In this document: positions 1 through 64,000 of the stretch, piece by piece
How the letters are laid out: each line of letters starts with the position of its first letter
Position numbering within the stretch: position 1 is the stretch's first letter
Source of the DNA: Stygiolobus caldivivus
GTDB lineage: Archaea > Thermoproteota > Thermoprotei_A > Sulfolobales > Sulfolobaceae
NCBI RefSeq assembly: GCF_019704315.1
Contig: NZ_AP024597.1
Coordinates: 2,108,001-2,172,000, forward strand
Length of the DNA: 64,000 bases
Direction of reading: 5' to 3'
Position numbers and translations under genes: made by a program
The notes under the pieces: model-generated
What the model was told of the DNA's origin: nothing
What the model saw: the letters and a program-made list of their open reading frames with translations, nothing else
Databases searched by the model: none

Positions 1-81
1 GCGCCTGACTCTACTCTGTTTAGTCCCTCCTAGCGGTCACTCCTCCTTAGACATGTGTAAAGACTCACCGGACTTGATGGG

Positions 82-784
82 TCATACAGTCGCCTTTTCC
101 ATATCCTGGTTCCCGACATAACCGCAGATGCCGGTCCTCGGTGAGTTCGGGATAAACCCGGAACTCCTGTCCCTGCGTTTATGTTTTATCAGGCATTCTT
201 TACAGTAAGTCGACCTCTCTACCTCGTTTCTTGACTCTAAGCACTCATAACATAGGTATTCCGCCGGTTTCCCTGCAACTGACGCACTCGTACTCAGGCC
301 TATCGTTCCTCCCTAAAATATAAATGTTTTCGCCCTTCTACTTAGCCCCGTCTACCACACGTAGCGTGAGTTCTGTACTGATACCGAAGTCATACGTGTA
401 GCCGAACTCAAGGCCCTTATGTAAGATATCGGAGAGTTTGTCTTTTGCCGTAATAACTCCCTCGTCGTCTCCAAACGAGTTGTCCGTTATTTCGTCCGCC
501 TCTCCGTCAGGGCTGACGCTCTCACCGCCTATCTCGAACTCGCTCAGGTGACCGCAACACTCTACCCAGATGTCCCTGAGGAACTTGTCCAAGTCTTCTA
601 AGGTAAGCGATGATGGGACTGCTATGTACAGCCAGTATTGGGGGAAATAATTGTCCTTTATATGCAATATAAACCCGTCTAATTCTCCGCTAAGTACCTC
701 TTTCACCTTATCACATGACCTGAAGTGCCTCAGGGCTGACTCAGGGCTGAGGTAGTGGTAATACCCTTCCCGCATAATAAACAT
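82..784 (-). pseudogene. plasmid pRiA4b ORF-3-like protein, broken by a stop and a frameshift
   Basis: The intact first part codes 148 residues and ends at a TAG at 338-340. Reading on in the same frame through that stop continues sensible sequence as far as a CVSC motif. A one-base shift near 271-277 then opens the next frame, which gives GKPAEYLCYECLES, a CKEC pair and a basic tail ending at a TGA at 82-84. The rebuilt protein has the layout of the pRiA4b ORF-3-like family: an acidic N-terminal alpha/beta domain, then a zinc-binding tail with three CxxC-type pairs. The family has no firmly known function and is often found near mobile DNA. The start could also be the Met three codons in (775). 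Two lesions suggest a dead gene rather than recoding. Confidence 0.7.
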
Positions 785-1541
785 TTCCCGCGGTATATCA
801 TTAAGAAGGTATACTTATCTAAATACACGACAAAATATATTTCTAGTAACATTTATCGGAAAAGTAAGAGTGTCGCCATTGAGCTATAAGGTATCTCCAC
901 AGTACTCACGGCATATTTAGCCCTTGTCACACACGTAGTCCGGGGGGGGGGGGGATAAGGTATATTGCACCCTGGTTTATAGCTTAATACGATACCATGG
1001 GAAAAGCCGACCAACGATTTACGTAAAATAGTTGTGTCTGATATACCTTAGCTAATCAGCAGTACACTACTATCTAATTCTTAGCTCAAGCCCTGAGTCC
1101 TAAAGTATTTAATATAAAACGAGGTGTGTGTAGAGACGTAAGTTTTTGGGTAATACTCCACTACCACGATTAGTATTTATTGAAGAATTGTGACAGCTGA
1201 ATTTACCTTGGACACTCATGTATACACGTGTACTCCATCCTCGCTATCCTTTCCTCCTAGTTAAATACTCAGGAGTAAGCTTAAGTCATCAATTTAGCTA
1301 CTGCACCCCTATTTAGAGTATGCCGACGGAAGGGTTTTAGCGTAACGCTACACTATTTTTCAACAAGTACCAGTAGTTTAACTAGTCATAGTAGCCCTAC
1401 CTTCTACCCCTTACTTAACAGTGGTTATGACGCCTCCAGTCCTCGATAACAGTCTCCTTACCACCGTCTTCAGCCCGTCTCGGCGTGTCCCTGAAGGTCC
1501 TAGCCCATATACCTTATTAACACCCCCTTATACTATAACAT
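785..1541. other. gene-free stretch with repeat debris and a G13 tract
   Basis: No credible gene is present. A run of 13 G lies at 942-954. At 849-864 there is a motif (ACATTTATCGGAAAAG) whose reverse complement recurs near 7927-7940 and 11173-11184. Around 1000-1060 is a weak match to the short repeat seen at about 3911-3975. The stretch reads as decayed insertion-element DNA. Confidence 0.5.
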
Positions 1542-3479
1542 GTGGAGAAGTCACTCTTCGACATATTCTTTGAGAATTACACTTACGGTAACAACTACTT
1601 GGTCACCGCCCCCACGGGTACCGGGAAGACCCACATAGCCAAGCACTTACTCACTAATACTGATGAGGTCGTAGTCTACGCTTCCCCGTTAAAGGCACTC
1701 TCTAGGGAGGTGTACAAAGCGATAAAGGACAAGAGGAAGGCCAAATATGTTGACTCAGACGTCTATGAAGAAGACCTCTCCAACGTAGACGCTGAGGCCC
1801 TGCTTATGACTTACGAAAAGCTGGACTCTACCATAAGGCATAACTACAGGTGGCTGAGGAGGGTAAGCCTCATAATCGTAGACGAAGTCCATAACGTGGA
1901 GTCTGACAGGGGGCTGGCTATCGAGAACATAGTACTCTGGGCAAAGGCTAATAGTGTCCCTATCGTCGCCCTGAGTGCTACAGTACCCGACGTGGACAAG
2001 TACGCTAAGTGGCTATCAGCTACGCTATTGAAATACGATAAGAGGAGCGTACCCCTACACGAGTGTATAGCCTACCCCTACGTCATGAGGTGTTTCGACG
2101 ACAACAGGGTCTTCTCCCTCGGTAGGAGGGGGCTGAGAAACGTCAAGCTGGACCTCCTGCTGGGTATTTTAGACTGGGTCATTTCCATTAATAAGAACGC
2201 CCTCGTCTTCGTAAAGAGCAGGGCCTCAGCCGAGAGGCTCGCAGACACCCTCACCAAGTTCGATGTCCCGGCCCAGCCCTACCACTCAGGACTACCTTAT
2301 GAGACCAGGGAAAAAGTCCTCAACGACTACACAAACAATAAAGTGAAAGTACTCGTCTCGACTACCGCACTGGGCCAGGGCGTAAACTTACCCGTCTACG
2401 CTGCTATCTTCTACGACGTCTCTTTGCCGGAGAGTGACGAAAAGGGTGAGTTTAAGGGGTGGAGGGACTTAGACCCCTCAGAGTTTAAACAGATAGCGGG
2501 GAGGGCGGGCAGGAGGGGGTTTGACAACGAAGGGTATGCTATAGTCATAGCCGAGAGCGCTAGGGAAATGGAAAGGATAAGGCAGAAGTATTTCTCCAAG
2601 GAGGTAAACGGGGGCGTAGTCACTACCCCTTACACGCTGGAAAACTTAGCCTTAGGGGTGATCGCGTGGGGGGAGGGGATGGGCAAGGACGAAATCGATA
2701 AGGTGGTAAAGGGGAGCCTGAAGTTCCACGACCGTGACGTAAGCCCCGCTTTGTCGACTTTAGAGAAGGAGAACTTGGTAAGGGAAGAAGCGGGTAGCGT
2801 TTACCTCACCGAGCTAGGGAGGGCGGTGGCACTCAGCTACATAGACGTGGCGAGCCTTAAGGGGTTCCCGGTAAACGTAGACGACTTTGACCCCCTCTCT
2901 GTCATATCCTCTTCCCCTGAAGTGTTGCAAGCTTTAAGGGGGTGTAATGAAGGCAAGGAGCTCCTCAGGAGGTGGGCTAACGGCGAGGACATCCTGGACG
3001 TGTGTAAGAAGCTTACAGCTAAGGACATCGAGGAAGTCCTGTCTAACGCTAGGTGGATAGCGTTTGCCTTGTACAGAGTGTTAAAAGCCCTGCACAAGAA
3101 GACCGACGAAGTACGGGACCTCTATATGAGCCTGAAATACGGCGTACCCCCTGCGGGTATACCTTTAGCTGAGAAAAAGCTCCACCGCGGAGTAGTGATG
3201 AAGCTCTTGGCAATGGGCGTCAAGGGCCCGGAGGAGCTCTGTGTGGTCTCGGGCCTTAAGGAGGTGGAGAGGGTACTTACTACGATGGCCGTCGAGGAGT
3301 TGACCTACTGTACCCCTTACCTGCTGAGGTTAAGTGAGTTCGTAAGGGAGAACTACGGGAAGGAAATCGACAGGGTTGACAGTGTGGTAAAGCAGTTACT
3401 CCACATTGGTGTTTTATATAGGGAGGGTGATAAGATCAAGTGGAAGGAGTATAAGGTGATGACCTCGGGAAATACATGA
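1542..3479 (+). CDS. Ski2-type superfamily 2 DNA/RNA helicase (Hel308-like)
   Basis: ATP-dependent helicase of 645 residues. Motif I is TAPTGTGKT at residues 22-30, motif II is DEVH at 114-117, motif III is SAT at 145-147, and motif VI is QIAGRAGRRG at 327-336. The C-terminal third has the winged-helix and helical-bundle character of Hel308/Ski2 enzymes. The start is a GTG with an in-frame stop two codons upstream, so little room remains for a Q-motif before motif I. The protein may therefore be slightly shorter at its N-terminus than canonical Hel308, which is about 700 residues. Hel308 enzymes act at stalled replication forks; whether this divergent member does is inference. It stands alone, flanked by relic DNA. 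An alternative is a general Ski2-like helicase. Confidence 0.85.
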   Translation: MEKSLFDIFFENYTYGNNYLVTAPTGTGKTHIAKHLLTNTDEVVVYASPLKALSREVYKAIKDKRKAKYVDSDVYEEDLSNVDAEALLMTYEKLDSTIRHNYRWLRRVSLIIVDEVHNVESDRGLAIENIVLWAKANSVPIVALSATVPDVDKYAKWLSATLLKYDKRSVPLHECIAYPYVMRCFDDNRVFSLGRRGLRNVKLDLLLGILDWVISINKNALVFVKSRASAERLADTLTKFDVPAQPYHSGLPYETREKVLNDYTNNKVKVLVSTTALGQGVNLPVYAAIFYDVSLPESDEKGEFKGWRDLDPSEFKQIAGRAGRRGFDNEGYAIVIAESAREMERIRQKYFSKEVNGGVVTTPYTLENLALGVIAWGEGMGKDEIDKVVKGSLKFHDRDVSPALSTLEKENLVREEAGSVYLTELGRAVALSYIDVASLKGFPVNVDDFDPLSVISSSPEVLQALRGCNEGKELLRRWANGEDILDVCKKLTAKDIEEVLSNARWIAFALYRVLKALHKKTDEVRDLYMSLKYGVPPAGIPLAEKKLHRGVVMKLLAMGVKGPEELCVVSGLKEVERVLTTMAVEELTYCTPYLLRLSEFVRENYGKEIDRVDSVVKQLLHIGVLYREGDKIKWKEYKVMTSGNT

Positions 3480-4121
3480 CCGGTGATTAGGGTCTTGAGT
3501 GCTGAGCTATGAAGAGGGTTAAGAGGCTACATACGCTTCCGCCTATAGCGGGGCTGTGTTTGCAACCGTGGAAGTGTTCGTCCGTGTCTTGACTTACCCT
3601 TATTTCTACTTACTTTTAGCCCTGCTAAGTACACGCTATTGGGGCCGTACGCGGTCAACCCTTACGTAGTGTAATATTATGTGTTGTCTCTTATTGATTT
3701 ATAGATAGAATGAGTAAATAAATAAAGGAATGAAAAAAAAAATATCCCATATTTTCTAGTTTAAATTTTCAGATTTTAAAGATTTAACGTAAGATTAGGC
3801 TTTAGTGTTAAGGAGAGTGTTCAAGGTGACACTGAGATATCGTGATTTCTCAACAAACCCTGGCAGGTACACGACACGGGGTAATACTACATGAACATAA
3901 ACTGGTTACGATAATATCGAGAAGTAGTTAAAAATAGTTGCGTCATAAAAAAGCTACGGTCTGATATGGCTTAAAGGACGCTGTAAATGAGCTGACTTAT
4001 TTTTGACCGCAGTAGGGACATTTCAGTCCCCCCCTTACAACCCCTTTTAGGTACTCGTAAGGGCCTAGCATACGCCGTCGAGCTAGGCCGGGCAGTGCTC
4101 TATATAGGTGTACAGCATGAC
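3480..4121. other. gene-free stretch with short repeat copies
   Basis: No credible gene. At about 3911-3975 lies a copy of a short repeat with core ATATCGAGAAGTAGTTAAAA. Relatives lie at about 46312-46350 (same strand, degenerate) and 54840-54895 (opposite strand). An A-rich tract at 3721-3745 could serve as a transcription end for the helicase gene. Confidence 0.4.
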
Positions 4122-5300
4122 TCAGACGATGTGGGACGCTATGACCTCCACGCCCTCCTGTTTGAGCTTCCTCCAGACTTTTTTGTCCACGAAGTTGGCT
4201 ACCACGAAGACCTTTACTTCTTTGCCCTTGTACTTTGCGGAGAACAGCTTCTTCCTGATTATGACCTGGTCGTACGTCCCCTTATCTGCGAAGTTTTTGA
4301 TCTCGAACACGTAGACGTGGTCGTTTGTCTCATAGAAGTCCACCTCAAATTCCTTACCCTTATCTATTATGCCTTCGTCGTCCACCATAGTCCCGTGCAC
4401 GACCTTCTTAGGGTCTATACCGTGGAGTTCAAGGCTCTTCTTATAGAGGTGTAACATAGCTTTCTCTATACCTTTTCCTGCACGGTTAGTAAAGCCTCCT
4501 AGCTCTATACCGAGCCTATCGACCCTCCTAGTGAGCTTGATAACAGCCTTCTGGAGCCGTTCAATAGCCTCTCCTCGTTTCTGTATTGCCTCTTGTAGTG
4601 AGGCTATTGCTTCTCCTTGTCTTTTTACTTCTTGCTGTAGTGATATGATGGCTTCTGTGTGTTTGTTGACTGTTTCTGTCAGGCTTTTTATTGCTTCTCC
4701 TTGTCTTTTTACTTCTTGTTGTAGTGACGCTATTGCTTCTGTGTGTTTCTGTACTGTCTCTTGTAGTGCTTCTATTGCTTTGGTGTGTTTGTCTACTGTC
4801 TCTTGTAGTGAGGCTATTGCTTCTCCTTGTCTTTTTACTTCTTGTTGTAGTGACGCTATTGCTTCTGTGTGTTTCTGTACTGTCTCTTGTAGTGCTTCTA
4901 TTGCTTTGGTGTGTTTGTCTACTGTCTCTTGTAGTGAGGCTATTGCTTCTCCTTGTCTTTTTACTTCTTGTTGTAGTCCTTTGACTTCTTGTTGTAGTGA
5001 CGCTATTGCTTCTGTGTGTTTCTGTACTGTCTCGGTGAGTTTTTGTATCGCTTCCCCTTGCGTCTTTACCGTCTCTGTCAGTGCCTGTAATGTTTCCGTG
5101 TGTTTGTTTACCGTAGTCCCTAGTGACTCAATTGCTACAGTGTGTCTCTTCACCTCCTCTTGCAACGACTTGACACTCCCAGTGAGCTCTTCCAGCTTCT
5201 TTATCACCAGCTCGTCTTTAAGCTTCCCGTAGACCTTCTCGGCGAGTAATGAGAGTAACTGTGGGTTGTTAAGTATCTCATTTATGATGTCCTCTCCCAT
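4122..5300 (-). CDS. coiled-coil protein with C-terminal PD-(D/E)XK-like nuclease domain
   Basis: 392 residues. After a short helical N-terminus, residues about 35-265 form an almost pure coiled coil built from 14-residue units of the type KHTEAIASLQQEVK. The C-terminal part (about 280-392) carries FEVDF followed by VFEIKNFADKG, the spacing of a PD-(D/E)XK fold with candidate catalytic Asp and Glu-x-Lys. Similar coiled-coil/nuclease proteins, often annotated as domains of unknown function, are common and multi-copy in Sulfolobales. Nuclease activity is inferred, not known. The gene is single with its own A/T-rich promoter region at about 5325-5333. The 126-bp tandem repeat inside it suggests coil length changes by slippage or recombination. 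Confidence 0.75.
   Translation of the reverse strand: MGEDIINEILNNPQLLSLLAEKVYGKLKDELVIKKLEELTGSVKSLQEEVKRHTVAIESLGTTVNKHTETLQALTETVKTQGEAIQKLTETVQKHTEAIASLQQEVKGLQQEVKRQGEAIASLQETVDKHTKAIEALQETVQKHTEAIASLQQEVKRQGEAIASLQETVDKHTKAIEALQETVQKHTEAIASLQQEVKRQGEAIKSLTETVNKHTEAIISLQQEVKRQGEAIASLQEAIQKRGEAIERLQKAVIKLTRRVDRLGIELGGFTNRAGKGIEKAMLHLYKKSLELHGIDPKKVVHGTMVDDEGIIDKGKEFEVDFYETNDHVYVFEIKNFADKGTYDQVIIRKKLFSAKYKGKEVKVFVVANFVDKKVWRKLKQEGVEVIASHIV
4689..4977 (-). repeat. 126-bp exact tandem repeat inside the coiled-coil gene
   Basis: Bases 4689-4851 are identical to 4815-4977, giving about 2.3 copies of a 126-bp unit (42 codons, three 14-residue coil units). Outside this block the same 14-residue pattern continues with substitutions. 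One extra 7-residue piece (LQQEVKG) interrupts the register at about 4972-4992. Confidence 0.9.
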
Positions 5301-6066
5301 ATTTATTCAGATCAGTAGACTAAGTTAAAAATTAGACTGGATCGAAAGTACACGACCGGACAGCCTTAGCCCCCATTTAGGCTATTTTACTCCCCCCCCC
5401 CCCCCATCACGACCTAGTGCGGGGACAGCCACATTACGAACGGGTCAGTGGCCCTCCATACCTCGGATCTATGGGCTCATGTCCATACTACTTTTGCCCC
5501 CTTCCCCAATACATACACCAAGTGTTTTAAAAGGCCTAAAGCCCGCCCTTTACTTTTTGCCCTACTCCCAGTACGGGTTAGAGGAGGTCAAGTCCCCGTC
5601 GAGCTTTGAGCCCGGGTGAGTTAACGGCTCCTGCACCGGCCGTGTCTGTATTACCAGCTCGGCTAATACGTTTTATACCCGGCCAGTTTTTAAAGGGCGA
5701 CACCACGTTACCTTAAGGCCGGTATGTATACACGCCACAGGAGGGCGGGAGCTCCCCTTTAGCGTCCAACTAAGGATACGCTAACTGAGTATATGTAAGG
5801 GAGCTAGCTTTACCACTGACAGTGTCTTACGTAAGACCCCCCCGTCGGCGTGTCTTAAACTTTGTATGGCCATTACCTACTCCGCGGTCGGGAGCCGGGA
5901 CTCTGAGTGTTCAGCAAAAATTAAGTAAAGTACCCACGTTAATGTTTGGGGTAATACCCCAACCCAGCCGTCAATTCCTCTCCGATAAACCCTCCACGAA
6001 AAGCCATTTACCGTCAAAACGCCCCCACGGCAAAGAAGGCCCCTGTCGACGCGGGAAAAGCCCGGC
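5301..6066. other. gene-free stretch with C14 tract and repeat copies
   Basis: A run of 14 C lies at 5392-5405 (G14 on the minus strand). Directly beside it, 5406-5462 read on the minus strand is a decayed copy of the structured repeat best preserved at 54575-54736. At 5818-5905 is a copy of the second repeat family found at 7760-7945 and, inverted, at 11164-11345. An 87-codon open frame at 5822-6085 lies on this repeat and does not look coding. Confidence 0.5.
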
Positions 6067-6966
6067 TCACGACTGGAGGACGTAGGCTAACACCAAGGCT
6101 AAAACGCATATCGCTAATAGGAGGACGTCTAGCCACGTTAACCCTTCCCTGACCACGCTCGTCCTACCCCTCATAGCCCTGAAAGCCCTAGTGTCCAGCG
6201 ATATAGCCAGGCTCTTCGAGTTCCTGAGCAGGTAGACTATCGCGGGGAGGAACACCAGCAACATAGCATATATGTAATAGAAGGGCCTTAGGACCACGTT
6301 CTTCCTGTACCCCAACCCCCTCACTAACTGCAACTTAAAGGAGTCGTCCATCTGCCTCAGAGCTTGCGGTATCGCCTTGAGGAACACAGCTACGATAAGC
6401 GTGAGCTCCAGCGGCACCCTCAGCCTGCTGAAACTCCTCATTACCTCCGAAGTCGTCGTAGTACTTATGAAGATGAAGCCCAGCATGGTAATGTAGATGA
6501 CCTGGTCGTTAAGGCCGAACAACAGGCCGATCATTAAGTCCTGTAACGAGACCACAGGGTAATAGTGGAACACCTTCACTATGAAAGGGGGCCACACATA
6601 GAGGACTGGTGAGCCCTGCCCGGGGTAGTAGATGGTGTTCATCGTACTCCACGCCGTGACCACCACGTAGAAGCCGACGTACATCAACAGTGGCTTGACC
6701 TTGTCCCTGAGGGCTATAACGCCGAGGGCGAGGAAGGACAAGGGGAGGGCAAACCCCAACAAAGTGTCGGAATGAAACTTCAACCTTATAGTACTGTAAA
6801 CGATAAAGAAGGTAAGCAGGGCCAGCAGCTTCACTAATGGGTCTACTTTCAGCCGGGTCCCCCCGTACCGTGTGAGCTCCGCAAGCCCCCCGTAGCCGAG
6901 CTTCACAGCTAGCCACAGCACTGTTATGTATACTGCTATTAACAGCAAGACGGAGAAGTAAAACAT
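6067..6966 (-). CDS. ecfT: orphan ECF transporter transmembrane (T) component
   Basis: 299-residue membrane protein clearly paralogous to the T component at 27092-28081. Shared segments include the TTTTSEVMR region, the LQLVRGLGY coupling helix, and SLAISLDTRAFRA, the second signature helix contacting the ATPases. In that signature the usual Gly after Arg is Ala (DTRA instead of DTRG). ECF T components link a substrate-binding S protein to a pair of ABC ATPases for vitamin or metal import. No S or A gene adjoins it, so it would have to share ATPases encoded elsewhere, for example at 25555-27117, or be a relic. The reading frame is complete and looks functional. Confidence 0.85.
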   Translation of the reverse strand: MFYFSVLLLIAVYITVLWLAVKLGYGGLAELTRYGGTRLKVDPLVKLLALLTFFIVYSTIRLKFHSDTLLGFALPLSFLALGVIALRDKVKPLLMYVGFYVVVTAWSTMNTIYYPGQGSPVLYVWPPFIVKVFHYYPVVSLQDLMIGLLFGLNDQVIYITMLGFIFISTTTTSEVMRSFSRLRVPLELTLIVAVFLKAIPQALRQMDDSFKLQLVRGLGYRKNVVLRPFYYIYAMLLVFLPAIVYLLRNSKSLAISLDTRAFRAMRGRTSVVREGLTWLDVLLLAICVLALVLAYVLQS

Positions 6967-7220
6967 CTTGTGGTAAAGCGACTCCGAGGTAAAAAAGGTT
7001 TTGAGACGCGGCCGTGTCGGGGCTGTGGGTGGGCTATTTTACGTTAATAAGGCTTTCCTTTCCCTTTTTTATTTCTGTTTTTTATTTAATAGTCTACATA
7101 AGCTGAGGGGTTGGCTTAACGCCCACCGGGTCTTTTTTTAACGCTGATAGGGACTATCATAACTTTTTATGTCGAGCTCCATTACGAAAATGTCGTCCCC
7201 GCCCCCACCGGTGCGGGTAA

Positions 7221-7368
7221 CGCCCTAAGGGTGGTTACGCAAATGTGGGCGATGTCGTTGGGCTTAAAGGAGTCACATGACCTCTACAGCCGAGCGGTCG
7301 AGGACTAAGCCCCCATCCCCACTAGGTCATGATTAGTAAATAGTCGAAATGGAAGTGTAGGGACAAAC
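7221..7368 (+). repeat. structured repeat family 1, decayed copy
   Basis: Aligns along its length with 54575-54736. It shares GTCATGATT, AATAGTCGAAATG, AAGTG and the terminal GGGACAAAC. Similarity stops at that last motif in both copies, and the sequence beyond is unrelated, which is what an element end would look like. The family also appears at 16251-16393 (minus strand), and as fragments at 5406-5462 and 7636-7673. Confidence 0.6.
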
Positions 7369-7759
7369 AGTTAGCCACACCGCTTAACTCACCGGCCGCA
7401 GCTACCGCTTTCGGTTCTTTATAACCGTTACGGAAAAGCCGTCCAGCCACATATCGGCGAAGCCCGTTTGCCGCTTCTATTTCGGCCGTTTTATAGCCTT
7501 TCCCACAGTAAACGCGGAGGGTGGATGACGCCTGTGGGTACATAGCGTACCTAGTCGCCTCGGTAACTTAGCCCACTTTTAATACCTTAAGTTAAGACTC
7601 GTCCCTAGACTATTATGAATAAAGGCTATACCTCCAATCACGACCTAGTATGGGGACTTTAGCCCTCCCGGTTAAGGCAAACTCGCGAAAGACGCCTTTA
7701 TCTCCCCACAGAAAATATGTAACGTCATAAGTCATAATTATAAAAAATGACAGTGGTGT

Positions 7760-7945
7760 GGTCTTACGCAAATGGTCTTACGCAAAAAACCCTCGCCGCG
7801 GTATGTCTTTGCTGACCTTGCGTGCGCTATTACATACCCACGGTCGGTGTTTGGGCCCTTAGGTATTTAACGTAAAATTGACACGGGTAGTCACGTAGTG
7901 TACAAGTTAACTTCTACTGCTACGATTTTTCCGATAAATGTTATA
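7760..7945 (+). repeat. repeat family 2, copy facing plus
   Basis: Shares about 150 bp, with many substitutions, with the reverse complement of 11164-11345, for example ATGTCTTTGCTGACC, CGCTATTACATA and TCCTTAGGTATTT-like blocks. A shorter copy lies at 5818-5905. It ends near TTTTCCGATAAATG (7927-7940). No coding frame is evident. Confidence 0.55.
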
Positions 7946-8147
7946 CGTGGTAGTGCGGGGGGGGGGGGGGCTCATACAGTTCTCAGTTAAGGGGTGCTCT
8001 AATAGGCCTCTTTTTAAAGAGGGATATTTCTATTTAAACATTTAGTTATATATAAATTTAGGATAGATGTTTAAACCCACAACGTAAAAGTTATTAAACA
8101 TTGCCAAAAAAGGATAAGACGATATCACGTGAAAAATAAACAAAAAA

Positions 8148-8155
8148 TTTATATA
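8148..8155 (+). promoter_or_regulatory. TATA box of the first pilin gene
   Basis: TTTATATA lies 35-42 bases before the first possible start codon. It would place the transcript start near 8179 and give a leader of about 8-11 bases. Confidence 0.6.
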
Positions 8156-8189
8156 GATATTCATCCCCTATTAGTATGAGAAAAACATG

Positions 8190-8366
8190 ATGTCACTCAG
8201 AAAAGCCTTAAAGGCTAAAAGGAGCAAGAAAGGTCTAAGCGGTGCAGTAACTGCTCTAATCCTTGTGATCGCCAGCGTGATCATCGCCTTAGTCGTAGTA
8301 GGTTTCGCCTTCGGCTTATTCGGTGCTTTAGGCGGGACACCCACAGTCACACAAGTAGGGACTGGG
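8190..8366 (+). repeat. left arm of a 177-bp inverted repeat (pilin N-terminal coding region)
   Basis: Matches the reverse complement of 14872-15048 with about nine mismatches by my reading, including a first block of 45 identical bases. The two arms enclose roughly 6.5 kb. Confidence 0.85.
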
Positions 8367-8633
8367 TCACTAACTGGATCACCCAGTACTGGTTATACTG
8401 CCACTATAGTGTTACACTCGACCGGTACCGTACAGATTGAGTCAGCTAGCATAGTAGGGACTAACGTAAGTGCTACTGGTGCTACCTATACTCTGTCTGC
8501 TGGTCCAAACACTATAACATTGTCTTTCCCTAGCGGAAACGGGTTTACCCCACAACCCGGTAGCACATACCAGATAAGCTTAGGTTTAAGCGACGGTGCT
8601 ACTGTACAAGTAGCTGTAAGCTACACAGGTTAA
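8190..8633 (+). CDS. aapB: AapB-like archaeal adhesive type IV pilin
   Basis: 147 residues. A positively charged leader ends KKGLSG, a class III signal peptide cut by the prepilin peptidase PibD. An uninterrupted hydrophobic helix (AVTALILVIASVIIALVVVG) follows, then a Ser/Thr/Gly-rich beta domain. From memory this matches the AapB pilin of Sulfolobus acidocaldarius rather than archaellin. The second ATG (8190) is chosen because the paralogue at 14575-15048 starts exactly there; the ATG at 8187 is also possible. The first 58 or so codons are about 95 percent identical in DNA to the paralogue, then the middle diverges and the end is again similar. A secreted-protein gene follows 13 bases downstream. 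No pilus ATPase or membrane platform gene is in the window. Confidence 0.85.
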   Translation: MSLRKALKAKRSKKGLSGAVTALILVIASVIIALVVVGFAFGLFGALGGTPTVTQVGTGSLTGSPSTGYTATIVLHSTGTVQIESASIVGTNVSATGATYTLSAGPNTITLSFPSGNGFTPQPGSTYQISLGLSDGATVQVAVSYTG

Positions 8634-8646
8634 GCACACTAGGGGT

Positions 8647-9384
8647 TTGATAGGCACGAAGTTAGTATCTGTTTTTTTAATGTTCCCCCTCCTCTTCGTA
8701 GCGTTCCCTTTCTTACCTCATTTAGCTTATTCCCTCTCCCCGTCTTTTACTCCGGGTGACTTCCTACTATATAACCAGACTGTGACAAGTGTTTTCCCTA
8801 ACGGTACCGTTTACCACATCTACGAGTTCTACTTACAGCAGGTCGTCAAGGTTTTCCCTAACGGTTCCATGCTGGTGAACACGACGATCTATGACGAGAA
8901 CACTTCTTCTTACCTTCCCCCGGTAATGTCTATCGATAATGCTTCGCATCCCAAGGTCTTCATGTATATCAGCCCGAGCCTGTTAGGTAAAGTGGCGATT
9001 TACAGAGACGGTAGTGATCTGATATATAACGGTACGGAAGACGGGCTTTATGTGTACTATGATGCCTACGCGTTACAAGGAGTCAAGTTTATATACATTA
9101 TCTGGGTCAACAAGACCGGTGTCATATGTCGTTTTCAGACCCTACAGATAGGTGCAGGCGGGGGGTTAGTAGGTAATACTACTGCGGTACTGTGGTTATC
9201 TAACCTTTATAATAAGGGCGTAGTGATCCCAAAGTTCCTCTCTACTTATACTAAGGCTAATGTGGTCACTTATAGTGTATCTAACTTTTTAGTCTTGGCT
9301 CAAGAAAAGTTGCTCGAGGTCTACAAGTATATAATATTTATAGGCGTGTTTTTGATCGTGTTGATATTACTTTTTAGGAAATAG
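8647..9384 (+). CDS. secreted, membrane-anchored sequon-rich protein (paralogue of 11491-12183)
   Basis: 245 residues with an N-terminal signal sequence (about 1-30), an extracellular domain carrying many N-x-S/T sequons (NQT, NGT, NGS, NTT, NTS, NKT), and a C-terminal membrane helix with a short charged end (LILLFRK). It is clearly paralogous to the protein at 11491-12183: both contain VFPNGTV, a VNxTGV segment and LVGNTT. The start is a TTG preceded by a GGGG tract; a later Met (8680) is the alternative. It lies 13 bases after the pilin gene, so they are probably co-transcribed. I do not recognise a named family. A pilus-associated or surface glycoprotein role is inferred from context. Confidence 0.7.
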   Translation: MIGTKLVSVFLMFPLLFVAFPFLPHLAYSLSPSFTPGDFLLYNQTVTSVFPNGTVYHIYEFYLQQVVKVFPNGSMLVNTTIYDENTSSYLPPVMSIDNASHPKVFMYISPSLLGKVAIYRDGSDLIYNGTEDGLYVYYDAYALQGVKFIYIIWVNKTGVICRFQTLQIGAGGGLVGNTTAVLWLSNLYNKGVVIPKFLSTYTKANVVTYSVSNFLVLAQEKLLEVYKYIIFIGVFLIVLILLFRK

Positions 9385-10057
9385 ATGTGGAGTAATAGGT
9401 CGTAGCTATTAGGCTTAGCTTTATGAGGGCTATGGCTGGGAGGTACACTCCTTTAGGCACCTAAACTACAAAATAGTATCGACCGGTGCTATGACAAGTA
9501 TAAAGGATTAAACTTAGAGGCGGTCTTACTTTTAACTATACCGCCGTTTTACCTAAGACCTTATGTCGGCATATTTTTACCGGCTTGGACGTGTGACATT
9601 ATTCTACGATTAAAGGGCTCAGAACCCAAAAACTAGACATAAAATAAGGTATAGGGGTTATACGTAGCGTTTCATTGTATTGTTCAGCTGACGTGACTTT
9701 TAGATGAACACTATACCGGGTATATAGTCAAATGGTAAAACTTACTCGTCCCAGACGTGATTAGGACCTATACTAAATACCTTAACTTATTGGGACTACT
9801 ATAAGGGCTACAAGGATCAACTAAAGAGTTCCTGAAAGCCTCCATTTAAACCTTTATTAGCGGAACCCTAAGCTTACACCGCAACTTTTGTCGTGTCATA
9901 GAAGGGGGTTTGGCTCATAGTATATGTTATAATCGCAAAGGGGTCATGTATAAACCGCCTGAGTTTACCGATGTCGAGAAAGAGTTAAGTAGAGCGAATT
10001 ACGGATCAAGGTTTTATTGCAAAAACCGTAGCAATAGAAGTTAACCTGAATAGCACT
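9385..10057. other. gene-free stretch with a possible gene remnant
   Basis: No intact gene. One plus-strand frame from about 9459 to the TAG near 9637 reads as about 57 residues with a hydrophobic middle (LLLTIPPFYLRPYVGIFLP). It lacks a start codon and may be a decayed membrane-protein fragment. The rest shows nothing I can name. Confidence 0.35.
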
Positions 10058-11131
10058 TTACGGTTTTCTCTTCCTTCTGAACGTTTTTTTGATACCACCT
10101 GCTTCACGGTAGATAATTTTTATGAGCCTGGACAACCTCTTTGCTCCGAGGTCCAGACCCGTGGAGTACTTGAAGCACTGGACCGCGAGGAGGGAGAGGG
10201 CCTTCAGGGCCACGAAGCCCGTGTTCCTGACCCAGGTTAGGAAGGAACCCCTCTCCAACCCCAACGATTCGAGCTCCCTTATGAGGGCTTCAATGTCCCA
10301 ACGGTCCCCCCACGCCGTGGTGACGTCTTCTGGTGTGTCGTGTAGGTCGGTCGAGGAGGAGTACCCCCTCCCTTGACTTCTATAACCGCCTACTACCAAT
10401 AACTTGATGGGAGTGCCTAAGTACTCCACGAGGTACTCCCCTTGGGGGAACTCGCCAACGGGCACGGACCTGCCACCCTCGACGACCCGTGCGTTGGACT
10501 TGAGCTCCCCCACAATGTTCTCCAAAAGAGTCCTAGAGTCCACGTACCACGAGTCGAAGACTATAGCCTTCACGTTAAAGCCAGCGAGGGAGGGCAAAAA
10601 CTCCAGGAAGGCGTCGATCTTAGTCTTGAACTTCACCTCCTCACCCCTCCTCCTGAGCTCTTCCTCCACCTTTCTAGGTACGTAAGGGGTGGTGTTGACT
10701 ACAACTCGTTGTTGGTCAAGTCCTTGACCCCTATTACAAGGAGCTGGGTCGAGGGCTCGAACTTCTTGTGGGCCCTGCAGTAGAAGGCTTGTGTCCCGTC
10801 CCTTGAGACCGGCATAGCTCTGGCGTAGGGCTTGTGGTCGTGGGTGTCGTCCACTATGAGGAGGACAGGGTGGTCCCCCACCAAGTCCTTCACTACCTCG
10901 GTCAAGCTTGTACTAGCTGTCTAACCCCTTCAGCACGGTCTCGTAGTGCGTCCCCGCCTCTTGGGCTATCTCTGTGGCGTTCCCTCCCGTGACAGCTCCC
11001 AACACTAGCCTCCTTGCGACGTCCTTTCTTACCCCAGTGAAAGACTGGACTACCTCGTTGACTGCCTCCTCAAGTGCCTTGTAGTACTCCCCCCTTACCT
11101 TCCCCTTGGTCATACCAAAATTAATCGCCAT
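10058..11131 (-). pseudogene. DDE transposase of a Sulfolobus insertion sequence (ISC1217-like), frameshifted twice
   Basis: Three consecutive minus-strand pieces (10913-11131, 10699-10905, 10058-10669) join into one transposase of about 350 residues. The pieces carry a helical N-terminus ending HYETVLKGLD, then LLIVDDTHDHK (first catalytic Asp), then FDSWYVDS (second Asp) and WDIEALIRELESLG (catalytic Glu). Frame changes are needed near 10915-10920 and near 10690-10700. Length and motif set fit the IS4-superfamily elements called ISC1217 in Sulfolobus; that family name is from memory. The element is inactive as read. I could not find convincing terminal inverted repeats. It sits inside the pilin island. 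Confidence 0.8.
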
Positions 11132-11163
11132 AATTCTTAAAATGTTTTCACGGTTCGCTAACC

Positions 11164-11345
11164 TTGTCAGGATTTTCCGATAAAAGCTACCTGAACACTA
11201 CGAGACCGCTTACATCCGTTTTGCATCAAATACCTAAGGACTCAAACACTATCCGTGGCTATGTAATAGCGTACACCGGGTCAGCAAAGACATTCCGTAG
11301 CGAGGGTTTTGATAAAACGCTAACCTATGTGCGTGAAGAGCGGCT
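11164..11345 (-). repeat. repeat family 2, inverted copy
   Basis: The reverse complement aligns with 7760-7945. The end nearest the transposase carries TTTTCCGATAAA (11173-11184), the same motif as at the edge of the other copy and, inverted, at 849-864. It may be part of the insertion-sequence end. The 69-codon frame here is not supported as a gene. Confidence 0.5.
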
Positions 11346-11490
11346 GCTGTCTCGCCTCCACGTTAATCTGTGAAAAGGACGGTGGTCAGGACTAGCTACG
11401 GGAGACCTTAAAAACCTCCAAGCTCAGCCGACATAACGGCGAAGACGGTTTAGAGTAAAATTAAAAACCTAAACATCAACATTCTATATT

Positions 11491-12183
11491 ATGTTACCCC
11501 TCGTGCTATTTTCCGTATTGTTACTCCATAACGGTTCTTTGACCCACCCGGTCTTCGTGGAATACCAACAGATTATACACTTTTACACTGTCGGTGAGAC
11601 CGTCTACGGGCTAGTAATAGAGAACATATCTAGAGTATTCCCTAACGGAACTGTCTGCTTTGAGTACTATAACATAGACTTAAACGCCTCAGAGTATATA
11701 GGCCCCCTAATAGTCTATAATAACTTGTCACAGCCCACCTCTTTATACCTCTTTAACGGTGTGGGTAATAGTACGGTATACCGTGCTGGTGAGTTCACCC
11801 TCTCGGGAAAAGACGGTAACTATTATGTCTACAAAAACGTACAATACCAAGGAAGAGTACAAGTGGTGACTTACTACTATGTCAACCAGACCGGTGTACC
11901 GTATAAGATAGTCTTCCTCCAGTACGGTTCTAACGGCGAGTTGGTAGGGAACACGACTTACGTACTCATAGCTTCGAGCATTATCAACCCTAACGAGGGG
12001 CTGTACTTCCCCCTGGGCCTCACTAGAGTGAGCAACAACTTGAGTATAGGGAGGGTCTCTTATGCGTTCGGTTACCCGTTAATTGACGATGTCTTTACCT
12101 CGCTACTGGTTGTTTCTGTCCCCTTACTTTTCGCGTTTAAAGTATTCAAAAAGTACCGTAAGGAAGACGGCAAAGTTAAGTAA
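11491..12183 (+). CDS. secreted, membrane-anchored sequon-rich protein (paralogue of 8647-9384)
   Basis: 230 residues. It has a short hydrophobic N-terminus acting as signal or anchor, an extracellular domain with many N-x-S/T sequons (NGS, NIS, NGT, NAS, NLS, NST, NQT, NTT), a hydrophobic segment near 200-220 (VVSVPLLFAF) and a charged tail. It shares VFPNGTV, VNQTGV and LVGNTT with the protein at 8647-9384, so the two arose by duplication. An A/T-rich box lies about 25-30 bases upstream, consistent with leaderless expression. The last 60 bases overlap the end of the convergent membrane-protein gene. The function is unknown; the glycoprotein nature is inferred from sequon density. Confidence 0.7.
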   Translation: MLPLVLFSVLLLHNGSLTHPVFVEYQQIIHFYTVGETVYGLVIENISRVFPNGTVCFEYYNIDLNASEYIGPLIVYNNLSQPTSLYLFNGVGNSTVYRAGEFTLSGKDGNYYVYKNVQYQGRVQVVTYYYVNQTGVPYKIVFLQYGSNGELVGNTTYVLIASSIINPNEGLYFPLGLTRVSNNLSIGRVSYAFGYPLIDDVFTSLLVVSVPLLFAFKVFKKYRKEDGKVK

Positions 12184-14463
12184 TATTAAGGGGAGGAGGT
12201 CGGGGTTTTTAGGCTTTACTACCTTTCCCGCGACTATGTTATAGGAGATGCTTGGTACGGTGACGTTGGCGACGGGGAAATAGACCGCTTCTACGTCATG
12301 TGGTGGAGAAAGGTGTATATCCTGCTGTGCCAACTCATAAGGTATTGCTTCTATCCCTAGCAGGTAGTCGTCGCCAGACCCGCTACTGGACACCGTCAAC
12401 TTACCGTTAAGGTACACCTTAACCCCTAAGTCTACTACCCTCAGGGGCCCTACAGTAGAGAAAGCCTTAGTATACGTCCCGTTACTTACACTGATCACCC
12501 CACCTTGGGGGTATTGGACGTAAGACAATATGACGCAGTAATACCCTTTCCCCCAAGGTACCTCTACTGTTTCAGAAGCCGGAGGTGAGACTTGGATTAG
12601 TGGTGCACCGGGGAAGGTGTTAACGATAGACTGCGAATAAGGCGTGATCGTGATGGTACATGAGAAGCCCCCTAACCTCTGCACGGGTACCTCCACTGAG
12701 TAGTTGTTGTAGATGTCCCATAGTAAGTACTGTTTCCCACCGTTTATTACGCCCGCGAGGAATTTAGGGGGAACGTGGACGTAAGGTGGGACTACTGCAG
12801 TGTGGGGCGGAACCAGGGACAAGTTCTCTGGGTATGAGGCCAGGATATAGACACCGTGGGAGGTGAACTCTTCGCTGAACTGTGTGTTTTTGAACACGTA
12901 TATCCCGTTTGTGCAATACACCTCCTTAAACCCCCCTACGTGTCCGAAGAACTTAACGAGGTCTGGCTCGTTGGTCACTACGAACTGTACACCGTAAAAT
13001 GAGAGGACTGTACTTACGTTAGTCGTGTTGTAGAAAGGTAATAATGTTGCGCCCGGTAGCCCGGCGAATGGTTCTTCTGGGTATATTTTCCCGTCATACA
13101 CTATGGGCTGGACGTATAAGGCTACTTTCCCCTGGGCGTGTCCTTCGAGGTATGAGGCCACTTTGTAAAGGGGTGGGGCTACCGGGTAAGGTACATAGTT
13201 CCCTGAATAGTCACCGCCGTTAAATGAGGTAAAAGAGGAGGTGAGTTGCGCGGTGACTATGAACACTAAGAAGAGGACTGCCAAGAGTTGGGACTTTTTG
13301 TGGTGTGTGAATACATCGTCTATGAAGACCCCCATTACTGTACCTGCTAAGAGGAAGAGCGCCCCCGGTATGACCTCTTCGACGTATGTGGGCAGGAATA
13401 TCCACATGTAAGGGAAGGCTGGGGTGTTTATTAAGGCGTTATTGATAAAGTACACTAAGTTCATGGTAAAGGTCTTGCCGAAAAGGGTTATAGTAGAAGA
13501 CTCGACGACTACGACCCCCATGTAGACTAACAGTATAAAAGGTATTGAACTTTTCCTCAGCTTACCGAAGTAGTACGCTACACCGAGGACTACGAACGCG
13601 GGTAGTAACAAAGAGAACAAGTAAATGTACTGGTTAAAGTAGAAGGTGACCAAGGGCCTGAAGACGCCTACTCCCCTCAAGTTGTATAGGAACGGGTAAG
13701 TATAGTAGTTTAACCAGAGTTGCTGTACCTCGATGGACGTCCCCAGCCCGTTATATACGCTACCCTGCAGGAAGAGGCTAACGAAAGTCCTTATGTTCAG
13801 CCCGAAGTATATAGGTATAGCGAGGAGGAAGGTCTTGACGAACTTGTAGTCCCTCACCTTATAGAGGGCAAACGCTAAGGCCGTGAGTGCGGTGTAAGCA
13901 AACCCCCTGGGGTCTGTAGTGGTCAGTGAGGCGACCAGCGCGAGGAGTATAGCGCTTTTGTACCCCGGCTTGGTACTGGCATAGTCTAGTGTTGCTAAGA
14001 GTGACGGGTAGAGGGCTACAAAGGTTGAGTAGTCTAACCAGTAAGTGAAGTACATGAACGAGGGTGAGGCGACGAACATGAACGCAGTTACGGTGGATAC
14101 CACGTAGGTCGTGATGTTTACTTTACCCGTGAGCTTCCTGACGAAGTATTTTACCGAGAAGTAAATGGAGATGAATCCTAAAAAGACCGGGTAGGCGTAA
14201 CTTAGCTTGTCTACTATTTCTGAGGACAAGAAGTAGGAGGACAAGTAGACCGGCAGGTCAGGGTTGTCCATTATGAAGAGGAGGTTGATGACGCCGTCTG
14301 AGACTAACTGTGGTGGCGTACTTATGAGTTGCGGGTAGGAGTCCCTTACGTATATTAAGCCCGGTGATAAGATAGTCTTCCATAGTATTGAAAAAGTGCT
14401 CAGGGCTGCGAGGAGTACTACCGATAAGGCCTCGACATACGCCCTCTTTTTCATTGTTTCCAT
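12124..14463 (-). CDS. large multi-membrane protein with C-terminal extracellular domain (GT-C-like architecture)
   Basis: About 780 residues from the chosen start METMKKRAY. An A/T box (CTTAAATACTT region, about 14482-14495) lies the right distance upstream for a leaderless transcript, so the upstream in-frame extension to 14553 is probably not translated. Residues up to about 410 hold roughly ten to twelve hydrophobic helices. The rest is a soluble domain with several N-x-S/T sequons and a final helix (LILLNFAVFLTVLF). After the first helix comes VRDSYPQL, placed as acidic loop motifs are in GT-C glycosyltransferases. That assignment is only architectural. It lies downstream of the second pilin gene on the same strand, 111 bases away. 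A role in glycosylating or assembling surface proteins is conjecture. Confidence 0.75.
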   Translation of the reverse strand: METMKKRAYVEALSVVLLAALSTFSILWKTILSPGLIYVRDSYPQLISTPPQLVSDGVINLLFIMDNPDLPVYLSSYFLSSEIVDKLSYAYPVFLGFISIYFSVKYFVRKLTGKVNITTYVVSTVTAFMFVASPSFMYFTYWLDYSTFVALYPSLLATLDYASTKPGYKSAILLALVASLTTTDPRGFAYTALTALAFALYKVRDYKFVKTFLLAIPIYFGLNIRTFVSLFLQGSVYNGLGTSIEVQQLWLNYYTYPFLYNLRGVGVFRPLVTFYFNQYIYLFSLLLPAFVVLGVAYYFGKLRKSSIPFILLVYMGVVVVESSTITLFGKTFTMNLVYFINNALINTPAFPYMWIFLPTYVEEVIPGALFLLAGTVMGVFIDDVFTHHKKSQLLAVLFLVFIVTAQLTSSFTSFNGGDYSGNYVPYPVAPPLYKVASYLEGHAQGKVALYVQPIVYDGKIYPEEPFAGLPGATLLPFYNTTNVSTVLSFYGVQFVVTNEPDLVKFFGHVGGFKEVYCTNGIYVFKNTQFSEEFTSHGVYILASYPENLSLVPPHTAVVPPYVHVPPKFLAGVINGGKQYLLWDIYNNYSVEVPVQRLGGFSCTITITPYSQSIVNTFPGAPLIQVSPPASETVEVPWGKGYYCVILSYVQYPQGGVISVSNGTYTKAFSTVGPLRVVDLGVKVYLNGKLTVSSSGSGDDYLLGIEAIPYELAQQDIHLSPPHDVEAVYFPVANVTVPSISYNIVAGKVVKPKNPDLLPLILLNFAVFLTVLFEYFKREK

Positions 14464-14574
14464 ATATTTAATGGTGAGTATTAAGTATTTAAGGTTAAAA
14501 AAGTCAGCTGAATTATGGAGTAGAATAGAGAAAAAGGATCTCTGTTGTTGCACGACGTAAAGATACAGTTAAAA

Positions 14575-15048
14575 TTACAATACGGTGTAGCCCGTGTATT
14601 GTACCGCTACTTGAACTGTGGAACCATCGCTCAGCCCAACGCTTATCTGGTATGTGGTACCGGGCTGTGGGTTAAACCCGTTTCCGGTAGGGAATGTCAC
14701 GGTTATTGTGTTAGCACCAGCTGTCAGTGATGTGGAGCCCTCAACAACCCCGCTGTCAGATGTGCCTACTAGGGATACACTCTCTATTGAGACCGGGCCG
14801 CTAGTGTGTAGTGTGAAAGTAGCTTGGTAATACTGGAGTTGACCGTTAGTATTGGTCACGCCTTCCATGGACCCGCTCCCTACTTGTGTGACTGTAGGTG
14901 TGCCGCCTAAAGCACCGAATAGACCGAAGGCGAAACCTACTACGACTAGGGCGATGATCACGCTGGCGATCACGAGGATTAGAGCAGTTACTGCACCGCT
15001 TAAACCTTTCTTGCTCCTTTTAGCCTTTAAGGCTTTTCTGAGTGACAT
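14575..15048 (-). CDS. aapB: AapB-like archaeal adhesive type IV pilin, second copy
   Basis: 157 residues. The first 55 or so are identical to the pilin at 8190-8633: same class III leader KKGLSG, same hydrophobic helix, same GGTPTVTQVG start of the head domain. The middle of the head differs, and the end (PQPGTTYQISVGLSDG) is again close, with a four-residue extension (YTVL). A TATATATA box at 15073-15080 would start the transcript at about the start codon, so the message may be leaderless, unlike the first copy with its short leader. Having two pilins with a constant N-terminus and variable middle suggests alternative pilus subunits. The prepilin peptidase is not encoded here. Confidence 0.85.
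   Translation of the reverse strand: MSLRKALKAKRSKKGLSGAVTALILVIASVIIALVVVGFAFGLFGALGGTPTVTQVGSGSMEGVTNTNGQLQYYQATFTLHTSGPVSIESVSLVGTSDSGVVEGSTSLTAGANTITVTFPTGNGFNPQPGTTYQISVGLSDGSTVQVAVQYTGYTVL
14872..15048 (-). repeat. right arm of the 177-bp inverted repeat
   Basis: Mirror of 8190-8366; see that entry. The arm covers the start codon, the leader peptide and the assembly helix of the second pilin gene. Confidence 0.85.
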
Positions 15049-15541
15049 CGATCTTATTTAGGCTTTCTTGTCTATATATATTTTTCTATCCGCAGTTAAC
15101 GTTCTATCTTTATTCCTTATATTCTGTTAGATTTACCTTAGCTGCTCCTATTTAGTGGGTGGTTATAATGTGTAAGACCTAGAGGTGTTTAACATATTTC
15201 CTCGGCATGGTATAAGTTAACCTTTTCTGGGCCCTCGGGATCCAACGCAAGACTGTGTATATATACTAAAAAATAAGTATTTGGTGTAACAGTATGCGGT
15301 CACTGTTTTTCCAGTGAATGAAAGCTGGGGCCCTCCTGCCCTGCCACGTTTTTAGTAGGTCTCCAAAAGGTCTGGGCTTGTCACCCCGCGCTATTATTGT
15401 TCGTTTAAACGTTTGTGTATGGCCCGGCGTGGGTTTGTCTTTCTAGGACGTTCTATATTGACACTGTTTAACTTTTTAATGTCGTTTTTCAGTCTACTAC
15501 TATAATATAATTTTAAATTCGAGCACGCTAATTGTAAAATT
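15049..15541. other. gene-free stretch between divergent genes
   Basis: Carries the pilin promoter at its left edge. A 62-codon minus-strand frame (15394-15582) overlaps the start of the next gene and has no supporting features. I see no other element. Confidence 0.4.
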
Positions 15542-16099
15542 ATGGCAAGTAGGAAATTAAATATAGATAGGAGGACAGCCATATACGGTATAGTGTTCTC
15601 GGTAGCCTCTTACGCTTCTGCAGCGGTGCTAGCGCTGAGTGTAGGTGCATATGCATTAAGCTCCTTTTTAGACCCGTTAGTGACACTAACAGTGCCGCTT
15701 ATCCTGATCTCTATTGGTCTTCAGGCTATGAACAAGAAGTTCAGCGTAATATTCCTGACATTGGTTAACGCCGTACTCTACGCGTTGACCGGGCTACTCT
15801 TTATGGTCCCAACCTTGGTAGTCGCGGGTGTAATAGATGAGTTGGTGTCATGGGTAGTGGGGTACAGGGGATTAAAGGCAGTAATGACAAACACTACTAT
15901 AGTAGGTGGGCTGGTGGGGATCCTCAGTGTGGTCTTTGGTATACTTATGGTAGGGTTATACGGTACTATACCGTTTAACGATTTGCTGATAGCTTATGCA
16001 GTTTTCACGGTCATTTATTTTGTGGAGAGTGCTGTCATGGGGCTCATCTCGTTTAAGATAGGGGATTACTTAATAAAGTCCGGAGTTATTAAGTCATGA
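15542..16099 (+). CDS. small polytopic membrane protein, possible ECF S component
   Basis: 185 residues with about five to six hydrophobic helices and a basic start (MASRKLNIDRR). The segment RTAIYGIVFSVASYASA followed by evenly spaced helices resembles substrate-binding S components of ECF importers (MptD/Trep_Strep-like), but I see no ligand-specific motif. It is monocistronic, bounded by gene-free DNA on both sides. Together with the orphan T component at 6067-6966 it could use the ATPase pair at 25555-27117. This is inference. A generic membrane protein of unknown function is the fallback. Confidence 0.55.
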   Translation: MASRKLNIDRRTAIYGIVFSVASYASAAVLALSVGAYALSSFLDPLVTLTVPLILISIGLQAMNKKFSVIFLTLVNAVLYALTGLLFMVPTLVVAGVIDELVSWVVGYRGLKAVMTNTTIVGGLVGILSVVFGILMVGLYGTIPFNDLLIAYAVFTVIYFVESAVMGLISFKIGDYLIKSGVIKS

Positions 16100-17256
16100 C
16101 CTATTTTTCACCTTTCTTTTTATAAAATATGTATATTTTCCCTATTTATTAATTATAGTTAAAGATAAATAAATAAAAAATAAGAATAAAAAGGAAAAGG
16201 AATAAAAAATAAAAACCCAACTGTTTTTCTTAAAACATATTTATAAGCCGTTTTACCTACACTTTCGTTTCGATCGTGGCTGAACGTAATGTTTAGTCCT
16301 CAACCACCTAGCTGTAACGGGTCATGGGACTCATTCGAGCCTAACTGCACGGGCTTGCACCTCCACCGCCTTCACCATCTTGAGCATAGCCCACATCACA
16401 ATGAGGGCCGCTCTTACCACGGACAGGGTTTGAAATAGTACAAAAAGGATTTCTACGTATACGAAAAAGGTTCAGCCCCTGCGTTATCCTCACTACTCAG
16501 GAGCAAAGTCATTCATCATTAAAAATTATGTTAAGTACTCCCCCAAATAATTTAGGGCTCGGTAAATGTGCTTTTGAAGCGACTGAGAGTACGCATACTA
16601 AGCGTGTATTTAAATATAGATGTACAAGCCGGTTAATAAAGGGTAACTGTGTCGTTAGTGTAGGGCCAAAAAAATCGTTAAGCAAGGGAATTAACGTTGT
16701 CCTTTAGTCCTTAGCGGTGTATAATTTAAAAATTGTGGCGAAGCCCGAAGAGGTGTGAAGCAAACACGGCAAAACGGGACATAAGCCTCTACCCTTTGTT
16801 ATCCCCTACAAGGGTCAAAACCATGAGGCCACATAAAACCCCCGGTCAAGTAAGTAATAAGACTGTCGTTAAAAGCCCGACAAGGCGTTATCCCCAGCCG
16901 TACCGCTTATCTTAATTGCCCTATCGGTCTACGCCCGTAAGCTAGAGACTAGCGGACACCCCCCATAGTGCAGTTGCTAAGTTGTAAACTGGGCATTAAA
17001 GGGACCTCGCCCTAGAGCTAAGGTACGTGATGAGGACTTGATATACCTTAAGTAGCAAGACGAGGTTTTATAGCTCAATGTCGAGGTGTAGCACTCCCCG
17101 TTAAATTTTGCGGTTTATCGGTAGTCACACTCAGTTATTTCTCTTCGGAGGGCCAACCGCTTCGTCTTACCCCATAGTGACAGAGGGTTAAGGACACTTG
17201 GATAGACCTTAAGGCCTCCTGACATATTTTTATCCCACCGACACGATAATCTAACT
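16100..17256. other. long gene-free stretch with a structured-repeat copy
   Basis: Over 1.1 kb without a credible gene. The A-rich 16140-16215 follows the previous gene. A minus-strand copy of repeat family 1 occupies 16251-16393. The 60-codon frame at 16733-16915 has no supporting signal. The AAA gene promoter (ATTTTTAT at 17225-17232) is at the right edge. Confidence 0.45.
16251..16393 (-). repeat. structured repeat family 1, minus-strand copy
   Basis: The reverse complement aligns with 54575-54736 through GGGCTATGC, AGCCCGTGC, CTCGAA, CCCATGACCCG, GAAAGTG and a final GGTAAAAC corresponding to GGGACAAAC. Upstream of the aligned part the strand reads as an open frame (GTGATGTGGGCTATGCTCAA), so the repeat may include the end of a lost gene. 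Confidence 0.55.
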
Positions 17257-19032
17257 ATGGATAGTAATACGACGACTACTTCTTCACCTCCCTCACCGCT
17301 GTCGACCTATATAGGCCTACTGGAACTCGGGATACAAGTTATGTTTTTCGTAATCCCCCTCCTCATATTCCTTTACTATATGAGGGTGATGAGGGTAGGG
17401 TCGTCACAGACAAAGCAACTGCAGAAGAGGATGACGATGATACCTGCTATAAGGTGGGAACAAATATACGACATGGAGGAGGTAAAGCAGAGGTTGGAAG
17501 AAGTAGCTAAGTACGTCATAGACAAACGCAAAGCATACGGTGTAATCCTCTTCGGCCCGCCCGGGACTGGTAAGACGAGCATAGCGAAGGCGTTGGCAAA
17601 TAAACTCAGGTGGAACTACTTTGAGCTCAGGGCTACGGACGTATTGAGTAAGTGGTACGGCGAGAGCGAGTTCTTAGTAAATAACTTTTTTGACACGGTA
17701 GAGGTGTATGCACCTGCAGTAGTAATGATAGACGAAATAGACGGGTTTACAATGAAGAGGGAAGGAGACGTCCACGAGGTGACCCACAGGGTGATCAACA
17801 TACTACTAATGAGGCTACAGGAACTCCATGACAACAAAATACCGGTTCTCGTAGTCGGTACTACGAACCTCCCCCAAGAAATCGACGAGGCTTTACTAAG
17901 GCCCGGTAGGTTTGACGAGGTAATTTACGTCCCCTTACCGGACGAGGTCGCCAGAGAGGAGATATGGCGGGGCTACACACAAGGGCTCAATGTGGACTGT
18001 AAACTCCTCGCTAAAAAGAGCAACAGGCTGTCCCCGGCCGACATTAAGGAGGTGGTCGAAGAGGTGATGATAAGGACTGAAAGGGAGGGGAGGGCACCAA
18101 CCACCCAGGACTTCCTTACGGTGCTGGAGGGTTATAAACCTTCAGTACCTATCTCTACAGTCATTAAGTTCGAAAACCTCGCTAAAAAGTACTCCAGGCA
18201 CAAACTGGGGGAGAGGCCTTTCGGTGTGCCGGACGTAAAATGGGACGACTTAGGAGACCTAGAAGAGGTAAAGAAGGTGATTAGGGAGTCTGTAGAACTA
18301 CCGATAAAGAACAGGGACATGGCGGAAAAACTGGGGGTCAAACCGGTGAAGGGGATCCTACTCTTCGGCCCGCCTGGGACTGGTAAGACGAGCATAGCGA
18401 AGGCACTAGCTAACGAACTTAACGCCTCTTTTATTATCCTTTCGGGCGAGGAGATATCTTCCGCCGGCCCCTTTCAAGCTGGGGAGCTGATAGCGGAGAA
18501 GTTCCACATAGCTAGGGACAATGCCCCCGCTGTGGTGTTCATAGACGAGGTCGACATGATAGCTAGGGCGAGGGGAGAGAACGAGTGGAGGACGGCCCTG
18601 ACAGAGCTGTTGAGCCAAATGGACGGTATCAGGGAAAACGAGGACATTGTAGTGGTGGGGGCGACAAACAGGCCCTGGGACCTCGACCCCGCAGTCCTGA
18701 GGCCGGGGAGGTTTGACAAAGCGGTCTACGTCCCACCGCCTGACCTCCAAGGGAGGGTTAGCGTGTTGAAAGTGCTGTGCAGGAGGCTTAACGTAGACGA
18801 CCAGACCCTCTATAACGTCGCCAGGATTACGGAGGGTTATACTCCTGCCGACCTAAAGCTCGTCGTAGAAGAGGTAAAGAGGGAACTCCTTAAAGAGGGG
18901 GCGTCTACCGGTGTCTTAAGGACATCAGTAACTTTCAATGACTTCGTTAGGGTCTTGGCCACAGTTAAACCTAGTGTCACCCCTGACCAGCTCAGGGACT
19001 ACGAAGAGTTCAGGGATAAGAGGCTGACATGA
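17257..19032 (+). CDS. membrane-anchored double AAA+ ATPase (Cdc48/VAT relative without N-domain)
   Basis: 591 residues. A Thr/Ser/Pro-rich start is followed by one membrane helix (about 23-45) in place of the Cdc48 N-domain. Domain D1 has Walker A GPPGTGKT at 100-107, Walker B VVMIDEID at 145-152, sensor 1 GTTN and arginine finger RPGRFD; its pore loop is KWYGESE. D2 has Walker A at 371-378, VVFIDEVD at 416-423, GATNRP and RPGRFD, with an unusual pore loop GPFQAGE. Both domains look able to bind and hydrolyse ATP. The likely job is unfolding or extracting proteins at the membrane; the substrate is unknown. An ATTTTTAT box 31 bases upstream implies a leaderless message. The gene is monocistronic. 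Confidence 0.85.
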   Translation: MDSNTTTTSSPPSPLSTYIGLLELGIQVMFFVIPLLIFLYYMRVMRVGSSQTKQLQKRMTMIPAIRWEQIYDMEEVKQRLEEVAKYVIDKRKAYGVILFGPPGTGKTSIAKALANKLRWNYFELRATDVLSKWYGESEFLVNNFFDTVEVYAPAVVMIDEIDGFTMKREGDVHEVTHRVINILLMRLQELHDNKIPVLVVGTTNLPQEIDEALLRPGRFDEVIYVPLPDEVAREEIWRGYTQGLNVDCKLLAKKSNRLSPADIKEVVEEVMIRTEREGRAPTTQDFLTVLEGYKPSVPISTVIKFENLAKKYSRHKLGERPFGVPDVKWDDLGDLEEVKKVIRESVELPIKNRDMAEKLGVKPVKGILLFGPPGTGKTSIAKALANELNASFIILSGEEISSAGPFQAGELIAEKFHIARDNAPAVVFIDEVDMIARARGENEWRTALTELLSQMDGIRENEDIVVVGATNRPWDLDPAVLRPGRFDKAVYVPPPDLQGRVSVLKVLCRRLNVDDQTLYNVARITEGYTPADLKLVVEEVKRELLKEGASTGVLRTSVTFNDFVRVLATVKPSVTPDQLRDYEEFRDKRLT

Positions 19033-19365
19033 AGCGGTAAAGGTAGTTTGGGGAATTAGTGAGGTCGTAAATACGCTGAGCTTGTCAGAGGTGTCGAGGG
19101 CTTGTTTAAACGGTGGTGTGGGGTTTGGGCTATACGAGGTTGTTTTATGATATTCCATATCGACCTTTTAAACGGGGTGTCTGTTTTATAGACAAACAAA
19201 ACGCTCGGTACATTTATTTCATCAGACTTCATGCCTTATTTTTCTACATAATAAATCTTTATTTCTTATGAATAGGTATTATTTAACTAATAGATGGAGA
19301 GCTCATATCAAATACTACAATAAGCACATTAGATTTATAAATAACATTACTAAATTTGTATAACG
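19033..19365. promoter_or_regulatory. intergenic region with TATA box of the APC permease gene
   Basis: TTTATAAA at 19334-19341 starts exactly 32 bases before the ATG at 19366, fitting a leaderless transcript. Nothing else is recognisable. Confidence 0.55.
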
Positions 19366-20697
19366 ATGTCCTCACAAGGTAAATCTGAAGTTACTAAAAA
19401 TAAGTCGGGCTTGTCCTTTCTTGACTTGTTCTTTATATCCTTTGGGGGTCAAGCCCCTTACATATCCTTATTGACCTTTGGGACCGCTATGATCGCTGAG
19501 GTAGGCCTTGCCGGTTCATTCGCGATGTTAGTAGCTACGGTGGTCGTCCTCTTTAACGGTCTAGTGGTATACTTCCTCTCCAAGAGGTATAAGAGGGGAG
19601 GTGGGTATTATGTGTATGCACTTTACTCACTGACCCCGAGGTTAGGGTTAAATACTGGGTGGACATACCTTATGTACGCCTTGTCTTACGGTGGGACATT
19701 ACTGGCCGGTGGTGCTTATGTTCTATACACGATCCTTTCGGAAGTAGCTGGGAATAGCGGTCTAATGTCGGTCTTTCAGCAGTGGGTTATTGCGCTAGTC
19801 ATTTGTGTAATTGCCTCTTCGCTAGTACTAGCCGGTGTTAAGGTCTCTGCCAGATACGCTATGGTGATGTCTATTATAGAAATGGTAGCGATAGGGGCAC
19901 TCGGTGTTTATTTCTTGTATGAGTCTGGTTGGAGGTTTTATAACCCGGTCCCGTCTTCACTGAGCCCGAATATCCTTGACGCCGTAGTCCTAGGCCTAGG
20001 GATACCCACGGGGTACGGGTCTATAGCGCCTTTAGGAGAAGAGGCAAAATCTAGGGACATAGGTAAGGCGGCTATCGCTGTCCTGTTGTTCGGGGGGTTG
20101 TTGGCTACCTTCTTCTTCTATTCCTTAGGTGCATTGGGGTTTACGGGCAATTTAGTAGAATATTTACTCACCAATTTCGGTTTTTTAGTCGCTATCATGT
20201 TAGCGTTTATAGCTTTAAATGATGGTACTCTCGGGGGTATGACTTATATGCTGGCTAATTCAAGGACTCTAAAGGCTATGGCGGACGACAGGGTCTTCCC
20301 TGGGATATTAGCACGCAAGAAGAATAATAAACCGCTTTATTCTGAGATAGCGATTGCAACACTGTTTACATCTGTAATAGTTTTCCTGAGCTATTCCCTC
20401 GGCTTATATAATACGTTCTTGATACTTGGTTCATTAGCCGGGATGTTTAACTTGTTCATCCATTTATCAGCCGACTTTTCGTTGATTAGGGTCTCTTCTA
20501 AGAGGTTCTCAAAACATAAGCTAGAGATCGGTGTAGGGGTTATCGCTGTCTTGATCAGCTTGTTTGTAATGTTGTATTCAATTCCGGGTTTTCAGGATTA
20601 TGTAGTGTATGCTTTTATGGGGTGGATAATATTGGGGTTCCTCTATGCTGAAGCAAGAGAGATGGTAATTGAAACTTCGGAAGAGGACAATAAGTAA
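19366..20697 (+). CDS. APC-superfamily amino acid/polyamine permease
   Basis: 443 residues with about twelve membrane helices and short polar ends. The first helix region (SFLDLFFISFGGQAPYISLLTFG) has the unwound Gly-rich character of the APC substrate site. A further conserved patch, GYGSIAPLGEEAKS with a Glu-rich loop, lies after helix 6. It imports or exchanges amino acids across the cytoplasmic membrane; the substrate cannot be read from sequence. It is monocistronic. A second, longer APC permease (38826-40349) is not a close copy. Confidence 0.85.
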   Translation: MSSQGKSEVTKNKSGLSFLDLFFISFGGQAPYISLLTFGTAMIAEVGLAGSFAMLVATVVVLFNGLVVYFLSKRYKRGGGYYVYALYSLTPRLGLNTGWTYLMYALSYGGTLLAGGAYVLYTILSEVAGNSGLMSVFQQWVIALVICVIASSLVLAGVKVSARYAMVMSIIEMVAIGALGVYFLYESGWRFYNPVPSSLSPNILDAVVLGLGIPTGYGSIAPLGEEAKSRDIGKAAIAVLLFGGLLATFFFYSLGALGFTGNLVEYLLTNFGFLVAIMLAFIALNDGTLGGMTYMLANSRTLKAMADDRVFPGILARKKNNKPLYSEIAIATLFTSVIVFLSYSLGLYNTFLILGSLAGMFNLFIHLSADFSLIRVSSKRFSKHKLEIGVGVIAVLISLFVMLYSIPGFQDYVVYAFMGWIILGFLYAEAREMVIETSEEDNK

Positions 20698-20961
20698 ATG
20701 GGGCGAGGTATACGGACAGTAGTTATTGAAAAATAGTGGCAGTTAAGTACCACCGGACATGTACATACGCGCTCATATACTCCATTTCACGTTAAACGCG
20801 GGAGGGCTCGGGGCCTAAAGTCATTAAATTGGCAATATCATTGTCTGATTGGTAAAAACATTTCAAACGTAAGGATTTTACGTAAGACGCTACACGTTTT
20901 TCCCTCAAGACGTTCTGCCTTTATACGCTCTGTTTAAATAACTCCAGTACAAAATACTTAT

Positions 20962-21465
20962 ATGAAAACGTCTACCGGGCTAAAATGGGGGCTTGTATTC
21001 GGGCTACTTTTCGGGGTATTATCCACTGTGGTCTATTACTCTTTATTTGTTTATCCCCAGCTCCCCCAACTGGAGCACTATTATTATCAGGAAATACTTA
21101 ACAGCACTCACGATAACATTACTGCAGCTACACAATTTACGCAGGAGTTACCGGTATATTTGCCCTTTACCCTCCTATACTTAGATTTAATTGGACTAGT
21201 AGCCGGAGGCCTCCTAGGAGGTTTTTTAATAGCAAAGCTCTGGGACAAAAGCCCCAACTGGTACATGAAAGGGTTAATGGGTGGGATCGCCTCACTCTTG
21301 TTGGACGTCCTCCTATTAGGTTTTCTGTTAGCTTCTTTAGGTGGGACAATAGTGTATACTTTATCGTGTGTACTGATGGGTTTAGCCGTAGCTTATAAGC
21401 TGAATAAATTAAATAAGTCTGATCAGGATAAATTGGGTGAGCCAGAGCAGGGACAGAAAAATTAA
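20962..21465 (+). CDS. small membrane protein of unknown function
   Basis: 167 residues: helix at 9-30, an outer loop rich in Tyr/Gln with sequons (NST, NIT), then Gly-rich helices (LIGLVAGGLLGGFLIAKL, a further pair near 110-150) and a charged C-terminal tail. A TTTAAATA box at 20933-20940 puts the transcript start at the ATG. The MFS gene follows 25 bases downstream on the same strand and is probably co-transcribed. I do not recognise a family; the Gly-rich helices resemble those of small carrier-associated proteins, but no function can be claimed. Confidence 0.6.
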   Translation: MKTSTGLKWGLVFGLLFGVLSTVVYYSLFVYPQLPQLEHYYYQEILNSTHDNITAATQFTQELPVYLPFTLLYLDLIGLVAGGLLGGFLIAKLWDKSPNWYMKGLMGGIASLLLDVLLLGFLLASLGGTIVYTLSCVLMGLAVAYKLNKLNKSDQDKLGEPEQGQKN

Positions 21466-21490
21466 AAAAGTTTAAATTTTTTAAATTTCC

Positions 21491-22630
21491 ATGCTTTCAA
21501 AAAAACAGATATTGCTCCTCTCTCTAGGGACTTCCCTGACATTTTGGGACATATTCAACGTCCCTTACATAGAAAATTATGCCTCAAGCCAAATAGGCGA
21601 AGTATCAGCTACACTTATACTCTCCTCGGAGATGATAGGCTATTTTTTAGGGGGAATGGTCAACGGTTACATGGCGTCGAAGCTCGGTAGAAAGTTCGGG
21701 TTAATGAGCTCGATGTTATTAATAAGCTTAGGTTCCTTAGTCGGGTTACTGTCGTTTAACCTCTTTTCTCTACTGGTCGCAGAGCTCTTGATCGGTCTAG
21801 GCATTGAGGGAGAAGTAGCTGTAGTACCTTCCTACGTGTCTGAGATGTCCGACCCCAAGATCAGGGGAAGAAACGTAGGTATAACGACCTTATCAGGTTT
21901 TCTCATGACCCTAGTCGTGACACCCGTAGCCGTAATTTTAGGCCAAGGGTATTGGAGGTTATTGTTTGTACCCAGCCTAATCTTAGCTCTAATAGCGTTA
22001 TTTTTTAGGGTTAAGTTACCTGAGTCTGTCCTCTGGGAGAAGAAGAGTAAAGAGGAGCTAAAATGGGACAAGGACATCCTGGTCTTTACCCTGATATGGT
22101 TTGCGAGTTACTTTACCGGTTACGCTCTGTTCTCGACTCCGGTCTTCTCCCTGATATCACAGCATGGCTATGATCCTAGCAGTTTGTACTTTAGTTATAT
22201 ACTCTACGGAGACCCCTTAGGAGTCGTTATTGCGAGTATAATCAACGACCATTTCCAGAGGAAATACACTTCTTCACTATCTAACTTGGTATCAGCGGTA
22301 TTAATGGTGATATGGCCCTTCTCTGGTCCTTTGTTCTTACCCATAGGTTTTATCATTATGTTTTTCCAAGGTTTTAAGTTCCCCGTAATGTATGCGTATA
22401 CCGCAGAGAACTTCGGCACAAAAGTGAGGACCTTAGGATACGGTATTGCTGACGGGATAGGGCACTTGGGCGGTGCAGTAGGCCCTATAGTCTATGTCGT
22501 CCTCCAAGGTCATCTGGGGCTGAGCTTTTCGACCGGTGTAGTGGGTGTCGCTGCCCTCATATCAGCAACCTTATTAATGGTATTTGGACACACAACTAAT
22601 AAGGTTCCCTTAGAGGAGCTTAAGGGATGA
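21491..22630 (+). CDS. major facilitator superfamily transporter
   Basis: 379 residues with about twelve helices. The loop 2-3 motif is MASKLGRKFGL, and a second signature (YVSEMSDPKIRGR) with PESVLW after helix 6 is typical of the sugar- and organic-acid-porter branch. It probably imports a sugar or carboxylate by proton symport, which suits an acidophile; the substrate is not identifiable. The gene is likely transcribed with the small membrane protein upstream. It is slightly shorter than the usual 400-450 residues because both termini are short. Confidence 0.85.
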   Translation: MLSKKQILLLSLGTSLTFWDIFNVPYIENYASSQIGEVSATLILSSEMIGYFLGGMVNGYMASKLGRKFGLMSSMLLISLGSLVGLLSFNLFSLLVAELLIGLGIEGEVAVVPSYVSEMSDPKIRGRNVGITTLSGFLMTLVVTPVAVILGQGYWRLLFVPSLILALIALFFRVKLPESVLWEKKSKEELKWDKDILVFTLIWFASYFTGYALFSTPVFSLISQHGYDPSSLYFSYILYGDPLGVVIASIINDHFQRKYTSSLSNLVSAVLMVIWPFSGPLFLPIGFIIMFFQGFKFPVMYAYTAENFGTKVRTLGYGIADGIGHLGGAVGPIVYVVLQGHLGLSFSTGVVGVAALISATLLMVFGHTTNKVPLEELKG

Positions 22631-22780
22631 TGACGCTACCCGGCACGACCGGTGAAGTGATAGACTGAGAGCCCCGGGCTGACCGTGTTGTAAAGTTTAA
22701 ACTTTTTAAACATAAGTAAAAAAGAGGTTACCAATTCTTCTGATCCATAATTAATTAGTGCCTCAGTAGAATATTAACTG

Positions 22781-23350
22781 ATGAAAAGGGTAATAATATC
22801 GTGTATGGACTATAGGTTGACCGAAGAAGTATTAAAAAGGGCGGATAAAGACACCGTGATATTTAGAAACGCCGGGGCTAACGTAAAGGAGTTCTTATCT
22901 AGGTTAAAGGAGATTAAGCCTGACGAAGTGGTCTACTTACCTCACACTGACTGTGCAGCGATGAAGTTGGTATATAACGTGGTGAAAAAGGGTGACGCAG
23001 TCAGCGAGAACGTAAAAGACAAGTTAATAAGCGTGTTTTCAGGCCAAAAGTTTGAGACCCTAGAGGAGCTGGAGAGGTTAAACGCTAAACTAAACGAGGA
23101 AATGCTGAAAAGGGAAGTTACGAGTAACGTAAAAACTGAGTTAGTGGACGTCAGTAAGCTACAATGGCCCCAAAAAAGGGCGGAAGTCTACTTCTACCCT
23201 ATTTCTGCAAGGCCTACAGATAAGGTAGGTGCATATATCCTGCAGTCGTCTTCTATCGAAGACGTAAGTGCTGATATAGAAATAGCAAAAGACAAGCTGG
23301 GCTTCAAGGACATCTATGACTGTTCTGGCGGGGAGTGCAAAAAGGTCTAA
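22781..23350 (+). CDS. beta-class carbonic anhydrase-like protein
   Basis: 189 residues. The start MKRVIISCMDYRL gives Cys8, Asp10 and Arg12 of the beta-carbonic anhydrase active site. RNAGAN lies at 29-34 and HTDC at 55-58, so the zinc ligands Cys8, His55 and Cys58 are all present. The core is compact and the C-terminal half is divergent and charged. In this order the fold is used both for CO2 hydration and, in some Acidianus strains, for CS2 hydrolysis, so the substrate cannot be decided. An ATTAATTA box lies about 31 bases upstream. The stop overlaps the end of the convergent gene by four bases. Confidence 0.8.
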   Translation: MKRVIISCMDYRLTEEVLKRADKDTVIFRNAGANVKEFLSRLKEIKPDEVVYLPHTDCAAMKLVYNVVKKGDAVSENVKDKLISVFSGQKFETLEELERLNAKLNEEMLKREVTSNVKTELVDVSKLQWPQKRAEVYFYPISARPTDKVGAYILQSSSIEDVSADIEIAKDKLGFKDIYDCSGGECKKV

Positions 23351-23664
23351 CTAGAGATCATTGAGATAATATCTTTAACAATTTTTTCCAATTCTTCTCT
23401 AGAGAGTTCTTTAGCCTCTATTTTCCCGTCTTTATTAATCGTAGCAGTGTAGACGCCGTTAGAAGCGATGTAAAGGCTTACCGTATAGTCACCTTTATGT
23501 AAATATATTTCTTCGATTTCGACGTCACCGTTTCTAGTGTATTTTTGCCTTACTTCATACCCTTTTGATACTCCCCTAACTTCGTGCGATTCAGCCGATA
23601 TGTCGTCTAGGCGTGACCTAATACTTTCGTGGATCCTTTTTACGTCTAAATTGAATAGACTCAT
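23347..23664 (-). CDS. conserved small protein of unknown function
   Basis: 105 residues, charged, with an N-terminal helix (SLFNLDVKRIHESIRSRL), a run of beta-strands (VEIEEIYLHKGDYTVSLYIASNG) and a C-terminal helix (SREELEKIVKDIISMISS). Its start overlaps the stop of the upstream gene in an ATGA, so the two are translationally coupled. I do not recognise a family. The paired strands and helix suggest a small alpha/beta domain partnering the 282-residue protein. Confidence 0.6.
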   Translation of the reverse strand: MSLFNLDVKRIHESIRSRLDDISAESHEVRGVSKGYEVRQKYTRNGDVEIEEIYLHKGDYTVSLYIASNGVYTATINKDGKIEAKELSREELEKIVKDIISMISS

Positions 23665-24509
23665 CTCTGTGGTGATCTATGAGTTGATAGTATAAACTTT
23701 TTCCTTAACTCGTCGACGTACTCATTTAACTTATTTATATCATTTATCGGTAGTTCTGCAGTCTCGTTAGAACTCGTGATTTTTACCTTACCTTCATTGT
23801 AGACTTCCACTACTCCAGGGAGGAGGCTCCCTGAGGCCTTTCCCGCAAGGTTTACCAGCGCCTCTAGTGAATATAGAAGTTCTTCCGTAAGTTCCTCTGG
23901 GCTTAGCTTCAGGTAATGTGCAAGTGTAGATAGGCTAACCTTTACAGAGTATATCAGGTAGTTGTCGTAAAAGAGCCTCGCTATCCCAAAATTTTTGTCC
24001 ACGTCTAGGATTACTTTGAACTCACCTATTTCTTCAATGCGGGGTAATTGGCTACCGTATCTATGCATGAAGTCTTTCTGGGCTTTCTCGTCTATTTCCA
24101 GTGGGCTGTCCTTTAGCAGGACTTTTACTCTCTTAGGGGGGAGGTCATAGTAATCAGATATTTTATTTATATCAACAGGGAAGACCTTCATCTCCGATAG
24201 TTTGTTAAAAAGCGATCTAACGTCGTTTATTATTATACCCCATGCCCTAACCTTAACTTTATCGTTCTCCGCTTCTACTACTGAGCCCAACTTGACCCTT
24301 GAGGGTGGAGTTAGGAAAAGCGATTTAATTGCTTCATTAGCCTCCTCGACGTTAGAAGGTAGGGAGCTTATCTTCCCCTCGAATTCCACTTTCAAGCCCT
24401 GGAAGTCCATGAAGCCCTTAACGGTATCCCCCTCGAATTCTGCAGTATAGTTACCCGTAATTACGGTGACCCTATTACCGTTTTTCACAAAATAGATCCC
24501 TTTGCTCAT
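23661..24509 (-). CDS. protein of unknown function, coupled to the small gene downstream
   Basis: About 282 residues from MSKGIYF. That Met is preferred to one 11 codons earlier because a TTTTAAAC box at 24531-24538 lies 22-30 bases before it. The protein is soluble, beta-rich at the N-terminus (GNRVTVITGNYTAEFEG, KGFMDFQGLKVEFEG), then mixed alpha/beta, with a helix-rich C-terminus. It has no catalytic motif I can name. The coupled pair may act as a two-subunit unit. Confidence 0.6.
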   Translation of the reverse strand: MSKGIYFVKNGNRVTVITGNYTAEFEGDTVKGFMDFQGLKVEFEGKISSLPSNVEEANEAIKSLFLTPPSRVKLGSVVEAENDKVKVRAWGIIINDVRSLFNKLSEMKVFPVDINKISDYYDLPPKRVKVLLKDSPLEIDEKAQKDFMHRYGSQLPRIEEIGEFKVILDVDKNFGIARLFYDNYLIYSVKVSLSTLAHYLKLSPEELTEELLYSLEALVNLAGKASGSLLPGVVEVYNEGKVKITSSNETAELPINDINKLNEYVDELRKKFILSTHRSPQR

Positions 24510-24784
24510 AGTGTATATTTTGCCCGTGAGGTTTAAAAACAATGTAGAAAGTTCAGGCGGTCAAGCTTCCTCATCGGTCAGTGCCGCGACACGTCCACAT
24601 ATTAAATTACCTTGTCTTGACGGGGTATAAAAATAATAATTCTCCGTTACAAACTTCTCCTTGTTAAAATTCACTAAGGTTCCTCATCCTTATTTTTATC
24701 ATTACTGTTATAGGAGCTCTATTAAATGTAAGGTACGTGATAGTAAAGTGAAATATAAAGTGTATATAGTCTAAATAGGTTATC

Positions 24785-24792
24785 CTTATAAA
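24785..24792 (+). promoter_or_regulatory. TATA box of the ECF operon
   Basis: CTTATAAA begins 27 bases before the first ATG (24812) and 36 bases before a second in-frame ATG (24821). The transcript start should fall between or at them. No riboswitch-like fold is apparent in such a short leader. Confidence 0.5.
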
Positions 24793-24811
24793 TTATTGCC
24801 CGAAAAGGTTA

Positions 24812-25558
24812 ATGAGCCATATGACATTTAATGGTATAGATGGAGCCGTAAATGAACCTGGGCAACTTCCTTGGGAAATCGTTGTAGGCTACTTCGCAGT
24901 GGCGGTGGTAATAGTATTTATTATGGGAAGGAAATACGGAGGACTTAAGGCACTTACGACGTTAGACCTAGTATATATAGGTATTGGCGGGGCTTTTGCA
25001 ATGGTCTGGGAGTTTTACATAGGGAGCTTCATAGGTAGGTTTCTGCCGAGTACACCTTTTGTTAGCGTCGGCTTCTGGGGGAGGCTGGTAATAGTGTTTA
25101 TCGTAGCTGGGCTTGTGAGGAAGGCCGGTGTGGGTATGCTTACCCTTTTGATCTACGATATCCTAGGGGACTTGTTCCATTACGGGTTTGGAGGTGAACC
25201 TGTATTCATGATATACGAGGCTTTAACTTACGGACTGTTCGTAGACCTAATGATAGTGTTCACACAAGGGAAAATATTCGGGATAGGGTATACGCCTAAA
25301 GAAGTTGATTCTCCGAGTTCCATTTCGACCAGCAGAGTTAATTTATTAGCTGTCATTGAAGGGGCTGTAGTGGGTGCCTTATGGGCTTTCCCAGACCCGT
25401 TATTCTACGACGGTTTCTTCGGTCCCTTCCTTTATGCCTATCCGGTAAACTGGGCTAAAATATTGTTCCATATAGAGGCCTTTTTACCAGGAGATATAAT
25501 AATGGGTATTGTAGGTGGTATCCTAGCTTACTACATAGCGAGGGCGGTGGGACAATGA
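24812..25558 (+). CDS. ECF importer substrate-binding (S) component
   Basis: 248 residues with about seven to eight hydrophobic helices and no signal peptide. It is the first gene of a three-gene operon with the ATPase and T genes and overlaps the ATPase gene in an ATGA, so it is very probably the S component. The arrangement S, fused A-A', T resembles the ykoEDC thiamine/hydroxymethylpyrimidine cassette of bacteria, but no thiamine gene or riboswitch is nearby, so the substrate stays open. Start: ATG 24812, or ATG 24821 if the transcript begins slightly later. Confidence 0.7.
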   Translation: MSHMTFNGIDGAVNEPGQLPWEIVVGYFAVAVVIVFIMGRKYGGLKALTTLDLVYIGIGGAFAMVWEFYIGSFIGRFLPSTPFVSVGFWGRLVIVFIVAGLVRKAGVGMLTLLIYDILGDLFHYGFGGEPVFMIYEALTYGLFVDLMIVFTQGKIFGIGYTPKEVDSPSSISTSRVNLLAVIEGAVVGALWAFPDPLFYDGFFGPFLYAYPVNWAKILFHIEAFLPGDIIMGIVGGILAYYIARAVGQ

Positions 25559-27117
25559 ACCTCATTGAACTTAAGGGCGTTGAGGTGACGTATACTGGTA
25601 GGGCTAAGCCTTCATTAACAGTAGAACAGTTCAACGTAAAAGAAGGGGAATCAGTACTTATTGTAGGTAAGTCGGGGTCAGGGAAGTCGACATTAGTAAG
25701 TGTAATAAACGGCGTTATCCCCAATATGATTACGGCACAAGTTAAAGGGGAAATTAACGTATTCGGCAAAGACCCCAGAAAGACTCCTATTTTCGAAATA
25801 GCCAAGAATATAGGTACGGTATTACAAGACCCCGAAATGCAGGTCTTCAACCACAAAGTCGTAGACGAAATAGCCTTTGGACCTGAAAACTTAATGTTAC
25901 CGCCTGAAGAGATTATGAACAGGGTTACCGAGTCTTCAAAGGTCGCAGGGGTTTATGAACTTTTGGAGAGGGAGACCCAGACTTTGTCTGGGGGTGAGCT
26001 GCAGAGGACAGTCCTCGCATCGGTCTTAGCGATGGGGCCGAGGGCTTTGATACTGGACGAACCGACTTCCAACATAGACCCAGAAGGCACTGCACAGATT
26101 TTTTCACTGATCAAGAGGTTCAGGCAAGAAAAAAGGACCTTGTTAATTGTAGAGCACAAGTTAGAGAGGGTCTTACCTTACGTTGACCGTGTGGTCTTAA
26201 TTGATAAGGGTAAGTTAGTTTTTGACATCGGTAAGGACGAATTAGTGGACAAGGCTGACATATTGAGCGAAGCCGGGGTAGAAGTGCCTGATTATTATTT
26301 TCACATGAAGAAACACAAGTCAGTCCAAAAGTACGTGTATTCACCGCCTCCTAGGGTAAAAGGGGACTCTGTAGTCCTAGACTCGAGCGTTAAGGTCTGG
26401 GAGAGGAAGACCGGGAAGGTCCTAGTTGACACTTCTTTGACTTTAAGGAGGGGGGAAATAACAGCCCTGATGGGGAGGAACGGTGCCGGGAAGTCCACCC
26501 TCCTTAAGGCAATAATGGGCCTCTTGGATAAGAAGTTAGCGTCTGAGATAAGGCTAGTCGTAGAAGGGAAAGACATAAGTAAAGCCAGCATTATGGAGAG
26601 GGGGGCATATATAGGTTATCTCCCCCAAAACTTCGACGTTATGTTCATAAAGAGGACTGTGGAGGACGAAGTAGCATTTGCGATGAAAAATAGGGGCATA
26701 TATAATAGGGACACGTTAAACGAGATCTTAAAGATGTTTTCTCTGTACGAAATCAGGCGCGAAGACCCGTTAATGCTATCGATGGGGCAAAGGAGGAGGG
26801 TCGCAATGGCCTCGGTTATAGCATCTGGAGCAAAGATCTTATTAATGGACGAGCCCACGAGCGGGCAGGACTGGTACCACAGGGAGATGCTGGGTAAGGA
26901 AGTCATACACCTGAGAGATAAGGGCTTCTCTTTCCTAATAGTGACCCACGACTCAAGGTTTGTAGACAAGTTCTGTGACAGAGTCCTAGTCATGGACAAA
27001 GGTAAGATAGTCGCGGAGGGAGTGCCAGAAGAAGTCTTCTTCAAGGAGGGACTTGGTATCCACCCGCCAACAGAGTACTTGGTGATGAAATATGGTACCT
27101 TGGAGTTTTCTATATGA
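25555..27117 (+). CDS. ecfA: ECF importer ATPase, two ABC domains fused (A-A')
   Basis: 520 residues. The first ABC domain has Walker A GKSGSGKST, signature LSGGELQ and Walker B ALILDEPTS. The second has GRNGAGKST, LSMGQRRR and ILLMDEPTS. Both have the Q-loop and H-loop context (IVEHK, LIVTHD). Fusion of the two ATPases fits the YkoD-like branch. It powers import by the S component upstream and the T component downstream, and could also serve the orphan T at 6067-6966. It starts inside the S gene stop (ATGA), and its end overlaps the T gene by 26 bases. Confidence 0.9.
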   Translation: MNLIELKGVEVTYTGRAKPSLTVEQFNVKEGESVLIVGKSGSGKSTLVSVINGVIPNMITAQVKGEINVFGKDPRKTPIFEIAKNIGTVLQDPEMQVFNHKVVDEIAFGPENLMLPPEEIMNRVTESSKVAGVYELLERETQTLSGGELQRTVLASVLAMGPRALILDEPTSNIDPEGTAQIFSLIKRFRQEKRTLLIVEHKLERVLPYVDRVVLIDKGKLVFDIGKDELVDKADILSEAGVEVPDYYFHMKKHKSVQKYVYSPPPRVKGDSVVLDSSVKVWERKTGKVLVDTSLTLRRGEITALMGRNGAGKSTLLKAIMGLLDKKLASEIRLVVEGKDISKASIMERGAYIGYLPQNFDVMFIKRTVEDEVAFAMKNRGIYNRDTLNEILKMFSLYEIRREDPLMLSMGQRRRVAMASVIASGAKILLMDEPTSGQDWYHREMLGKEVIHLRDKGFSFLIVTHDSRFVDKFCDRVLVMDKGKIVAEGVPEEVFFKEGLGIHPPTEYLVMKYGTLEFSI

Positions 27118-28081
27118 AGACCCATTAACTCAGAACATAATAAGCTGGTTCTTATTCTTCTACGGGGTAGCCTTACCTATAGTTATTATTATAGGTGTAA
27201 TAGGGCTAAAAGGGTTTATAGAGATTACGAGGTTTGAAAAAGGAGACACGTTCTTATATAAGTTAAACCCGGTGACAAAGCTCGTTTTCGGAGTTATCGT
27301 TATGGTCGTGGCTTCGACTACCATCTGGTGGATAGGTGCTATTTTAACGTTAGCTATTTTACCGCTTTATTTGACGTTAAATAACGGGGTAAAGAAGTTC
27401 TTATACGTCGTACTCTTAGTCTTCTCCACAATTGTAGGTACTGCTTGGGCTGCAGCCCCTTATACGCCACCTTCTGTATTACAGCTCGTCTTCCCCGATA
27501 CTTCGGCTTACCAGACAGTATGGGTATGGCCCAGCTATTTTTCCTTCATGGGTTATGAACCTACCTTAACTCTCCAAGCACTGATATACGGCCTTCAGAT
27601 CTCCTTTAGGGTGACAGCTACTTTAGTGTCCGCACTACTCTTAATACTTACCACTACGACTTCGGATATTTTCAGGATGTTTACTAAGATGAAGATCCCT
27701 TTACCTCTGACTTTTTCAATAATGGTAGGAGTGAGGACGGTACCCAAGATATTTGAGATCTTAGATACGTCGGTTAAGATGCAGTTACTAAGGGGGCTGA
27801 GCTATAACAAGCCTAGGGTCTTCAGGGTCGGTTACTACTTTTATGCGGGGTTAATGGCTATAGTGCCCGCGATAGTGTACTTATTTAGGGGCGCTAAGAC
27901 CCTTGCTATATCTGCAGACACCAGGGGTTTCAGGGCATACCCAAGTAGGACTTCTTTGGTGAATTTAGGGTTTAGCAGGCTAGATTATATAATGTTCGGG
28001 ATAGTCCTTGCGTTAATTATATTGGACGTCTTAGCTAATATGTACGGTTTTGGAAGGACTATACCCTATGAAGGGTTGTAA
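27092..28081 (+). CDS. ecfT: ECF importer transmembrane (T) component
   Basis: 329 residues, about six to eight membrane helices. Two coupling signatures are visible: MQLLRGLSY and LAISADTRGFRAY, the latter an intact ADTRG motif. It transmits ATP hydrolysis from the fused ATPase to the S component. Last gene of the operon, overlapping the ATPase gene, so the three are translated together. Its orphan paralogue at 6067-6966 lacks the Gly of the ADTRG motif. Confidence 0.9.
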   Translation: MVPWSFLYEDPLTQNIISWFLFFYGVALPIVIIIGVIGLKGFIEITRFEKGDTFLYKLNPVTKLVFGVIVMVVASTTIWWIGAILTLAILPLYLTLNNGVKKFLYVVLLVFSTIVGTAWAAAPYTPPSVLQLVFPDTSAYQTVWVWPSYFSFMGYEPTLTLQALIYGLQISFRVTATLVSALLLILTTTTSDIFRMFTKMKIPLPLTFSIMVGVRTVPKIFEILDTSVKMQLLRGLSYNKPRVFRVGYYFYAGLMAIVPAIVYLFRGAKTLAISADTRGFRAYPSRTSLVNLGFSRLDYIMFGIVLALIILDVLANMYGFGRTIPYEGL

Positions 28082-28139
28082 GTTTTTTTGTCAGACAAAT
28101 TTATAAATCGTTGCGAATATCGATCAGTAGGTGTATGAA

Positions 28140-29732
28140 ATGAGGTCTATAAATAGAATCGTTATGTTACTAGTTTTTATAACCTTAATTTTAGTCTCTC
28201 CCTTGACTTCGTCCACTACTCCTACAGCTACTCCCATTAAACACGTCATTATCATAATTGAGGAAAACCACTCTTTTGATAACCTCTTCGGTACCTACCC
28301 CTTCGGATGGCCGCCTATAATAAATAACATAACCCTCTCGGTTATGTGGCCTGAAGGGCTATATACCAATTATACTCAACTTGAACAATCGAAAGACGGT
28401 GTACTCGACTACATAACCGTGCCCAACGTCCCTTGGTTCCCCTTTGCAGGAGCCTCTCACCCCTATTACGCTAATGCGTGGGATACCGTAGACCCTTACG
28501 AAGGTTGGTCTTCCTATCACGGGGACTACTGGTTCGGGAAGCCGGTAGGGTTTGTATACTACTCAGGCCCCCAGTCCATGGCTTATTTCTCTTATCAACA
28601 GGTCGGGATATTGTGGGACTATGCTGAGGAATACGTACTAGCAGATAACTATTATGCACCGGTTCTCGGGCTCACTGAGCCTAATAGAGTCGCGTATCTG
28701 ACCGGTGCACCTCCTAACTTCTACTCAGATAGTGCGTCTGACGTAGTGCCTTTGAACCAGACGATATTTTATCAGCTCACTACGTACGGTGTTTCGTGGG
28801 ACTATTTCGTCTATAATTACCAAGGCGGTATCCCGTGGCCCCTGAACGCGTTTTCCGGGATCCGTGCTTATCAGTCTCATATTCAAGGGCTAGACCAGTT
28901 TTTCAGTGACCTCAGAGACGGGAACCTCCCATCAGTAAGCTGGGTTATGTTAATAGGGTGTAACGCGGACTACTACGACATGCACCCACCGTACAACGTA
29001 ACAGAAGGTGCTGTCGAACTCAACACCATTATTAATGAGGTGATGAAGAGTCCTTATTGGAATTCCTCAGTTATATTCATAACTTTTGATGAGGGCGGAG
29101 GTTATTACGACCAAGTGACTCCTCCTGCGATTAACTCCATGGGTTTAGGGCAGAGAATACCGTTACTTATTATCTCGCCTTATGCAAAAGAGGCGTGGGT
29201 AGACAATTACACGCTCTCCGGGTATACCCTTTTAGGGTTTATTGATTATAACTGGCACCTCCCGTGGTTTACTAAATGGGTAGAGGACAGCGACGTAGAG
29301 GGGCTATTACAGGCGTTTAATTTCTCGGCAAACCCCAGACCGCCTATAATACTTACTCCTAATAACTGGACTTACCCTATCCCATTACAGTACCCAGTTC
29401 ACTACGGATATATTGCAAAAGTCTCCCAAGGGAAGTCTTATGCTCAGGTCTATCCTGCCCCTGCGGTGTCGTTCTTGTTCCCGATGACGTTTGCCGGGTT
29501 TGCTTTGATCGTGGCTTCGTTTTTCGTTAAATCTAAGAGAAAAGCGTTGTTGAACATCTCGGTCATCTTAATGCTGTTAGTCACTGGTATTGCACTATAT
29601 TATAACTCGTCTTTTGTAATGTATTCTTTCGTAGTACATTACTATACATATTCCGGGCTGATAGGGTTCTTAGTGGCCGGTGCACTGAGATTAAAGTTTG
29701 ATAACAAGGTGAGAGCGGGTGGATATAGGTGA
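28140..29732 (+). CDS. secreted phosphoesterase of the phospholipase C / acid phosphatase family
   Basis: About 530 residues. An N-terminal signal segment (RIVMLLVFITLILVSPL) leads into HVIIIIEENHSFDNLFG, the hallmark metal site of the family. LTEPNRVAYLTG and FITFDEGGGYYDQ follow. Several sequons suggest glycosylation. The C-terminus has about three membrane helices, so the enzyme is anchored outside the cell, probably releasing phosphate from esters at low pH. TTTATAAA at 28100-28107 places transcription at about 28131, where a GTG three codons upstream of the ATG is an alternative start. The next gene overlaps its end by 14 bases. Confidence 0.85.
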   Translation: MRSINRIVMLLVFITLILVSPLTSSTTPTATPIKHVIIIIEENHSFDNLFGTYPFGWPPIINNITLSVMWPEGLYTNYTQLEQSKDGVLDYITVPNVPWFPFAGASHPYYANAWDTVDPYEGWSSYHGDYWFGKPVGFVYYSGPQSMAYFSYQQVGILWDYAEEYVLADNYYAPVLGLTEPNRVAYLTGAPPNFYSDSASDVVPLNQTIFYQLTTYGVSWDYFVYNYQGGIPWPLNAFSGIRAYQSHIQGLDQFFSDLRDGNLPSVSWVMLIGCNADYYDMHPPYNVTEGAVELNTIINEVMKSPYWNSSVIFITFDEGGGYYDQVTPPAINSMGLGQRIPLLIISPYAKEAWVDNYTLSGYTLLGFIDYNWHLPWFTKWVEDSDVEGLLQAFNFSANPRPPIILTPNNWTYPIPLQYPVHYGYIAKVSQGKSYAQVYPAPAVSFLFPMTFAGFALIVASFFVKSKRKALLNISVILMLLVTGIALYYNSSFVMYSFVVHYYTYSGLIGFLVAGALRLKFDNKVRAGGYR

Positions 29733-30252
29733 AATAGCGTTTTTAGCGTCTTTTTTGCCTTGCAGCTTTGAAGGCTTCGAAATGAGTATGTTCTGGAGTT
29801 TAGCGTCCTTAAAAGACAAAGCTAAGGCTAACTTAGGCGTGGTAGGTGGAGTTGTTGTAGTGACCCTTATGCTATATTTAACTTATATATTACTTCCGAC
29901 TCTGGTTTCCGATGTTACAGAGTATTATACCAAGCTACTGCTAGGTTTTTTACTCCTATCTCTGGCTACATATTTTCTTTATAAGGGCGAGTATCCTGAG
30001 CCTAAGGGTGCTTTTTTAGTAGCGTTTCTAGGGATTATAGCGGAAGGGTTAGAAGTAGACGTATTTTCGGTGAGTTCATGGATAATGACTGGTAGTTTCC
30101 TGGGGATAATCGGTGGCTTTGTAGGTTTTCTCTGGAGCTTGTTTGCCCTTAAAGGAATATCGCTGAAAATACCTAAACAAGCCCTAAAAACATTAGCCGT
30201 AATTATTCTGTATTCAGTAGGGTTTATCGTATTGACTAGCGGGTTAGTTTAA
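29719..30252 (+). CDS. membrane protein with two E-G-x-E helices, possible metal transporter
   Basis: 177 residues with about six helices and a GTG start. Two halves each carry the same signature: FEGFEMSMFWS in helix 1 and AEGLEVDVFSV in helix 4. The layout looks like an internal duplication. Paired acidic E-x-x-E helices are used for cation passage in FTR1 iron permeases and in UPF0016-type exchangers, so cation transport is a fair inference, but the family assignment is not secure. The 14-base overlap with the phosphoesterase gene indicates one transcript, perhaps linking phosphate release with ion handling. Confidence 0.65.
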   Translation: MDIGEIAFLASFLPCSFEGFEMSMFWSLASLKDKAKANLGVVGGVVVVTLMLYLTYILLPTLVSDVTEYYTKLLLGFLLLSLATYFLYKGEYPEPKGAFLVAFLGIIAEGLEVDVFSVSSWIMTGSFLGIIGGFVGFLWSLFALKGISLKIPKQALKTLAVIILYSVGFIVLTSGLV

Positions 30253-30831
30253 GCTTTTTTGTTTGTTTAAAGGCATCTCATCTAAAATATTCTATAATAT
30301 GTAATTAGACAAGATAAAAGTAATCGGGAGTAGGTCATACACGGGTATGGAGCACTAAGAGAGAATCCGTGTGACCAAGGATACGTTAAAGGGGAGAGGT
30401 TTGGTATAACTGTAGACCAAGGTATAGCGTCCCCTTTTCCATATTAAATTGCTTTTAGCTACCGAGTAGTAGCTTTATTATTGTCTAGTTTCTCCTAACA
30501 CGGTGGACGAGTGTGATCCCCATAAAGGTGCACCGTAAAGTAACAAGAAAAGGATAGGTTGTGGTACGAGGTTGTCACCTTATATTTTAGCCGGTTTATG
30601 CTCAGCCAGACACTATTAGGTACTAAAGGGCAGGTCCTCGTCATGTTCACGATGAATACGTATACTTCGAGTTAATAATGTCCCCTATAAACTGACGGAG
30701 TATTATATAAATGAAACCGCTAAAAATAATAAAACTGTTTTTAAAGATAAGATCTAATGTTGGCTTTCTACACACAGTTCAATACTAGGGTGAGTTTTAG
30801 TACTAGAGCTATATAAAAAGGGTGCTCAGCC
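30253..30831. other. gene-free stretch with repeat family 3 and the amidotransferase promoter
   Basis: At about 30617-30720 lies a repeat shared with 47741-47850 (blocks TTAGGTACTAAAGGGCA and CCTATAAACTGAC-like). An ATATAAAA box at 30811-30818 serves the next gene. No gene is visible. Confidence 0.45.
30617..30720 (+). repeat. repeat family 3, copy a
   Basis: Shares TAGGTACTAAAGGGCA near its start and TATAAACTGAC, about 70 bases on, with 47741-47850, with intervening substitutions. It lacks the inverted repeat seen in the other copy. Confidence 0.5.
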
Positions 30832-31533
30832 GTGTGTAGGATGCTAGCGTATAGGGGAGAAGATAAAGGTGAATTAGAGTCATTGTTTTCGTGTCTTGTC
30901 AGGTCAGCAAAGAAGGACCCAATAACCGGGGACGTCCACGGTGATGGCTGGGGGATAGTAGCATATACTGACGCAGGTACTCTTGTTCACTATAGGAGTG
31001 CCCTCCCTATCTTTGAAGACAATAACGCGAATAAAGTCTTGGAGTTACTGGAAGGTAAAATGTGGGTAATCGTCCATGCAAGGTTAGCTACTGACAAAAG
31101 TTTAGTAGACGCTAAATTTTCCCACCCTTATCTGGAGACTACTCCTGGCGAGTTAATTTACGTAGCACATAACGGAAGTGTAGATAAAGAGGGTTTGGGA
31201 AAATATTTGGGAATTGATGCTAAGTACATGGTAGATTCAGAGTTGATCGGAAAATTTATAGTTAAAGAAGGGTTGGATCAGCTATCATTAGATAAGTTGA
31301 AAGGCTTTACCAGAAGCGCCCTTAACGTATTTATCTTAAGGGTTCCTAGGAATTCGAGAGAGCCTAAGTTGTATTATTTAAATTTCTATAGGCAGGAGTA
31401 TATAGAAAAGAGAGGGATACCCGCAGAATATTATAAATTATACAAGAAGAATAATGCAGTTTTTTCTTCCTCATTAGCTTATTTCTGTGGAAAAGACATT
31501 CAGGTAGAAGTAGGAAAGTTCGACGAAATATAA
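30832..31533 (+). CDS. class II (Ntn-type) glutamine amidotransferase-like protein
   Basis: 233 residues. The start GTG-TGT-AGG gives Met-Cys-Arg, with Cys2 as the N-terminal nucleophile after Met removal. VHARLAT and AHNGSVD supply the glutamine-site and oxyanion residues. It is a stand-alone amidase domain of about the usual length (YafJ/GAT-II type), with no fused synthase. The function is hydrolysis of glutamine or a gamma-glutamyl compound; the physiological substrate is unknown. The TATA box at 30811-30818 is rather close to this GTG and would fit an ATG at 30841 better, but that start would remove the nucleophile. The 916-residue gene follows 81 bases downstream. Confidence 0.8.
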   Translation: MCRMLAYRGEDKGELESLFSCLVRSAKKDPITGDVHGDGWGIVAYTDAGTLVHYRSALPIFEDNNANKVLELLEGKMWVIVHARLATDKSLVDAKFSHPYLETTPGELIYVAHNGSVDKEGLGKYLGIDAKYMVDSELIGKFIVKEGLDQLSLDKLKGFTRSALNVFILRVPRNSREPKLYYLNFYRQEYIEKRGIPAEYYKLYKKNNAVFSSSLAYFCGKDIQVEVGKFDEI

Positions 31534-31614
31534 AGAGGTCTAATAACGCGAAAGATTGCCCTATTTGTGGCAATTTGAAAAAAGTTTATAGTATTATTTT
31601 ATAAAGATAATGGT

Positions 31615-34365
31615 ATGGATATCGTAAGGAGTTTTGATCATACTCGCTCCGCTACCAGAAGGATGAGCTCACCTGTTGAGGGTGTGGAGGTTTATGTTGG
31701 GTCGTGGTTCTTAGAGAATTACCCTACCAGTATGGACGAACCTAGAGAATCGGAGATAAGGATTAAGCTCCCGCAAAATATGGTATTACCTAGGGAGTTT
31801 TACGTAGTGTTAAGGGACCTGGATTCACAAGCAGAGCAAATGAGGCTTTATTTCAGGCTGGAAAACGATCAGGACGTTAGCAAGGGGGATGTAATAGGGT
31901 CTTCGCTGATAAAGTCAGATAGGTCAATAAGGCTCCTTAGACCAAACACTGAGGCTAAATACTATTTGGAAATAGAGGGGAATAGGTACGTAGTAACGGT
32001 AGTGAACTTCGTACCTATAGTCATAAGGGAAAATGGCAACCATACGTTTCTATTTGAACTGTCTATAGAGAACATCACTGAGAACAGGGTTGAGTTCGTA
32101 GAAAAATTTTACGTAATACAACGTATTACTGTAAAATATATTTTATCTAAAGTGTTCGATAACCAATTTTACCAATCTATAGTAGGGAGTATACTTAATT
32201 ATTCTTCAGCTTTTCCGTTAAAAGTGTATTTGTATAAGGAGGGGAAGTTAGAGGATAAAAACGCCTTTTTGTATAAACCGTGTAAGTCTTCTTACCTCGA
32301 AGACCAAGACGAGGCTAAGTGCTTGGGTAGCCTCAGAGATGAACTAGATCAGCTGATAAACAAGTATAAACCTGAAAGACCTGATGAATACTTAGTCCTT
32401 ATAGGTTCAAAAGCCGTCAACGATGTTGTCGACAAGTCTCTTTCATTAATGTTCTTTGAGGACCTCATGGACTTCTTTACGGATATTGTACCCGTTTATA
32501 TAATAGGTAGGCAAGCTGAATACGTTGGTGGAGTAGAGAAGCTTTTTCTCAATATGTTCGTGGCACCGCCTGATAGGGTAGAGGACTATGTAAAGGGCTA
32601 CTTAGATTTAATTGCGAGGCATGACTTCGTTAGTGACGCGGGGTATACTAGAGTGGAAGACCTAACTTTAGTTAAGCAAGGTGACTTTTACCTGCTGATA
32701 ACTCCTATAATTACCCTCGATTTTATTAAGGCCTTAATAGGGTATGTGTTAAGTAAGGATGAGGAGAAAGCTAGAGATTTATTAGAGAACTTCAAGGAAT
32801 ATCAAGCGAAAAAAATAAGGGATTTGCAGGCTTCGCTACTCTCAAAAATACTTGGTAAAAACGTTAACTATGAAAGGCCCTCTTACTACTTTTCTAAAGC
32901 GATATATGAGCTTACTAGCTCTGATTGCCAGAATTCGCCGTATTATTTTCCATTTAGTAGTCTCCTTATCCAGAGGGACAGTAATTACTTATTTACAATT
33001 CCATTTATTGAAGAGCAATGGGGGTGTAAGACATTTTACGGGTTAGGTGACCTCTTCGTTAATATCCTTTTAGACGGTAGTTTAGTGCTTTTAAGCGGGG
33101 TTGAAAGAGTCATAAACACTGTTAGGAGCTATATTGACGAGGTAGACAAACTTGATTTAAACCTGGTTAAAGAACTAGACGTAAGGCATGAGTTCCTGAT
33201 GCGCCTTCTAAATGACTTAATAGTTGCTATACTTTTTAATAATAAGAACCAGCCTAAACCGGAAGTTGATAGGGTAGTAGACCTCTCCAAAAGGGCATTT
33301 ATTATAACTTATGCTAAACTTAAATACGACCTACACCGGGTCTATGCGTTATTTGAAAAAATATGTTATAATCCTAAAGCGTCTTTCATTAGGAATATAC
33401 TGAAATTATACGGTGATGATAGGGAGAAATTCATCCTCGATCTGGTATTAACTCTACGTGATGCCTATTTTATAAAATTGTTAGAGTCAAACGGGATTAA
33501 AATTACTAGAAACTATTTCTACCTTCTATCTATAAATAAGGCTAATATACCTAAATCAGAGATAAAGAGTGCAACGTCTACAATTGAAGGACTAATAAAT
33601 TTCTATTATAAATATCATACCAGATATGGGAAAAGAGCAAAGGAGATATTGTTACCTGTCTTCCGACAGTTTGTATTAAACACGTTTATTAGAGGATTAA
33701 GACTTCCCCCGGCGGACGAGATCCCTTCGTCTTTCAATGCACAAGAGTTTTCGTCGTTAATTAGTGAGGTTGACTGCGGGTTACCTTTATTGAGTCCTAA
33801 CTTGCTCGGGGCTTTTGAGAGTAAAGTAAATTACGAGGCGTTTAGGAACGTCCCTCTACCGGTTTTAATATACGTACCAGATAGGAATACCATTACTGTG
33901 AACGGCAGGACAACTATGGTCACAAGAAAAAATTTCGTATTATTTTCCTTTACTACACCCATAATAACACTAGAAGATGAGTTCACACTTGCTCATCACG
34001 GGCATAAGATAATGGTAAAAGGAGAACAAGTATATGTAGAACATGAAGGTAATGAGCACCCCGAAATTATAATAACATTAAAATACCCCGACGTTAAGGA
34101 GGCCCTGAAGTACATACCAGATGAGGGCTTATTTACTAAAAACTTTAATGAAATTTTTAACACTAACTATACCTCGGCATTTTCTATCTTGGATGATATA
34201 ATTACGTCTGCTAGGGATCAGGGAGTAGCTTTAGCGTGCGCGAATATTCAACCAATGATAAACCCTTCTGTGACTGCGAGTGTTAAATTTAAGCCTGGGT
34301 CAATAAGGCTTGGGCTCCTGACCCCTACTAGACGTAGAGATAGAGATACCCGTATTTTCTTGTAG
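31615..34365 (+). CDS. 916-residue protein of unknown function
   Basis: A large soluble protein without signal peptide or obvious membrane helix. Residues about 20-180 are beta-rich. The segment about 255-345 (YLVLIGSKAV, then PVYIIGRQAEYVGG) has the strand-helix rhythm of the second half of a von Willebrand A fold, without a MIDAS motif. The middle is helical with several Cys (CKSS, CLGS, DCQNS, CGL). The C-terminal part returns to beta, and the last residues are basic (TPTRRRDRDTR). I do not recognise a family. Codon use looks like that of its neighbours. The gene is single, with 643 bases of empty DNA after it. Confidence 0.75.
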   Translation: MDIVRSFDHTRSATRRMSSPVEGVEVYVGSWFLENYPTSMDEPRESEIRIKLPQNMVLPREFYVVLRDLDSQAEQMRLYFRLENDQDVSKGDVIGSSLIKSDRSIRLLRPNTEAKYYLEIEGNRYVVTVVNFVPIVIRENGNHTFLFELSIENITENRVEFVEKFYVIQRITVKYILSKVFDNQFYQSIVGSILNYSSAFPLKVYLYKEGKLEDKNAFLYKPCKSSYLEDQDEAKCLGSLRDELDQLINKYKPERPDEYLVLIGSKAVNDVVDKSLSLMFFEDLMDFFTDIVPVYIIGRQAEYVGGVEKLFLNMFVAPPDRVEDYVKGYLDLIARHDFVSDAGYTRVEDLTLVKQGDFYLLITPIITLDFIKALIGYVLSKDEEKARDLLENFKEYQAKKIRDLQASLLSKILGKNVNYERPSYYFSKAIYELTSSDCQNSPYYFPFSSLLIQRDSNYLFTIPFIEEQWGCKTFYGLGDLFVNILLDGSLVLLSGVERVINTVRSYIDEVDKLDLNLVKELDVRHEFLMRLLNDLIVAILFNNKNQPKPEVDRVVDLSKRAFIITYAKLKYDLHRVYALFEKICYNPKASFIRNILKLYGDDREKFILDLVLTLRDAYFIKLLESNGIKITRNYFYLLSINKANIPKSEIKSATSTIEGLINFYYKYHTRYGKRAKEILLPVFRQFVLNTFIRGLRLPPADEIPSSFNAQEFSSLISEVDCGLPLLSPNLLGAFESKVNYEAFRNVPLPVLIYVPDRNTITVNGRTTMVTRKNFVLFSFTTPIITLEDEFTLAHHGHKIMVKGEQVYVEHEGNEHPEIIITLKYPDVKEALKYIPDEGLFTKNFNEIFNTNYTSAFSILDDIITSARDQGVALACANIQPMINPSVTASVKFKPGSIRLGLLTPTRRRDRDTRIFL

Positions 34366-35008
34366 AAAGCGAGGTAGGAACCACGGCATTTATACCGGAA
34401 AATTACGGTAGTTTTAAAGTATATTATACCCGACATCAGTCTGAAATGCAACAGAGTCCTGAACGACTTAGCGTATTGAGGAAGTCCCTTTGTCCATTAA
34501 AGGTTCTATACGCTTATGTCTCTAATATACCTACAGTTTAACGGGTCTATTGCGAGTCCCGTAAATATCGTTTTATCCCCTTTTTGGGTGTGGGCTTATA
34601 TTGTTTTTCGCTAACTGTTTACTTGTTTTGCCCTTATGATACTAAGGGAGGACATGACACTATCATTCAGCAGTTATTCTACTTTAACGTATCTAAAAGA
34701 TTTTCAATAGAACCGGTGAATTACCTAAACTATTTTCAACAGGCCTGAGGAGTTCCCCAATCCCGAGATAGCTCTTAGTAATGCCCAGCCCCTTTTAGTA
34801 CTCCATATTTTTCAATAAACCGGACGTAAAAACTAAAAACTTTATCAGTAATACCAAGTGTTTCGTATTACCAAGGAAAAGTAGAATAACTGCTGTATCA
34901 TTCTATAGATCGTGCGTGAAAGGGATTCAGCCCCGTAGCGACGGTATAGGAAAAGGACTTAACATGCCTCAAGTACTGTGAAGAGATTTATAGCTTAATG
35001 ACTGCAAC
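34366..35008. other. gene-free stretch
   Basis: I see no gene and no clear repeat. ATTTATAG at 34986-34993 is a possible TATA box for the operon starting at 35009. Confidence 0.35.
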
Positions 35009-35236
35009 ATGAAACTTTTATCTGATTTGTATTTACTGTTTTTTAATTGTATTTTATTATTAATCTTATTTTTTATACAAAAATGCGGTTACTATACTGG
35101 AGGGGTCGTTAGGACGCCATACACAAGGCCTCTGAAAGTCCTTGCTGACGTAATTCTGCTGTGGTTTATAATAAGTGCTAATCGTATTATGCCCCTTTAC
35201 GTTTTTAAAAAGAAGGAGTTAAGGAAAGAAGTATGA
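35009..35236 (+). CDS. small membrane protein at the head of an operon
   Basis: 75 residues: a strongly hydrophobic helix (LYLLFFNCILLLILFFIQ), a short polar loop, a second helix (LADVILLWFIISA) and a basic tail. Its stop overlaps the start of the winged-helix gene in an ATGA, which argues that it is translated. The TATA box is only about 23 bases ahead of the ATG, a little short, so the start is uncertain. I know no family. Confidence 0.5.
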   Translation: MKLLSDLYLLFFNCILLLILFFIQKCGYYTGGVVRTPYTRPLKVLADVILLWFIISANRIMPLYVFKKKELRKEV

Positions 35237-35742
35237 TTACAAAGGAACAGCTAATGAATGTGTTGCAACAGCTTTATGACGGAAAGCCCGTTGCTTTTTC
35301 TAAAATAAAAAGGAAGGTACGTGAGAGCCCAGAGACTATCGAAGAACTCTTGACTGAGTTAGAGGGAGAGGGGCTAATTAAGAGGTACGACGTTGGGGGA
35401 GGAAAGGCTTATGAGCCTGTTAAGAGCGACCCGACCGCTCAAATACTTTATATGCTCAAGGAAATAAAAGAAGAGTTAAAACGATTGGAAGTATTAGTGA
35501 CTGATAAGAATAGAATTGATTTCTCAATTTTTGATAAAATATATGATGAAGTTAAGGACAATTTAGGCTATGCATCACTACAATCTATACGTATAGAACT
35601 AGGGTTGTCCAGAGAAGAGTTCTACTCTAGGTTTAAGAACCACATAGAGTCCAATTATGACCTAATAGCAGGGGGAGAAGAGGGGTTAATGAAGAAGGGG
35701 GTAGTTTACGGGATAATAAAGAAGAGGGGTAATGGGAAATGA
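35233..35742 (+). CDS. winged-helix DNA-binding protein
   Basis: 169 residues. Residues about 1-65 form a winged helix: FSKIKRKVRESPETIEELL as helix-turn-helix, then GEGLIKRYDVGGGKAYEP as the wing. A coiled segment (MLKEIKEELKRLEVLV) may dimerise it. The C-terminal half (LQSIRIELGLSREEFYSRF) resembles a second winged helix. It is coupled by ATGA to the gene before and by a four-base overlap to the ATPase gene after. This suggests one complex or an adaptor for the ATPase; autoregulation is also possible. Confidence 0.7.
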   Translation: MITKEQLMNVLQQLYDGKPVAFSKIKRKVRESPETIEELLTELEGEGLIKRYDVGGGKAYEPVKSDPTAQILYMLKEIKEELKRLEVLVTDKNRIDFSIFDKIYDEVKDNLGYASLQSIRIELGLSREEFYSRFKNHIESNYDLIAGGEEGLMKKGVVYGIIKKRGNGK

Positions 35743-37091
35743 TATGTAATATCCCTAAGGTTACAGTTACCACGTGGTCGTCAGATAATATAGTCCTAGC
35801 AGGCCCTACCTATAGGCAATACCTCAACAAGTCTATAGATATTATTAACTCTAAGGATGTAGCGTCAATTATCGGCCAGCCTGGCATGGGGAAGACTACT
35901 ATCCTCAGGAAGGCTGAAGAGTCGTGCAAAGGTAAGATGTTCACTTTCTTCTTAGACTTAGCTAGTAAAAACGAGATAGAAGAAGAGTTCTGGAGTAGGA
36001 TAGACCGTTTTAAGTTAAGGGAGATAGTACTCCCTAAGATGGACAAGAAAAAATACGGCTACTCTTTCTTTAAAAAGCTTAGAGGCTTAAGTTTTGAAAG
36101 CCACTTAGAAGGGCTATGTAATAAGCTTAACGACCCGCTACTTAGGCTTTACTGTGTAGACTACAGTAAGGACTTTGACGGTATGTTAAGGCTAATCGGG
36201 GACTTAAAAGCGATTACCGACGTCGTCCTCTTTATAGATGAGGTGAGGGACTTCCACCTATCTAAAATACACAGACTGATAAACTCAGGGCTGGCAGTCC
36301 CAGTACTTATGGCAATACCTACTGATGCTTATAATAAAGTCACGGACCTAGCTATAAGGAGGAGGTTGGACGAGAGTAGGATAAGCCTAGACAGTGCATT
36401 AACATCTGAAGATATAAAGGAAATAATAGAAGCCTACTGTAAACCGCTTGCAGATGAGCTATACCCTATAATTTTGTCCATGTGGAACGGGAAGGAGCTA
36501 AACACGGTAAGTTCAATTTTACAGTACATAAAGAGTGAGGTGGACAAAGCTATAAATGCGTGTGGTAAAGAGGAAGTAGACTGTGTAAAAGAGAAAATTA
36601 AAAGCTCTTACACTTTGAAAGATGTCGAAAGCGACTCTAAAACACTAGAAAAGATGATAAGAGAAACTATAAATAGTCTTTCTAAAGAGCTGGAGATCTC
36701 ATACGTACACCCTAGGGGCAAAAGGGTCGAGATAAAAGGTAAAACTATAACCGTCGGGATCTTCTTTATTTATAACGAAATGGCTTACATAGGGCTGGTT
36801 AAGCTAATGAACAGTTCCGAGGTAGACTTAGAGGCCCAGCTGTTATCTTTTCTGGAGGTTGTGGAACATGATAAGAAGGAGTATAAGGTGGCTAAGAAAT
36901 TTATAATAACCAACGGTAAGATAGACGTACAAGGAGTTGAGACCGTTGAACTGTCTACACTAGAAGTGGTTAGGATTATCCGCGGGGACAACGTTATCTT
37001 GGACGAAAAGGTTAGAAATTTATTAAAGAACATCCTAATTCAGAAGGATACGAATACTGTAAAATCTCCTGAATCTGAAGTAGTGACATAA
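35739..37091 (+). CDS. P-loop ATPase of the archaeal AAA/STAND kind
   Basis: 450 residues. Walker A is GQPGMGKTT (about 47-55) and Walker B is VVLFIDEV (about 163-170), followed by an Arg-rich helix (AIRRRLDESR) that may hold the sensor arginine. After the ATPase and a helical region, residues about 320-435 form a beta-alpha-beta domain (KTITVGIFFIYNEMAYIGLV, KKFIITNG, VETVELSTLEVV) reminiscent of the degenerate nuclease-like domain of DUF234-type archaeal ATPases. That resemblance is by eye only. Coupled to the winged-helix gene. It is a candidate molecular switch of an uncharacterised DNA-linked system. Confidence 0.75.
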   Translation: MICNIPKVTVTTWSSDNIVLAGPTYRQYLNKSIDIINSKDVASIIGQPGMGKTTILRKAEESCKGKMFTFFLDLASKNEIEEEFWSRIDRFKLREIVLPKMDKKKYGYSFFKKLRGLSFESHLEGLCNKLNDPLLRLYCVDYSKDFDGMLRLIGDLKAITDVVLFIDEVRDFHLSKIHRLINSGLAVPVLMAIPTDAYNKVTDLAIRRRLDESRISLDSALTSEDIKEIIEAYCKPLADELYPIILSMWNGKELNTVSSILQYIKSEVDKAINACGKEEVDCVKEKIKSSYTLKDVESDSKTLEKMIRETINSLSKELEISYVHPRGKRVEIKGKTITVGIFFIYNEMAYIGLVKLMNSSEVDLEAQLLSFLEVVEHDKKEYKVAKKFIITNGKIDVQGVETVELSTLEVVRIIRGDNVILDEKVRNLLKNILIQKDTNTVKSPESEVVT

Positions 37092-37122
37092 TTTTTAAGG
37101 CTATGAGGCCTTAATACGTCTC

Positions 37123-37893
37123 GTGATCGATGCCAGAATTATAAATTTCCTGAGGCTTGCCGAAGCTTACAAAGGTGATCTAAGGCTCCTAGGGGAGTTA
37201 GAGTTATCTATAGGAAATATGAAAGTAATTTCGTCAGTAAATATAGATGAGGAAGACTTTAAAAACTTGTTAAAATTAGGAAATGATGATATAACTATTA
37301 GGGTTGGCGAAGGTTTCCTCTCTATTTATGATAATGTCGGGAAGAGGGAGCTGAGAGTATACAGTGAATTGAAGGAGTTGTTTAAAAAAGCCTTAGCTAT
37401 TTATGAACTACTTAAAGTACAAGCTCCATCTATCGTTGTGTTCCACGGTTCTAATTTATCGATAGTGAAGAGGGTAATAGGTTACGGGGTTAGGAAAATA
37501 GAGTATTTTGAAGCTACGGGTACGGTGGTCTTAAACGACTTGGTCGAGTTGACCAACTGGGATGAGAGGTGTTTGATCAATATTTTGCTCTATGCCGGTG
37601 ACGTGATCAAGCCCCTAAAAATTTCAGACTGTCAATACTACTTACCATTATTACCGCTATTAGTTCAAAGAGGGGGAATTTTTGAGAAGGATTATGCTGA
37701 GTTCGGATGTAATAAGGTATCTCCGCCTAATTTGAACCTTCTTAAGGTCATGTTAGAGAAAAATTTAAAAAATTGTTACCATATATCTGCTGGTCATCCT
37801 GACAAGAACATAGAAAAAATTAATTATATTGAAGCTAATTATGAAAGGGCTAGAGTATTTATAGTAGATGATAAAGTAAACGTTAGCACTTAA
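37123..37893 (+). CDS. protein of unknown function after the ATPase gene
   Basis: 256 residues, soluble, mixed alpha/beta. The GTG start lies about 30 bases after an A/T-rich box (AATTTTTAAG, 37090-37099), suggesting its own leaderless transcript, though the ATPase gene ends only 31 bases earlier. Visible segments are an amphipathic start, GVRKIEYFEATGTVVLNDL in the middle and several Cys in the second half (CLIN, CQYY, CNKV, CYHI). No family recognised. Confidence 0.65.
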   Translation: MIDARIINFLRLAEAYKGDLRLLGELELSIGNMKVISSVNIDEEDFKNLLKLGNDDITIRVGEGFLSIYDNVGKRELRVYSELKELFKKALAIYELLKVQAPSIVVFHGSNLSIVKRVIGYGVRKIEYFEATGTVVLNDLVELTNWDERCLINILLYAGDVIKPLKISDCQYYLPLLPLLVQRGGIFEKDYAEFGCNKVSPPNLNLLKVMLEKNLKNCYHISAGHPDKNIEKINYIEANYERARVFIVDDKVNVST

Positions 37894-37970
37894 ATATAGT
37901 GGTTAAGGACGCATAATAGCTTATAAGATGAGCAAACTTTAATAAGGAAGTGAAATAGAATAGACTAATT

Positions 37971-38318
37971 ATGAGCAGTTATAACCCAGGTTATAATCCA
38001 GTATACAATTATCCACAAGTAAATTACCCTCAAGCTAATCTGGTGAAATACGTAAGGGTTGGGGAAATTTATATGAGGGGAGTAGCTAAATTGTACTTAT
38101 ACTCCATGGGTCAAGTTTCTGTTTTATCTGCTCAAATAGATAGTACGCCATATGTTTCACAAGCTTTGTCCTCATACTATTTGATGAAAGGCTATAATGA
38201 AATTACTGTATACTTTTCAGGAATACTTAATTCCTTAAAAGTAGGTGAAAGGAGGACTGTTCTATTAACGACTGGGGACAAGGATGTAGTCGGTATACCC
38301 GCTGTCGTAGTGGGTTAA
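37971..38318 (+). CDS. small protein with Tyr/Pro/Asn-rich N-terminus
   Basis: 115 residues. The first 23 (SSYNPGYNPVYNYPQVNYPQ) are low-complexity Tyr/Pro/Asn, followed by a beta-rich domain (VAKLYLYSMGQVSVLSAQI, NEITVYFSGIL, RRTVLLTTGD). It has no signal peptide. It could be an extended adhesive or scaffold tail; the function is unknown. The stop overlaps by four bases the end of the convergent PadR-like gene. Confidence 0.6.
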   Translation: MSSYNPGYNPVYNYPQVNYPQANLVKYVRVGEIYMRGVAKLYLYSMGQVSVLSAQIDSTPYVSQALSSYYLMKGYNEITVYFSGILNSLKVGERRTVLLTTGDKDVVGIPAVVVG

Positions 38319-38660
38319 GTACTTTGTCTTTGATCATCCTTATTTTCTACGTCTTTGATCACTTTTTCTATAACTATATTTATATTCCTTAAAATTTCTA
38401 TATGTCTTATAAGAAATGCCTCACCGTCATCTGTAAGTATGTAAAAAACCTTTCTTTCTTCTTTCTGTTTTTCTACTACACCGTATCACTAGCCTCTTTA
38501 ACGTAGTAAAGACTAAGCTTTTTGGGATTTGTTTCCCGTATAGAGCCTGTAAATCTTTAACTATATCGGAAGCCCTAGCTCTCTTTCCCCTTTTATAAAT
38601 AACGAATGAGACAAATACTGGCAGGAGTCCTCGTAATATTATCATGCGTTCTCCTTTCAT
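38315..38660 (-). pseudogene. PadR-family transcriptional regulator with a frameshift
   Basis: The first frame (77 codons from 38660) reads a PadR-like winged helix: MIILRGLLPVFVSFVIYKRG, ASDIVKDLQALYG, KSLVFTTLKRLV. It then runs into out-of-frame basic residues. Shifting frame near 38487 gives YGVVEKQKEERKVFYILTDDG, the classic PadR wing, then AFLIRHIEILRN and a helical end, with TAA at 38315-38317. The rebuilt protein is about 115 residues, the usual PadR size. A one-base insertion or two-base deletion explains it. It could be a dead gene, a sequencing error or, less likely, recoding. Confidence 0.75.
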
Positions 38661-38825
38661 GTATATGAAATGATTAGAAAATCATATATTATAATTTTTT
38701 GCAATATACCTTAATTATATCAACAACTTTTTTTGTCAAAATCTATTGATACTAACCGGAATATATTCTACCCAGAATTCTAATTGATATATTTATTATA
38801 AAAAAGTAATGTGACTTAATATTGT

Positions 38826-40349
38826 TTATATCTTTTTTAATCGAATTTCTTTCAGCCCAGAATAAACCCCCCAAGGGTAAAATACCGCCAGAGATACTAA
38901 TGCTACAATAGCGGATGAAAGATAGAAATTGATCAAATTTAAAGCTCCGTCACTTCCCACATATGACATTAAAGTGAGGAATGCTATGTATACTATGTAC
39001 CAGAGCGAGTTAGTGAAGTTTTCTCTTACCTTAAATATAAGTCCGAAGATAATAGCTCCTATTGTCAGGAGTAATACGGCATAAGGCACAGAAGGCCAAC
39101 CAGACCAGAACACTATTAATGAAGCGGACACAAAAGCTATAGCCGCTATTACCTCACCTGCAGGGATAATTTTCTTTGTAACCCCTTGTTTTCTCAAGAC
39201 TGTCATTGCTATAGGGTTTACAGAAAACCCTAAATACCCGGCAATTACTGAATCGCTAATTAGGCCGTAAATAGTAGGGAGAGGCGAAGAAATATACGTT
39301 ACTATAGCCCCTACTATGGCGAACACTAAAAGTGCCCATGAGGGTATAGCATATTTTTGGTGTAGGTCTTCCATTACTTTTGGCATATATCCAGACCTAC
39401 TCATAGCGAATAAAACTCTAGTTCCTGCCCCCAGGTAAATATACCCCGTTACAAATGGACCTACAATACCTATAATTACCGTAAGTAATAGTAACAGATT
39501 AGCGTGGTAAGAGGAAGCGATATCTATAAATGGATTCCCTGGTAAGTTCCCTATCGAAGCCCAGTTGCCTTCACTTATACCTAACCCTTTCCAGTTCAAT
39601 GAGCCTACGAAGGCTATTGCAAAAAGTACGTAAATTAATGATTGCCCTATGACCGTTAAAATTATCCCCTCCTTAAGTTTTTTAGGTTCTTTAACCTCTT
39701 CGGCGTAATCCGGCAGGACTCTTATTCCACCAAAAGCGAACATTGCTAGCGGTACTGCAGAGAACACCCCAGCGACACCAAAAGGCAGGAACCCGTAGTT
39801 TGTGAAGTTACCTAAGTTAAACCCCACGAAAATAACCCCTAACGCTACGGCGATATACATGAGTAATTTTATTGTCCCGAATGTAAGAGTTGATTTCCCA
39901 AATGCTTTAACGCCAAAATAATTAAACGGTATAAAGAAGACCAGTAGGGCAACTCCTACCAGGACCCCTTGAATTGTAGGGACGTCTTGAGAATTTATAA
40001 GATATGGATAAAAATAGTTCAAGCCCTCTACAACAGCTAAAGCTTCAATGGGAGGGATAAATAAGTACCAGATTAGGTCAGCCATCGCGTTTATAAAGTT
40101 GGTAACCCTCCCGTGGCTATACAAGGCGTATCTAGAAGGTCCCCCGGCCTCAGGATATGTCAGTGATAGTTCTACATAAGTAAGACTTACAAAAAAGTAG
40201 AATATTGATCCGATTATCCAGCCTAATACTACACCCGGTCCAGCTACAGCTGCCATTCCCGCCGAACTGAAAAGGACTCCCGTACCTACGGCACCTGCAA
40301 TTCCGATTATGATAAGCTCCAGTAGGCCCAATTCTTTACGTAAAGGCAT
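38826..40349 (-). CDS. APC-superfamily amino acid permease
   Basis: 507 residues, twelve to fourteen hydrophobic helices. Helix 1 carries GIAGAVGTGVLFSSAGM, the typical unwound substrate segment, and helix 6 carries FAFGGIRVLPDYAEEVKEPKK, with the conserved Glu pair of the family. It carries an amino acid or related amine across the membrane. It is monocistronic on the minus strand, beside the PadR relic, and has an A/T-rich region upstream (40378-40400). It is longer than the permease at 19366-20697 through extra C-terminal helices. Confidence 0.88.
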   Translation of the reverse strand: MPLRKELGLLELIIIGIAGAVGTGVLFSSAGMAAVAGPGVVLGWIIGSIFYFFVSLTYVELSLTYPEAGGPSRYALYSHGRVTNFINAMADLIWYLFIPPIEALAVVEGLNYFYPYLINSQDVPTIQGVLVGVALLVFFIPFNYFGVKAFGKSTLTFGTIKLLMYIAVALGVIFVGFNLGNFTNYGFLPFGVAGVFSAVPLAMFAFGGIRVLPDYAEEVKEPKKLKEGIILTVIGQSLIYVLFAIAFVGSLNWKGLGISEGNWASIGNLPGNPFIDIASSYHANLLLLLTVIIGIVGPFVTGYIYLGAGTRVLFAMSRSGYMPKVMEDLHQKYAIPSWALLVFAIVGAIVTYISSPLPTIYGLISDSVIAGYLGFSVNPIAMTVLRKQGVTKKIIPAGEVIAAIAFVSASLIVFWSGWPSVPYAVLLLTIGAIIFGLIFKVRENFTNSLWYIVYIAFLTLMSYVGSDGALNLINFYLSSAIVALVSLAVFYPWGVYSGLKEIRLKKI

Positions 40350-40558
40350 CGATCACATATAGAGAGGCAAAGAATATATAATCTTTTTTAAATAACTCAT
40401 AAGATAATCTTATTAATCATATATTAATTAATTAATGTTAAATATTATCTATATTGGTTTTAAGTGTTTTTTAACCAAGAAAGAAATAGGTATTCATGTC
40501 GTGAAAGTTAGGTTTTCCCTAAGTCAAGTATATAAAATATGTGGGAGATAAGTCTAAT

Positions 40559-41377
40559 GTGAGAAGAACAGAACTGGGTTTTTGGAGCATATTTATAGTA
40601 ACTCTAGCTATGGCAATTATAGGTAGGAGCGTTACTCTTGGTACCGAATCGATACACGCACTAATTGACGGTTTAACCGTTTCTTTTTCTGCGTATACCA
40701 TAAAGATTATCAACAAGAAAAATAGCGTATATACTTACGGCTTTCATAGACTGGAAGTGTTCAGCTCATTAATGAATGTGTTAGTAGTAATAGTAGGTAG
40801 TTTGAGCGGAGCGATATTAGCACTATTTTTCCTATTCTCTGATGTTAAGGACAGCCCACTTGTCCTGATCCTAGCTTCCTTGTCGTCGCTCATAATCTCC
40901 TTATTAATCGTTAGATATAGTGAGGAAGAGGAAAAGAGTAACGGAGTTTTATTGCACGCGGTCCAAGACGGTATTGTATACTTAGTTGGTAGTGTAGCGG
41001 GCTTGTTAATATTGTTGACTAAGGATTATTATATAGACCCGCTAACTGCTATTATAGAAATCCCTCTAATATTAATCTCTTCCGTAAAGGTTCTGAGAAA
41101 TTCTTTCTATATATTAATGGAACGTTCGCCGGTTGACGTGAACGAGGTACGACAGCAGTTAAACGGAGTATTTGATAGTATAGACGATATACATGTGTGG
41201 AATTTGTGCGAACATATAGTAGTAGCTACCTTACACGTAAAGGAGAAACCTGACCTGACTCTGAGCGAGTTAGACAATAAGAGGGCCCTAGCGGAGGAGA
41301 TACTAAAGAGGAGGTTTAATGTTACCCATGTTACAATACAGTTTGAAAGCTCTAAAACGCATGACCATAATTTTTAA
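40559..41377 (+). CDS. cation diffusion facilitator (zinc/divalent metal efflux)
   Basis: About 272 residues. Two metal-site helices are present, HALIDG and HAVQDG (both H-x-x-x-D), together with TYGFHRLEVFSSLMN between helices 2 and 3, all signatures of CDF/SLC30 carriers. A cytoplasmic C-terminal domain (IDDIHVWNL, VTHVTIQFE) and a His-rich end (KTHDHNF) follow. It exports Zn or a similar ion against protons. TATATAAA at 40529-40536 predicts a transcript start at about 40560, so the GTG at 40559 is preferred over the GTG at 40541, which the same box could not serve. Confidence 0.85.
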   Translation: MRRTELGFWSIFIVTLAMAIIGRSVTLGTESIHALIDGLTVSFSAYTIKIINKKNSVYTYGFHRLEVFSSLMNVLVVIVGSLSGAILALFFLFSDVKDSPLVLILASLSSLIISLLIVRYSEEEEKSNGVLLHAVQDGIVYLVGSVAGLLILLTKDYYIDPLTAIIEIPLILISSVKVLRNSFYILMERSPVDVNEVRQQLNGVFDSIDDIHVWNLCEHIVVATLHVKEKPDLTLSELDNKRALAEEILKRRFNVTHVTIQFESSKTHDHNF

Positions 41378-41425
41378 AAATCTTGTAACAAAAAATTAAA
41401 TAACTAGTAGACATGATTGTTGATA

Positions 41426-41959
41426 ATGCCGTTTAAGGTCCTTTTAGTAGACTTTGACAACACTTTATTTAACACAGACCCTTGTGTAGAGCAAGCTTCC
41501 TTAGAACTCTGGGGAGAAAGGCTGAGCGGAGAAGAAATAAGGAAATCTAAGAGAAATGGAAAAAGCGCAGTATATTCATTAGCCTATACCAAGTACCATT
41601 ATTTAGCTAAACCAAACTTACCTCTAATAGAGTACCTAAAAGAGAGGATAAAACAAGGAGATAAGGTCTTCGTCCTTACTGCAAGGCATTGCTCGGTAAG
41701 GAATTATGTCGACATGTCTCTTCTGTCTCACGGGCTTATCGTGAACGGCGTCATCTGTAGGACAGACGATGAGATGAAAATGAGAGACGAGGAGTGGAAA
41801 GCGCAAATGATTTCAGTATTTAAAGGTGAAATAGAGGTCTATGACGATAAGGAAGAAAATCTAAAATATTTCCTTGATTTAAGGATAGGTGCTAAGTTAT
41901 TTCTAGTAAAAGCCTCAGAAATAATACCCTACCTTAATAAAGTGAACTCTACCTCATAG
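41426..41959 (+). CDS. HAD-superfamily hydrolase
   Basis: 177 residues from ATG 41426; the upstream TTG codons are unlikely starts. Motif I is DFDNTLF (nucleophile Asp), motif II is VLTARH (Thr) and motif IV is YDDKEEN (metal-binding Asp pair). A small helical cap lies between I and II. It probably removes a phosphate from a small molecule or nucleic-acid end; the substrate is not predictable. The end overlaps the convergent epimerase gene by 31 bases. Confidence 0.8.
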   Translation: MPFKVLLVDFDNTLFNTDPCVEQASLELWGERLSGEEIRKSKRNGKSAVYSLAYTKYHYLAKPNLPLIEYLKERIKQGDKVFVLTARHCSVRNYVDMSLLSHGLIVNGVICRTDDEMKMRDEEWKAQMISVFKGEIEVYDDKEENLKYFLDLRIGAKLFLVKASEIIPYLNKVNSTS

Positions 41960-42708
41960 CTTACCGTTTCATTGGGTGATATGACTTTAAGGCCTAGCCC
42001 GTTATGATATGCGTCAGGGGCTCCGCTCATAGGTTCTACAGCTACAGCACCTTGCACTGTGTATAATTGTATATAGTCCAAGTTTTTCTTCCTAATCCTA
42101 ATGGTAGAGTAGCTTGATGAAAGGGTTATATTTTCTTCCGGTAGATAAAAGCAGTCATCATATTGCTTATTTATGATCTCATCGTCTTGCATTTCACCCG
42201 TAGGGATCTTATCCTGGCTTATGCACTTCCTTGCCTTATTCGGCATTAAGCTCCATTCCCCCTTTACTATAAAATAGGGGTGAAAACCGACAGTTAGAGG
42301 TGCGTCGGATTTTCCTATATTTGTTATCCCAAGGTTTACTAGAAACGAATGCGAGTTTATTTTATACTCCACCACTATTTGTAAGATAGTAGGATACCCT
42401 TCGGAGTTTAAGACCAGTGATAGCTCAACTTCATTTTCCCTAACCCTCTTTACATCCCATACCTTGTCCATTACTAACCCGTGAATCGCATTTCCTTCAC
42501 TGTTTAATGGGAGGGAGTATTCCTTGCCCTTCCAAACGTATTTCCCACCTTTCACTCTGTTGGCATAAGGTATCAGTAATGCCATCCCGCCCCTTGTTTG
42601 CCTCTCTTTACCCTCTAACAAGACGGGTTTCCCGTTTAATGTCAGGTGGTATAGGTATGCTCCCTTTTCTAGGATTATAGCCCTAGACGAATCATTTAGT
42701 ATTTCCAC
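41929..42708 (-). CDS. aldose 1-epimerase (galactose mutarotase family)
   Basis: 259 residues, beta-rich. IPYANRVKGGKY is the conserved sugar-binding loop, GNAIHG holds the first active His, VGFHPYF the second, and AVEPMSGAPDAY the catalytic Glu. It interconverts alpha and beta anomers of aldoses in the cytoplasm. It is somewhat shorter than the 300-350 residues of typical GalM, like other archaeal members. Monocistronic; 3' overlap with the HAD gene. Confidence 0.85.
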   Translation of the reverse strand: MEILNDSSRAIILEKGAYLYHLTLNGKPVLLEGKERQTRGGMALLIPYANRVKGGKYVWKGKEYSLPLNSEGNAIHGLVMDKVWDVKRVRENEVELSLVLNSEGYPTILQIVVEYKINSHSFLVNLGITNIGKSDAPLTVGFHPYFIVKGEWSLMPNKARKCISQDKIPTGEMQDDEIINKQYDDCFYLPEENITLSSSYSTIRIRKKNLDYIQLYTVQGAVAVEPMSGAPDAYHNGLGLKVISPNETVSYEVEFTLLR

Positions 42709-42737
42709 AAAATCATCACTATTAGTTTAAAAAATTC

Positions 42738-43151
42738 TTAACTTAAAATAGTTGATGCATACCCGCCTACAAAACCGTTGATTACGTTAAAGGCTATAAT
42801 CAGCCCTATGTAAGTCTGGGGATAAGGTACATGAAACGCATAAGGTAAAATTGAAAATATGAGATAGCCTACTCCTACATAAATCCCTAGCCTCCTTATT
42901 CCTCCTAGCTCTTCTCGGATTACTTTAGATCTGACTGGAGTTACGAATGCTATGATACCCGCTAGCATTATTATCTGTATTATTCCGAGGGCTGGGGATT
43001 GAAAAATCGAAATTATGGGAGAGATAGATATATCTGTGGGCGGGTAAAATAACTTCACGATACCCGCTAAAATAGCCATAACTATTGTTATTACGAACGA
43101 GAACCCTATCCCAGTCAGTACATTCCAGCCTAATTCTCTACTGTTGATCAT
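42738..43151 (-). CDS. membrane protein partner of the SPFH protein
   Basis: 137 residues with four hydrophobic helices, one in the first 30 residues (NVLTGIGFSFVITIVMAILAG) and a Gly-rich last one (NVINGFVGGYAS). Its start overlaps the SPFH gene by 14 bases, so the two are translated from one message. No family recognised. The likely role is to hold or recruit the SPFH protein at the membrane. Confidence 0.65.
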   Translation of the reverse strand: MINSRELGWNVLTGIGFSFVITIVMAILAGIVKLFYPPTDISISPIISIFQSPALGIIQIIMLAGIIAFVTPVRSKVIREELGGIRRLGIYVGVGYLIFSILPYAFHVPYPQTYIGLIIAFNVINGFVGGYASTILS

Positions 43152-44103
43152 CTCTAGTCCCAGACGTCTTTACATCTCCGAAAATCTGTTTTATAGCTGT
43201 CTGGAGAGCTGGAGACGAACTGGTAACAATTCCCCCGCTCCCCGTACCCGGTGCTTGTCCAGGATTGCCACCGGTCATTATTCCAGTCATATAAGGTGAC
43301 CCGCCACTTACGACAATTGTAGATAGGTCTGGGAAATAGGGGATCCCTAAGGCCATGTTCACACTAGCGGGGTCGCTCTTCTCGGCTAATATCCTTGCTA
43401 GCCCTAACCTCACTGCGTCATATATTTCGATCCCTAGATCTCTGAGCTGTAATATCCTTCTCAGCTCAGGGTCTTGTGGGATAAGTTTTATCATTCTTAC
43501 AGAAATTAGTTCAATCCCTATTTCTGATAAAAATGTTTTCAACCCAGCTGTTACTGCGGTGGTTATATCTCCAAATTTCTTAAATACATCTATTAGTTTT
43601 ACGTGGTTTAAGACTTGGCTTACTTCTTGGTCTACTATAGGTGATATATAAGCTGCTAGGTCAGCATCTCTGAAAAACTGCCCTCCAAACTGGACATTAG
43701 TGGCTAAGAGAGACGGGTTTTGGACCCTAAAGTACACTGCGACTTCATATTCCAGTGGGACTAGATCGTCAGTTTGGCTTACTCCTGCAAGCCTTACTTC
43801 ATGCCTCGTTGTAGACACGTAAAATATTACAGTATCGAAGGGGAGTTGGTTATATTTAAATCTTGATAGAAATGCAGATAAAGGGTTAGCAGGGGACTGT
43901 ATATTATGGCTCCCGGGCGGGAGTTCGGCAGCTATCTGTCCTTGGATTACTACTACGCATCTTTCTGTCGGTTGAACAATTATTATAGATTTAGATGTTA
44001 TATTTTCTTTGGGATACCTAAAAATTATTACATCTTGTCCCATCGCAGAGCTTCCGTTGTCCAACTCTGTCGAAACCACTTGACCTCTAATTGTGAATGA
44101 CAT
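43138..44103 (-). CDS. SPFH/band 7-domain protein
   Basis: 321 residues. The central domain has the stomatin/prohibitin pattern: VVVIQGQIAAELPPGSHNI at the N-terminal side, VAVYFRVQNPSLL, then the long helix around VDQEVSQVLNHVKLIDVFKKFG and ILQLRDLGIEIYDAVRLG. A Gly/Pro/Ser linker (about 270-300) and a short helical tail end it. It has no transmembrane helix, as in the YdjI-like branch of SPFH proteins. Members assemble into rings or scaffolds on membranes. Co-transcription with a four-helix membrane protein supports that role. The exact function is unknown. Confidence 0.8.
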   Translation of the reverse strand: MSFTIRGQVVSTELDNGSSAMGQDVIIFRYPKENITSKSIIIVQPTERCVVVIQGQIAAELPPGSHNIQSPANPLSAFLSRFKYNQLPFDTVIFYVSTTRHEVRLAGVSQTDDLVPLEYEVAVYFRVQNPSLLATNVQFGGQFFRDADLAAYISPIVDQEVSQVLNHVKLIDVFKKFGDITTAVTAGLKTFLSEIGIELISVRMIKLIPQDPELRRILQLRDLGIEIYDAVRLGLARILAEKSDPASVNMALGIPYFPDLSTIVVSGGSPYMTGIMTGGNPGQAPGTGSGGIVTSSSPALQTAIKQIFGDVKTSGTRDDQQ

Positions 44104-44189
44104 TTTATTTCGTCAAATTATTGTTTTATTCGTTCTGGATAAAAAACTTTATTCAACACACTAGACAATTTTAACCTAAAGAAATTACG

Positions 44190-45101
44190 TTAGTCTGCTT
44201 TACCAATTAATGAGAGTAATTTATAAACCAGGTTGTTAACCATGACGAGAGGAAGGTCTATTTCCTTTCCCCATTTTTTCTTAAATGCAAATATGTTATC
44301 CCACTTCTTATTTTTACCAGGCTGTACTCCTCCTAAGTCTAGTATATAATTTTTATCTCTAAAGTAATTAATTTGATCGTTCAGAAGCAAGTAATTAGCC
44401 CCTAATTCTCTTCCCTCGTTCGACGACCCGGCATCAGTATAATACCCTATTTTACTTTCCTCATCATGTATAATAAAAACCCCTGAAATTACTTTATCGT
44501 CCAAGTATGCAAAAGTAGCTCTTAACATACCTTTTTCGTGAAGATAGTTATAGAACTTATATCCACTTTCAAATTCGGTTTTTTCTTTAGTTTCAAGGGT
44601 ATTAAGATAACAGTTATTATAGTATTCCTTATAGGTCTCATAGTTAAATGTGTCTGATACTTTAACTCCTTTTTTCTTTGCTATATTGACGTACCTTTTA
44701 GTTGAATAACTCTCTTTCCACTCTTTGTCTACAATTATATACTTAAATTCGCGTTTAGGCATTCCTTTAAACGCTTCTAATTTTACCTCCTTTCTAGTGG
44801 GGACGTGAAGTAAAGATATTAGCTCCATTTTCTTTTTTACAATTTGTAAAAATTTTGCTATGGTTTGTTCGTAATCCTTAGAAGTTACTATCGGCAATAT
44901 TGCTGTAGAGATTTTTATGAAATATCTTTCTCTGGTGTTAAAGTAAGTGTAGGAATCATCATCTATCATCATAAATCTTACACGCCTTATGTTCTGTCTT
45001 GCATAAATCTGATACGGATTGAGCAAAGGGTGCTTATACATAGAATTTTTATATATATCATATAGCTGATCTAGGTCTTGTTCCGAAACTATCTCTTGCA
45101 T
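44190..45101 (-). CDS. FemAB/GNAT-fold acyltransferase-like protein
   Basis: 303 residues. The C-terminal half has the FemAB signature: ATFAYLDDKVISGVFIIHDE, YYTDAGSSNEGRELGANYLL and LDLGGVQPGKNKKWDNIFAFKKKWG. The N-terminal half is the related first GNAT-like domain. In bacteria such enzymes add amino acids from aminoacyl-tRNA to peptidoglycan precursors; this order has no peptidoglycan. The acceptor may be a lipid-linked glycan or surface component. It is single, read toward the SPFH pair, 86 bases away on the same strand. Confidence 0.75.
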   Translation of the reverse strand: MQEIVSEQDLDQLYDIYKNSMYKHPLLNPYQIYARQNIRRVRFMMIDDDSYTYFNTRERYFIKISTAILPIVTSKDYEQTIAKFLQIVKKKMELISLLHVPTRKEVKLEAFKGMPKREFKYIIVDKEWKESYSTKRYVNIAKKKGVKVSDTFNYETYKEYYNNCYLNTLETKEKTEFESGYKFYNYLHEKGMLRATFAYLDDKVISGVFIIHDEESKIGYYTDAGSSNEGRELGANYLLLNDQINYFRDKNYILDLGGVQPGKNKKWDNIFAFKKKWGKEIDLPLVMVNNLVYKLLSLIGKAD

Positions 45102-45238
45102 TTTTCAAAATATCTTATAAGATTTAGCTTAAAACATAAACTATCAAAGTCCAAAAAGTATGTGCTGTGCGCCATTCATATTACTCTTCTATGAGTTAAG
45201 TAAATTTTTTATTCATAGTTAGTTTCCAAATTGTTGAA

Positions 45239-45496
45239 ATGGAGGTCAAGCCTGTAGTTAAGAGGCCTAATTACCACTTCGAATATAAATATAATAGAAA
45301 AGAAACCAAAGAAGGTAGAGGTTTTAGTATAGGAGAAATTAAAGAAGCTAAGATAGATTTTCAGCGAGCTAAGAAGCTAGGCATAAGGATAGACAAGCGA
45401 AGGAAAAGCGTGCACCGTGAGAACGTAGAAGCTGTTTTGAAGTATATGGAAGAACTAAAAGGACAAAAAGAAGGTGGAAAAGAAGAAAAGAAATAG
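45239..45496 (+). CDS. rpl13e: 50S ribosomal protein L13e (eL13)
   Basis: 85 residues, very basic. VKRPNYHFEYKYNRKETKEGRGFSIGE and AKKLGIRIDKRRKSVHREN-type segments match the short archaeal eL13, which binds 23S rRNA on the large subunit. The Lys/Glu-rich tail is usual. An A/T-rich box lies upstream (45205-45215). Monocistronic, convergent with the next gene. Confidence 0.9.
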   Translation: MEVKPVVKRPNYHFEYKYNRKETKEGRGFSIGEIKEAKIDFQRAKKLGIRIDKRRKSVHRENVEAVLKYMEELKGQKEGGKEEKK

Positions 45497-45522
45497 AAAA
45501 AAGTTTAACAACTAATCTACAT

Positions 45523-45996
45523 TTATTCCATACTCTTCAATAACTCTTCTATCTGGCCCACTTTTTTCTTATAATTTTGTACCTCATTTTCAAGGGACTT
45601 TATTTTATCTTCATACTCCTTGCACATTTTCCTGATTTTATCTTCATTATAATATCTCATTATCCTTAGGTTGGAGAAGACTAGCTTCTTGTTTTGGTCA
45701 TCGTATTCGGCATCCACTACTATTTTTATAACGTCCAGCTTGTCTAATTTCATCTCATTTACAATCTTCTCGTAAAGCTCCTTATTCAACTCCGAGACAT
45801 CCCTTATTATAATGTCTTTTGGGACCATTCTACTGAAGGCAACGAGCGCGACTCTCCTCAATTTATCTGCATATCTAGCGGCAATGATCAATCCCGTACT
45901 TAATTCCATCTTATTCTTACCTATAGCCGTAGCTCTGGCGGTTAACTGTTCGTATTCCTCTGCTCTCTCTAAGTCACGTGAGTACTCCTCAGCCAT
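45523..45996 (-). CDS. conserved crenarchaeal protein, DUF2258-like
   Basis: 157 residues. The core ELSTGLIIAARYADKLRRVALVAFS is followed by an acidic alpha/beta part and a C-terminal coiled coil (MCKEYEDKIKSLENEVQNYKKK). From memory the core resembles DUF2258, found through Crenarchaeota and of unknown role. The coiled coil suggests oligomers. Position beside a ribosomal protein gene hints at a housekeeping role, but that is weak. Confidence 0.65.
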   Translation of the reverse strand: MAEEYSRDLERAEEYEQLTARATAIGKNKMELSTGLIIAARYADKLRRVALVAFSRMVPKDIIIRDVSELNKELYEKIVNEMKLDKLDVIKIVVDAEYDDQNKKLVFSNLRIMRYYNEDKIRKMCKEYEDKIKSLENEVQNYKKKVGQIEELLKSME

Positions 45997-46024
45997 AATT
46001 ATAATTATATTTTTAGGGAATTAA

Positions 46025-46560
46025 AGACTTACGTTATATTCAACAAAGAATTTATATTACACTTAAATTTATGCAAGACTAATCACGGTTACATTTTGCC
46101 TTAACGTAATAGATTATTCTCGATGTCAACGCACAGCGTAATTTACCCTCAACTTTTAGTTACTTTTAATCCCGTTAGGGCATACCTCCCACGGTTATAA
46201 ACCTAGGTCTGTTAGAAGCGTCAGGGTGTGGTCACCTTAAGGGATCATACACAGCCCTCAACCCATTAAGGCTAGTCGAGGGAAACGCTCGTATAAACAA
46301 TACCTTAGTCTGATGATATCGGGAAGCAGTTAGAATATTTGTGTTATGCAGAAATGCTGGAGTGTGAGTTTAGAGCGTGATGTTCAAAGTGCGGAACAGA
46401 TTGAAATATTAAACTAACGAGGTGTATTATCCTCTACCAATATCTCCAAAGAAATGTGAACAACTTAAGGAAAATCTCTCGGTACAAGGGCACATCATTT
46501 TATTTTCATTTTTTATTATTTTCCTAGTCCTTTTCTTATTTTTTTGAAAAATTATTTTCC
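46025..46560. other. gene-free stretch with repeat debris
   Basis: About 46312-46350 is a degenerate copy of the ATATCGAGAAGTAGTTA repeat. T-rich 46500-46560 abuts the end of the convergent MFS gene. No gene seen. Confidence 0.35.
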
Positions 46561-47676
46561 CTAACTTTCCCTTACCTTAATAATAACGATGATAAAAGCT
46601 ATGAACGACATTATTGCGGCGAAAATGTAAGCATAGGAGTAGCTAATTTGATATAAGAACCCCATAAGTGAGTTCCCAACTAACAACCCTATGCTCCTCC
46701 CGAAAGATAGTGCCCCCATACTAGACCCCGTACCTTGAGGACTTAACTTAGACATTATTGTAGGTTCAAACGTTTCCGTTGACGCTACTGCTATCCCCAT
46801 CAGTGCAGAGAGAAGGTAAATAAACAGCAGTCCGTGAGACGACAAGATTGCGAAACCCAATGTGGCTATACTTGCTAGGAGGTAACCTAGGAAAGCTAAC
46901 CCTTTATAACTCTGTAATTTAGCCTTTCCAAACACGTACCCGAACAGGGATGAAAAGCCTAAGAACACACCGTAGGTAATTGTAGCTAGGTAAGTCTTAT
47001 GCGATACCCCGTAGGCCGTGAGTATGGGAAAACCGAAGCTGTACTGGCTAAACCCGAAGAACATGGTGGACACGACAAGGAATAATGCCGTTTTTCCGGG
47101 CCTTTTCGGGATCCCCTTTTTTCCAGCCTTTACTAGGTAAAGCAGCATTGTAGACACTGTCAGGGGTATCAAGGTAAAAAGTAAAATATACCCTATCCAA
47201 ATGTTAAAATATAGGGCTAAAGTTAAGTAAGTAACGGCTAGCATTGCTCCTCCTATATCTAAAGCATGCAATATACCGTAAGCTTCTTTCCTTTCTTCAT
47301 CTGATGTGACTTCCGCTAGCATTGCCCTCCTTGCTGGAGTCCTGAAATTTCTAGACCACCACCCCGCTACAAATAGGATTACTGCTTCTAAATAGTTCTG
47401 CGCGAGTCCCGTAAAGGATAGGATAATAATTAACGCGTTCCCCGTAACAGCTACTATTTTACTCCCTACTCTGTCTGCCATATATCCACCTAATAGGGAT
47501 ATTAGGCTTCCTCCCCCGTAGTTTAGTGCCTCGGTTATCCCGTAGATGAATACCGGTGCGTGAAAAAATACGACGAGGAGTATTGGTAAGGAGCCTACAG
47601 CAGCTTGGTAACCTAAGTCGGCAAAGAAAGCTGAAAACGATATTTTGAGCACTTCTTCCTTATTTCTCAAAGGCAT
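46561..47676 (-). CDS. major facilitator superfamily transporter
   Basis: 371 residues, about twelve helices. The loop 2-3 signature GGYMADRVGSKIV is intact. FRTPARRAMLAEVTSDEERKEAYG in the central region is typical of drug/metabolite exporter-like carriers. The substrate cannot be assigned. Monocistronic. It is not a close relative of the carrier at 21491-22630. Confidence 0.85.
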   Translation of the reverse strand: MPLRNKEEVLKISFSAFFADLGYQAAVGSLPILLVVFFHAPVFIYGITEALNYGGGSLISLLGGYMADRVGSKIVAVTGNALIIILSFTGLAQNYLEAVILFVAGWWSRNFRTPARRAMLAEVTSDEERKEAYGILHALDIGGAMLAVTYLTLALYFNIWIGYILLFTLIPLTVSTMLLYLVKAGKKGIPKRPGKTALFLVVSTMFFGFSQYSFGFPILTAYGVSHKTYLATITYGVFLGFSSLFGYVFGKAKLQSYKGLAFLGYLLASIATLGFAILSSHGLLFIYLLSALMGIAVASTETFEPTIMSKLSPQGTGSSMGALSFGRSIGLLVGNSLMGFLYQISYSYAYIFAAIMSFIAFIIVIIKVRES

Positions 47677-47740
47677 ACTACAATATTTAGTATATAATAT
47701 AAAAATTAATCACGAGGTTTTCTTAGTCAAGTGTGCTTGG

Positions 47741-47850
47741 TTAGGTACTAAAGGGCAAGTCCCTGCTCTCCCGTCCCGTAAATAAATCTGCTTTACACTA
47801 GTAATGTTTCCCTTTATAAACTGACAAGGTATAGTTTTGAGCAGGGACGG
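47741..47850 (+). repeat. repeat family 3, copy b, with a 9-bp inverted repeat
   Basis: Shares TTAGGTACTAAAGGGCA and TATAAACTGAC with 30617-30720. TCCCTGCTC at 47760-47768 is the exact reverse complement of GAGCAGGGA at 47839-47847. It lies directly upstream of the GT2 gene and just before the divergent MFS gene. Confidence 0.55.
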
Positions 47851-47892
47851 GTAACTTACTTATACTACCTTAGTATTAGCTGAATAGTAGTG

Positions 47893-48843
47893 ATGATATC
47901 AGTAGTGGTAACAGCACATGATAGAAAGAAATTTTTAATGGACGCTGTAAATTCGGTTTTAAATCAGACTTTACCTAGAGAGGAGTATGAGGTTATTGTT
48001 GTAAAAAATTTCACGGATTACGACGGATATTTAGAAAAAAACGGGATAAGGAGTATATACACAGATAAGAAGCCTACGGGAGAAAAGATCGCCATCGGTA
48101 TTGAAGAGAGTAAAGGGGACGTAATCTGTTTTCTCGATGACGATGACATGTTTACAAAAGACAAACTAGAGAACGTGAAGAGTGAATTTAACAATAATGA
48201 TCTAGTTTTTTACAATAATTCAAAGATTTTCATAGATGAAGACGGGAATGAAATAAAAAAGGAAGATTCAACAAGGATAGAATTAAGTAATAGAAAAAAT
48301 GTGAGAAAATTTCTAGCCAAGCTTTCTTATAACTTGAGTTCGGAATGTATTCGGAAAGAGGCAGTAGATTTAGAAAAGTTAAGATATATAGGTTACTCAA
48401 TCGATGTAGTAATGCCGTATTTTGCATTGAATTATGGTGGGAAATTAATTAAAGATTCTAAGAGGCTCACATTTTTTAGGACACATAGCGGAAATTTCTT
48501 TGCTTACTCTGGTAAAATTCAATTAAATGAATTCATAGATAAAAATGCTAAAAGCTATGAGTTTGGGGTGGTTATTTCCGAAAGGATTAAGGACGTATTT
48601 AAAGGTACATATGCGGAGAAGTTAGCGTTAGCGGAATACTTATCCGACTTATTTTACTACACTGTCTACAGCTCAACATCATTTAACAACAGGATCAAGA
48701 GCGTGAAAATAGCTTTATCATATTTTATGAATACTAGGGACCAGTCAGGGGTAAAATTAGTCGTTGCATCTCTCCTGTTCTTAGTCTCTCCTAAGAGGCT
48801 CTACTCTACACTGTACAATCGCTATTTAAAGAAAGTCTCATGA
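47893..48843 (+). CDS. family 2 glycosyltransferase
   Basis: 316 residues. SVVVTAHDRKKFLMDAVNSVL starts the GT-A fold, EVIVVKNFT follows and the metal-binding motif is FLDDDDMF. The C-terminal half is helical and polar with no membrane helix. It transfers a sugar from a nucleotide donor in the cytoplasm, perhaps in assembly of the N-glycan for surface proteins. ATG 47893 is preferred to the GTG one codon earlier. The 3' end overlaps the convergent PIG-L gene by 22 bases. Confidence 0.85.
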   Translation: MISVVVTAHDRKKFLMDAVNSVLNQTLPREEYEVIVVKNFTDYDGYLEKNGIRSIYTDKKPTGEKIAIGIEESKGDVICFLDDDDMFTKDKLENVKSEFNNNDLVFYNNSKIFIDEDGNEIKKEDSTRIELSNRKNVRKFLAKLSYNLSSECIRKEAVDLEKLRYIGYSIDVVMPYFALNYGGKLIKDSKRLTFFRTHSGNFFAYSGKIQLNEFIDKNAKSYEFGVVISERIKDVFKGTYAEKLALAEYLSDLFYYTVYSSTSFNNRIKSVKIALSYFMNTRDQSGVKLVVASLLFLVSPKRLYSTLYNRYLKKVS

Positions 48844-49475
48844 TCAACTATAAACCTCCTTATAAACGAAGACGAAAACCACCTTACTTGGCTTTTATAC
48901 TCGTTTAGCGCTTTTTTCTTAATTTCTAAATAGTCTGAGATATCTATTATTTCTGTTTCTCGCCTAAAGAAAAAGCTCTTTACGTACTTTAAGGGTATAG
49001 AAGGATCTCTAGCCTTTAGTCTGGGCTTCCAAATAAGGAATGACCTCCCGAACCTTTCCCTTTCACCGAGCCTGGATTTTATTATACTTTCTACAATTTT
49101 GCCCGTTGCTTCGTGGTCACTGTGGGCGTCTATAGGTACAGTATAATAGATCAGGTCTGGTTTTAGTTGCTCTATGACGTTTGTCAGTTTAATCTTGGCT
49201 TCTTTCACATTTTTCTTTAGTTTACCGTCTTCAAAATCTAGGAATAGTATTTTATCCTTGTCCACGCCTAAAATACTAAGTGCGATAACAGCTTCCTTTT
49301 TCCTCGTTTCTATTAACGCCTTACTACCTCTTTCTTCAGGTAGAGGTGAGCCGTATCTACCGTCTGTCATAAATACGACGTATACATCTTCGCCCTTGTC
49401 ACTCTTCATCCTAATTAACCCACCGCATCCTAAAGTCTCGTCGTCCGGGTGAGGAGCTACTATTAAGTACCTCAA
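48822..49475 (-). CDS. PIG-L/LmbE-family deacetylase
   Basis: 217 residues. APHPDDETLG (zinc-binding His and Asp pair) lies at residues 7-16 and DAHSDHE (second zinc His) near 115, the complete metal site of N-acetyl-sugar deacetylases. It probably deacetylates a GlcNAc-containing precursor. Being next to a glycosyltransferase, though convergent, it may act in the same glycan pathway; that is inference from position. Confidence 0.85.
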   Translation of the reverse strand: MRYLIVAPHPDDETLGCGGLIRMKSDKGEDVYVVFMTDGRYGSPLPEERGSKALIETRKKEAVIALSILGVDKDKILFLDFEDGKLKKNVKEAKIKLTNVIEQLKPDLIYYTVPIDAHSDHEATGKIVESIIKSRLGERERFGRSFLIWKPRLKARDPSIPLKYVKSFFFRRETEIIDISDYLEIKKKALNEYKSQVRWFSSSFIRRFIVDHETFFK

Positions 49476-49575
49476 TACAGTTATAAATTATTCCGCTTCA
49501 TTTTAAAAAATCGCTTATTATGTTAAAGGGTAGATATATTTATATTGCCCAAAATAGTAGATTATCTCAAAAGTT

Positions 49576-49917
49576 ATGTTTACAGATAAAAACCCATTAA
49601 ATATATCTGAAAATCCACTGCCATCATCTAATGCAGAACCGCAGGTAAAAATATCAGGGCGGTTGGATAAAAAGACTGGAATACTAGAACTAGACATAGT
49701 TTCAGTTTCAACTTGTATTATCCAAAATGTAGTTGTAACCGATGGGAATGCTACCGCTTATGTGTCTAACCTCAATTCAAAGGTGATTAATACAGGTACT
49801 AATAAAATAACAGGCAAGGTATATTTAGTGTTTAATAACCCCCAATGCACCGTTCAAATCTATACGGATAAGGGAGTCTTTATGGGGACGGTTCAGGTAA
49901 TACTATCAAAGAAGTAG
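49576..49917 (+). CDS. small beta-rich protein, first of a tandem paralogous pair
   Basis: 113 residues, predicted all-beta, without signal peptide or membrane helix. Start MFTDKNPLNIS. AYVSNLNSK, NKITGKVYL and FNNPQCTVQIYTDKGVF are shared with the protein at 50185-50514. ATTTATAT at 49537-49544 gives a leader of about seven bases. No family recognised. The only Cys pair-like positions are single residues, so no metal site is evident. Confidence 0.65.
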   Translation: MFTDKNPLNISENPLPSSNAEPQVKISGRLDKKTGILELDIVSVSTCIIQNVVVTDGNATAYVSNLNSKVINTGTNKITGKVYLVFNNPQCTVQIYTDKGVFMGTVQVILSKK

Positions 49918-50184
49918 TAAACAGTGTTTTATACCTCGTTTATTCTCCAGTGAAAGTTATTAAACTGGTTTCCCTAAGCGTTACTATCTTTATGCACTCT
50001 CGAGAGGCCTCATTAATATAACAGCATTAATTTATAAAAGAAAAGTAAGCTATACTTTAGGTTAAGTCTGATGTTAGACATTAAGTTTACCTAAATTTTT
50101 CATAAAATTCCTCTTAAAACAGAGCTATATGTATCAACTACAGATATATTTATATCCTCAAAGGTATACCTTTTATCGAAAGTC

Positions 50185-50514
50185 ATGCTTAGAGATAAAG
50201 ACCCATTAAATATATCTAATAATTCCAGAGCACCGTCTAATACTGGCCCTCAATTAAGTATTTCAGGGCACGTGTCCAAAAGGACAGGTCAAGTAGAGCT
50301 GAACACCACTTCGACACTTATGCTCGTGATACAGAATATAAGCCTGAGCAACGGGAGCATGAGTGCTTTTGTGTCTAACCTTAACTCTAAACTGATAAAC
50401 ACAAGTTCTAATAAGATAAAAGGCAAAGTGTATGTGAAGTTCAATAACCCTAAGTGTTTTGTGCAACTTTACACTGATAAAGGGGTCTTCTCAGAAGTAA
50501 TAGATAACAAATAG
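50185..50514 (+). CDS. small beta-rich protein, second of a tandem paralogous pair
   Basis: 109 residues. DKDPLNIS, AFVSNLNSK, NKIKGKVYV and FNNPKCFVQLYTDKGVF mirror the previous gene, at clearly less than 60 percent identity overall, so the duplication is not recent. Its promoter repeats the same sequence AGATATATTTATAT at nearly the same distance (38 against 39 bases from the box to the ATG). The two genes are separately transcribed and probably co-regulated. Confidence 0.65.
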   Translation: MLRDKDPLNISNNSRAPSNTGPQLSISGHVSKRTGQVELNTTSTLMLVIQNISLSNGSMSAFVSNLNSKLINTSSNKIKGKVYVKFNNPKCFVQLYTDKGVFSEVIDNK

Positions 50515-50631
50515 GCTAAAAGAGCTAAAGAGAGCAAGTCTTTTTCTTCTAGGCTAAGGCATTATAATTTTGCACTTATTAGACTTAGGTAGAGTATGTA
50601 TATATATATATTACGTACTTTTCATACTTTA

Positions 50632-51450
50632 TTATATCTCTCCTTCGAATATAAAGGCCTTAATAGACTCCTTGTTTTTTACACCCCTTGCCATCCCCTT
50701 AGTGTTAAAATAGGCTGCAACATAGCCCCTAAAGTCTAGACCTATCATGCCAATGTTATCGGGGCCGAAGCGGTTAGTGACCTTATTTATTACTCCCATT
50801 ATTGCGTCATCGATACTAAGTCCCATTGAGACTAAAATATCCACCTCTTTAGCGGGTAATACCTTCAGTATGACCTCTCCTATACCCGTAGATGATACGG
50901 CAACTTTTTCGGTAGCGTAAAACCCAGCACCGGGTATAGGTGAGTCTCCTACTCTTCCGGGAAGCTTCCCCGCAATACCTCCAGTGCTCGTGCCGGCTAC
51001 TAGGTTTCCGTCTGCGTCTAAAGCCACGGCCCCTACAGTATCCCCAGAATTTATACCCCCTGCTATCTCTTCGAGAGTCCGGTCTCCCTTATCCCCTACT
51101 ATTAACACGTGTTTTGTGTATTTCATAACTTTTAGGGCTTCTCTTATCGGGTTCTTCCTCCTTGTGGAAGCCACTGCACCTACTGACATGCTATTTCCAT
51201 GCATTAGTCCCGCGTCCATCTCTACCTCCCCCTTAGAATTTTTAACACTTCCGACTCCTGCGTCAAAAACTCCCGAGTCCTCCATATATGCTATAGCTTC
51301 TACAACTGCTTCTATCGCAGAACCGTTAACAAACTGTTCATACCCTCTTTCCAACGCATTTTTTATTTCAGTTAACGCTCTTTCGCTGTCTCTCTTATAC
51401 CAATCACCCGCTCCTCCATGTACAGCGATAACAGGCTTATTATATCTCAC
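50632..51450 (-). CDS. isoaspartyl peptidase / plant-type L-asparaginase
   Basis: 272 residues. VHGGAGDW at the start and the autocleavage site [11 protein letters not shown], with nucleophile Thr138 after GD, identify the Ntn-hydrolase type 2 asparaginase. [25 protein letters not shown] is the substrate-binding stretch. It self-cleaves into two chains and removes isoaspartyl residues or hydrolyses asparagine. Monocistronic. Confidence 0.9.
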
Positions 51451-51489
51451 GTTAGGTCATTAAAGTAATCTCTTATCTCACTTTAAGGC

Positions 51490-51960
51490 TTACGGTGAGG
51501 GTTTTCTCCTACTCTTTAGGAAGCCGACTACCGTTAGTATAATACCTATTATAAATAGCGCAATCGAACCTAGGAAGAGCACTCCTATCTCCGTTGCTTG
51601 GGCAAGTCCAGTTATGGTCTCAACGTATGATACGCTTACACTGTAGGGGTTAGGGTTATAGAAAGTAACGTAACCTGAGGTAGAATTAATATTTTCTATT
51701 GTGACTACCTGTTTTCCTGAGACATTATTTACCGCAGAAGTAGAGGGCAAATTTTCTATTTTTATCGGTCCGGAAGAGTTATAAGTTATCACAACTATTG
51801 AACTTGCTGGGTACGATAAGTTAGCAGTCCCGCTCGGTTTAAGTTGTACAGCCCCACTCATTGTCGGCTTAATTAAAGTAGGGGCTATTGTAGAGTCTGC
51901 TACAAATAAAATTATACCCACGACAACTAGCACGATCCCAATAAGAGTTATCTTGTTCAT
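51490..51960 (-). CDS. small membrane protein with an extracellular beta domain
   Basis: 156 residues: N-terminal helix (LIGIVLVVVGIILFVA), a Ser/Thr/Asn-rich outer domain with sequons (NLS, NSS, NVS, NST), a C-terminal helix (IGVLFLGSIALFIIGIILTVVGF) and a basic end. Topology is two helices with the loop outside. No family recognised. It lies between the asparaginase and thermosome genes on the same strand, with its own start region. Confidence 0.6.
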   Translation of the reverse strand: MNKITLIGIVLVVVGIILFVADSTIAPTLIKPTMSGAVQLKPSGTANLSYPASSIVVITYNSSGPIKIENLPSTSAVNNVSGKQVVTIENINSTSGYVTFYNPNPYSVSVSYVETITGLAQATEIGVLFLGSIALFIIGIILTVVGFLKSRRKPSP

Positions 51961-52032
51961 GCTTAATTTTCTATTAAGACCTAGACAATAAAAAATCCTT
52001 TCATAACTCTAAGTTGTTTACTCCGTAATAGT

Positions 52033-53637
52033 TTATCCGTAGGGCTGTTGCTGCTGTGGGCTTTGCTTCATAGGTGCTGCAGCTATGTAGTCGTCGATCT
52101 TAAGTAATGCCGTGACTGCTTCTACTGAACTCTTTAAGACGCTCTCCTTCACTACTAAGGGGTCAATGACATTTATTTTGGTCATGTCTTCTTCAATTCT
52201 ACCCTTTTCCACGTCAACGCCGGCAAATTTGTGCCCCTTAGCATGTAAGTTCCTCAGTTGGACCATTGTTTCAATCTCGTCCATCCCAGCTGTACCTGCT
52301 AAAGTCGTAGCTATCTCCTCTAACGCGTCGGCAAATGACTCAATTGCTAGTTGTTCTTTTCCCCCTACTTTCTTAGCTTCCTCTCTCAGCCTCATTGCCA
52401 GTTCGACTTCATAAGCTCCTCCTCCGCCCACTATGTATGGGTAGTTTAGCACGTTTTTAATTGCGTTAATCGAGTCTTGGAAACTCCTCTCTACTTCGTC
52501 CATTACTATTTCGCTTGATCCTCTGACAAGCACAGTTACGGCTTTGGCGTCTTTAGCCCCCTCTATAAATATAGCCTTAGAATTTCCTATTTTTTTCTCT
52601 TCTACTACTTCTGCATACCCTAAGTCTTCTGGGGTTGCGTCTTTCATGGACGAAATTATTCTAGCTCCGGTTGCTTTCGCTAACTTCTCTATATCACTCC
52701 TACTCACGTTTTTAATGCCCATTATCCCTTTCTTGGCAAGGAAGTACAGTGCTATATCGTCCATTCCCTTCTGTCCTATAATCACTTTTGCACCTAATTT
52801 CTCAATTGAGTCTACAAGCGATTTCACGTACTTCGTTTGTTCTTCTAATGCTTCTCTAATTTGTTCCGGGTCTGTAAAGCTCATTTTAGCTGATATTTCT
52901 GGTTTCTCTACCTCTAACGCGAAGTCTATTATTGCTATCTTAGCCTTTTCTACTCTCCTTGGCATACCTTCATGTGCTACCTCTTTATCAAGTACGAACC
53001 CCTTGACTAACTCTGTCTCTTCTGCACTTTCTCCTTTTTTCTTTACGAACTTAATATTTGACGTATCTATTACGTATTGGTCTCCTGCTTTTTCCGCTAT
53101 ACTCAGGACGGCATCTATTGATATATTAATTATCCTATTCATGGCAGACGAAGATGAAAAGAACTTACTGCTAAGTGAAGTATAAGCTATCTGCGTGAGT
53201 ATTTTCCTATCATTAGGGTCTACCTTAAGAGCAAATTTCTTGCCGAGGTCTAGCGAAAGTTCTAATGCCTTTTTATACCCGTCTATTATCGTAACTGGGT
53301 GGATTTTTTGGTCTAGGAGTTTTTCAGCTTGCTCCGCTAGGAACCCGCTTAGGACTACTGCTGAAGTAGTGCCATCACCTACTTGTGTATCTTGAGCTTT
53401 AGCCGCTTCCACTATTATTTTAGCTGCCGGATGCTGTACGTCCATTTCTTTTACTATTGTCACACCGTCGTTTGTTACCGTAACATCGGATTCTCCGCTT
53501 ATTAGCATTTTGTCCATTCCTCTAGGCCCTAAGCTCGACTTAAGCATTTCAGCCAATGTCCTTACAGCTAGTATATTTGACCTTATTATTTCTGTACCGC
53601 CCTCTCTATGAGTTCCTTCTTTAAATAATGCGGTCAT
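52033..53637 (-). CDS. thsC: thermosome (group II chaperonin) subunit, probably gamma
   Basis: 534 residues from [10 protein letters not shown] further 41 upstream codons are open but lack chaperonin similarity, and TTTAAATA (53661-53668, minus strand) lies exactly where a leaderless start at 53637 requires. [30 protein letters not shown] and [16 protein letters not shown] are the ATP-binding and hydrolysis signatures. The tail [22 protein letters not shown]-like end and the SSKFFS segment resemble the gamma subunit of Sulfolobus, as I remember it, rather than alpha or beta. The ring-forming partners are not in this window. Confidence 0.9.
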
Positions 53638-54020
53638 GGGTTTAAGTTTTGTTTTGGTTATATTTAAACGAAGATGAATAAAGCGTAAGCAAACAGAGGT
53701 TAACGAGAAGTACTCTAAGTAAAATCCTAACGCTTGGTGTAATTTGCTTAATAAACACATGGTGTTAACACACTTTTATTTTAGAACTGTAGAGTTTCAA
53801 ACTCACAATGTAAAAATAGAGCATAAGTACCTTGATAAGTATTAGGTCTTAATACTTGACTTTTGTCGCTTTCCAATAAACGCCTAAACGAGTTTTTCCT
53901 ACTTATTCAAGCTTTCTAAGGGAAAAAAGAGCTGAGAACTTTTAACTTTAGTAGACACATGTACAAGTAGTGAAGACTCTCTGCGGAACTGAAATAATGA
54001 TGAATGAATCTGGGCCTGAT
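53638..54020. promoter_or_regulatory. intergenic region with the thermosome promoter
   Basis: TTTAAATA on the minus strand (53661-53668) is the TATA box of the thermosome gene. The rest shows no gene. An ATGATGA followed by CTGA at 53997-54017 was considered as a C/D-box RNA but is not convincing. Confidence 0.5.
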
Positions 54021-54338
54021 TTAGTCAAACTCCGCTTGTATCTTTTTCTTTCCCTCAAGGATTTTTAGAGGGAATGGCGGTTTTTCAACTTCCTCGATAT
54101 TTATCCCCATCCTCTTGAGGTCTGATACTGCCTTTGAAATGTCGTCTTCATGCGTAGCGTACTTAATTCGCTCGGTAATTTGAATTAGAGACCCGTTATT
54201 ACTTTTGAATTTTTCCGCGCTTATGGATGTCCATGTATTTCCTTGTTTATACACAAAAACCACATCTTGTAAATAACCTGGAATCACGTGACTTACTCCA
54301 GCGAAGTAATAGTCCCCGTACTTATATACTCTGACCAT
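54021..54338 (-). CDS. small protein of unknown function
   Basis: 105 residues, basic, soluble. Beta-rich N-terminal half (VRVYKYGDYYFAGVSHVIPG, VVFVYKQGNTWTSI) and helical C-terminal half (DDISKAVSDLKRMGINIEEV), ending with a Lys-rich tail. No motif of a named family. Single gene between gene-free stretches. Confidence 0.6.
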   Translation of the reverse strand: MVRVYKYGDYYFAGVSHVIPGYLQDVVFVYKQGNTWTSISAEKFKSNNGSLIQITERIKYATHEDDISKAVSDLKRMGINIEEVEKPPFPLKILEGKKKIQAEFD

Positions 54339-54918
54339 TAATGATAAAAGAGTAGAGATGATAAAAACGTTTTTCGTTAAACTAAAAACCTCAATACTCT
54401 TTGCTATGATAAATGAACTGCAAGCCTCGCCTCTTTGAGACGGGATAAAGTTTTCATCCTTAGCTTAAAACTACGCTAATGATAAAGTGTAGGGCTGAAT
54501 CATTTTCACGCTAATAGAAACCCTTTTTGTATCTGTTTATGTTAGGTTTCTATAGTGAGGATGACACCTCACTCAATGTTGGCTATGCCCGAAAGGGTGA
54601 CCGCGGAAATGTGAGCCCCGTGCTGTCGAGCTCGAAGGAGCCCATGACCCGCTACAGTTGGGGTGGTCAAGGGCTAAGTCCCCACACTTGGTCATGATTG
54701 AAGATGAATAGTCGAAATGAAAGTGCAGGGACAAACGGGAAGCGGATTGAGGTGGGTACCGGAGGTAAGTGTCCGCGCACAAAACTGCATGATCCCAGTC
54801 CCGGGGGATTGGAGGCTCAGAGGAGACTTTAGTATTTTTCATAGCTTTTAACTATTCTTAACTACTTCTCGATATCACCATATCAAGGTTAATGTTTATA
54901 TAGGGGGGCAGAGATGGT
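54339..54918. other. gene-free stretch holding the best copy of repeat family 1
   Basis: Contains 54575-54736 (family 1). It is preceded by an 8-bp inverted repeat TAGAAACC/GGTTTCTA (about 54515-54552) and a perfect 6-bp hairpin GTGAGG/CCTCAC (54555-54572). It is followed at about 54840-54895 by a minus-strand copy of the ATATCGAGAAGTAGTTA repeat. The 89-codon minus-strand frame here is a shadow. Confidence 0.5.
54575..54736 (+). repeat. structured repeat family 1, best-preserved copy
   Basis: About 160 bp with several self-complementary pieces (GGGCTAAGTCCC; CACTT...AAGTG around GAATAGTCGAAATGA) and a shared end at GGGACAAAC. Decayed relatives lie at 7221-7368 and 16251-16393, with fragments at 5406-5462 and 7636-7673. 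It has the look of the 3' part of an insertion element or a structured RNA within one. The family identity is unknown to me. Confidence 0.65.
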
Positions 54919-55557
54919 TTAAACCCTCTTTGATTGGCTTTTGACTCCCTCTATTATCCAAAAATGTTTAATTGCTTTAGCATTAATTATTCTATATTTT
55001 ATAGAGAGTGTTTTAAGTGCGTCAACCGGGTCTATATGAAATGGGACTATTGTATATCCTTTTCCTCCCGTTTTAGTTACTCTAAAAGCCTCTCTAACTA
55101 GGTCATAATCCATTACTTCGGAGATAACCACGTTATCAAAAGCTTCATCCCTAAAAGGTAACGGGTATATTGCCCTGACCTCTTCATCTGTCCTAATAAT
55201 AGTTTCTGCCCCGCTTACAGTGATTAGGTCTTGGAGTAACGGGGAGCCTATTAACAAACTTCTTCCTCTCAGCTGAAATCCTATTGGTTCCTTTGTATTA
55301 GACGAGTTAAAAAAAGAACTGTCCCTGATTATTAAAGGCGATAAGAGGGATAGTAGCGAAAACTCGCCATCAAGCAAATTAGGGCAAAAAATTAAATCGT
55401 ATGTATTCTGGGAAATTAAGGAGATTTTTCCGTATGAAAGCGACACGTTTTCTCTTCTAATTTTTAATGTACTATTTTTCTCTATCTCTTCTATTATTAG
55501 TTCATTTATTTCCTTTAAACTCCTCGCCGACGTAGGTAATAGCTTTGCTATTTTCAT
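54919..55557 (-). CDS. methyltransferase-fold protein lacking a clear SAM motif
   Basis: 212 residues. The C-terminal half reads like the latter part of a class I methyltransferase (LPFRDEAFDNVVISEVMDY, then LVREAFRVTKTGGKGYTIVPF). The preceding part lacks the Gly-rich E/DxGxGxG SAM-binding loop. It may have lost catalysis or use another cofactor. The CBS gene ends 32 bases upstream on the same strand, so the two are likely co-transcribed. Confidence 0.6.
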   Translation of the reverse strand: MKIAKLLPTSARSLKEINELIIEEIEKNSTLKIRRENVSLSYGKISLISQNTYDLIFCPNLLDGEFSLLSLLSPLIIRDSSFFNSSNTKEPIGFQLRGRSLLIGSPLLQDLITVSGAETIIRTDEEVRAIYPLPFRDEAFDNVVISEVMDYDLVREAFRVTKTGGKGYTIVPFHIDPVDALKTLSIKYRIINAKAIKHFWIIEGVKSQSKRV

Positions 55558-55589
55558 TGGTAAATATTTCTCGGTAGAAGTTTTTTAAG

Positions 55590-55973
55590 TTAAGGAGACA
55601 CGTCATGCATTACTTTTGATATATCAGTTATGGCAAACATCCCTACTATATTCCCTGCTTTGTCCCTTACTGGCAGATGCCTTATCTTATTCTTGGTCAT
55701 AATGTCTATCGCAGCAAAAGGATCTGCGTCTTCATCTACGGTAATTAGGTTCCCCAGAGTTGACGCCAACCTAACTTCATCGTTTGGACTTAAACCCATG
55801 GATAGTGCTTTGACCGCGTCTCTGTCTGTGAATATCCCTTTCGGTTCCCCACCTTCAGTAACTATTACAGACCCCACACCTTTTTCTATCATTAATTTAC
55901 AGACCTCTTGAATAGACGTGTTTGCCTCTACTTGAAATACTGGTGTTGACATATAATTCTTTACAGTTTTCAT
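55590..55973 (-). CDS. CBS-domain pair protein
   Basis: 127 residues made of two CBS motifs: VKNYMSTPVFQVEANTSIQE to GIFTDRDAVKALS, and LGNLITVDEDADPFAAIDIM to GMFAITDISKVMHD. Such stand-alone Bateman modules bind adenine nucleotides and regulate partners by allostery. The partner may be the methyltransferase-fold protein encoded next. Confidence 0.9.
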   Translation of the reverse strand: MKTVKNYMSTPVFQVEANTSIQEVCKLMIEKGVGSVIVTEGGEPKGIFTDRDAVKALSMGLSPNDEVRLASTLGNLITVDEDADPFAAIDIMTKNKIRHLPVRDKAGNIVGMFAITDISKVMHDVSP

Positions 55974-56214
55974 AATTTACTTATTACTTCTCTCCCTAAA
56001 TAAGCTTACTTTTTGATCCTCAGTAAATTAAGTAAAATAAAATGTTAATGAATAAATGCATATACCATTACAGTTTATACTGTGATGCCCAAGTACAAGT
56101 CCAAGGTCAGGGATTAAGAAGCACTTAATTTATTCTATATCATACGGATATATAAAAACTTTAAAGTTATATTATTTAAATTCTAAATTTAATATTGGTA
56201 CACATAATAATGAC

Positions 56215-56886
56215 TTATTCTTTTTCCCAATATGCCTTAAGTTTAACTTCTTTTGGATCTCCGTGTTCTAATATGTCTTTAATTACAGCCCTATAATAAT
56301 TCTCTTCTTGTACTCCCCTTATTAACCAAGTATCGTTTACAAGGATTGCTGGTACTCCCCTTATCCCCATCGCTTTTGCTTCTTCTTCATCTTCTATTAC
56401 GGCTAATTTAGTCTTCTTTGACTTTATGTCCTGTTTAAACTTACTTATATCTAACCCTATCTCTTCAGCTATCGAGACGAGGACTTTTTCATCTGTTATA
56501 TCCTCTCCCTCGAGGAAGAACTTGTCTTGTGCCCTATCGAAGAACTCCCAGTGCCCTTCATCACCTTTTTGAAATTCAGCGGCCTTACAAGCCATTAAAG
56601 GTGGGATAGACCAAACATACTTTATTTTGCCTTTTCCTATTACTTTTTCAGGGTCATAATCTGGCATATACCTCTTTAAAATCGAGAATTCATTAAGGAA
56701 AACTTGCTTTGCGTCTTCCTCTGTAGGTGCTATTGCCATTAGGTCCTCTAGTGACGAAATAATTGCGAAAGCTTTATGCTTGACAACGACTTCTCCTTTA
56801 AATTCACTAACTACTTTCTTTAGCCTTTTAGATGTCATATAGCAGAACGGACAAATTACGTCATGGAAGAATGTTAACTTAATCAT
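56215..56886 (-). CDS. DsbA-family (FrnE-like) thioredoxin-fold protein
   Basis: 223 residues. FFHDVICPFCYMTSKRL has the CxxC redox pair CPFC at the start of the thioredoxin fold, followed by a long helical insertion and the cis-Pro loop IRGVPAILVND. It has no signal peptide, so it acts in the cytoplasm, as a disulfide oxidoreductase or glutathione-independent isomerase relative. Single gene. Confidence 0.85.
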   Translation of the reverse strand: MIKLTFFHDVICPFCYMTSKRLKKVVSEFKGEVVVKHKAFAIISSLEDLMAIAPTEEDAKQVFLNEFSILKRYMPDYDPEKVIGKGKIKYVWSIPPLMACKAAEFQKGDEGHWEFFDRAQDKFFLEGEDITDEKVLVSIAEEIGLDISKFKQDIKSKKTKLAVIEDEEEAKAMGIRGVPAILVNDTWLIRGVQEENYYRAVIKDILEHGDPKEVKLKAYWEKE

Positions 56887-56924
56887 AGGTGTTAAAAAGA
56901 TGTGATAATTTTAAAAACCATCTA

Positions 56925-58013
56925 CTATTGTTTTCTCATAGTCCTTGTTACTTCCGATAGGTCTGACTTCTTATCTCCAGTAAGTTTTCTCGTCTCCTCT
57001 ATCAAGTCTTCTCTTCTGGTTTGCTCAGCAGCAGTTAGGAGTTCTTGCGCGATCTGTGTAGCTTCCTTGTTGTTCCCGACCATAAGTGCGTTACCGTATT
57101 GTTTTAATAAGTTGAAATACCTTACCTCAGCTACTACGCTCTGGTTTATACTCTGTTGGACCATAGCATAACTTGCCCTCTGTAAGTATAACGGCTCATT
57201 TATTTGTACTATCCCCCCTCTGGCAGGGTCATAATAGCTCCCCGTCACGTTAAGCACTACGGGTTGGTTACCCGGTGGGACGTTACCTACAGCGTAGACT
57301 GTCACAGCTTTATCTACAATAGGGATATTCACCGGCATTTCGTAGTTTAGGACTTCAAACCCCGGAGGTACGTTCAGTACTAAATTATAACCAGCCACAT
57401 CGGATACTTTTTGTTGGGCAAATAGTACTGGGAGCTGAGAAGGATCCAGTATGTGGTAGTAAACACCAGAACCTTTGTCTGCCAGCCTTTTCATTATCGC
57501 CTCGTTATAATCATTTCCTATCCCTATCGATATTATTTGGACGTGCGGTGGGACTTGGATCGGCTCATAATCGCTTAGGTTCCTTTTATCAGTAGGTTTA
57601 CCGTCAGAGAGTATTATCAACTTTACGGGTGTAGAGTAACCCCTCACCATCTCTAGGGCTTTGTTTATTGCCTTGTGGAAATTAGTTGTATACCCCTTCT
57701 TGACCTCTGGCGGTATATTTATCGGCATACCAGTCTGTCCTTCATATAATTTTTCTAAATCGTTAGAGAAAAGGTATATCGACAAATAATTACCAGGTGG
57801 GATCTCATTAGCTAACTTGTTGGCAGCAGCTATTGCTGTTTGCATTTTGTTCTCCTTTCTCATAGACGGGCTGTTATCTATTAGAATAACGTAATGTATA
57901 CCGGTAAATCTTACAAAGGATTCAGGGACTATCCTTATTATTAAGTCGACTTCTGTGGGTTTTTCTAAAGCAACGTAATTTGTAGAGCTCTTAATCTTTA
58001 GACTTATTGTCAT
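56925..58013 (-). CDS. von Willebrand A-domain protein, ArnB paralogue
   Basis: 362 residues from MTISLKIKSS, chosen because the ArnB-like protein opposite starts MTIST in the same place and because a promoter fits. The vWA domain (about 30-225) has MIDAS residues DNSPS, a Thr in GYTTNFH and Asp in LSDGKPTD. A beta domain follows (about 230-310). The helical tail carries three T-R-x-x motifs (TRRE, TRKL, TRTM). In S. acidocaldarius the ArnB vWA protein and the FHA protein ArnA repress archaellum genes. This second vWA protein, transcribed away from arnA, is probably part of the same network. Confidence 0.85.
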   Translation of the reverse strand: MTISLKIKSSTNYVALEKPTEVDLIIRIVPESFVRFTGIHYVILIDNSPSMRKENKMQTAIAAANKLANEIPPGNYLSIYLFSNDLEKLYEGQTGMPINIPPEVKKGYTTNFHKAINKALEMVRGYSTPVKLIILSDGKPTDKRNLSDYEPIQVPPHVQIISIGIGNDYNEAIMKRLADKGSGVYYHILDPSQLPVLFAQQKVSDVAGYNLVLNVPPGFEVLNYEMPVNIPIVDKAVTVYAVGNVPPGNQPVVLNVTGSYYDPARGGIVQINEPLYLQRASYAMVQQSINQSVVAEVRYFNLLKQYGNALMVGNNKEATQIAQELLTAAEQTRREDLIEETRKLTGDKKSDLSEVTRTMRKQ

Positions 58014-58073
58014 AACTGAATATGATATTACGTGAGTAAAACTATAAATACTTTTATACAAAATACATTATAC
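58014..58073. promoter_or_regulatory. 60-bp divergent promoter of the arn locus
   Basis: TATAAATA at 58043-58050 begins 31 bases before the arnA start. On the other strand TAGTTTTA (58037-58044) lies 24-31 bases before the vWA-paralogue start. The two boxes overlap by two bases, so the two promoters may compete for TBP. Confidence 0.6.
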
Positions 58074-58751
58074 ATGCCGTGGAAATGTCCCGTATGTGGA
58101 TATGAAAACACTGACGACTCTTTGTTTTGTATAAAGTGCGGTACTCAAAAGCCAAGCGATCAAACTGTTCAAGCAGCTACGCCACCACAAATGCCTGTAC
58201 AGACTCCACCACCAACACCAGTTTCACCACCTCCTACAGATCAAAATGTTCAACCTCCTCCTGCTCCAATGGCTCCTCCACCTACACCTCAACCTTCCAC
58301 TCCCCCTATGGATCAATCAGCATCTCCAGTCCCTCCGTCTCCAATTCCTCAACCTCCTACTCCTGCTCAACAAGTTATTACCCAACCACCACCTCAAGTT
58401 CCCCCTCAACCAATGGCTACAGGTGCTAAGTACTATATCTTATTCATTAATACTCCGTATGCAGGCCTAATTAACCAGAAAGTACCGCTGTCTTTCGACA
58501 TATTCCCGTCAATATCGGTCGGGAGGAGTCCTGAAAACGTAATAATCGTGCCCGACCCAGAGATATCAAGAAGACATGCAGTAATCTCTTTGGAGAATGG
58601 AGACCTATACATAGAGGACCTAAACAGTACTAACGGTACATATGTCTATGATGGTAAAATATTCCAACCAGTGAAAGGTAAACAAAAGGTCGAGCCTAAC
58701 TCAATAATAAAATTAGGAAATCAGACCATGATTAAGATAATTAAGGAATGA
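58074..58751 (+). CDS. arnA: ArnA-like zinc-ribbon/FHA protein, archaellum regulatory network
   Basis: 225 residues from MPWKCPVCG; the 14 codons upstream are before the promoter-defined start. The zinc ribbon has Cys5, Cys8, Cys19 and Cys22. A long Pro/Gln/Thr linker follows (about 26-115). The FHA domain at the C-terminus has GRSPEN, SRRHAVISL and LNSTNGT, the phosphothreonine-binding loops. In S. acidocaldarius ArnA binds ArnB and represses archaellin expression, under control of Ser/Thr kinases. arnB follows 18 bases downstream on the same transcript. The archaellum operon itself is not in the window. Confidence 0.88.
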   Translation: MPWKCPVCGYENTDDSLFCIKCGTQKPSDQTVQAATPPQMPVQTPPPTPVSPPPTDQNVQPPPAPMAPPPTPQPSTPPMDQSASPVPPSPIPQPPTPAQQVITQPPPQVPPQPMATGAKYYILFINTPYAGLINQKVPLSFDIFPSISVGRSPENVIIVPDPEISRRHAVISLENGDLYIEDLNSTNGTYVYDGKIFQPVKGKQKVEPNSIIKLGNQTMIKIIKE

Positions 58752-58769
58752 AAGGTAAGCGGTGTTTTT

Positions 58770-59912
58770 ATGACGATTTCTACACGAGTAGAAGTTAGCC
58801 ATAAGTATTCTTTTAACTCTCAAGTTAGAGCTGTATTTAGGATAATAATAGTCCCCGAAAGAGTATCTACGGCTACAGGTTTTCATTACATTATACTCTT
58901 AGATACTTCAGGCTCAATGTATGGTGTAAAAATTGACACTGCAAAGAACGGCGCTATTGAACTCTTGAACAGGATCCCTAGGGGCAATAAGATTACGTTT
59001 ATAACTTTCTCCAGCCAAGTAAATGTCCTCAGTGAATTTGCCGATGCACCATCACTAATTCCTCAAATACAGTCTGTAAACGCTGGGGGACAAACGGTTT
59101 TATATTCAGCACTTAGTAAGGCAATAGAGATAGCTAGAAAACACGAGACACCGGGCTACATAATCTTGTTAACAGACGGTCAGCCAACAGATGTTACGGA
59201 TATCACCCCTTATGACCGATTACCATTACCGGGTGGATTTAAGGTCATAGCTTTTGGCATTGGTGATGACTATAACGAACAGCTGCTTAAAACCCTAGCC
59301 GATAAGAGCGGGGGAATCCTTAACCACATTAACGATCCGATGGAAGTTGCGAATGCACTTCCTCAGGCTGCTGTAACCGAGATTGGGGCTAAAAACGTAA
59401 TAGTAGATATAGTCTCCGAATCTCCAGTAAAGCTACTCAATTACCCTGGGCCTCCAGTAAAGTTAGGGGCAATTGAGGGAGTCGTGAGGATTTTGGGAGA
59501 AGTAAATATACCGCCAAACTATAGTGGAAACCTAATGACGGTAAAAGTAAATTATGAAGACCCAGCTACCAGTAGACCCGACTCGCAAGTAAGCGTTATC
59601 CAGGTAACCCCAGCTAGGGATACCCAGACGTTCCTTAGCGGGATAAATAATGACCTGCTGAGCGAATACCAGTATTATGCTCTAATGAACAAACTGTCCA
59701 GTGACTTAAGCGCTAATAAGCTGACCGAAGCTACTAGGACACTACAGCAGATGCAGCAGCTAGCTCAACAGACCAGAAAGATAGAGCTAATGGAGACTAC
59801 CAGAAGACTACAACAAAGCCTTGAGACAACTAGAAGATTGGGAGATTCTGAACAGACAAAGAAATTATCAAAAGAAGTCTCTAGCGAAGTCACAAAAAAA
59901 CTAAGGTCATAG
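58770..59912 (+). CDS. arnB: ArnB-like von Willebrand A protein, archaellum regulatory network
   Basis: 380 residues. The vWA domain has MIDAS residues DTSGS, Thr in GGQTVLYS and Asp in LTDGQPTD. A beta domain (about 215-295) is followed by a helical tail with six T-[RK]-x-[LI] motifs at Thr322, 335, 344, 354, 363 and 375. ArnB is the partner of ArnA, and work in S. acidocaldarius reports C-terminal phosphorylation by archaeal kinases. The tail motifs are therefore candidate phospho-threonine sites for the ArnA FHA domain (inference). Same operon as arnA. Confidence 0.88.
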   Translation: MTISTRVEVSHKYSFNSQVRAVFRIIIVPERVSTATGFHYIILLDTSGSMYGVKIDTAKNGAIELLNRIPRGNKITFITFSSQVNVLSEFADAPSLIPQIQSVNAGGQTVLYSALSKAIEIARKHETPGYIILLTDGQPTDVTDITPYDRLPLPGGFKVIAFGIGDDYNEQLLKTLADKSGGILNHINDPMEVANALPQAAVTEIGAKNVIVDIVSESPVKLLNYPGPPVKLGAIEGVVRILGEVNIPPNYSGNLMTVKVNYEDPATSRPDSQVSVIQVTPARDTQTFLSGINNDLLSEYQYYALMNKLSSDLSANKLTEATRTLQQMQQLAQQTRKIELMETTRRLQQSLETTRRLGDSEQTKKLSKEVSSEVTKKLRS

Positions 59913-59973
59913 AGTAGGTTTTTTTAGTATAAAACTTTTATATTACGAGTTCTAATAGTAGGAATAGATTAGT

Positions 59974-60147
59974 ATGCCCGTAGAAGATGTAGTAAAAGTG
60001 TCGAGGAATTTTCAGGTAACAATTCCCTCAAGGATAAGGCAGAAAATAAACATTAGAGAAGGTGATCTCGTAAGAATAATATATGATGAAAGGGAAGACT
60101 CAGTAAAAATTATACCAATAAGCAGGGAAGAACTAGAGGGACATTAA
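59974..60147 (+). CDS. AbrB/SpoVT-type swapped-hairpin DNA-binding protein
   Basis: 57 residues. [20 protein letters not shown] followed by [13 protein letters not shown] is the AbrB/MazE swapped-hairpin domain, the complete length of a single-domain member. It is either a small transcription factor or the antitoxin half of a toxin pair. No toxin gene adjoins it: the downstream gene is convergent and overlaps its end by 15 bases. Upstream lies arnB, 61 bases away, on the same strand. Confidence 0.85.
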
Positions 60148-61380
60148 AGAATTTTTAATACTCTCAGAAGTCAATACAGCTTTTTTATATAATTCTTCTC
60201 CTAAGAGTTCCTTCTTCTTCTCTAATTCTTCTAGGTCTATGACCCTTATCTCGTTACCTTTCTTTATTACGTCTACTTCGAGGTCCAAATACCTGATCTT
60301 GCCTTGTAAAAGCTCTGGTGGGGTAGAAATATTAGCGTAAATCCCCTTTAATTCCCCCTCTGCACTAAAATATCTGTGTAGCTGGTACCATTGTCTTGAG
60401 TCAAACTCTACTATATCATAGTCCCCGTTTTCAATAGGTATTTCAAGCCCGTCATAGTTACCTCTTCCTTTAAATTCCCTCTTTAGCCTGATCACATAGA
60501 AGTCCTTATTTATTTCGGAGTATATTACCTTCCCCTCCCTGAGGGTATACTTCCTTCCATCAGCTTTCACATGTTCAATAGCCATTGTGTCGCGTATTAG
60601 TCCTTTCAGGAGAGGGATTGGGTCAGGCTTTTCATTCTGTTCTTCTTCGTCTACCTCATTGTGGTGGTAACTGTACTTTAGCATATGGTGGAACTTCATG
60701 GTCTTAACGACTAAGCTCCTAATACCGTCAAGGAATAGTTTATCTTCTAGAGACAGGATCACCCGTATAAATTCTTCGCCTTGGTTTCTAAAATCTCCTG
60801 ACTCGTACCTCATTACTAGGCTTTCGAGTTCTTTCTTTAATTCTGAAGCGGGAACGAATATCGCATTACTCCTCCACTTTATGTTATAGCCTTTTTTATT
60901 TAAGGGTAGACTTATTGCGAGCAGTTTTTCTTTCATTTCTTCTTTTATGTGTTCTGAAAAGAAGGTCTTTCCCTCACCTCGCCATACCATGGCTACTTTT
61001 CCTACAGCCCTAGCTGGTGAAAGTACTATTTTCCCCTCTACCGGCGGTTTGATTATAGTCCCCTTTTCGATACAAGGTTCGACCCGGTACCCCATATATT
61101 CACAGCCTTCCGGTTCTATTACGGAGTAGAGTTTTACCGGAGACTTCCATACAGATGAATACTTGAAAGTCGACCTCAGAAACTCATATATATCTCCACC
61201 TATTGATACTATCTCTCCTTTATCTATCCCGTCCTTTACTGTAATATCAGCCGGTTCGTTAGACGCTTCTATCCCGAACCTTTCTACTATTTGGGGAGTC
61301 TGTTGGACAATCGTATACCCAGACTTTAGGAATAAATATGTTAAAGCAGTAGCATAAATCCCCCTTATTCTAACCTTCAT
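60133..61380 (-). CDS. FAU-1 family RNA-binding protein / ribonuclease
   Basis: About 415 residues from MKVRIRGIY; a Met seven codons earlier is possible but lies inside the aconitase gene. The N-terminal part starts as an S1-like or specific RNA-binding domain ([13 protein letters not shown]), and the C-terminal third is a DUF402 domain ([29 protein letters not shown]). The family includes FAU-1, reported to bind AU-rich RNA and to cleave rRNA precursors. The start overlaps the end of the aconitase gene by 11 bases, implying one transcript. Confidence 0.82.
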
Positions 61381-63913
61381 GTAATAATTTATTGAAGACA
61401 TACTTTAAAATTCCACCTTCTTTGATGTAATCTAGTTCTATGTTAGTATCAACTCTCGCTCTACCTTCTACCTCTACCTTTTGCTCTCCCCTTACGAATT
61501 CAACTTTAACTTTACCCCTCACAGTTAAGTTTTCTAACTGAATATTTACTATTTCATCTCCCTTTATACCTAGGCTTCTCCAGTCAGGTATTTCTATCGG
61601 TAAAACGCCCATTGCGACTAAGTTACTCCTATGTATCCTCTCAAACGACTCAGCCAAAACCGCCCTGACACCTAAAAGGGCCGTAACTTTTGCGGCCCAA
61701 TCTCTCGAGCTACCAGAGCCGTACTGTTTTCCGGCTACAATAACCAGAGGGACTCCTTCTTCCTTATATTTCTGAGAAGCTTCGTATACGCTCATAACTT
61801 TACCGTCAGGGAAGTGTTTCGTATACCCTCCTAGTTGGTCTACCAGGAGGTTTTTCAGCTTAGGATTAGCAAATCCACCCCTTAACATGACCTCGTGGTT
61901 TCCCCTCCTAGCACCGTACGTATTCAGCTCACTAACTCCTAATTGCCTTAGATATACTCCTGCCACGGAGTTAGGGTCTATAGGGCCAGCAGGAGATATG
62001 TGGTCTGTAGTTATTTTATCACCTAATAGTAAGAGGATACGTGCACCTCTAATATTTCCGAAACTGTTTTCAGCGGAAAACCAAGGTGGCATCCTTATGT
62101 AAGTCGATTTCTCATCCCAATCATAGAGCTCCGACTCAGGTACCTTAAGTTTCTTCCAATTCTCATCTCCTTCGAAAATTTTCTCGCTCCTTGACTTATA
62201 CAGTTCCGGATTCATAGCTAAGTTATAGAAATCAGCTATCTCCTTCATTGAGGGCCAGATATCTTTTAAGTAAACCGGTCTACCATTAGGGTCGTAATCT
62301 ATGGGTTCTTCGAAGAAGTCTATATCTATCCTCCCAGCTAAAGCGAAGGCTATTACAAGGATAGGTGACGCTAAAAATACGCCTTTAAGGTATGGGTTTA
62401 CCCTACCTTCAAAGTTTCTGTTCCCGCTAATCACACCATAGACTTCTAAGTTATTAGTCTTGATATCATTCTCTATTTTAGGAGGGAGTGGGCCCGCATT
62501 ACCGATGCATGTAGTACACCCGAAGCCTACAATGTGGAACCCTAGTGCTTCAAGATAAGGTAGGAGGTTGGATTCTTTAAGGTATTCCGCTACTACGGGT
62601 GAACCAGGTGCCATGCTGGTCTTTATATAAGGTTTACTCCTCAGACCGGCCTCCACAGCTTTCTTTGCCAGTATGCCCGCACCAAGCATCAGTGTTGGGT
62701 TTGATGTATTAGTACAACTAGTTACGGCAGCTAGGACGACGTCGTTATCTTTAACGTACAAACCAGACTTTTTATTATCTTTTCTCATTTTTTTCTTTAA
62801 TTCTCTCAAGGGGACTCTCTCGTCAGGGTTTTTAGGGCCTGCAACAGAAGGCTCAATATCGTTTAAGTCAATTTTCACCACTTCAGTGTATCTAGGCTCC
62901 TCGTCGTAGAAGAGCCCTTGGGCTTTTGCATACCTTTCGACGATCTTATAGTCCCTACCAGTAGCGTAGAGGTAATTTATTGTCCTTTCGTCTATCGGGA
63001 AGTAACCTACTGTTGCACCGTACTCTGGTGCCATGTTTGCAATTGTTGCCCTATCTGGGACGGATAAATGTGACAGAGAAGGTCCGAAAAACTCCACAAA
63101 CTTACCTACAACACCTTTCTTTCTGAGAACTTCTGTTATATATAGAACTACGTCGGTAGGTGTCACCCCTTCCTTGATATCTCCTTCCAGTTTAACTCCT
63201 ATTACTTCCGGGACTATCATGGTATAAGGTTCACCTAACATTACGGCTTCAGCTTCTAACCCTCCGACCCCCCAAGAGAGTACGCTGGCACCATTAGCCA
63301 TAGTAGTATGAGAGTCTGTGCCGATTACAATTTCTGGGAATGCTACTTGTTCTCCTTTAACCTCCCTTATATCTACTACTCTACTTAAGAACTCGAGGTT
63401 TACTTGGTGGATAATACCGTTGCCCGGAGGGACTATCCTTAAATTCCTAAAACTCTTTTGAGCCCATTTTAAGAAAGTGTACCTTTCTGAGTTTCGCTCG
63501 AATTCTTTCTGCATGTTTAGCAACAAGGAGGAAGAAGTCCCGTAATAGTCAACTTGTATTGAGTGGTCAATTACCAAATCAGACTGGATTACCGGGTTTA
63601 CCCTTAACGGGTCTTTTCCCTTTTTCGCTAATTCAGTCCTCATCGCTGCTAGGTCTACTAGTAAGGGTACACCGGTATAATCCTGCATTATTACTCTCGT
63701 GGGTAAAAAGGAAAACTCCTCTCCAGTTTTCCATGACCCTATTTTCTGGAGGTCTTCATCTGTGACCTTCTTACCGTCCAAGTTCCTCATTACGTTTTCT
63801 GCCAATACCCTTATAGAATAAGGTAAGGAAAAAACGTCGTAACCTAGGCTTTCAAGTTTTTTAAGGTTATAAAACTTTACGTTCCCCTCTAGGAGTTCTG
63901 GTGAAAACGCCAT
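61370..63913 (-). CDS. acn: aconitate hydratase (AcnA/IRP type)
   Basis: 847 residues from [18 protein letters not shown] (63937-63944 on the other strand) is placed for a leaderless start here, and five upstream codons are excluded. 4Fe-4S ligands are the Cys in [10 protein letters not shown] and both Cys of [11 protein letters not shown]. Other marks are [17 protein letters not shown] and GSSRDWAAK. It isomerises citrate to isocitrate in the TCA cycle of this aerobic-type metabolism. Co-transcribed with the FAU-1 gene. Confidence 0.95.
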
Positions 63914-63936
63914 AGTTAAATATCGCATTTAAAGAC

Positions 63937-63944
63937 TATAAACG
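63937..63944 (-). promoter_or_regulatory. TATA box of the aconitase gene
   Basis: CGTTTATA (minus strand) spans -31 to -24 relative to the ATG at 63913, the spacing seen at several other leaderless genes in the window. Confidence 0.5.
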
Positions 63945-64000
63945 GGTTTTATAAAAGTAGGGTAAGAATTTTTAGGGTGTTGTATAAATCTTCATGGGAA

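Follow-up and report, generated by a model that had tools for sequence, protein, structure and literature searches.

Inverted pilin genes are familiar from Moraxella bovis and Moraxella lacunata, where recombination between tfpQ and tfpI changes the pilin body that lies behind the promoter, so that one pilin gene is expressed at a time. The inversion is site-specific and needs Piv, an IS110-like DEDD recombinase.

In the Sulfolobales, the genomes examined by Rowland et al. each carry two pilA copies, on the same or on opposite strands; according to that paper (PMC7217056), the copies are identical in 7 of 12 strains of S. islandicus, the pilins are under diversifying selection, and pili are required for infection by SSV and SIRV, which is restored by either copy with the exception of one SSV. 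In S. islandicus REY15A, the identical pilin copies (SiRe_2654 and SiRe_2659) have identical promoters, and in S. islandicus the genes for the assembly machinery sit away from the pilins (PMC11178852). Pilins of the Aap type are processed by PibD and put together by the AapE ATPase and the AapF membrane protein. In S. acidocaldarius, AapB alone forms the pilus (PMC11178815). The passages of PMC7217056 and PMC11178852 used here make no mention of inversion or gene conversion of the pilA pair, and a literature search on archaeal pilin inversion gave nothing relevant. A first-pass annotation of the present DNA knew of no described pilin inversion system in Sulfolobales.

The pilin pair and the genes it encloses

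The pair lies in the window, by which we mean the whole 64,000-nt stretch of DNA analysed. The window belongs to a genome held in a single contig of 2.96 Mb (G000), and the genus is otherwise represented only by the genome of a sister species (G001). Coordinates are collected in Table 1. The two pilin genes converge and both reading frames are complete. We found in p2 a class III signal peptide (KKG/LSG), and the pilins have the hydrophobic assembly helix and Ig-like head of Aap-type pilins; the motif KKGLSGAVTALILVIASVIIALVVVGFAFG is present in both p1 and p2. The solved structures closest to p2 are 8tib (E 7e-25), 8fjs, 6nav and 6w8x, with 8q30 (AapB) more distant, and its best PDB matches are the adhesive pili of S. 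islandicus and S. solfataricus. By these features p1 and p2 are Sulfolobales adhesive (Aap) pilins.

Table 1. Features of the inverted pilin locus (positions counted from the first letter of the window)
Feature	Position	Strand	Description
p2 promoter region	8130..8189	+	TATA-like box TTTATATAG; conserved in sister G001 (upstream alignment)
Left pilin gene p2	8187..8633	+	Aap-type adhesive type IV pilin, 148 aa (147 aa from second ATG, 8190)
Left arm	8190..8368	+	Start codon, leader peptide, assembly helix, first head residues; 95% identical to 14870-15048
F1a	8647..9384	+	Downstream partner of p2; predicted secreted, membrane-anchored, LolA/LmcA-like beta fold (weak fold match)
Broken ISC1217-type transposase (DDE_Tnp_2)	10058..11131	-	Inside the cassette, between F1a and F1b
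F1b	11491..12183	+	Paralogue of F1a; 3' end overlaps the next gene (F2), tail to tail
F2	12124..14463 (about)	-	Membrane protein of ~780 aa directly downstream of p1
Right pilin gene p1	14575..15048	-	157 aa; shares its first 57 aa with p2, head different
Right arm	14870..15048	-	Partner of left arm
p1 promoter region	15049..15108	-	TATA-like box ATATATATAG; unrelated to p2 promoter region

The inverted arms (approximately 8189-8368 and 14870-15049) are 180 nt each, 95% complementary and 6501 nt apart, a match that cannot be due to chance, and a whole-genome search found only these two copies of the arm sequence in the 2.96 Mb. The homology begins at the start codon and fades just past codon 57 (ending near codons 57-60). 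Upstream of the start codons there is no homology between p1 and p2, and the DNA on either side of the two copies is dissimilar. Over the first 171 nt (57 codons) the genes differ at seven positions, all synonymous, with no amino acid change, and the longest exact run within the N-terminal arms is 45 nt. The heads share 64% DNA identity, and a second, weaker inverted match (8493-8632 with 14588-14727, 79%) covers their 3' part. With a crossover at any point in the first 171 nt, both proteins come through unchanged, and only promoters and downstream partners would be swapped. The first-pass annotation had described facing pilin genes with arms of about 177 bp and about 95% identity covering start codon, leader peptide and assembly helix, with differing heads, and had foreseen that recombination in the arms would exchange promoters and partners and leave the pilins intact; in each of these respects it was right.

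It had also set a short-leader promoter against a leaderless one. The TATA-like box of p2 ends ~30 nt 5' of the first ATG (8187) and 33 nt 5' of 8190, and that of p1 ends 23 nt 5' of its ATG; these spacings fit the two predicted transcript types, which we regard as plausible on the sequence.

Two gene families accompany the pilins. Among 21 regions compared in the family, F1 was found beside pilins in 16 and F2 in 14, and the p1-F2 unit is also found in genus g4. The model of F1a (pLDDT 87.8) matched LmcA by Foldseek (E 2e-5, TM about 0.42), and F1 is predicted to be a secreted, membrane-anchored, beta-rich protein weakly similar to LmcA/LolA lipid-binding folds. The F2 model, of moderate quality (pLDDT 69.7), describes a membrane protein of many helices that carries an extracytoplasmic beta domain; Foldseek matched it best to AftD (E 7e-10) and to archaeal AglB (E 1e-5), with TM only 0.3-0.4, which suggests a GT-C or oligosaccharyltransferase-like fold. 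F2 is thus a candidate pilin glycosyltransferase; heavy O-glycosylation of S. islandicus pili has been described (PMC11178852).

A 298-aa protein encoded elsewhere in the genome has two pilin-head-like domains, one of which shares 74% protein identity with the p2 head. It was considered as a second recombination donor and rejected, since its DNA matches come in short pieces only, which argues that no recent conversion has come from it.

Silent sites and the history of the N-terminal module

Between p1 and p2, silent divergence (pS) was 0.15 in the N-terminal part and 0.61 in the heads (Fisher p 3e-4), whereas the N-terminal pS between the G000 and G001 pilins was 0.74, that is, saturated. Codons for the same amino acid were identical in 49 of 56 cases between p1 and p2, compared with 19 of 51 when p2 was set against the corresponding G001 pilin (Fisher p 7e-8). 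Because silent divergence is low within G000 and saturated against G001, this pattern shows that the N-terminal module (signal peptide, assembly helix and linker) has been homogenised by recombination since the two species split. Trees give the same picture, the two G000 genes having very short tips in the N-terminal tree and long ones in the head tree. Silent sites closer within a genome than between species, the mark of concerted evolution, were found in G000 for this module only, and over the whole gene in G024, G028 and G015.

It is very unlikely that purifying selection alone keeps the N-terminus identical, the arms being then the conserved domain of two old paralogues. The N-terminal helix is indeed strongly conserved as protein throughout the family, but in a control inverted pair from G027, whose N-terminal proteins are almost identical, pS was 0.80 and 19 of 53 same-amino-acid codons were identical (Fisher p 2e-8 against 49 of 56 in G000); the S. 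acidocaldarius-like pair of G016 was likewise saturated (N-terminal pS 0.73), and homogenisation was found in neither pair. Protein can thus be conserved in G027 while DNA is not, and purifying selection is insufficient to account for the near-identical silent sites of the G000 arms. The first-pass annotation had kept purifying selection or old gene conversion as its fallback; the silent sites contradict the former on its own, and date the homogenisation after the G001 split.

A fairly recent inverted duplication within the lineage, its heads diverging fast under positive selection and with no later exchange, is also improbable. The head tree unites the two G000 copies (support 99/95, tip branches 0.20 and 0.39), as does the N-terminal tree (98/99, tip branches 0.035 and 0.0025), and G001 has no intact pilin beside F2; the pairing in the head tree could mean that duplication after the G001 split, together with faster head divergence, contributed. 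However, silent divergence four times as high in the heads is not what positive selection on amino acids yields. Moreover, the p1-F2 unit is common to genus g4, and p1 is therefore likely to be ancestral at that place, and the DNA flanking the two copies is not similar, unlike the situation after a recent duplication.

We note in passing that a post-split duplication would still require faster silent change in the heads.

Orientation of the pair in this genome and in relatives

The analysis covered 31 genomes of the family, S. acidocaldarius-, S. tokodaii- and Saccharolobus-like ones among them; a scan of the contig collection for further species yielded only Candidatus Aramenus. Aap-type pilins that lie close together are inverted in G000, G001 (with a decayed copy), G003, G006, G012, G013, G020, G021, G024, G027, G028 and G030, and direct in G008, G016 and G029. 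Judged from these genomes, inverted pilin pairs are present in most of the family and often homogenised: the copies are identical over 514 nt in G024, 99.4% identical over 524 nt in G028, 97% in G030 and 95% in G021, and in G013 the N-termini are 100% identical. The pilins of G024 and G028 are 18% apart between the species and fully or nearly identical within each genome, with surrounding DNA about 90% alike. Homogenisation is not confined to inverted pairs, since three direct copies in G029 share their N-termini.

The clearest inversion is in genus g4. Gene order in G013 is -F2 -p1 [+F1b -F1a -F5] +p2 +F14 +F15, and G004 and G023 have this order minus p2; in G020 it is -F2 -p1 [+F5 +F1a -F1b] +p2 +F14 +F15. 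The inner segment of G020 aligns with that of G013 in minus orientation (2627-6808 to 11484-7305, 86%) between collinear flanks, and its inter-pilin segment aligns likewise with that of G004 (94%), again with both flanks collinear. On the upstream side of G020 p1, 400 nt match the DNA upstream of G013 p2 (89%), whereas DNA downstream of G020 p1 matches G013 p1 (81%); on the upstream side of G020 p2, 118 nt match the DNA upstream of G013 p1 (91.5%). By these alignments the difference between G020 and G013 is a reciprocal exchange with breakpoints inside the pilin arms of ~500 nt, and they show that the inter-pilin segment has been inverted in G020. Because G004 and G020 are closest to each other over most of the region, the inversion is recent and falls on the G020 branch, and because the G020 arms are mutually only 79% identical, an assembly error is unlikely there.

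G030 is probably a second case: relative to G026, also of genus g6, the block F9-F7-F3-F10-F0c is inverted between the pilins with collinear flanks, the genes common to both genomes in this comparison being F7, F3 and F0c. In G028 the gene F9 is inverted relative to G024, G021 and G015, with flanks collinear to those of G024, which is consistent with an inversion at the pilin pair. These two cases are weaker than G020: they lie amid insertion sequences, and their arms are nearly identical (97-99% over 411-524 nt), which makes a wrongly oriented assembly possible. In g6, insertion sequences crowd the DNA bordering the arms, and one of them could have served in the G028 inversion. A match of 360 nt, lying upstream of both the F4-side pilin of G030 and the F2-side pilin of G015, was considered as an exchanged promoter region and discarded, since it is an insertion sequence present in about 8-28 copies per genome in G015, G028 and G030.

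Within the genus of the window no inversion was found. The stretch F5-p2-F1-F2-F34 is collinear between G000 and G001, and the segment has the same orientation in both with respect to each flank (F5 on the left, F34 on the right). The second pilin of G001 has been lost; what remains is a copy interrupted by an in-frame TAG (7949-8404 of L034) together with a fragment (10917-11003). An inter-pilin segment inverted between collinear flanks, with breakpoints at the pilins, was thus seen in relatives only (G020 and G030, with G028 consistent). The invertible cassette that the first-pass annotation proposed, to be checked by comparing orientation across related strains, is therefore supported in part: pairs of the same type are inverted in G020 and probably in G030, but the pair of the window itself keeps the orientation of G001.

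These data also bear on an active phase switch, in which inversion would be frequent and a single culture would hold both orientations with different combinations of head and partner gene. Such a switch would be harmless to both proteins, which survive any crossover in the arms while promoters and partners are swapped; pairs of the same type are inverted in relatives, and Moraxella pilin phase variation by inversion is a known precedent (PMC4073114). Against this stand the unchanged orientation in the sister species and the lack of an obvious enzyme. A search of the G000 genome for the IS110/Piv family gave no PF01548 match, although control genomes did, and no recombinase is encoded close to the pair, the nearest tyrosine recombinase domain being ~50 kb away and serine recombinases far. 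Furthermore, p1 and p2 appear each to have their own promoter, which leaves no silent copy in waiting. We consider an active switch quite unlikely; any inversion here most likely proceeds by ordinary homologous recombination.

IS110 copies (family F18) lie between the pilins of G028 and G030. They were considered as a possible invertase and dismissed because G000 has none, and we treat them as ordinary insertion sequences.

A probable recombining pilin pair and its known counterparts

We think it likely that the locus is an inverted pair of adhesive (Aap/PilA-type) pilin genes that co-evolve through homologous recombination, the inverted arrangement making crossovers inversions and not deletions. 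Recombination has homogenised the N-terminal modules, but the exposed heads have remained or grown different. The seven silent differences in G000 would stem from gene conversion, or from crossovers, limited to the N-terminal 171 nt, the heads having diverged too far for recombination. In relatives, pairs of this kind have crossed over, and as the copies are inverted, a crossover inverts the intervening DNA instead of deleting it; in G000 it would exchange promoters between one unit made up of the p2 head with F1a and F1b and another made up of the p1 head with the glycosyltransferase-like F2. The inverted layout presumably persists because direct repeats would be deleted, and the pair may supply diversity of heads and of expression under pressure from viruses that use pili. 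The process is most likely slow recombination of the RadA type and not a programmed switch. In G000, conversion and crossover are not distinguishable from each other.

A layout in which crossover means inversion, the assembly module is constant and the head variable would make sense of the fact that genomes keep two copies, that the copies are frequently identical, and that species differ in their orientation and neighbours. It is a bolder and rather doubtful proposition that inverted pilin pairs across the Sulfolobaceae are a recombinase-free device for surface variation, flipping through their N-terminal modules, re-pairing variable heads and their partner genes for glycosylation and lipid binding with different promoters and so altering which viruses use the pili, with the window as a live example.

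Among known systems, the pair resembles tfpQ/tfpI of Moraxella in having two inverted pilin genes, the likeness lying in the outcome of an inversion. Moraxella has one promoter and one silent gene, whereas both genes of the window are complete and each appears to have a TATA-like box; its genome lacks a Piv/IS110-like invertase and its repeats are ordinary homology. Because the defining invertase is absent, the pair is not a member of the Moraxella-type (Piv) system.

Like pilA1/pilA2 of S. islandicus (Rowland et al., PMC7217056), the genes are two adhesive pilins of the same family, nearby and on opposite strands; unlike these, they converge, are homogenised over 57 codons only, differ in heads and promoters, and enclose F1 and F2. 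The aap locus of S. acidocaldarius, with aapA and aapB around aapX-E-F, also has two homologous pilins per locus, but in the S. acidocaldarius-like genome G016 (6486+ and 12826+) they lie on the same strand and are not homogenised. Finally, as in concerted evolution of inverted paralogues in general, copies within a genome are closer than orthologues between species. What sets this pair apart is that homogenisation halts at a domain border, leaving the exposed heads variable, and that real inversions have occurred in relatives. Our best reading is concerted evolution of an inverted pair of surface-protein genes, with occasional inversions.

Pilin copies and divergence in related genomes

Three directly oriented pilins in G029, a genome of the same family (L052:7890-11576), have nearly identical N-terminal DNA, in contrast to their heads, in which silent sites are saturated; module-limited homogenisation therefore occurs in direct repeats too. 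When two Aramenus genomes are compared, their typical pilin (G014 7257 versus G005 14453; L038/L039) has a dS of 1.05, far above the values of about 0.13–0.47 for all neighbouring genes, and this excess suggests that a foreign allele was imported. The locus of the sister species G001 (L034) retains one intact pilin of the p1/p2 type, and two defective copies (table) are placed around the F5 helicase gene.

Coordinates of the features described
Feature	Location	Strand	Character
392-aa protein	4122-5300	minus	near-perfect tandem coiled-coil repeats, e.g. VKRQGEAIASLQETVDKHTKAIEALQETVQKHTEAIASLQQE
ISC1217-type element	10013-11310		
Second G001 pilin copy	L034:7949-8404	minus	in-frame TAG
Third G001 pilin copy	L034:10917-11003	minus	C-terminal fragment
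298-aa membrane-anchored protein	L056:4988-5884 = G000:C1 about 1180987-1181883		two tandem pilin-head-like domains

A possible element remnant upstream of p2

A 150-nt stretch (7786-7938), 250 nt upstream of the left pilin gene, p2, matches both ends of the ISC1217-type element in inverted orientation (about 83–86%), as would be expected of an internally deleted, MITE-like remnant.

Repeat and head-domain proteins

The repeat copy number of the 392-aa coiled-coil protein is likely to be variable, and a relative adjoins the locus of the pilin and the membrane protein gene F2 in G023. Elsewhere in the S. caldivivus genome, the 298-aa protein lacks a pilin N-terminus, and its second head-like domain is 74% identical in protein sequence to the p2 head. 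It may be a tip or surface protein with the same head fold as the pilins (PF06157, DUF973 C-terminal domain).

What the first reader, a model, noticed from the sequence alone, without database searches (positions are those of the whole stretch)
35009..37893. Coupled membrane protein / winged helix / P-loop ATPase set with an unknown fourth gene
Three genes overlap by four bases each (ATGA at 35233-35236, and 35739-35742), so they are made as a unit. The parts are a two-helix membrane protein, a probable double winged-helix protein and an ATPase with a possible degenerate nuclease-like end. A fourth unknown protein follows. Such a sensor, adaptor and switch combination is what stress or defence modules look like, and I know no description of this one.
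Basis: inference. Interest (0 to 1): 0.55.

Follow-up and report, generated by a model that had tools for sequence, protein, structure and literature searches.

The report
Nuclease-dead relative of archaeal defence pair
Two tightly coupled archaeal genes make a DNA-binding adaptor and an ATPase whose close cousins carry an apparently intact DNA-cutting end and partly sit in immune loci, and four mobile genetic elements carry a cut-down copy of the adaptor, so this near-universal copy, whose cutting end is broken, looks like a defence part turned to a household task.

Summary
The real unit is a two-gene pair, not four. P2 (35233-35742) is a double winged-helix protein. P3 (35739-37091) is an Orc/MuB/TnsC-type AAA+ ATPase with a C-terminal PD-(D/E)XK-like domain. 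P2 lies directly upstream of P3 at 42 of 42 Sulfolobaceae places examined. P3 is found in 29 of 31 Sulfolobaceae species, and nuclease-less relatives in 17 of 19 and 24 of 25 species of two further families. The 75-aa 'membrane protein' lies in a repeat-bearing insertion missing from the sister species and is probably not a gene; the fourth gene is a genus-level neighbour. The window's copy belongs to a near-core clade in which none of 26 members keeps the D...DxK triad, under purifying selection; all 15 accessory copies keep it. Three accessory copies lie at CRISPR-Cas loci, one moved between genera. Four mobile elements (ATV2, ARV3, an IMG/VR contig, plasmid pDL10) carry P2 without its first winged helix and without P3; a single origin is rejected. 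Best reading: a defence-type ATPase-nuclease pair whose window copy became a nuclease-dead, DNA-bound switch. A 2024 paper already proposed the cassette as immunity and viral copies as antagonists, untested; it assigns the viral part to the N-terminal domain, whereas the alignment shows the C-terminal one.

The parts
35233..35742 (+). P2, 169 aa adaptor: two winged-helix domains joined by a helix
   Evidence: AlphaFold2 model, pLDDT 85.5; P2 directly upstream of P3 in 31/31 + 11/11 Sulfolobaceae pairs
35242..35418 (+). wHTH1 of P2 (residues 4-62), MarR-like winged helix; absent from the mobile-element copies
   Evidence: (best Z 10.3, SlyA)
35431..35502 (+). linker helix of P2 (residues 67-90), kept in mobile-element copies
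35521..35724 (+). wHTH2 of P2 (residues 97-164), the part shared by all copies including Thermoproteales and mobile elements
35739..37091 (+). P3, 450 aa AAA+ ATPase with degenerate PD-(D/E)XK-like C-terminal domain
35739..35742 (+). ATGA stop/start overlap coupling P2 and P3
   Evidence: sequence
35874..35897 (+). Walker A GQPGMGKT (P3 residues 46-53)
   Evidence: G46, P48-T53 invariant in 31 of 31
36225..36242 (+). Walker B, ends D167-E168
   Evidence: D167 and E168 invariant in 31 of 31
36624..37034 (+). C-terminal alpha/beta domain, PD-(D/E)XK-like (P3 residues 296-432)
   Evidence: secondary structure; motif columns; same description for the SiRe_2373 homologue in PMC11065993
36756..36758 (+). 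lost first catalytic Asp: Gly340 here, Asp in the accessory copies
36795..36797 (+). lost second acidic residue of DxK: Leu353 here (Lys355 kept)
34366..35160 (.). insertion absent from the sister species, containing interspersed repeats (34668-35006); its right end is approximate
35009..35236 (+).
37123..37893 (+). neighbour of unknown function, 256 aa; same-strand neighbour in this genus only, not a conserved part

Best explanation
P2 and P3 are a two-protein complex of an old Thermoproteota family. Shown: they are coupled genes; P2 has two winged helices; P3 is an Orc/MuB/TnsC-type AAA+ ATPase; the window's clade has lost the PD-(D/E)XK triad while both genes stay under purifying selection; accessory cousins keep the triad; mobile elements carry only the helix plus the second winged helix of P2. 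Inferred: the second winged helix docks on the ATPase, the first reads DNA, and ATP-driven assembly on DNA is the switch. In accessory copies this fires the nuclease against invading DNA or the infected cell. Mobile elements send the cut-down adaptor to occupy the ATPase without delivering it to DNA. The window's copy has lost cutting and works as a DNA-bound ATPase switch in a chromosomal or regulatory task (a domesticated defence part).
For: Pair linkage 31/31 and 11/11 in Sulfolobaceae and 12/12 in Thermoproteales f20 loci. P3 in 29 of 31 Sulfolobaceae, 17 of 19 f20 and 24 of 25 f29 genomes. Triad in 0 of 21 clade A and 10 of 10 B/C copies; in 11 further copies, A 0 of 5, B/C 5 of 5, and one basal copy with Arg for Lys. 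dN/dS 0.02-0.15 in the six of eight clade A pairs where dS is computable, in the dead domain too. Three B copies next to cas3, cas6 or CRISPR arrays, one of them moved between genera (0.897 against 0.574 nucleotide identity for copy A). Four of four mobile-element copies match only P2 residues from about 55-83 onward; one origin rejected, p-AU 4e-43; they fall among B/C copies. Fold match Orc2 Z 15.0, TnsC 14.6, MuB 14.4. The wHTH2 region is the part of P2 that the family shares with Thermoproteales, where the pairing is kept.
Against: No function has been tested for any member. No complex was modelled, so P2-P3 contact is inferred from linkage. Thermoproteales relatives lack the nuclease domain altogether, so the ancestral role may never have been defence, and the nuclease copies may be the derived ones. 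The Cas neighbours concern 3 of the 7 group B copies whose context was read; the other accessory copies are near transposase-like and metabolic genes. One deep relative (L158) keeps both acidic residues with Arg for Lys, and L163 in clade A has the first Asp.
Confidence: 0.55

Rival explanations
1. The whole family, the window's copy included, is an abortive-infection toxin-antitoxin system: P3 is the toxin, P2 the antitoxin, and viral P2-like proteins replace the antitoxin (the proposal of PMC11065993).
For: Small DNA-binding protein upstream of a larger ATPase-nuclease; viral copies; wording of PMC11065993 sections 10 and 11.
Against: In the window's clade the nuclease triad is gone in 26 of 26 copies, P3 is in 29 of 31 species, and mobile copies group with B/C, not A. 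A toxin without its catalytic residues would need another toxic activity.
Confidence: 0.2
2. Housekeeping AAA+ DNA regulator from the start (replication, segregation or transcription); the nuclease copies in Sulfolobaceae are a late defence offshoot.
For: Thermoproteales relatives have no nuclease domain and are near-universal there; fold neighbours are Orc, MuB and TnsC; strong purifying selection.
Against: Absent from the other families of the order sampled and from two genera, so dispensable on long time scales; no conserved replication or segregation neighbour.
Confidence: 0.25
3. Mobile-element copies are transcription factors of the elements, unrelated to blocking P3; the second winged helix is simply a DNA-binding domain.
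For: wHTH2 is a winged helix; ATV2 and ARV3 carry CopG-type regulators near these genes.
Against: Four copies from at least two origins have lost the same half and kept the same half; random recruitment of a regulator would more likely keep the MarR-like domain.
Confidence: 0.25

Closest known systems
SiRe_2374/SiRe_2373 cassette and viral ADG.51 (arCOG03737), PMC11065993
   Same: Two-wHTH protein upstream of an AAA ATPase with C-terminal PD-DExK domain; homologues in ARV3 and ATV2 (the same two viruses as found here)
   Different: In the sections read, the paper does not separate a nuclease-dead near-core clade from accessory intact copies, gives no Thermoproteales relatives, IMG/VR contig or pDL10, and assigns the viral part to the N-terminal wHTH; here it aligns to the C-terminal one. 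Sequences of SiRe_2373/2374 were not held, so their clade is unknown.
Cran1 (SiRe_0086), PMC12796447
   Same: A family of defence ATPase-nucleases with a Sulfolobales member serving the cell cycle
   Different: OLD family with a nickase activity and a membrane-protein neighbour; Cran1 is active and appears essential; no sequence relation was tested here
OLD / PARIS systems
   Same: ATPase plus nuclease toxin logic
   Different: P3 is AAA+ of the Orc/TnsC type with a PD-(D/E)XK-like end, not an OLD-type ATPase with Toprim (family definitions recalled)
Orc1/Cdc6, MuB, TnsC
   Same: AAA+ fold, Z 14-15
   Different: No winged helix in the same chain as Orc has; no transposase or origin neighbour seen

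Membership tests
ADG.51-target cassette (arCOG03737 + ATPase-PD-DExK) | two-wHTH protein in a likely operon just upstream of the ATPase | tested here: met
ADG.51-target cassette (arCOG03737 + ATPase-PD-DExK) | AAA ATPase N-terminal domain | tested here: met
   Walker A and B invariant
ADG.51-target cassette (arCOG03737 + ATPase-PD-DExK) | catalytically intact PD-(D/E)XK domain | tested here: not met
   window Gly340/Leu353; 0 of 26 in its clade
ADG.51-target cassette (arCOG03737 + ATPase-PD-DExK) | direct homology to SiRe_2373/SiRe_2374 | not tested
   sequences not held; link goes through the ATV2 and ARV3 homologues named in the paper
type II toxin-antitoxin / abortive infection | toxicity of P3 relieved by P2 | not testable with these tools
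   needs expression in cells
OLD / PARIS | OLD- or AriA-type ATPase | tested here: inconclusive
   no AriA or OLD model among the P3 hits in PADLOC or Pfam; best folds are Orc/TnsC/MuB
Orc1/Cdc6 initiators | AAA+ followed by a winged helix in the same chain | tested here: not met
   residues 296-432 are alpha/beta in the model
TnsC/MuB transposition regulators | transposase partner next to the ATPase | tested here: not met
   the constant neighbour is P2 alone
PADLOC-listed defence systems | match of P2 or P3 to a PADLOC model beyond a generic wHTH or P-loop | tested here: not met
   best P2 hit is the Csa3 wHTH (8e-6); P3 at most 8e-4 over the P-loop

The most novel reading that the evidence does not exclude
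An ancient wHTH-AAA+ DNA switch, near-universal in Thermoproteales and Sulfolobaceae, acquired a nuclease and became a mobile, CRISPR-neighbouring immune device. It was then re-domesticated by loss of the triad in one near-core clade. At least three times, mobile elements independently carved the same cut-down adaptor out of it as a decoy against the immune copies.
Probability: 0.4. Interest if true: 0.72.

Novelty: new variant of a known kind. Interest (0 to 1): 0.52.

Why it matters
If true, Sulfolobaceae hold an uncharacterised immune ATPase-nuclease that viruses of two families and a plasmid answer with the same cut-down adaptor, plus a nuclease-dead paralogue kept in nearly every species. 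The decoy, the intact pair and the dead pair are all small and can be tested in laboratory strains, and the decoy gives a direct handle on which part of P2 binds P3.

Tried and rejected
ORF1 as membrane sensor: rejected. The 916-aa upstream gene as partner: found in 2 of 147 genomes only. P4 as a fourth component: not adjacent outside the genus.

P3 on viruses or plasmids: none found (phages; plasmids; viral contigs). A Thermoproteales P2 found nothing in phages. Sequence search in solved structures: P3 gave nothing with one sequence and P-loop matches of many families with the profile; P2 gave mostly MarR-type or weak matches.

The first phylum search with the Sulfolobaceae profile gave 114 of 300 genomes, but outside Sulfolobaceae mostly Walker A matches; the wider profile at E<=1e-6 gave 62 of 398. 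The genome-contig scan gave only 6 loci. A viral-contig scan with the window's P2 gave none.

Defence-neighbourhood tally: 94 of 94 neighbour proteins (90 aa or more, within 6.5 kb) of the 10 accessory loci hit 83 PADLOC families; 107 of 120 listed neighbours of core loci hit 36. I left out the 13 of L059 as near-copies of L058, so 10 of the 20 fetched core loci were used. Families of one kind repeat and 'Cas12f' hits are probably TnpB, so I use only the named Cas neighbours (10 of the 94 proteins were looked at one by one). The place of group C differs between two trees (sister of A at 99/97; elsewhere in the midpoint-rooted tree), with long-branch warnings, so I draw nothing from it. dN/dS for one accessory pair (L075/L077) was 0.47-0.65; dS is small and I draw nothing firm from it. 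The solo host copy in L085 is nearest pDL10 but has no other pDL10 gene around it; no tRNA there.

Literature searches that gave nothing on the pair beyond PMC11065993.

Full report
What is there. The window lies at G000:C1:2108001-2172000 of a closed 2.96 Mb genome. ORFs at 35233-35742 (P2) and 35739-37091 (P3) overlap by ATGA. The ORF at 35009-35236 also abuts P2 by ATGA, but the interval between the 916-aa gene and P2 is 867 bases here and about 71 in the sister species G108. It holds sequence with 46 further partial matches in the same genome, mostly over window 34668-35006. The last 75 or so bases align with the sister's P2 leader (score 67; best of 200 shuffles 45), and the ORF's peptide has no tblastn hit at E<=1 in the other loci held then. 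I therefore treat it as chance.

Distribution. A single-sequence search found P3 in 22 of 147 genomes of the order: 21 of 22 Sulfolobaceae, plus one weak P-loop match. P2 matched 26 of 147, again 21 of 22 Sulfolobaceae plus five weak wHTH matches. With the profile, P3 is in 29 of 31 Sulfolobaceae species; the two without it form one genus. In two more families, f20 (17 of 19) and f29 (24 of 25), relatives of about 260-280 aa end before the nuclease-like domain. I call these Thermoproteales from recall; the tools give codes only. P2-like genes lie just upstream in 12 of 12 f20 loci. In the 10 far loci examined first, eight had a called P2-like gene next to P3, and in the other two the reading frame was seen by eye. 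By the motif C-x-(I/F)-P near the start and the A-Y-C motif, the f20 proteins align with P3 over the whole ATPase.

Two kinds of copy. In Sulfolobaceae, besides the near-core copy (A), 13 of 31 genomes have a second full-length pair (B or C) and two have only such a pair (grouped). In the tree of 36 P3 proteins A is one clade (21 rows, 100/100). The columns of the PD-(D/E)XK triad read D, D, K in 10 of 10 B/C copies and in 0 of 21 A copies, where the first Asp is Gly or Ser in all 21. As a held-out check I fetched 11 further P3 genes of 8 genomes after this was seen. Five fall in A and none has the triad (one has Asp first but Asn and Val after it), five fall in B/C and all have it (one as D, E, K), and one deep row on the A side (L158) reads D, D, R. 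All 11 have P2 directly upstream. Clade A is not decaying: dN/dS is 0.02-0.15 for ATPase and C-terminal domain in the six A pairs with computable dS; dS was saturated in two pairs, the window's own among them.

Accessory copies and defence. L077 lies next to cas3' and cas3'' and has four CRISPR-type repeats, L075 lies 2.3 kb from an array of at least 67 repeats, and L076 has cas6 about 3 kb away. These three are the first B subgroup. The L075 and L077 copies, from two genera, are 0.897 identical at nucleotide level with 0.15 of fourfold sites changed, against 0.574 and 0.69 for the A copies of the same two genomes, so this pair moved recently. The remaining accessory loci show transposase-like, permease and other neighbours, and I do not claim a defence island for them.

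Mobile elements. tblastn of P2 found ATV2 (124 aa) and ARV3 (101 aa), a viral-contig scan found an IMG/VR contig (107 aa) with an integrase and other viral families, and plasmid pDL10 has a 96-aa protein. All four match from about residue 55-83 of host P2 to its end, that is the helix and wHTH2, and none has wHTH1 or P3. wHTH1 queries of B/C copies gave no convincing match in the three viral loci (best E 0.067). In the tree of this region, ATV2 and ARV3 nest in group C (100/99), the contig among B rows, and pDL10 next to the solo host copy L085 (97/84). Holding all four together is rejected (p-AU 4e-43), and the contig plus pDL10 together at p-AU 0.031, which is weaker. A PHROG family (38850, 180 positions) matches the same end of P2 and of the contig's protein; its longer members were not seen.

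Structure. P2 is two winged helices with a helix between, the first MarR-like (SlyA Z 10.3, rmsd 4.9 over 81); the second was barely tested by that list. P3 (pLDDT 87) matches Orc2 (Z 15.0, rmsd 3.6, 235 aligned), TnsC (14.6) and MuB (14.4), with BrxC (13.7) and plant NRC resistosomes (12.9) below. The match covers residues 1-294; the C-terminal domain was not searched alone.

Mechanism. Shown: coupling, domains, loss of the triad, selection, and which part the mobile copies keep. Inferred: since wHTH2 and the AAA+ core are what Sulfolobaceae and Thermoproteales share while staying paired, wHTH2 most likely contacts P3. A copy with wHTH2 but no wHTH1 would then occupy P3 without DNA targeting. 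For the near-core copy the conserved yet dead nuclease domain suggests a structural or DNA-holding part in a chromosomal or regulatory role.

Literature. PMC11065993 (abstract, passages, sections 10 and 11 read) described ADG.51 in ATV2 and ARV3, its host homologue SiRe_2374 with two wHTH domains, and SiRe_2373 with AAA ATPase and PD-DExK domains, as hypothetical immunity or abortive infection; I saw no test of it in these sections. It says that the viral proteins hold only the N-terminal wHTH with an extra helix; the alignments here place them on the C-terminal one. It was the only paper in the library holding those gene names. PMC12796447 (abstract and passages) gives the parallel of Cran1, an OLD protein in the cell cycle. 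PMC12988326 (passages) notes low defence prevalence in Thermoproteota outside CRISPR, restriction and argonautes; PMC6249222 (one passage) gave nothing on this pair. Names of genomes were not given by the genome search; that G050 is Sulfolobus sp. A20 follows from its length in a search listing, and others (S. acidocaldarius, S. tokodaii, M. sedula) are recalled from genome length and not used as evidence.

Verdict. What is new here is the split between an intact, mobile form and a dead, near-core form, the Thermoproteales roots, and the repeated cut-down copies on mobile elements.

Noticed in passing
34668-35006: Interspersed repeat sequence with 46 other partial matches in the same genome, inside an insertion absent from the sister species; possibly a MITE-like family.
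   Followed up: partly
37971-38318: A 115-aa ORF matching the C-terminal third of DUF973 (Pfam 1.5e-13, profile 210-295 of 309), so a fragment or a stand-alone tail domain.
   Followed up: no
31615-34365: A 916-aa protein with no family match, found in only 2 of 147 genomes of the order (65% identical in the sister species).
   Followed up: partly
L157:2350-2640 (plasmid pDL10): Small cryptic plasmid of Acidianus ambivalens carries a 96-aa cut-down P2.
   Followed up: yes
L085:8346-8549 and G090:C1:552612-553147: A solo wHTH2 remnant and, elsewhere in the same genome, a broken C-terminal piece of P3 with stops: possibly debris of an accessory pair.
   Followed up: partly
P3 residues 3, 127, 234, 275, 282 (window 35739-37091): Cysteines invariant in 31 of 31 Sulfolobaceae P3; two of them (3 and 234) are shared with the f20 relatives, suggesting disulphides or a metal site.
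   Followed up: no
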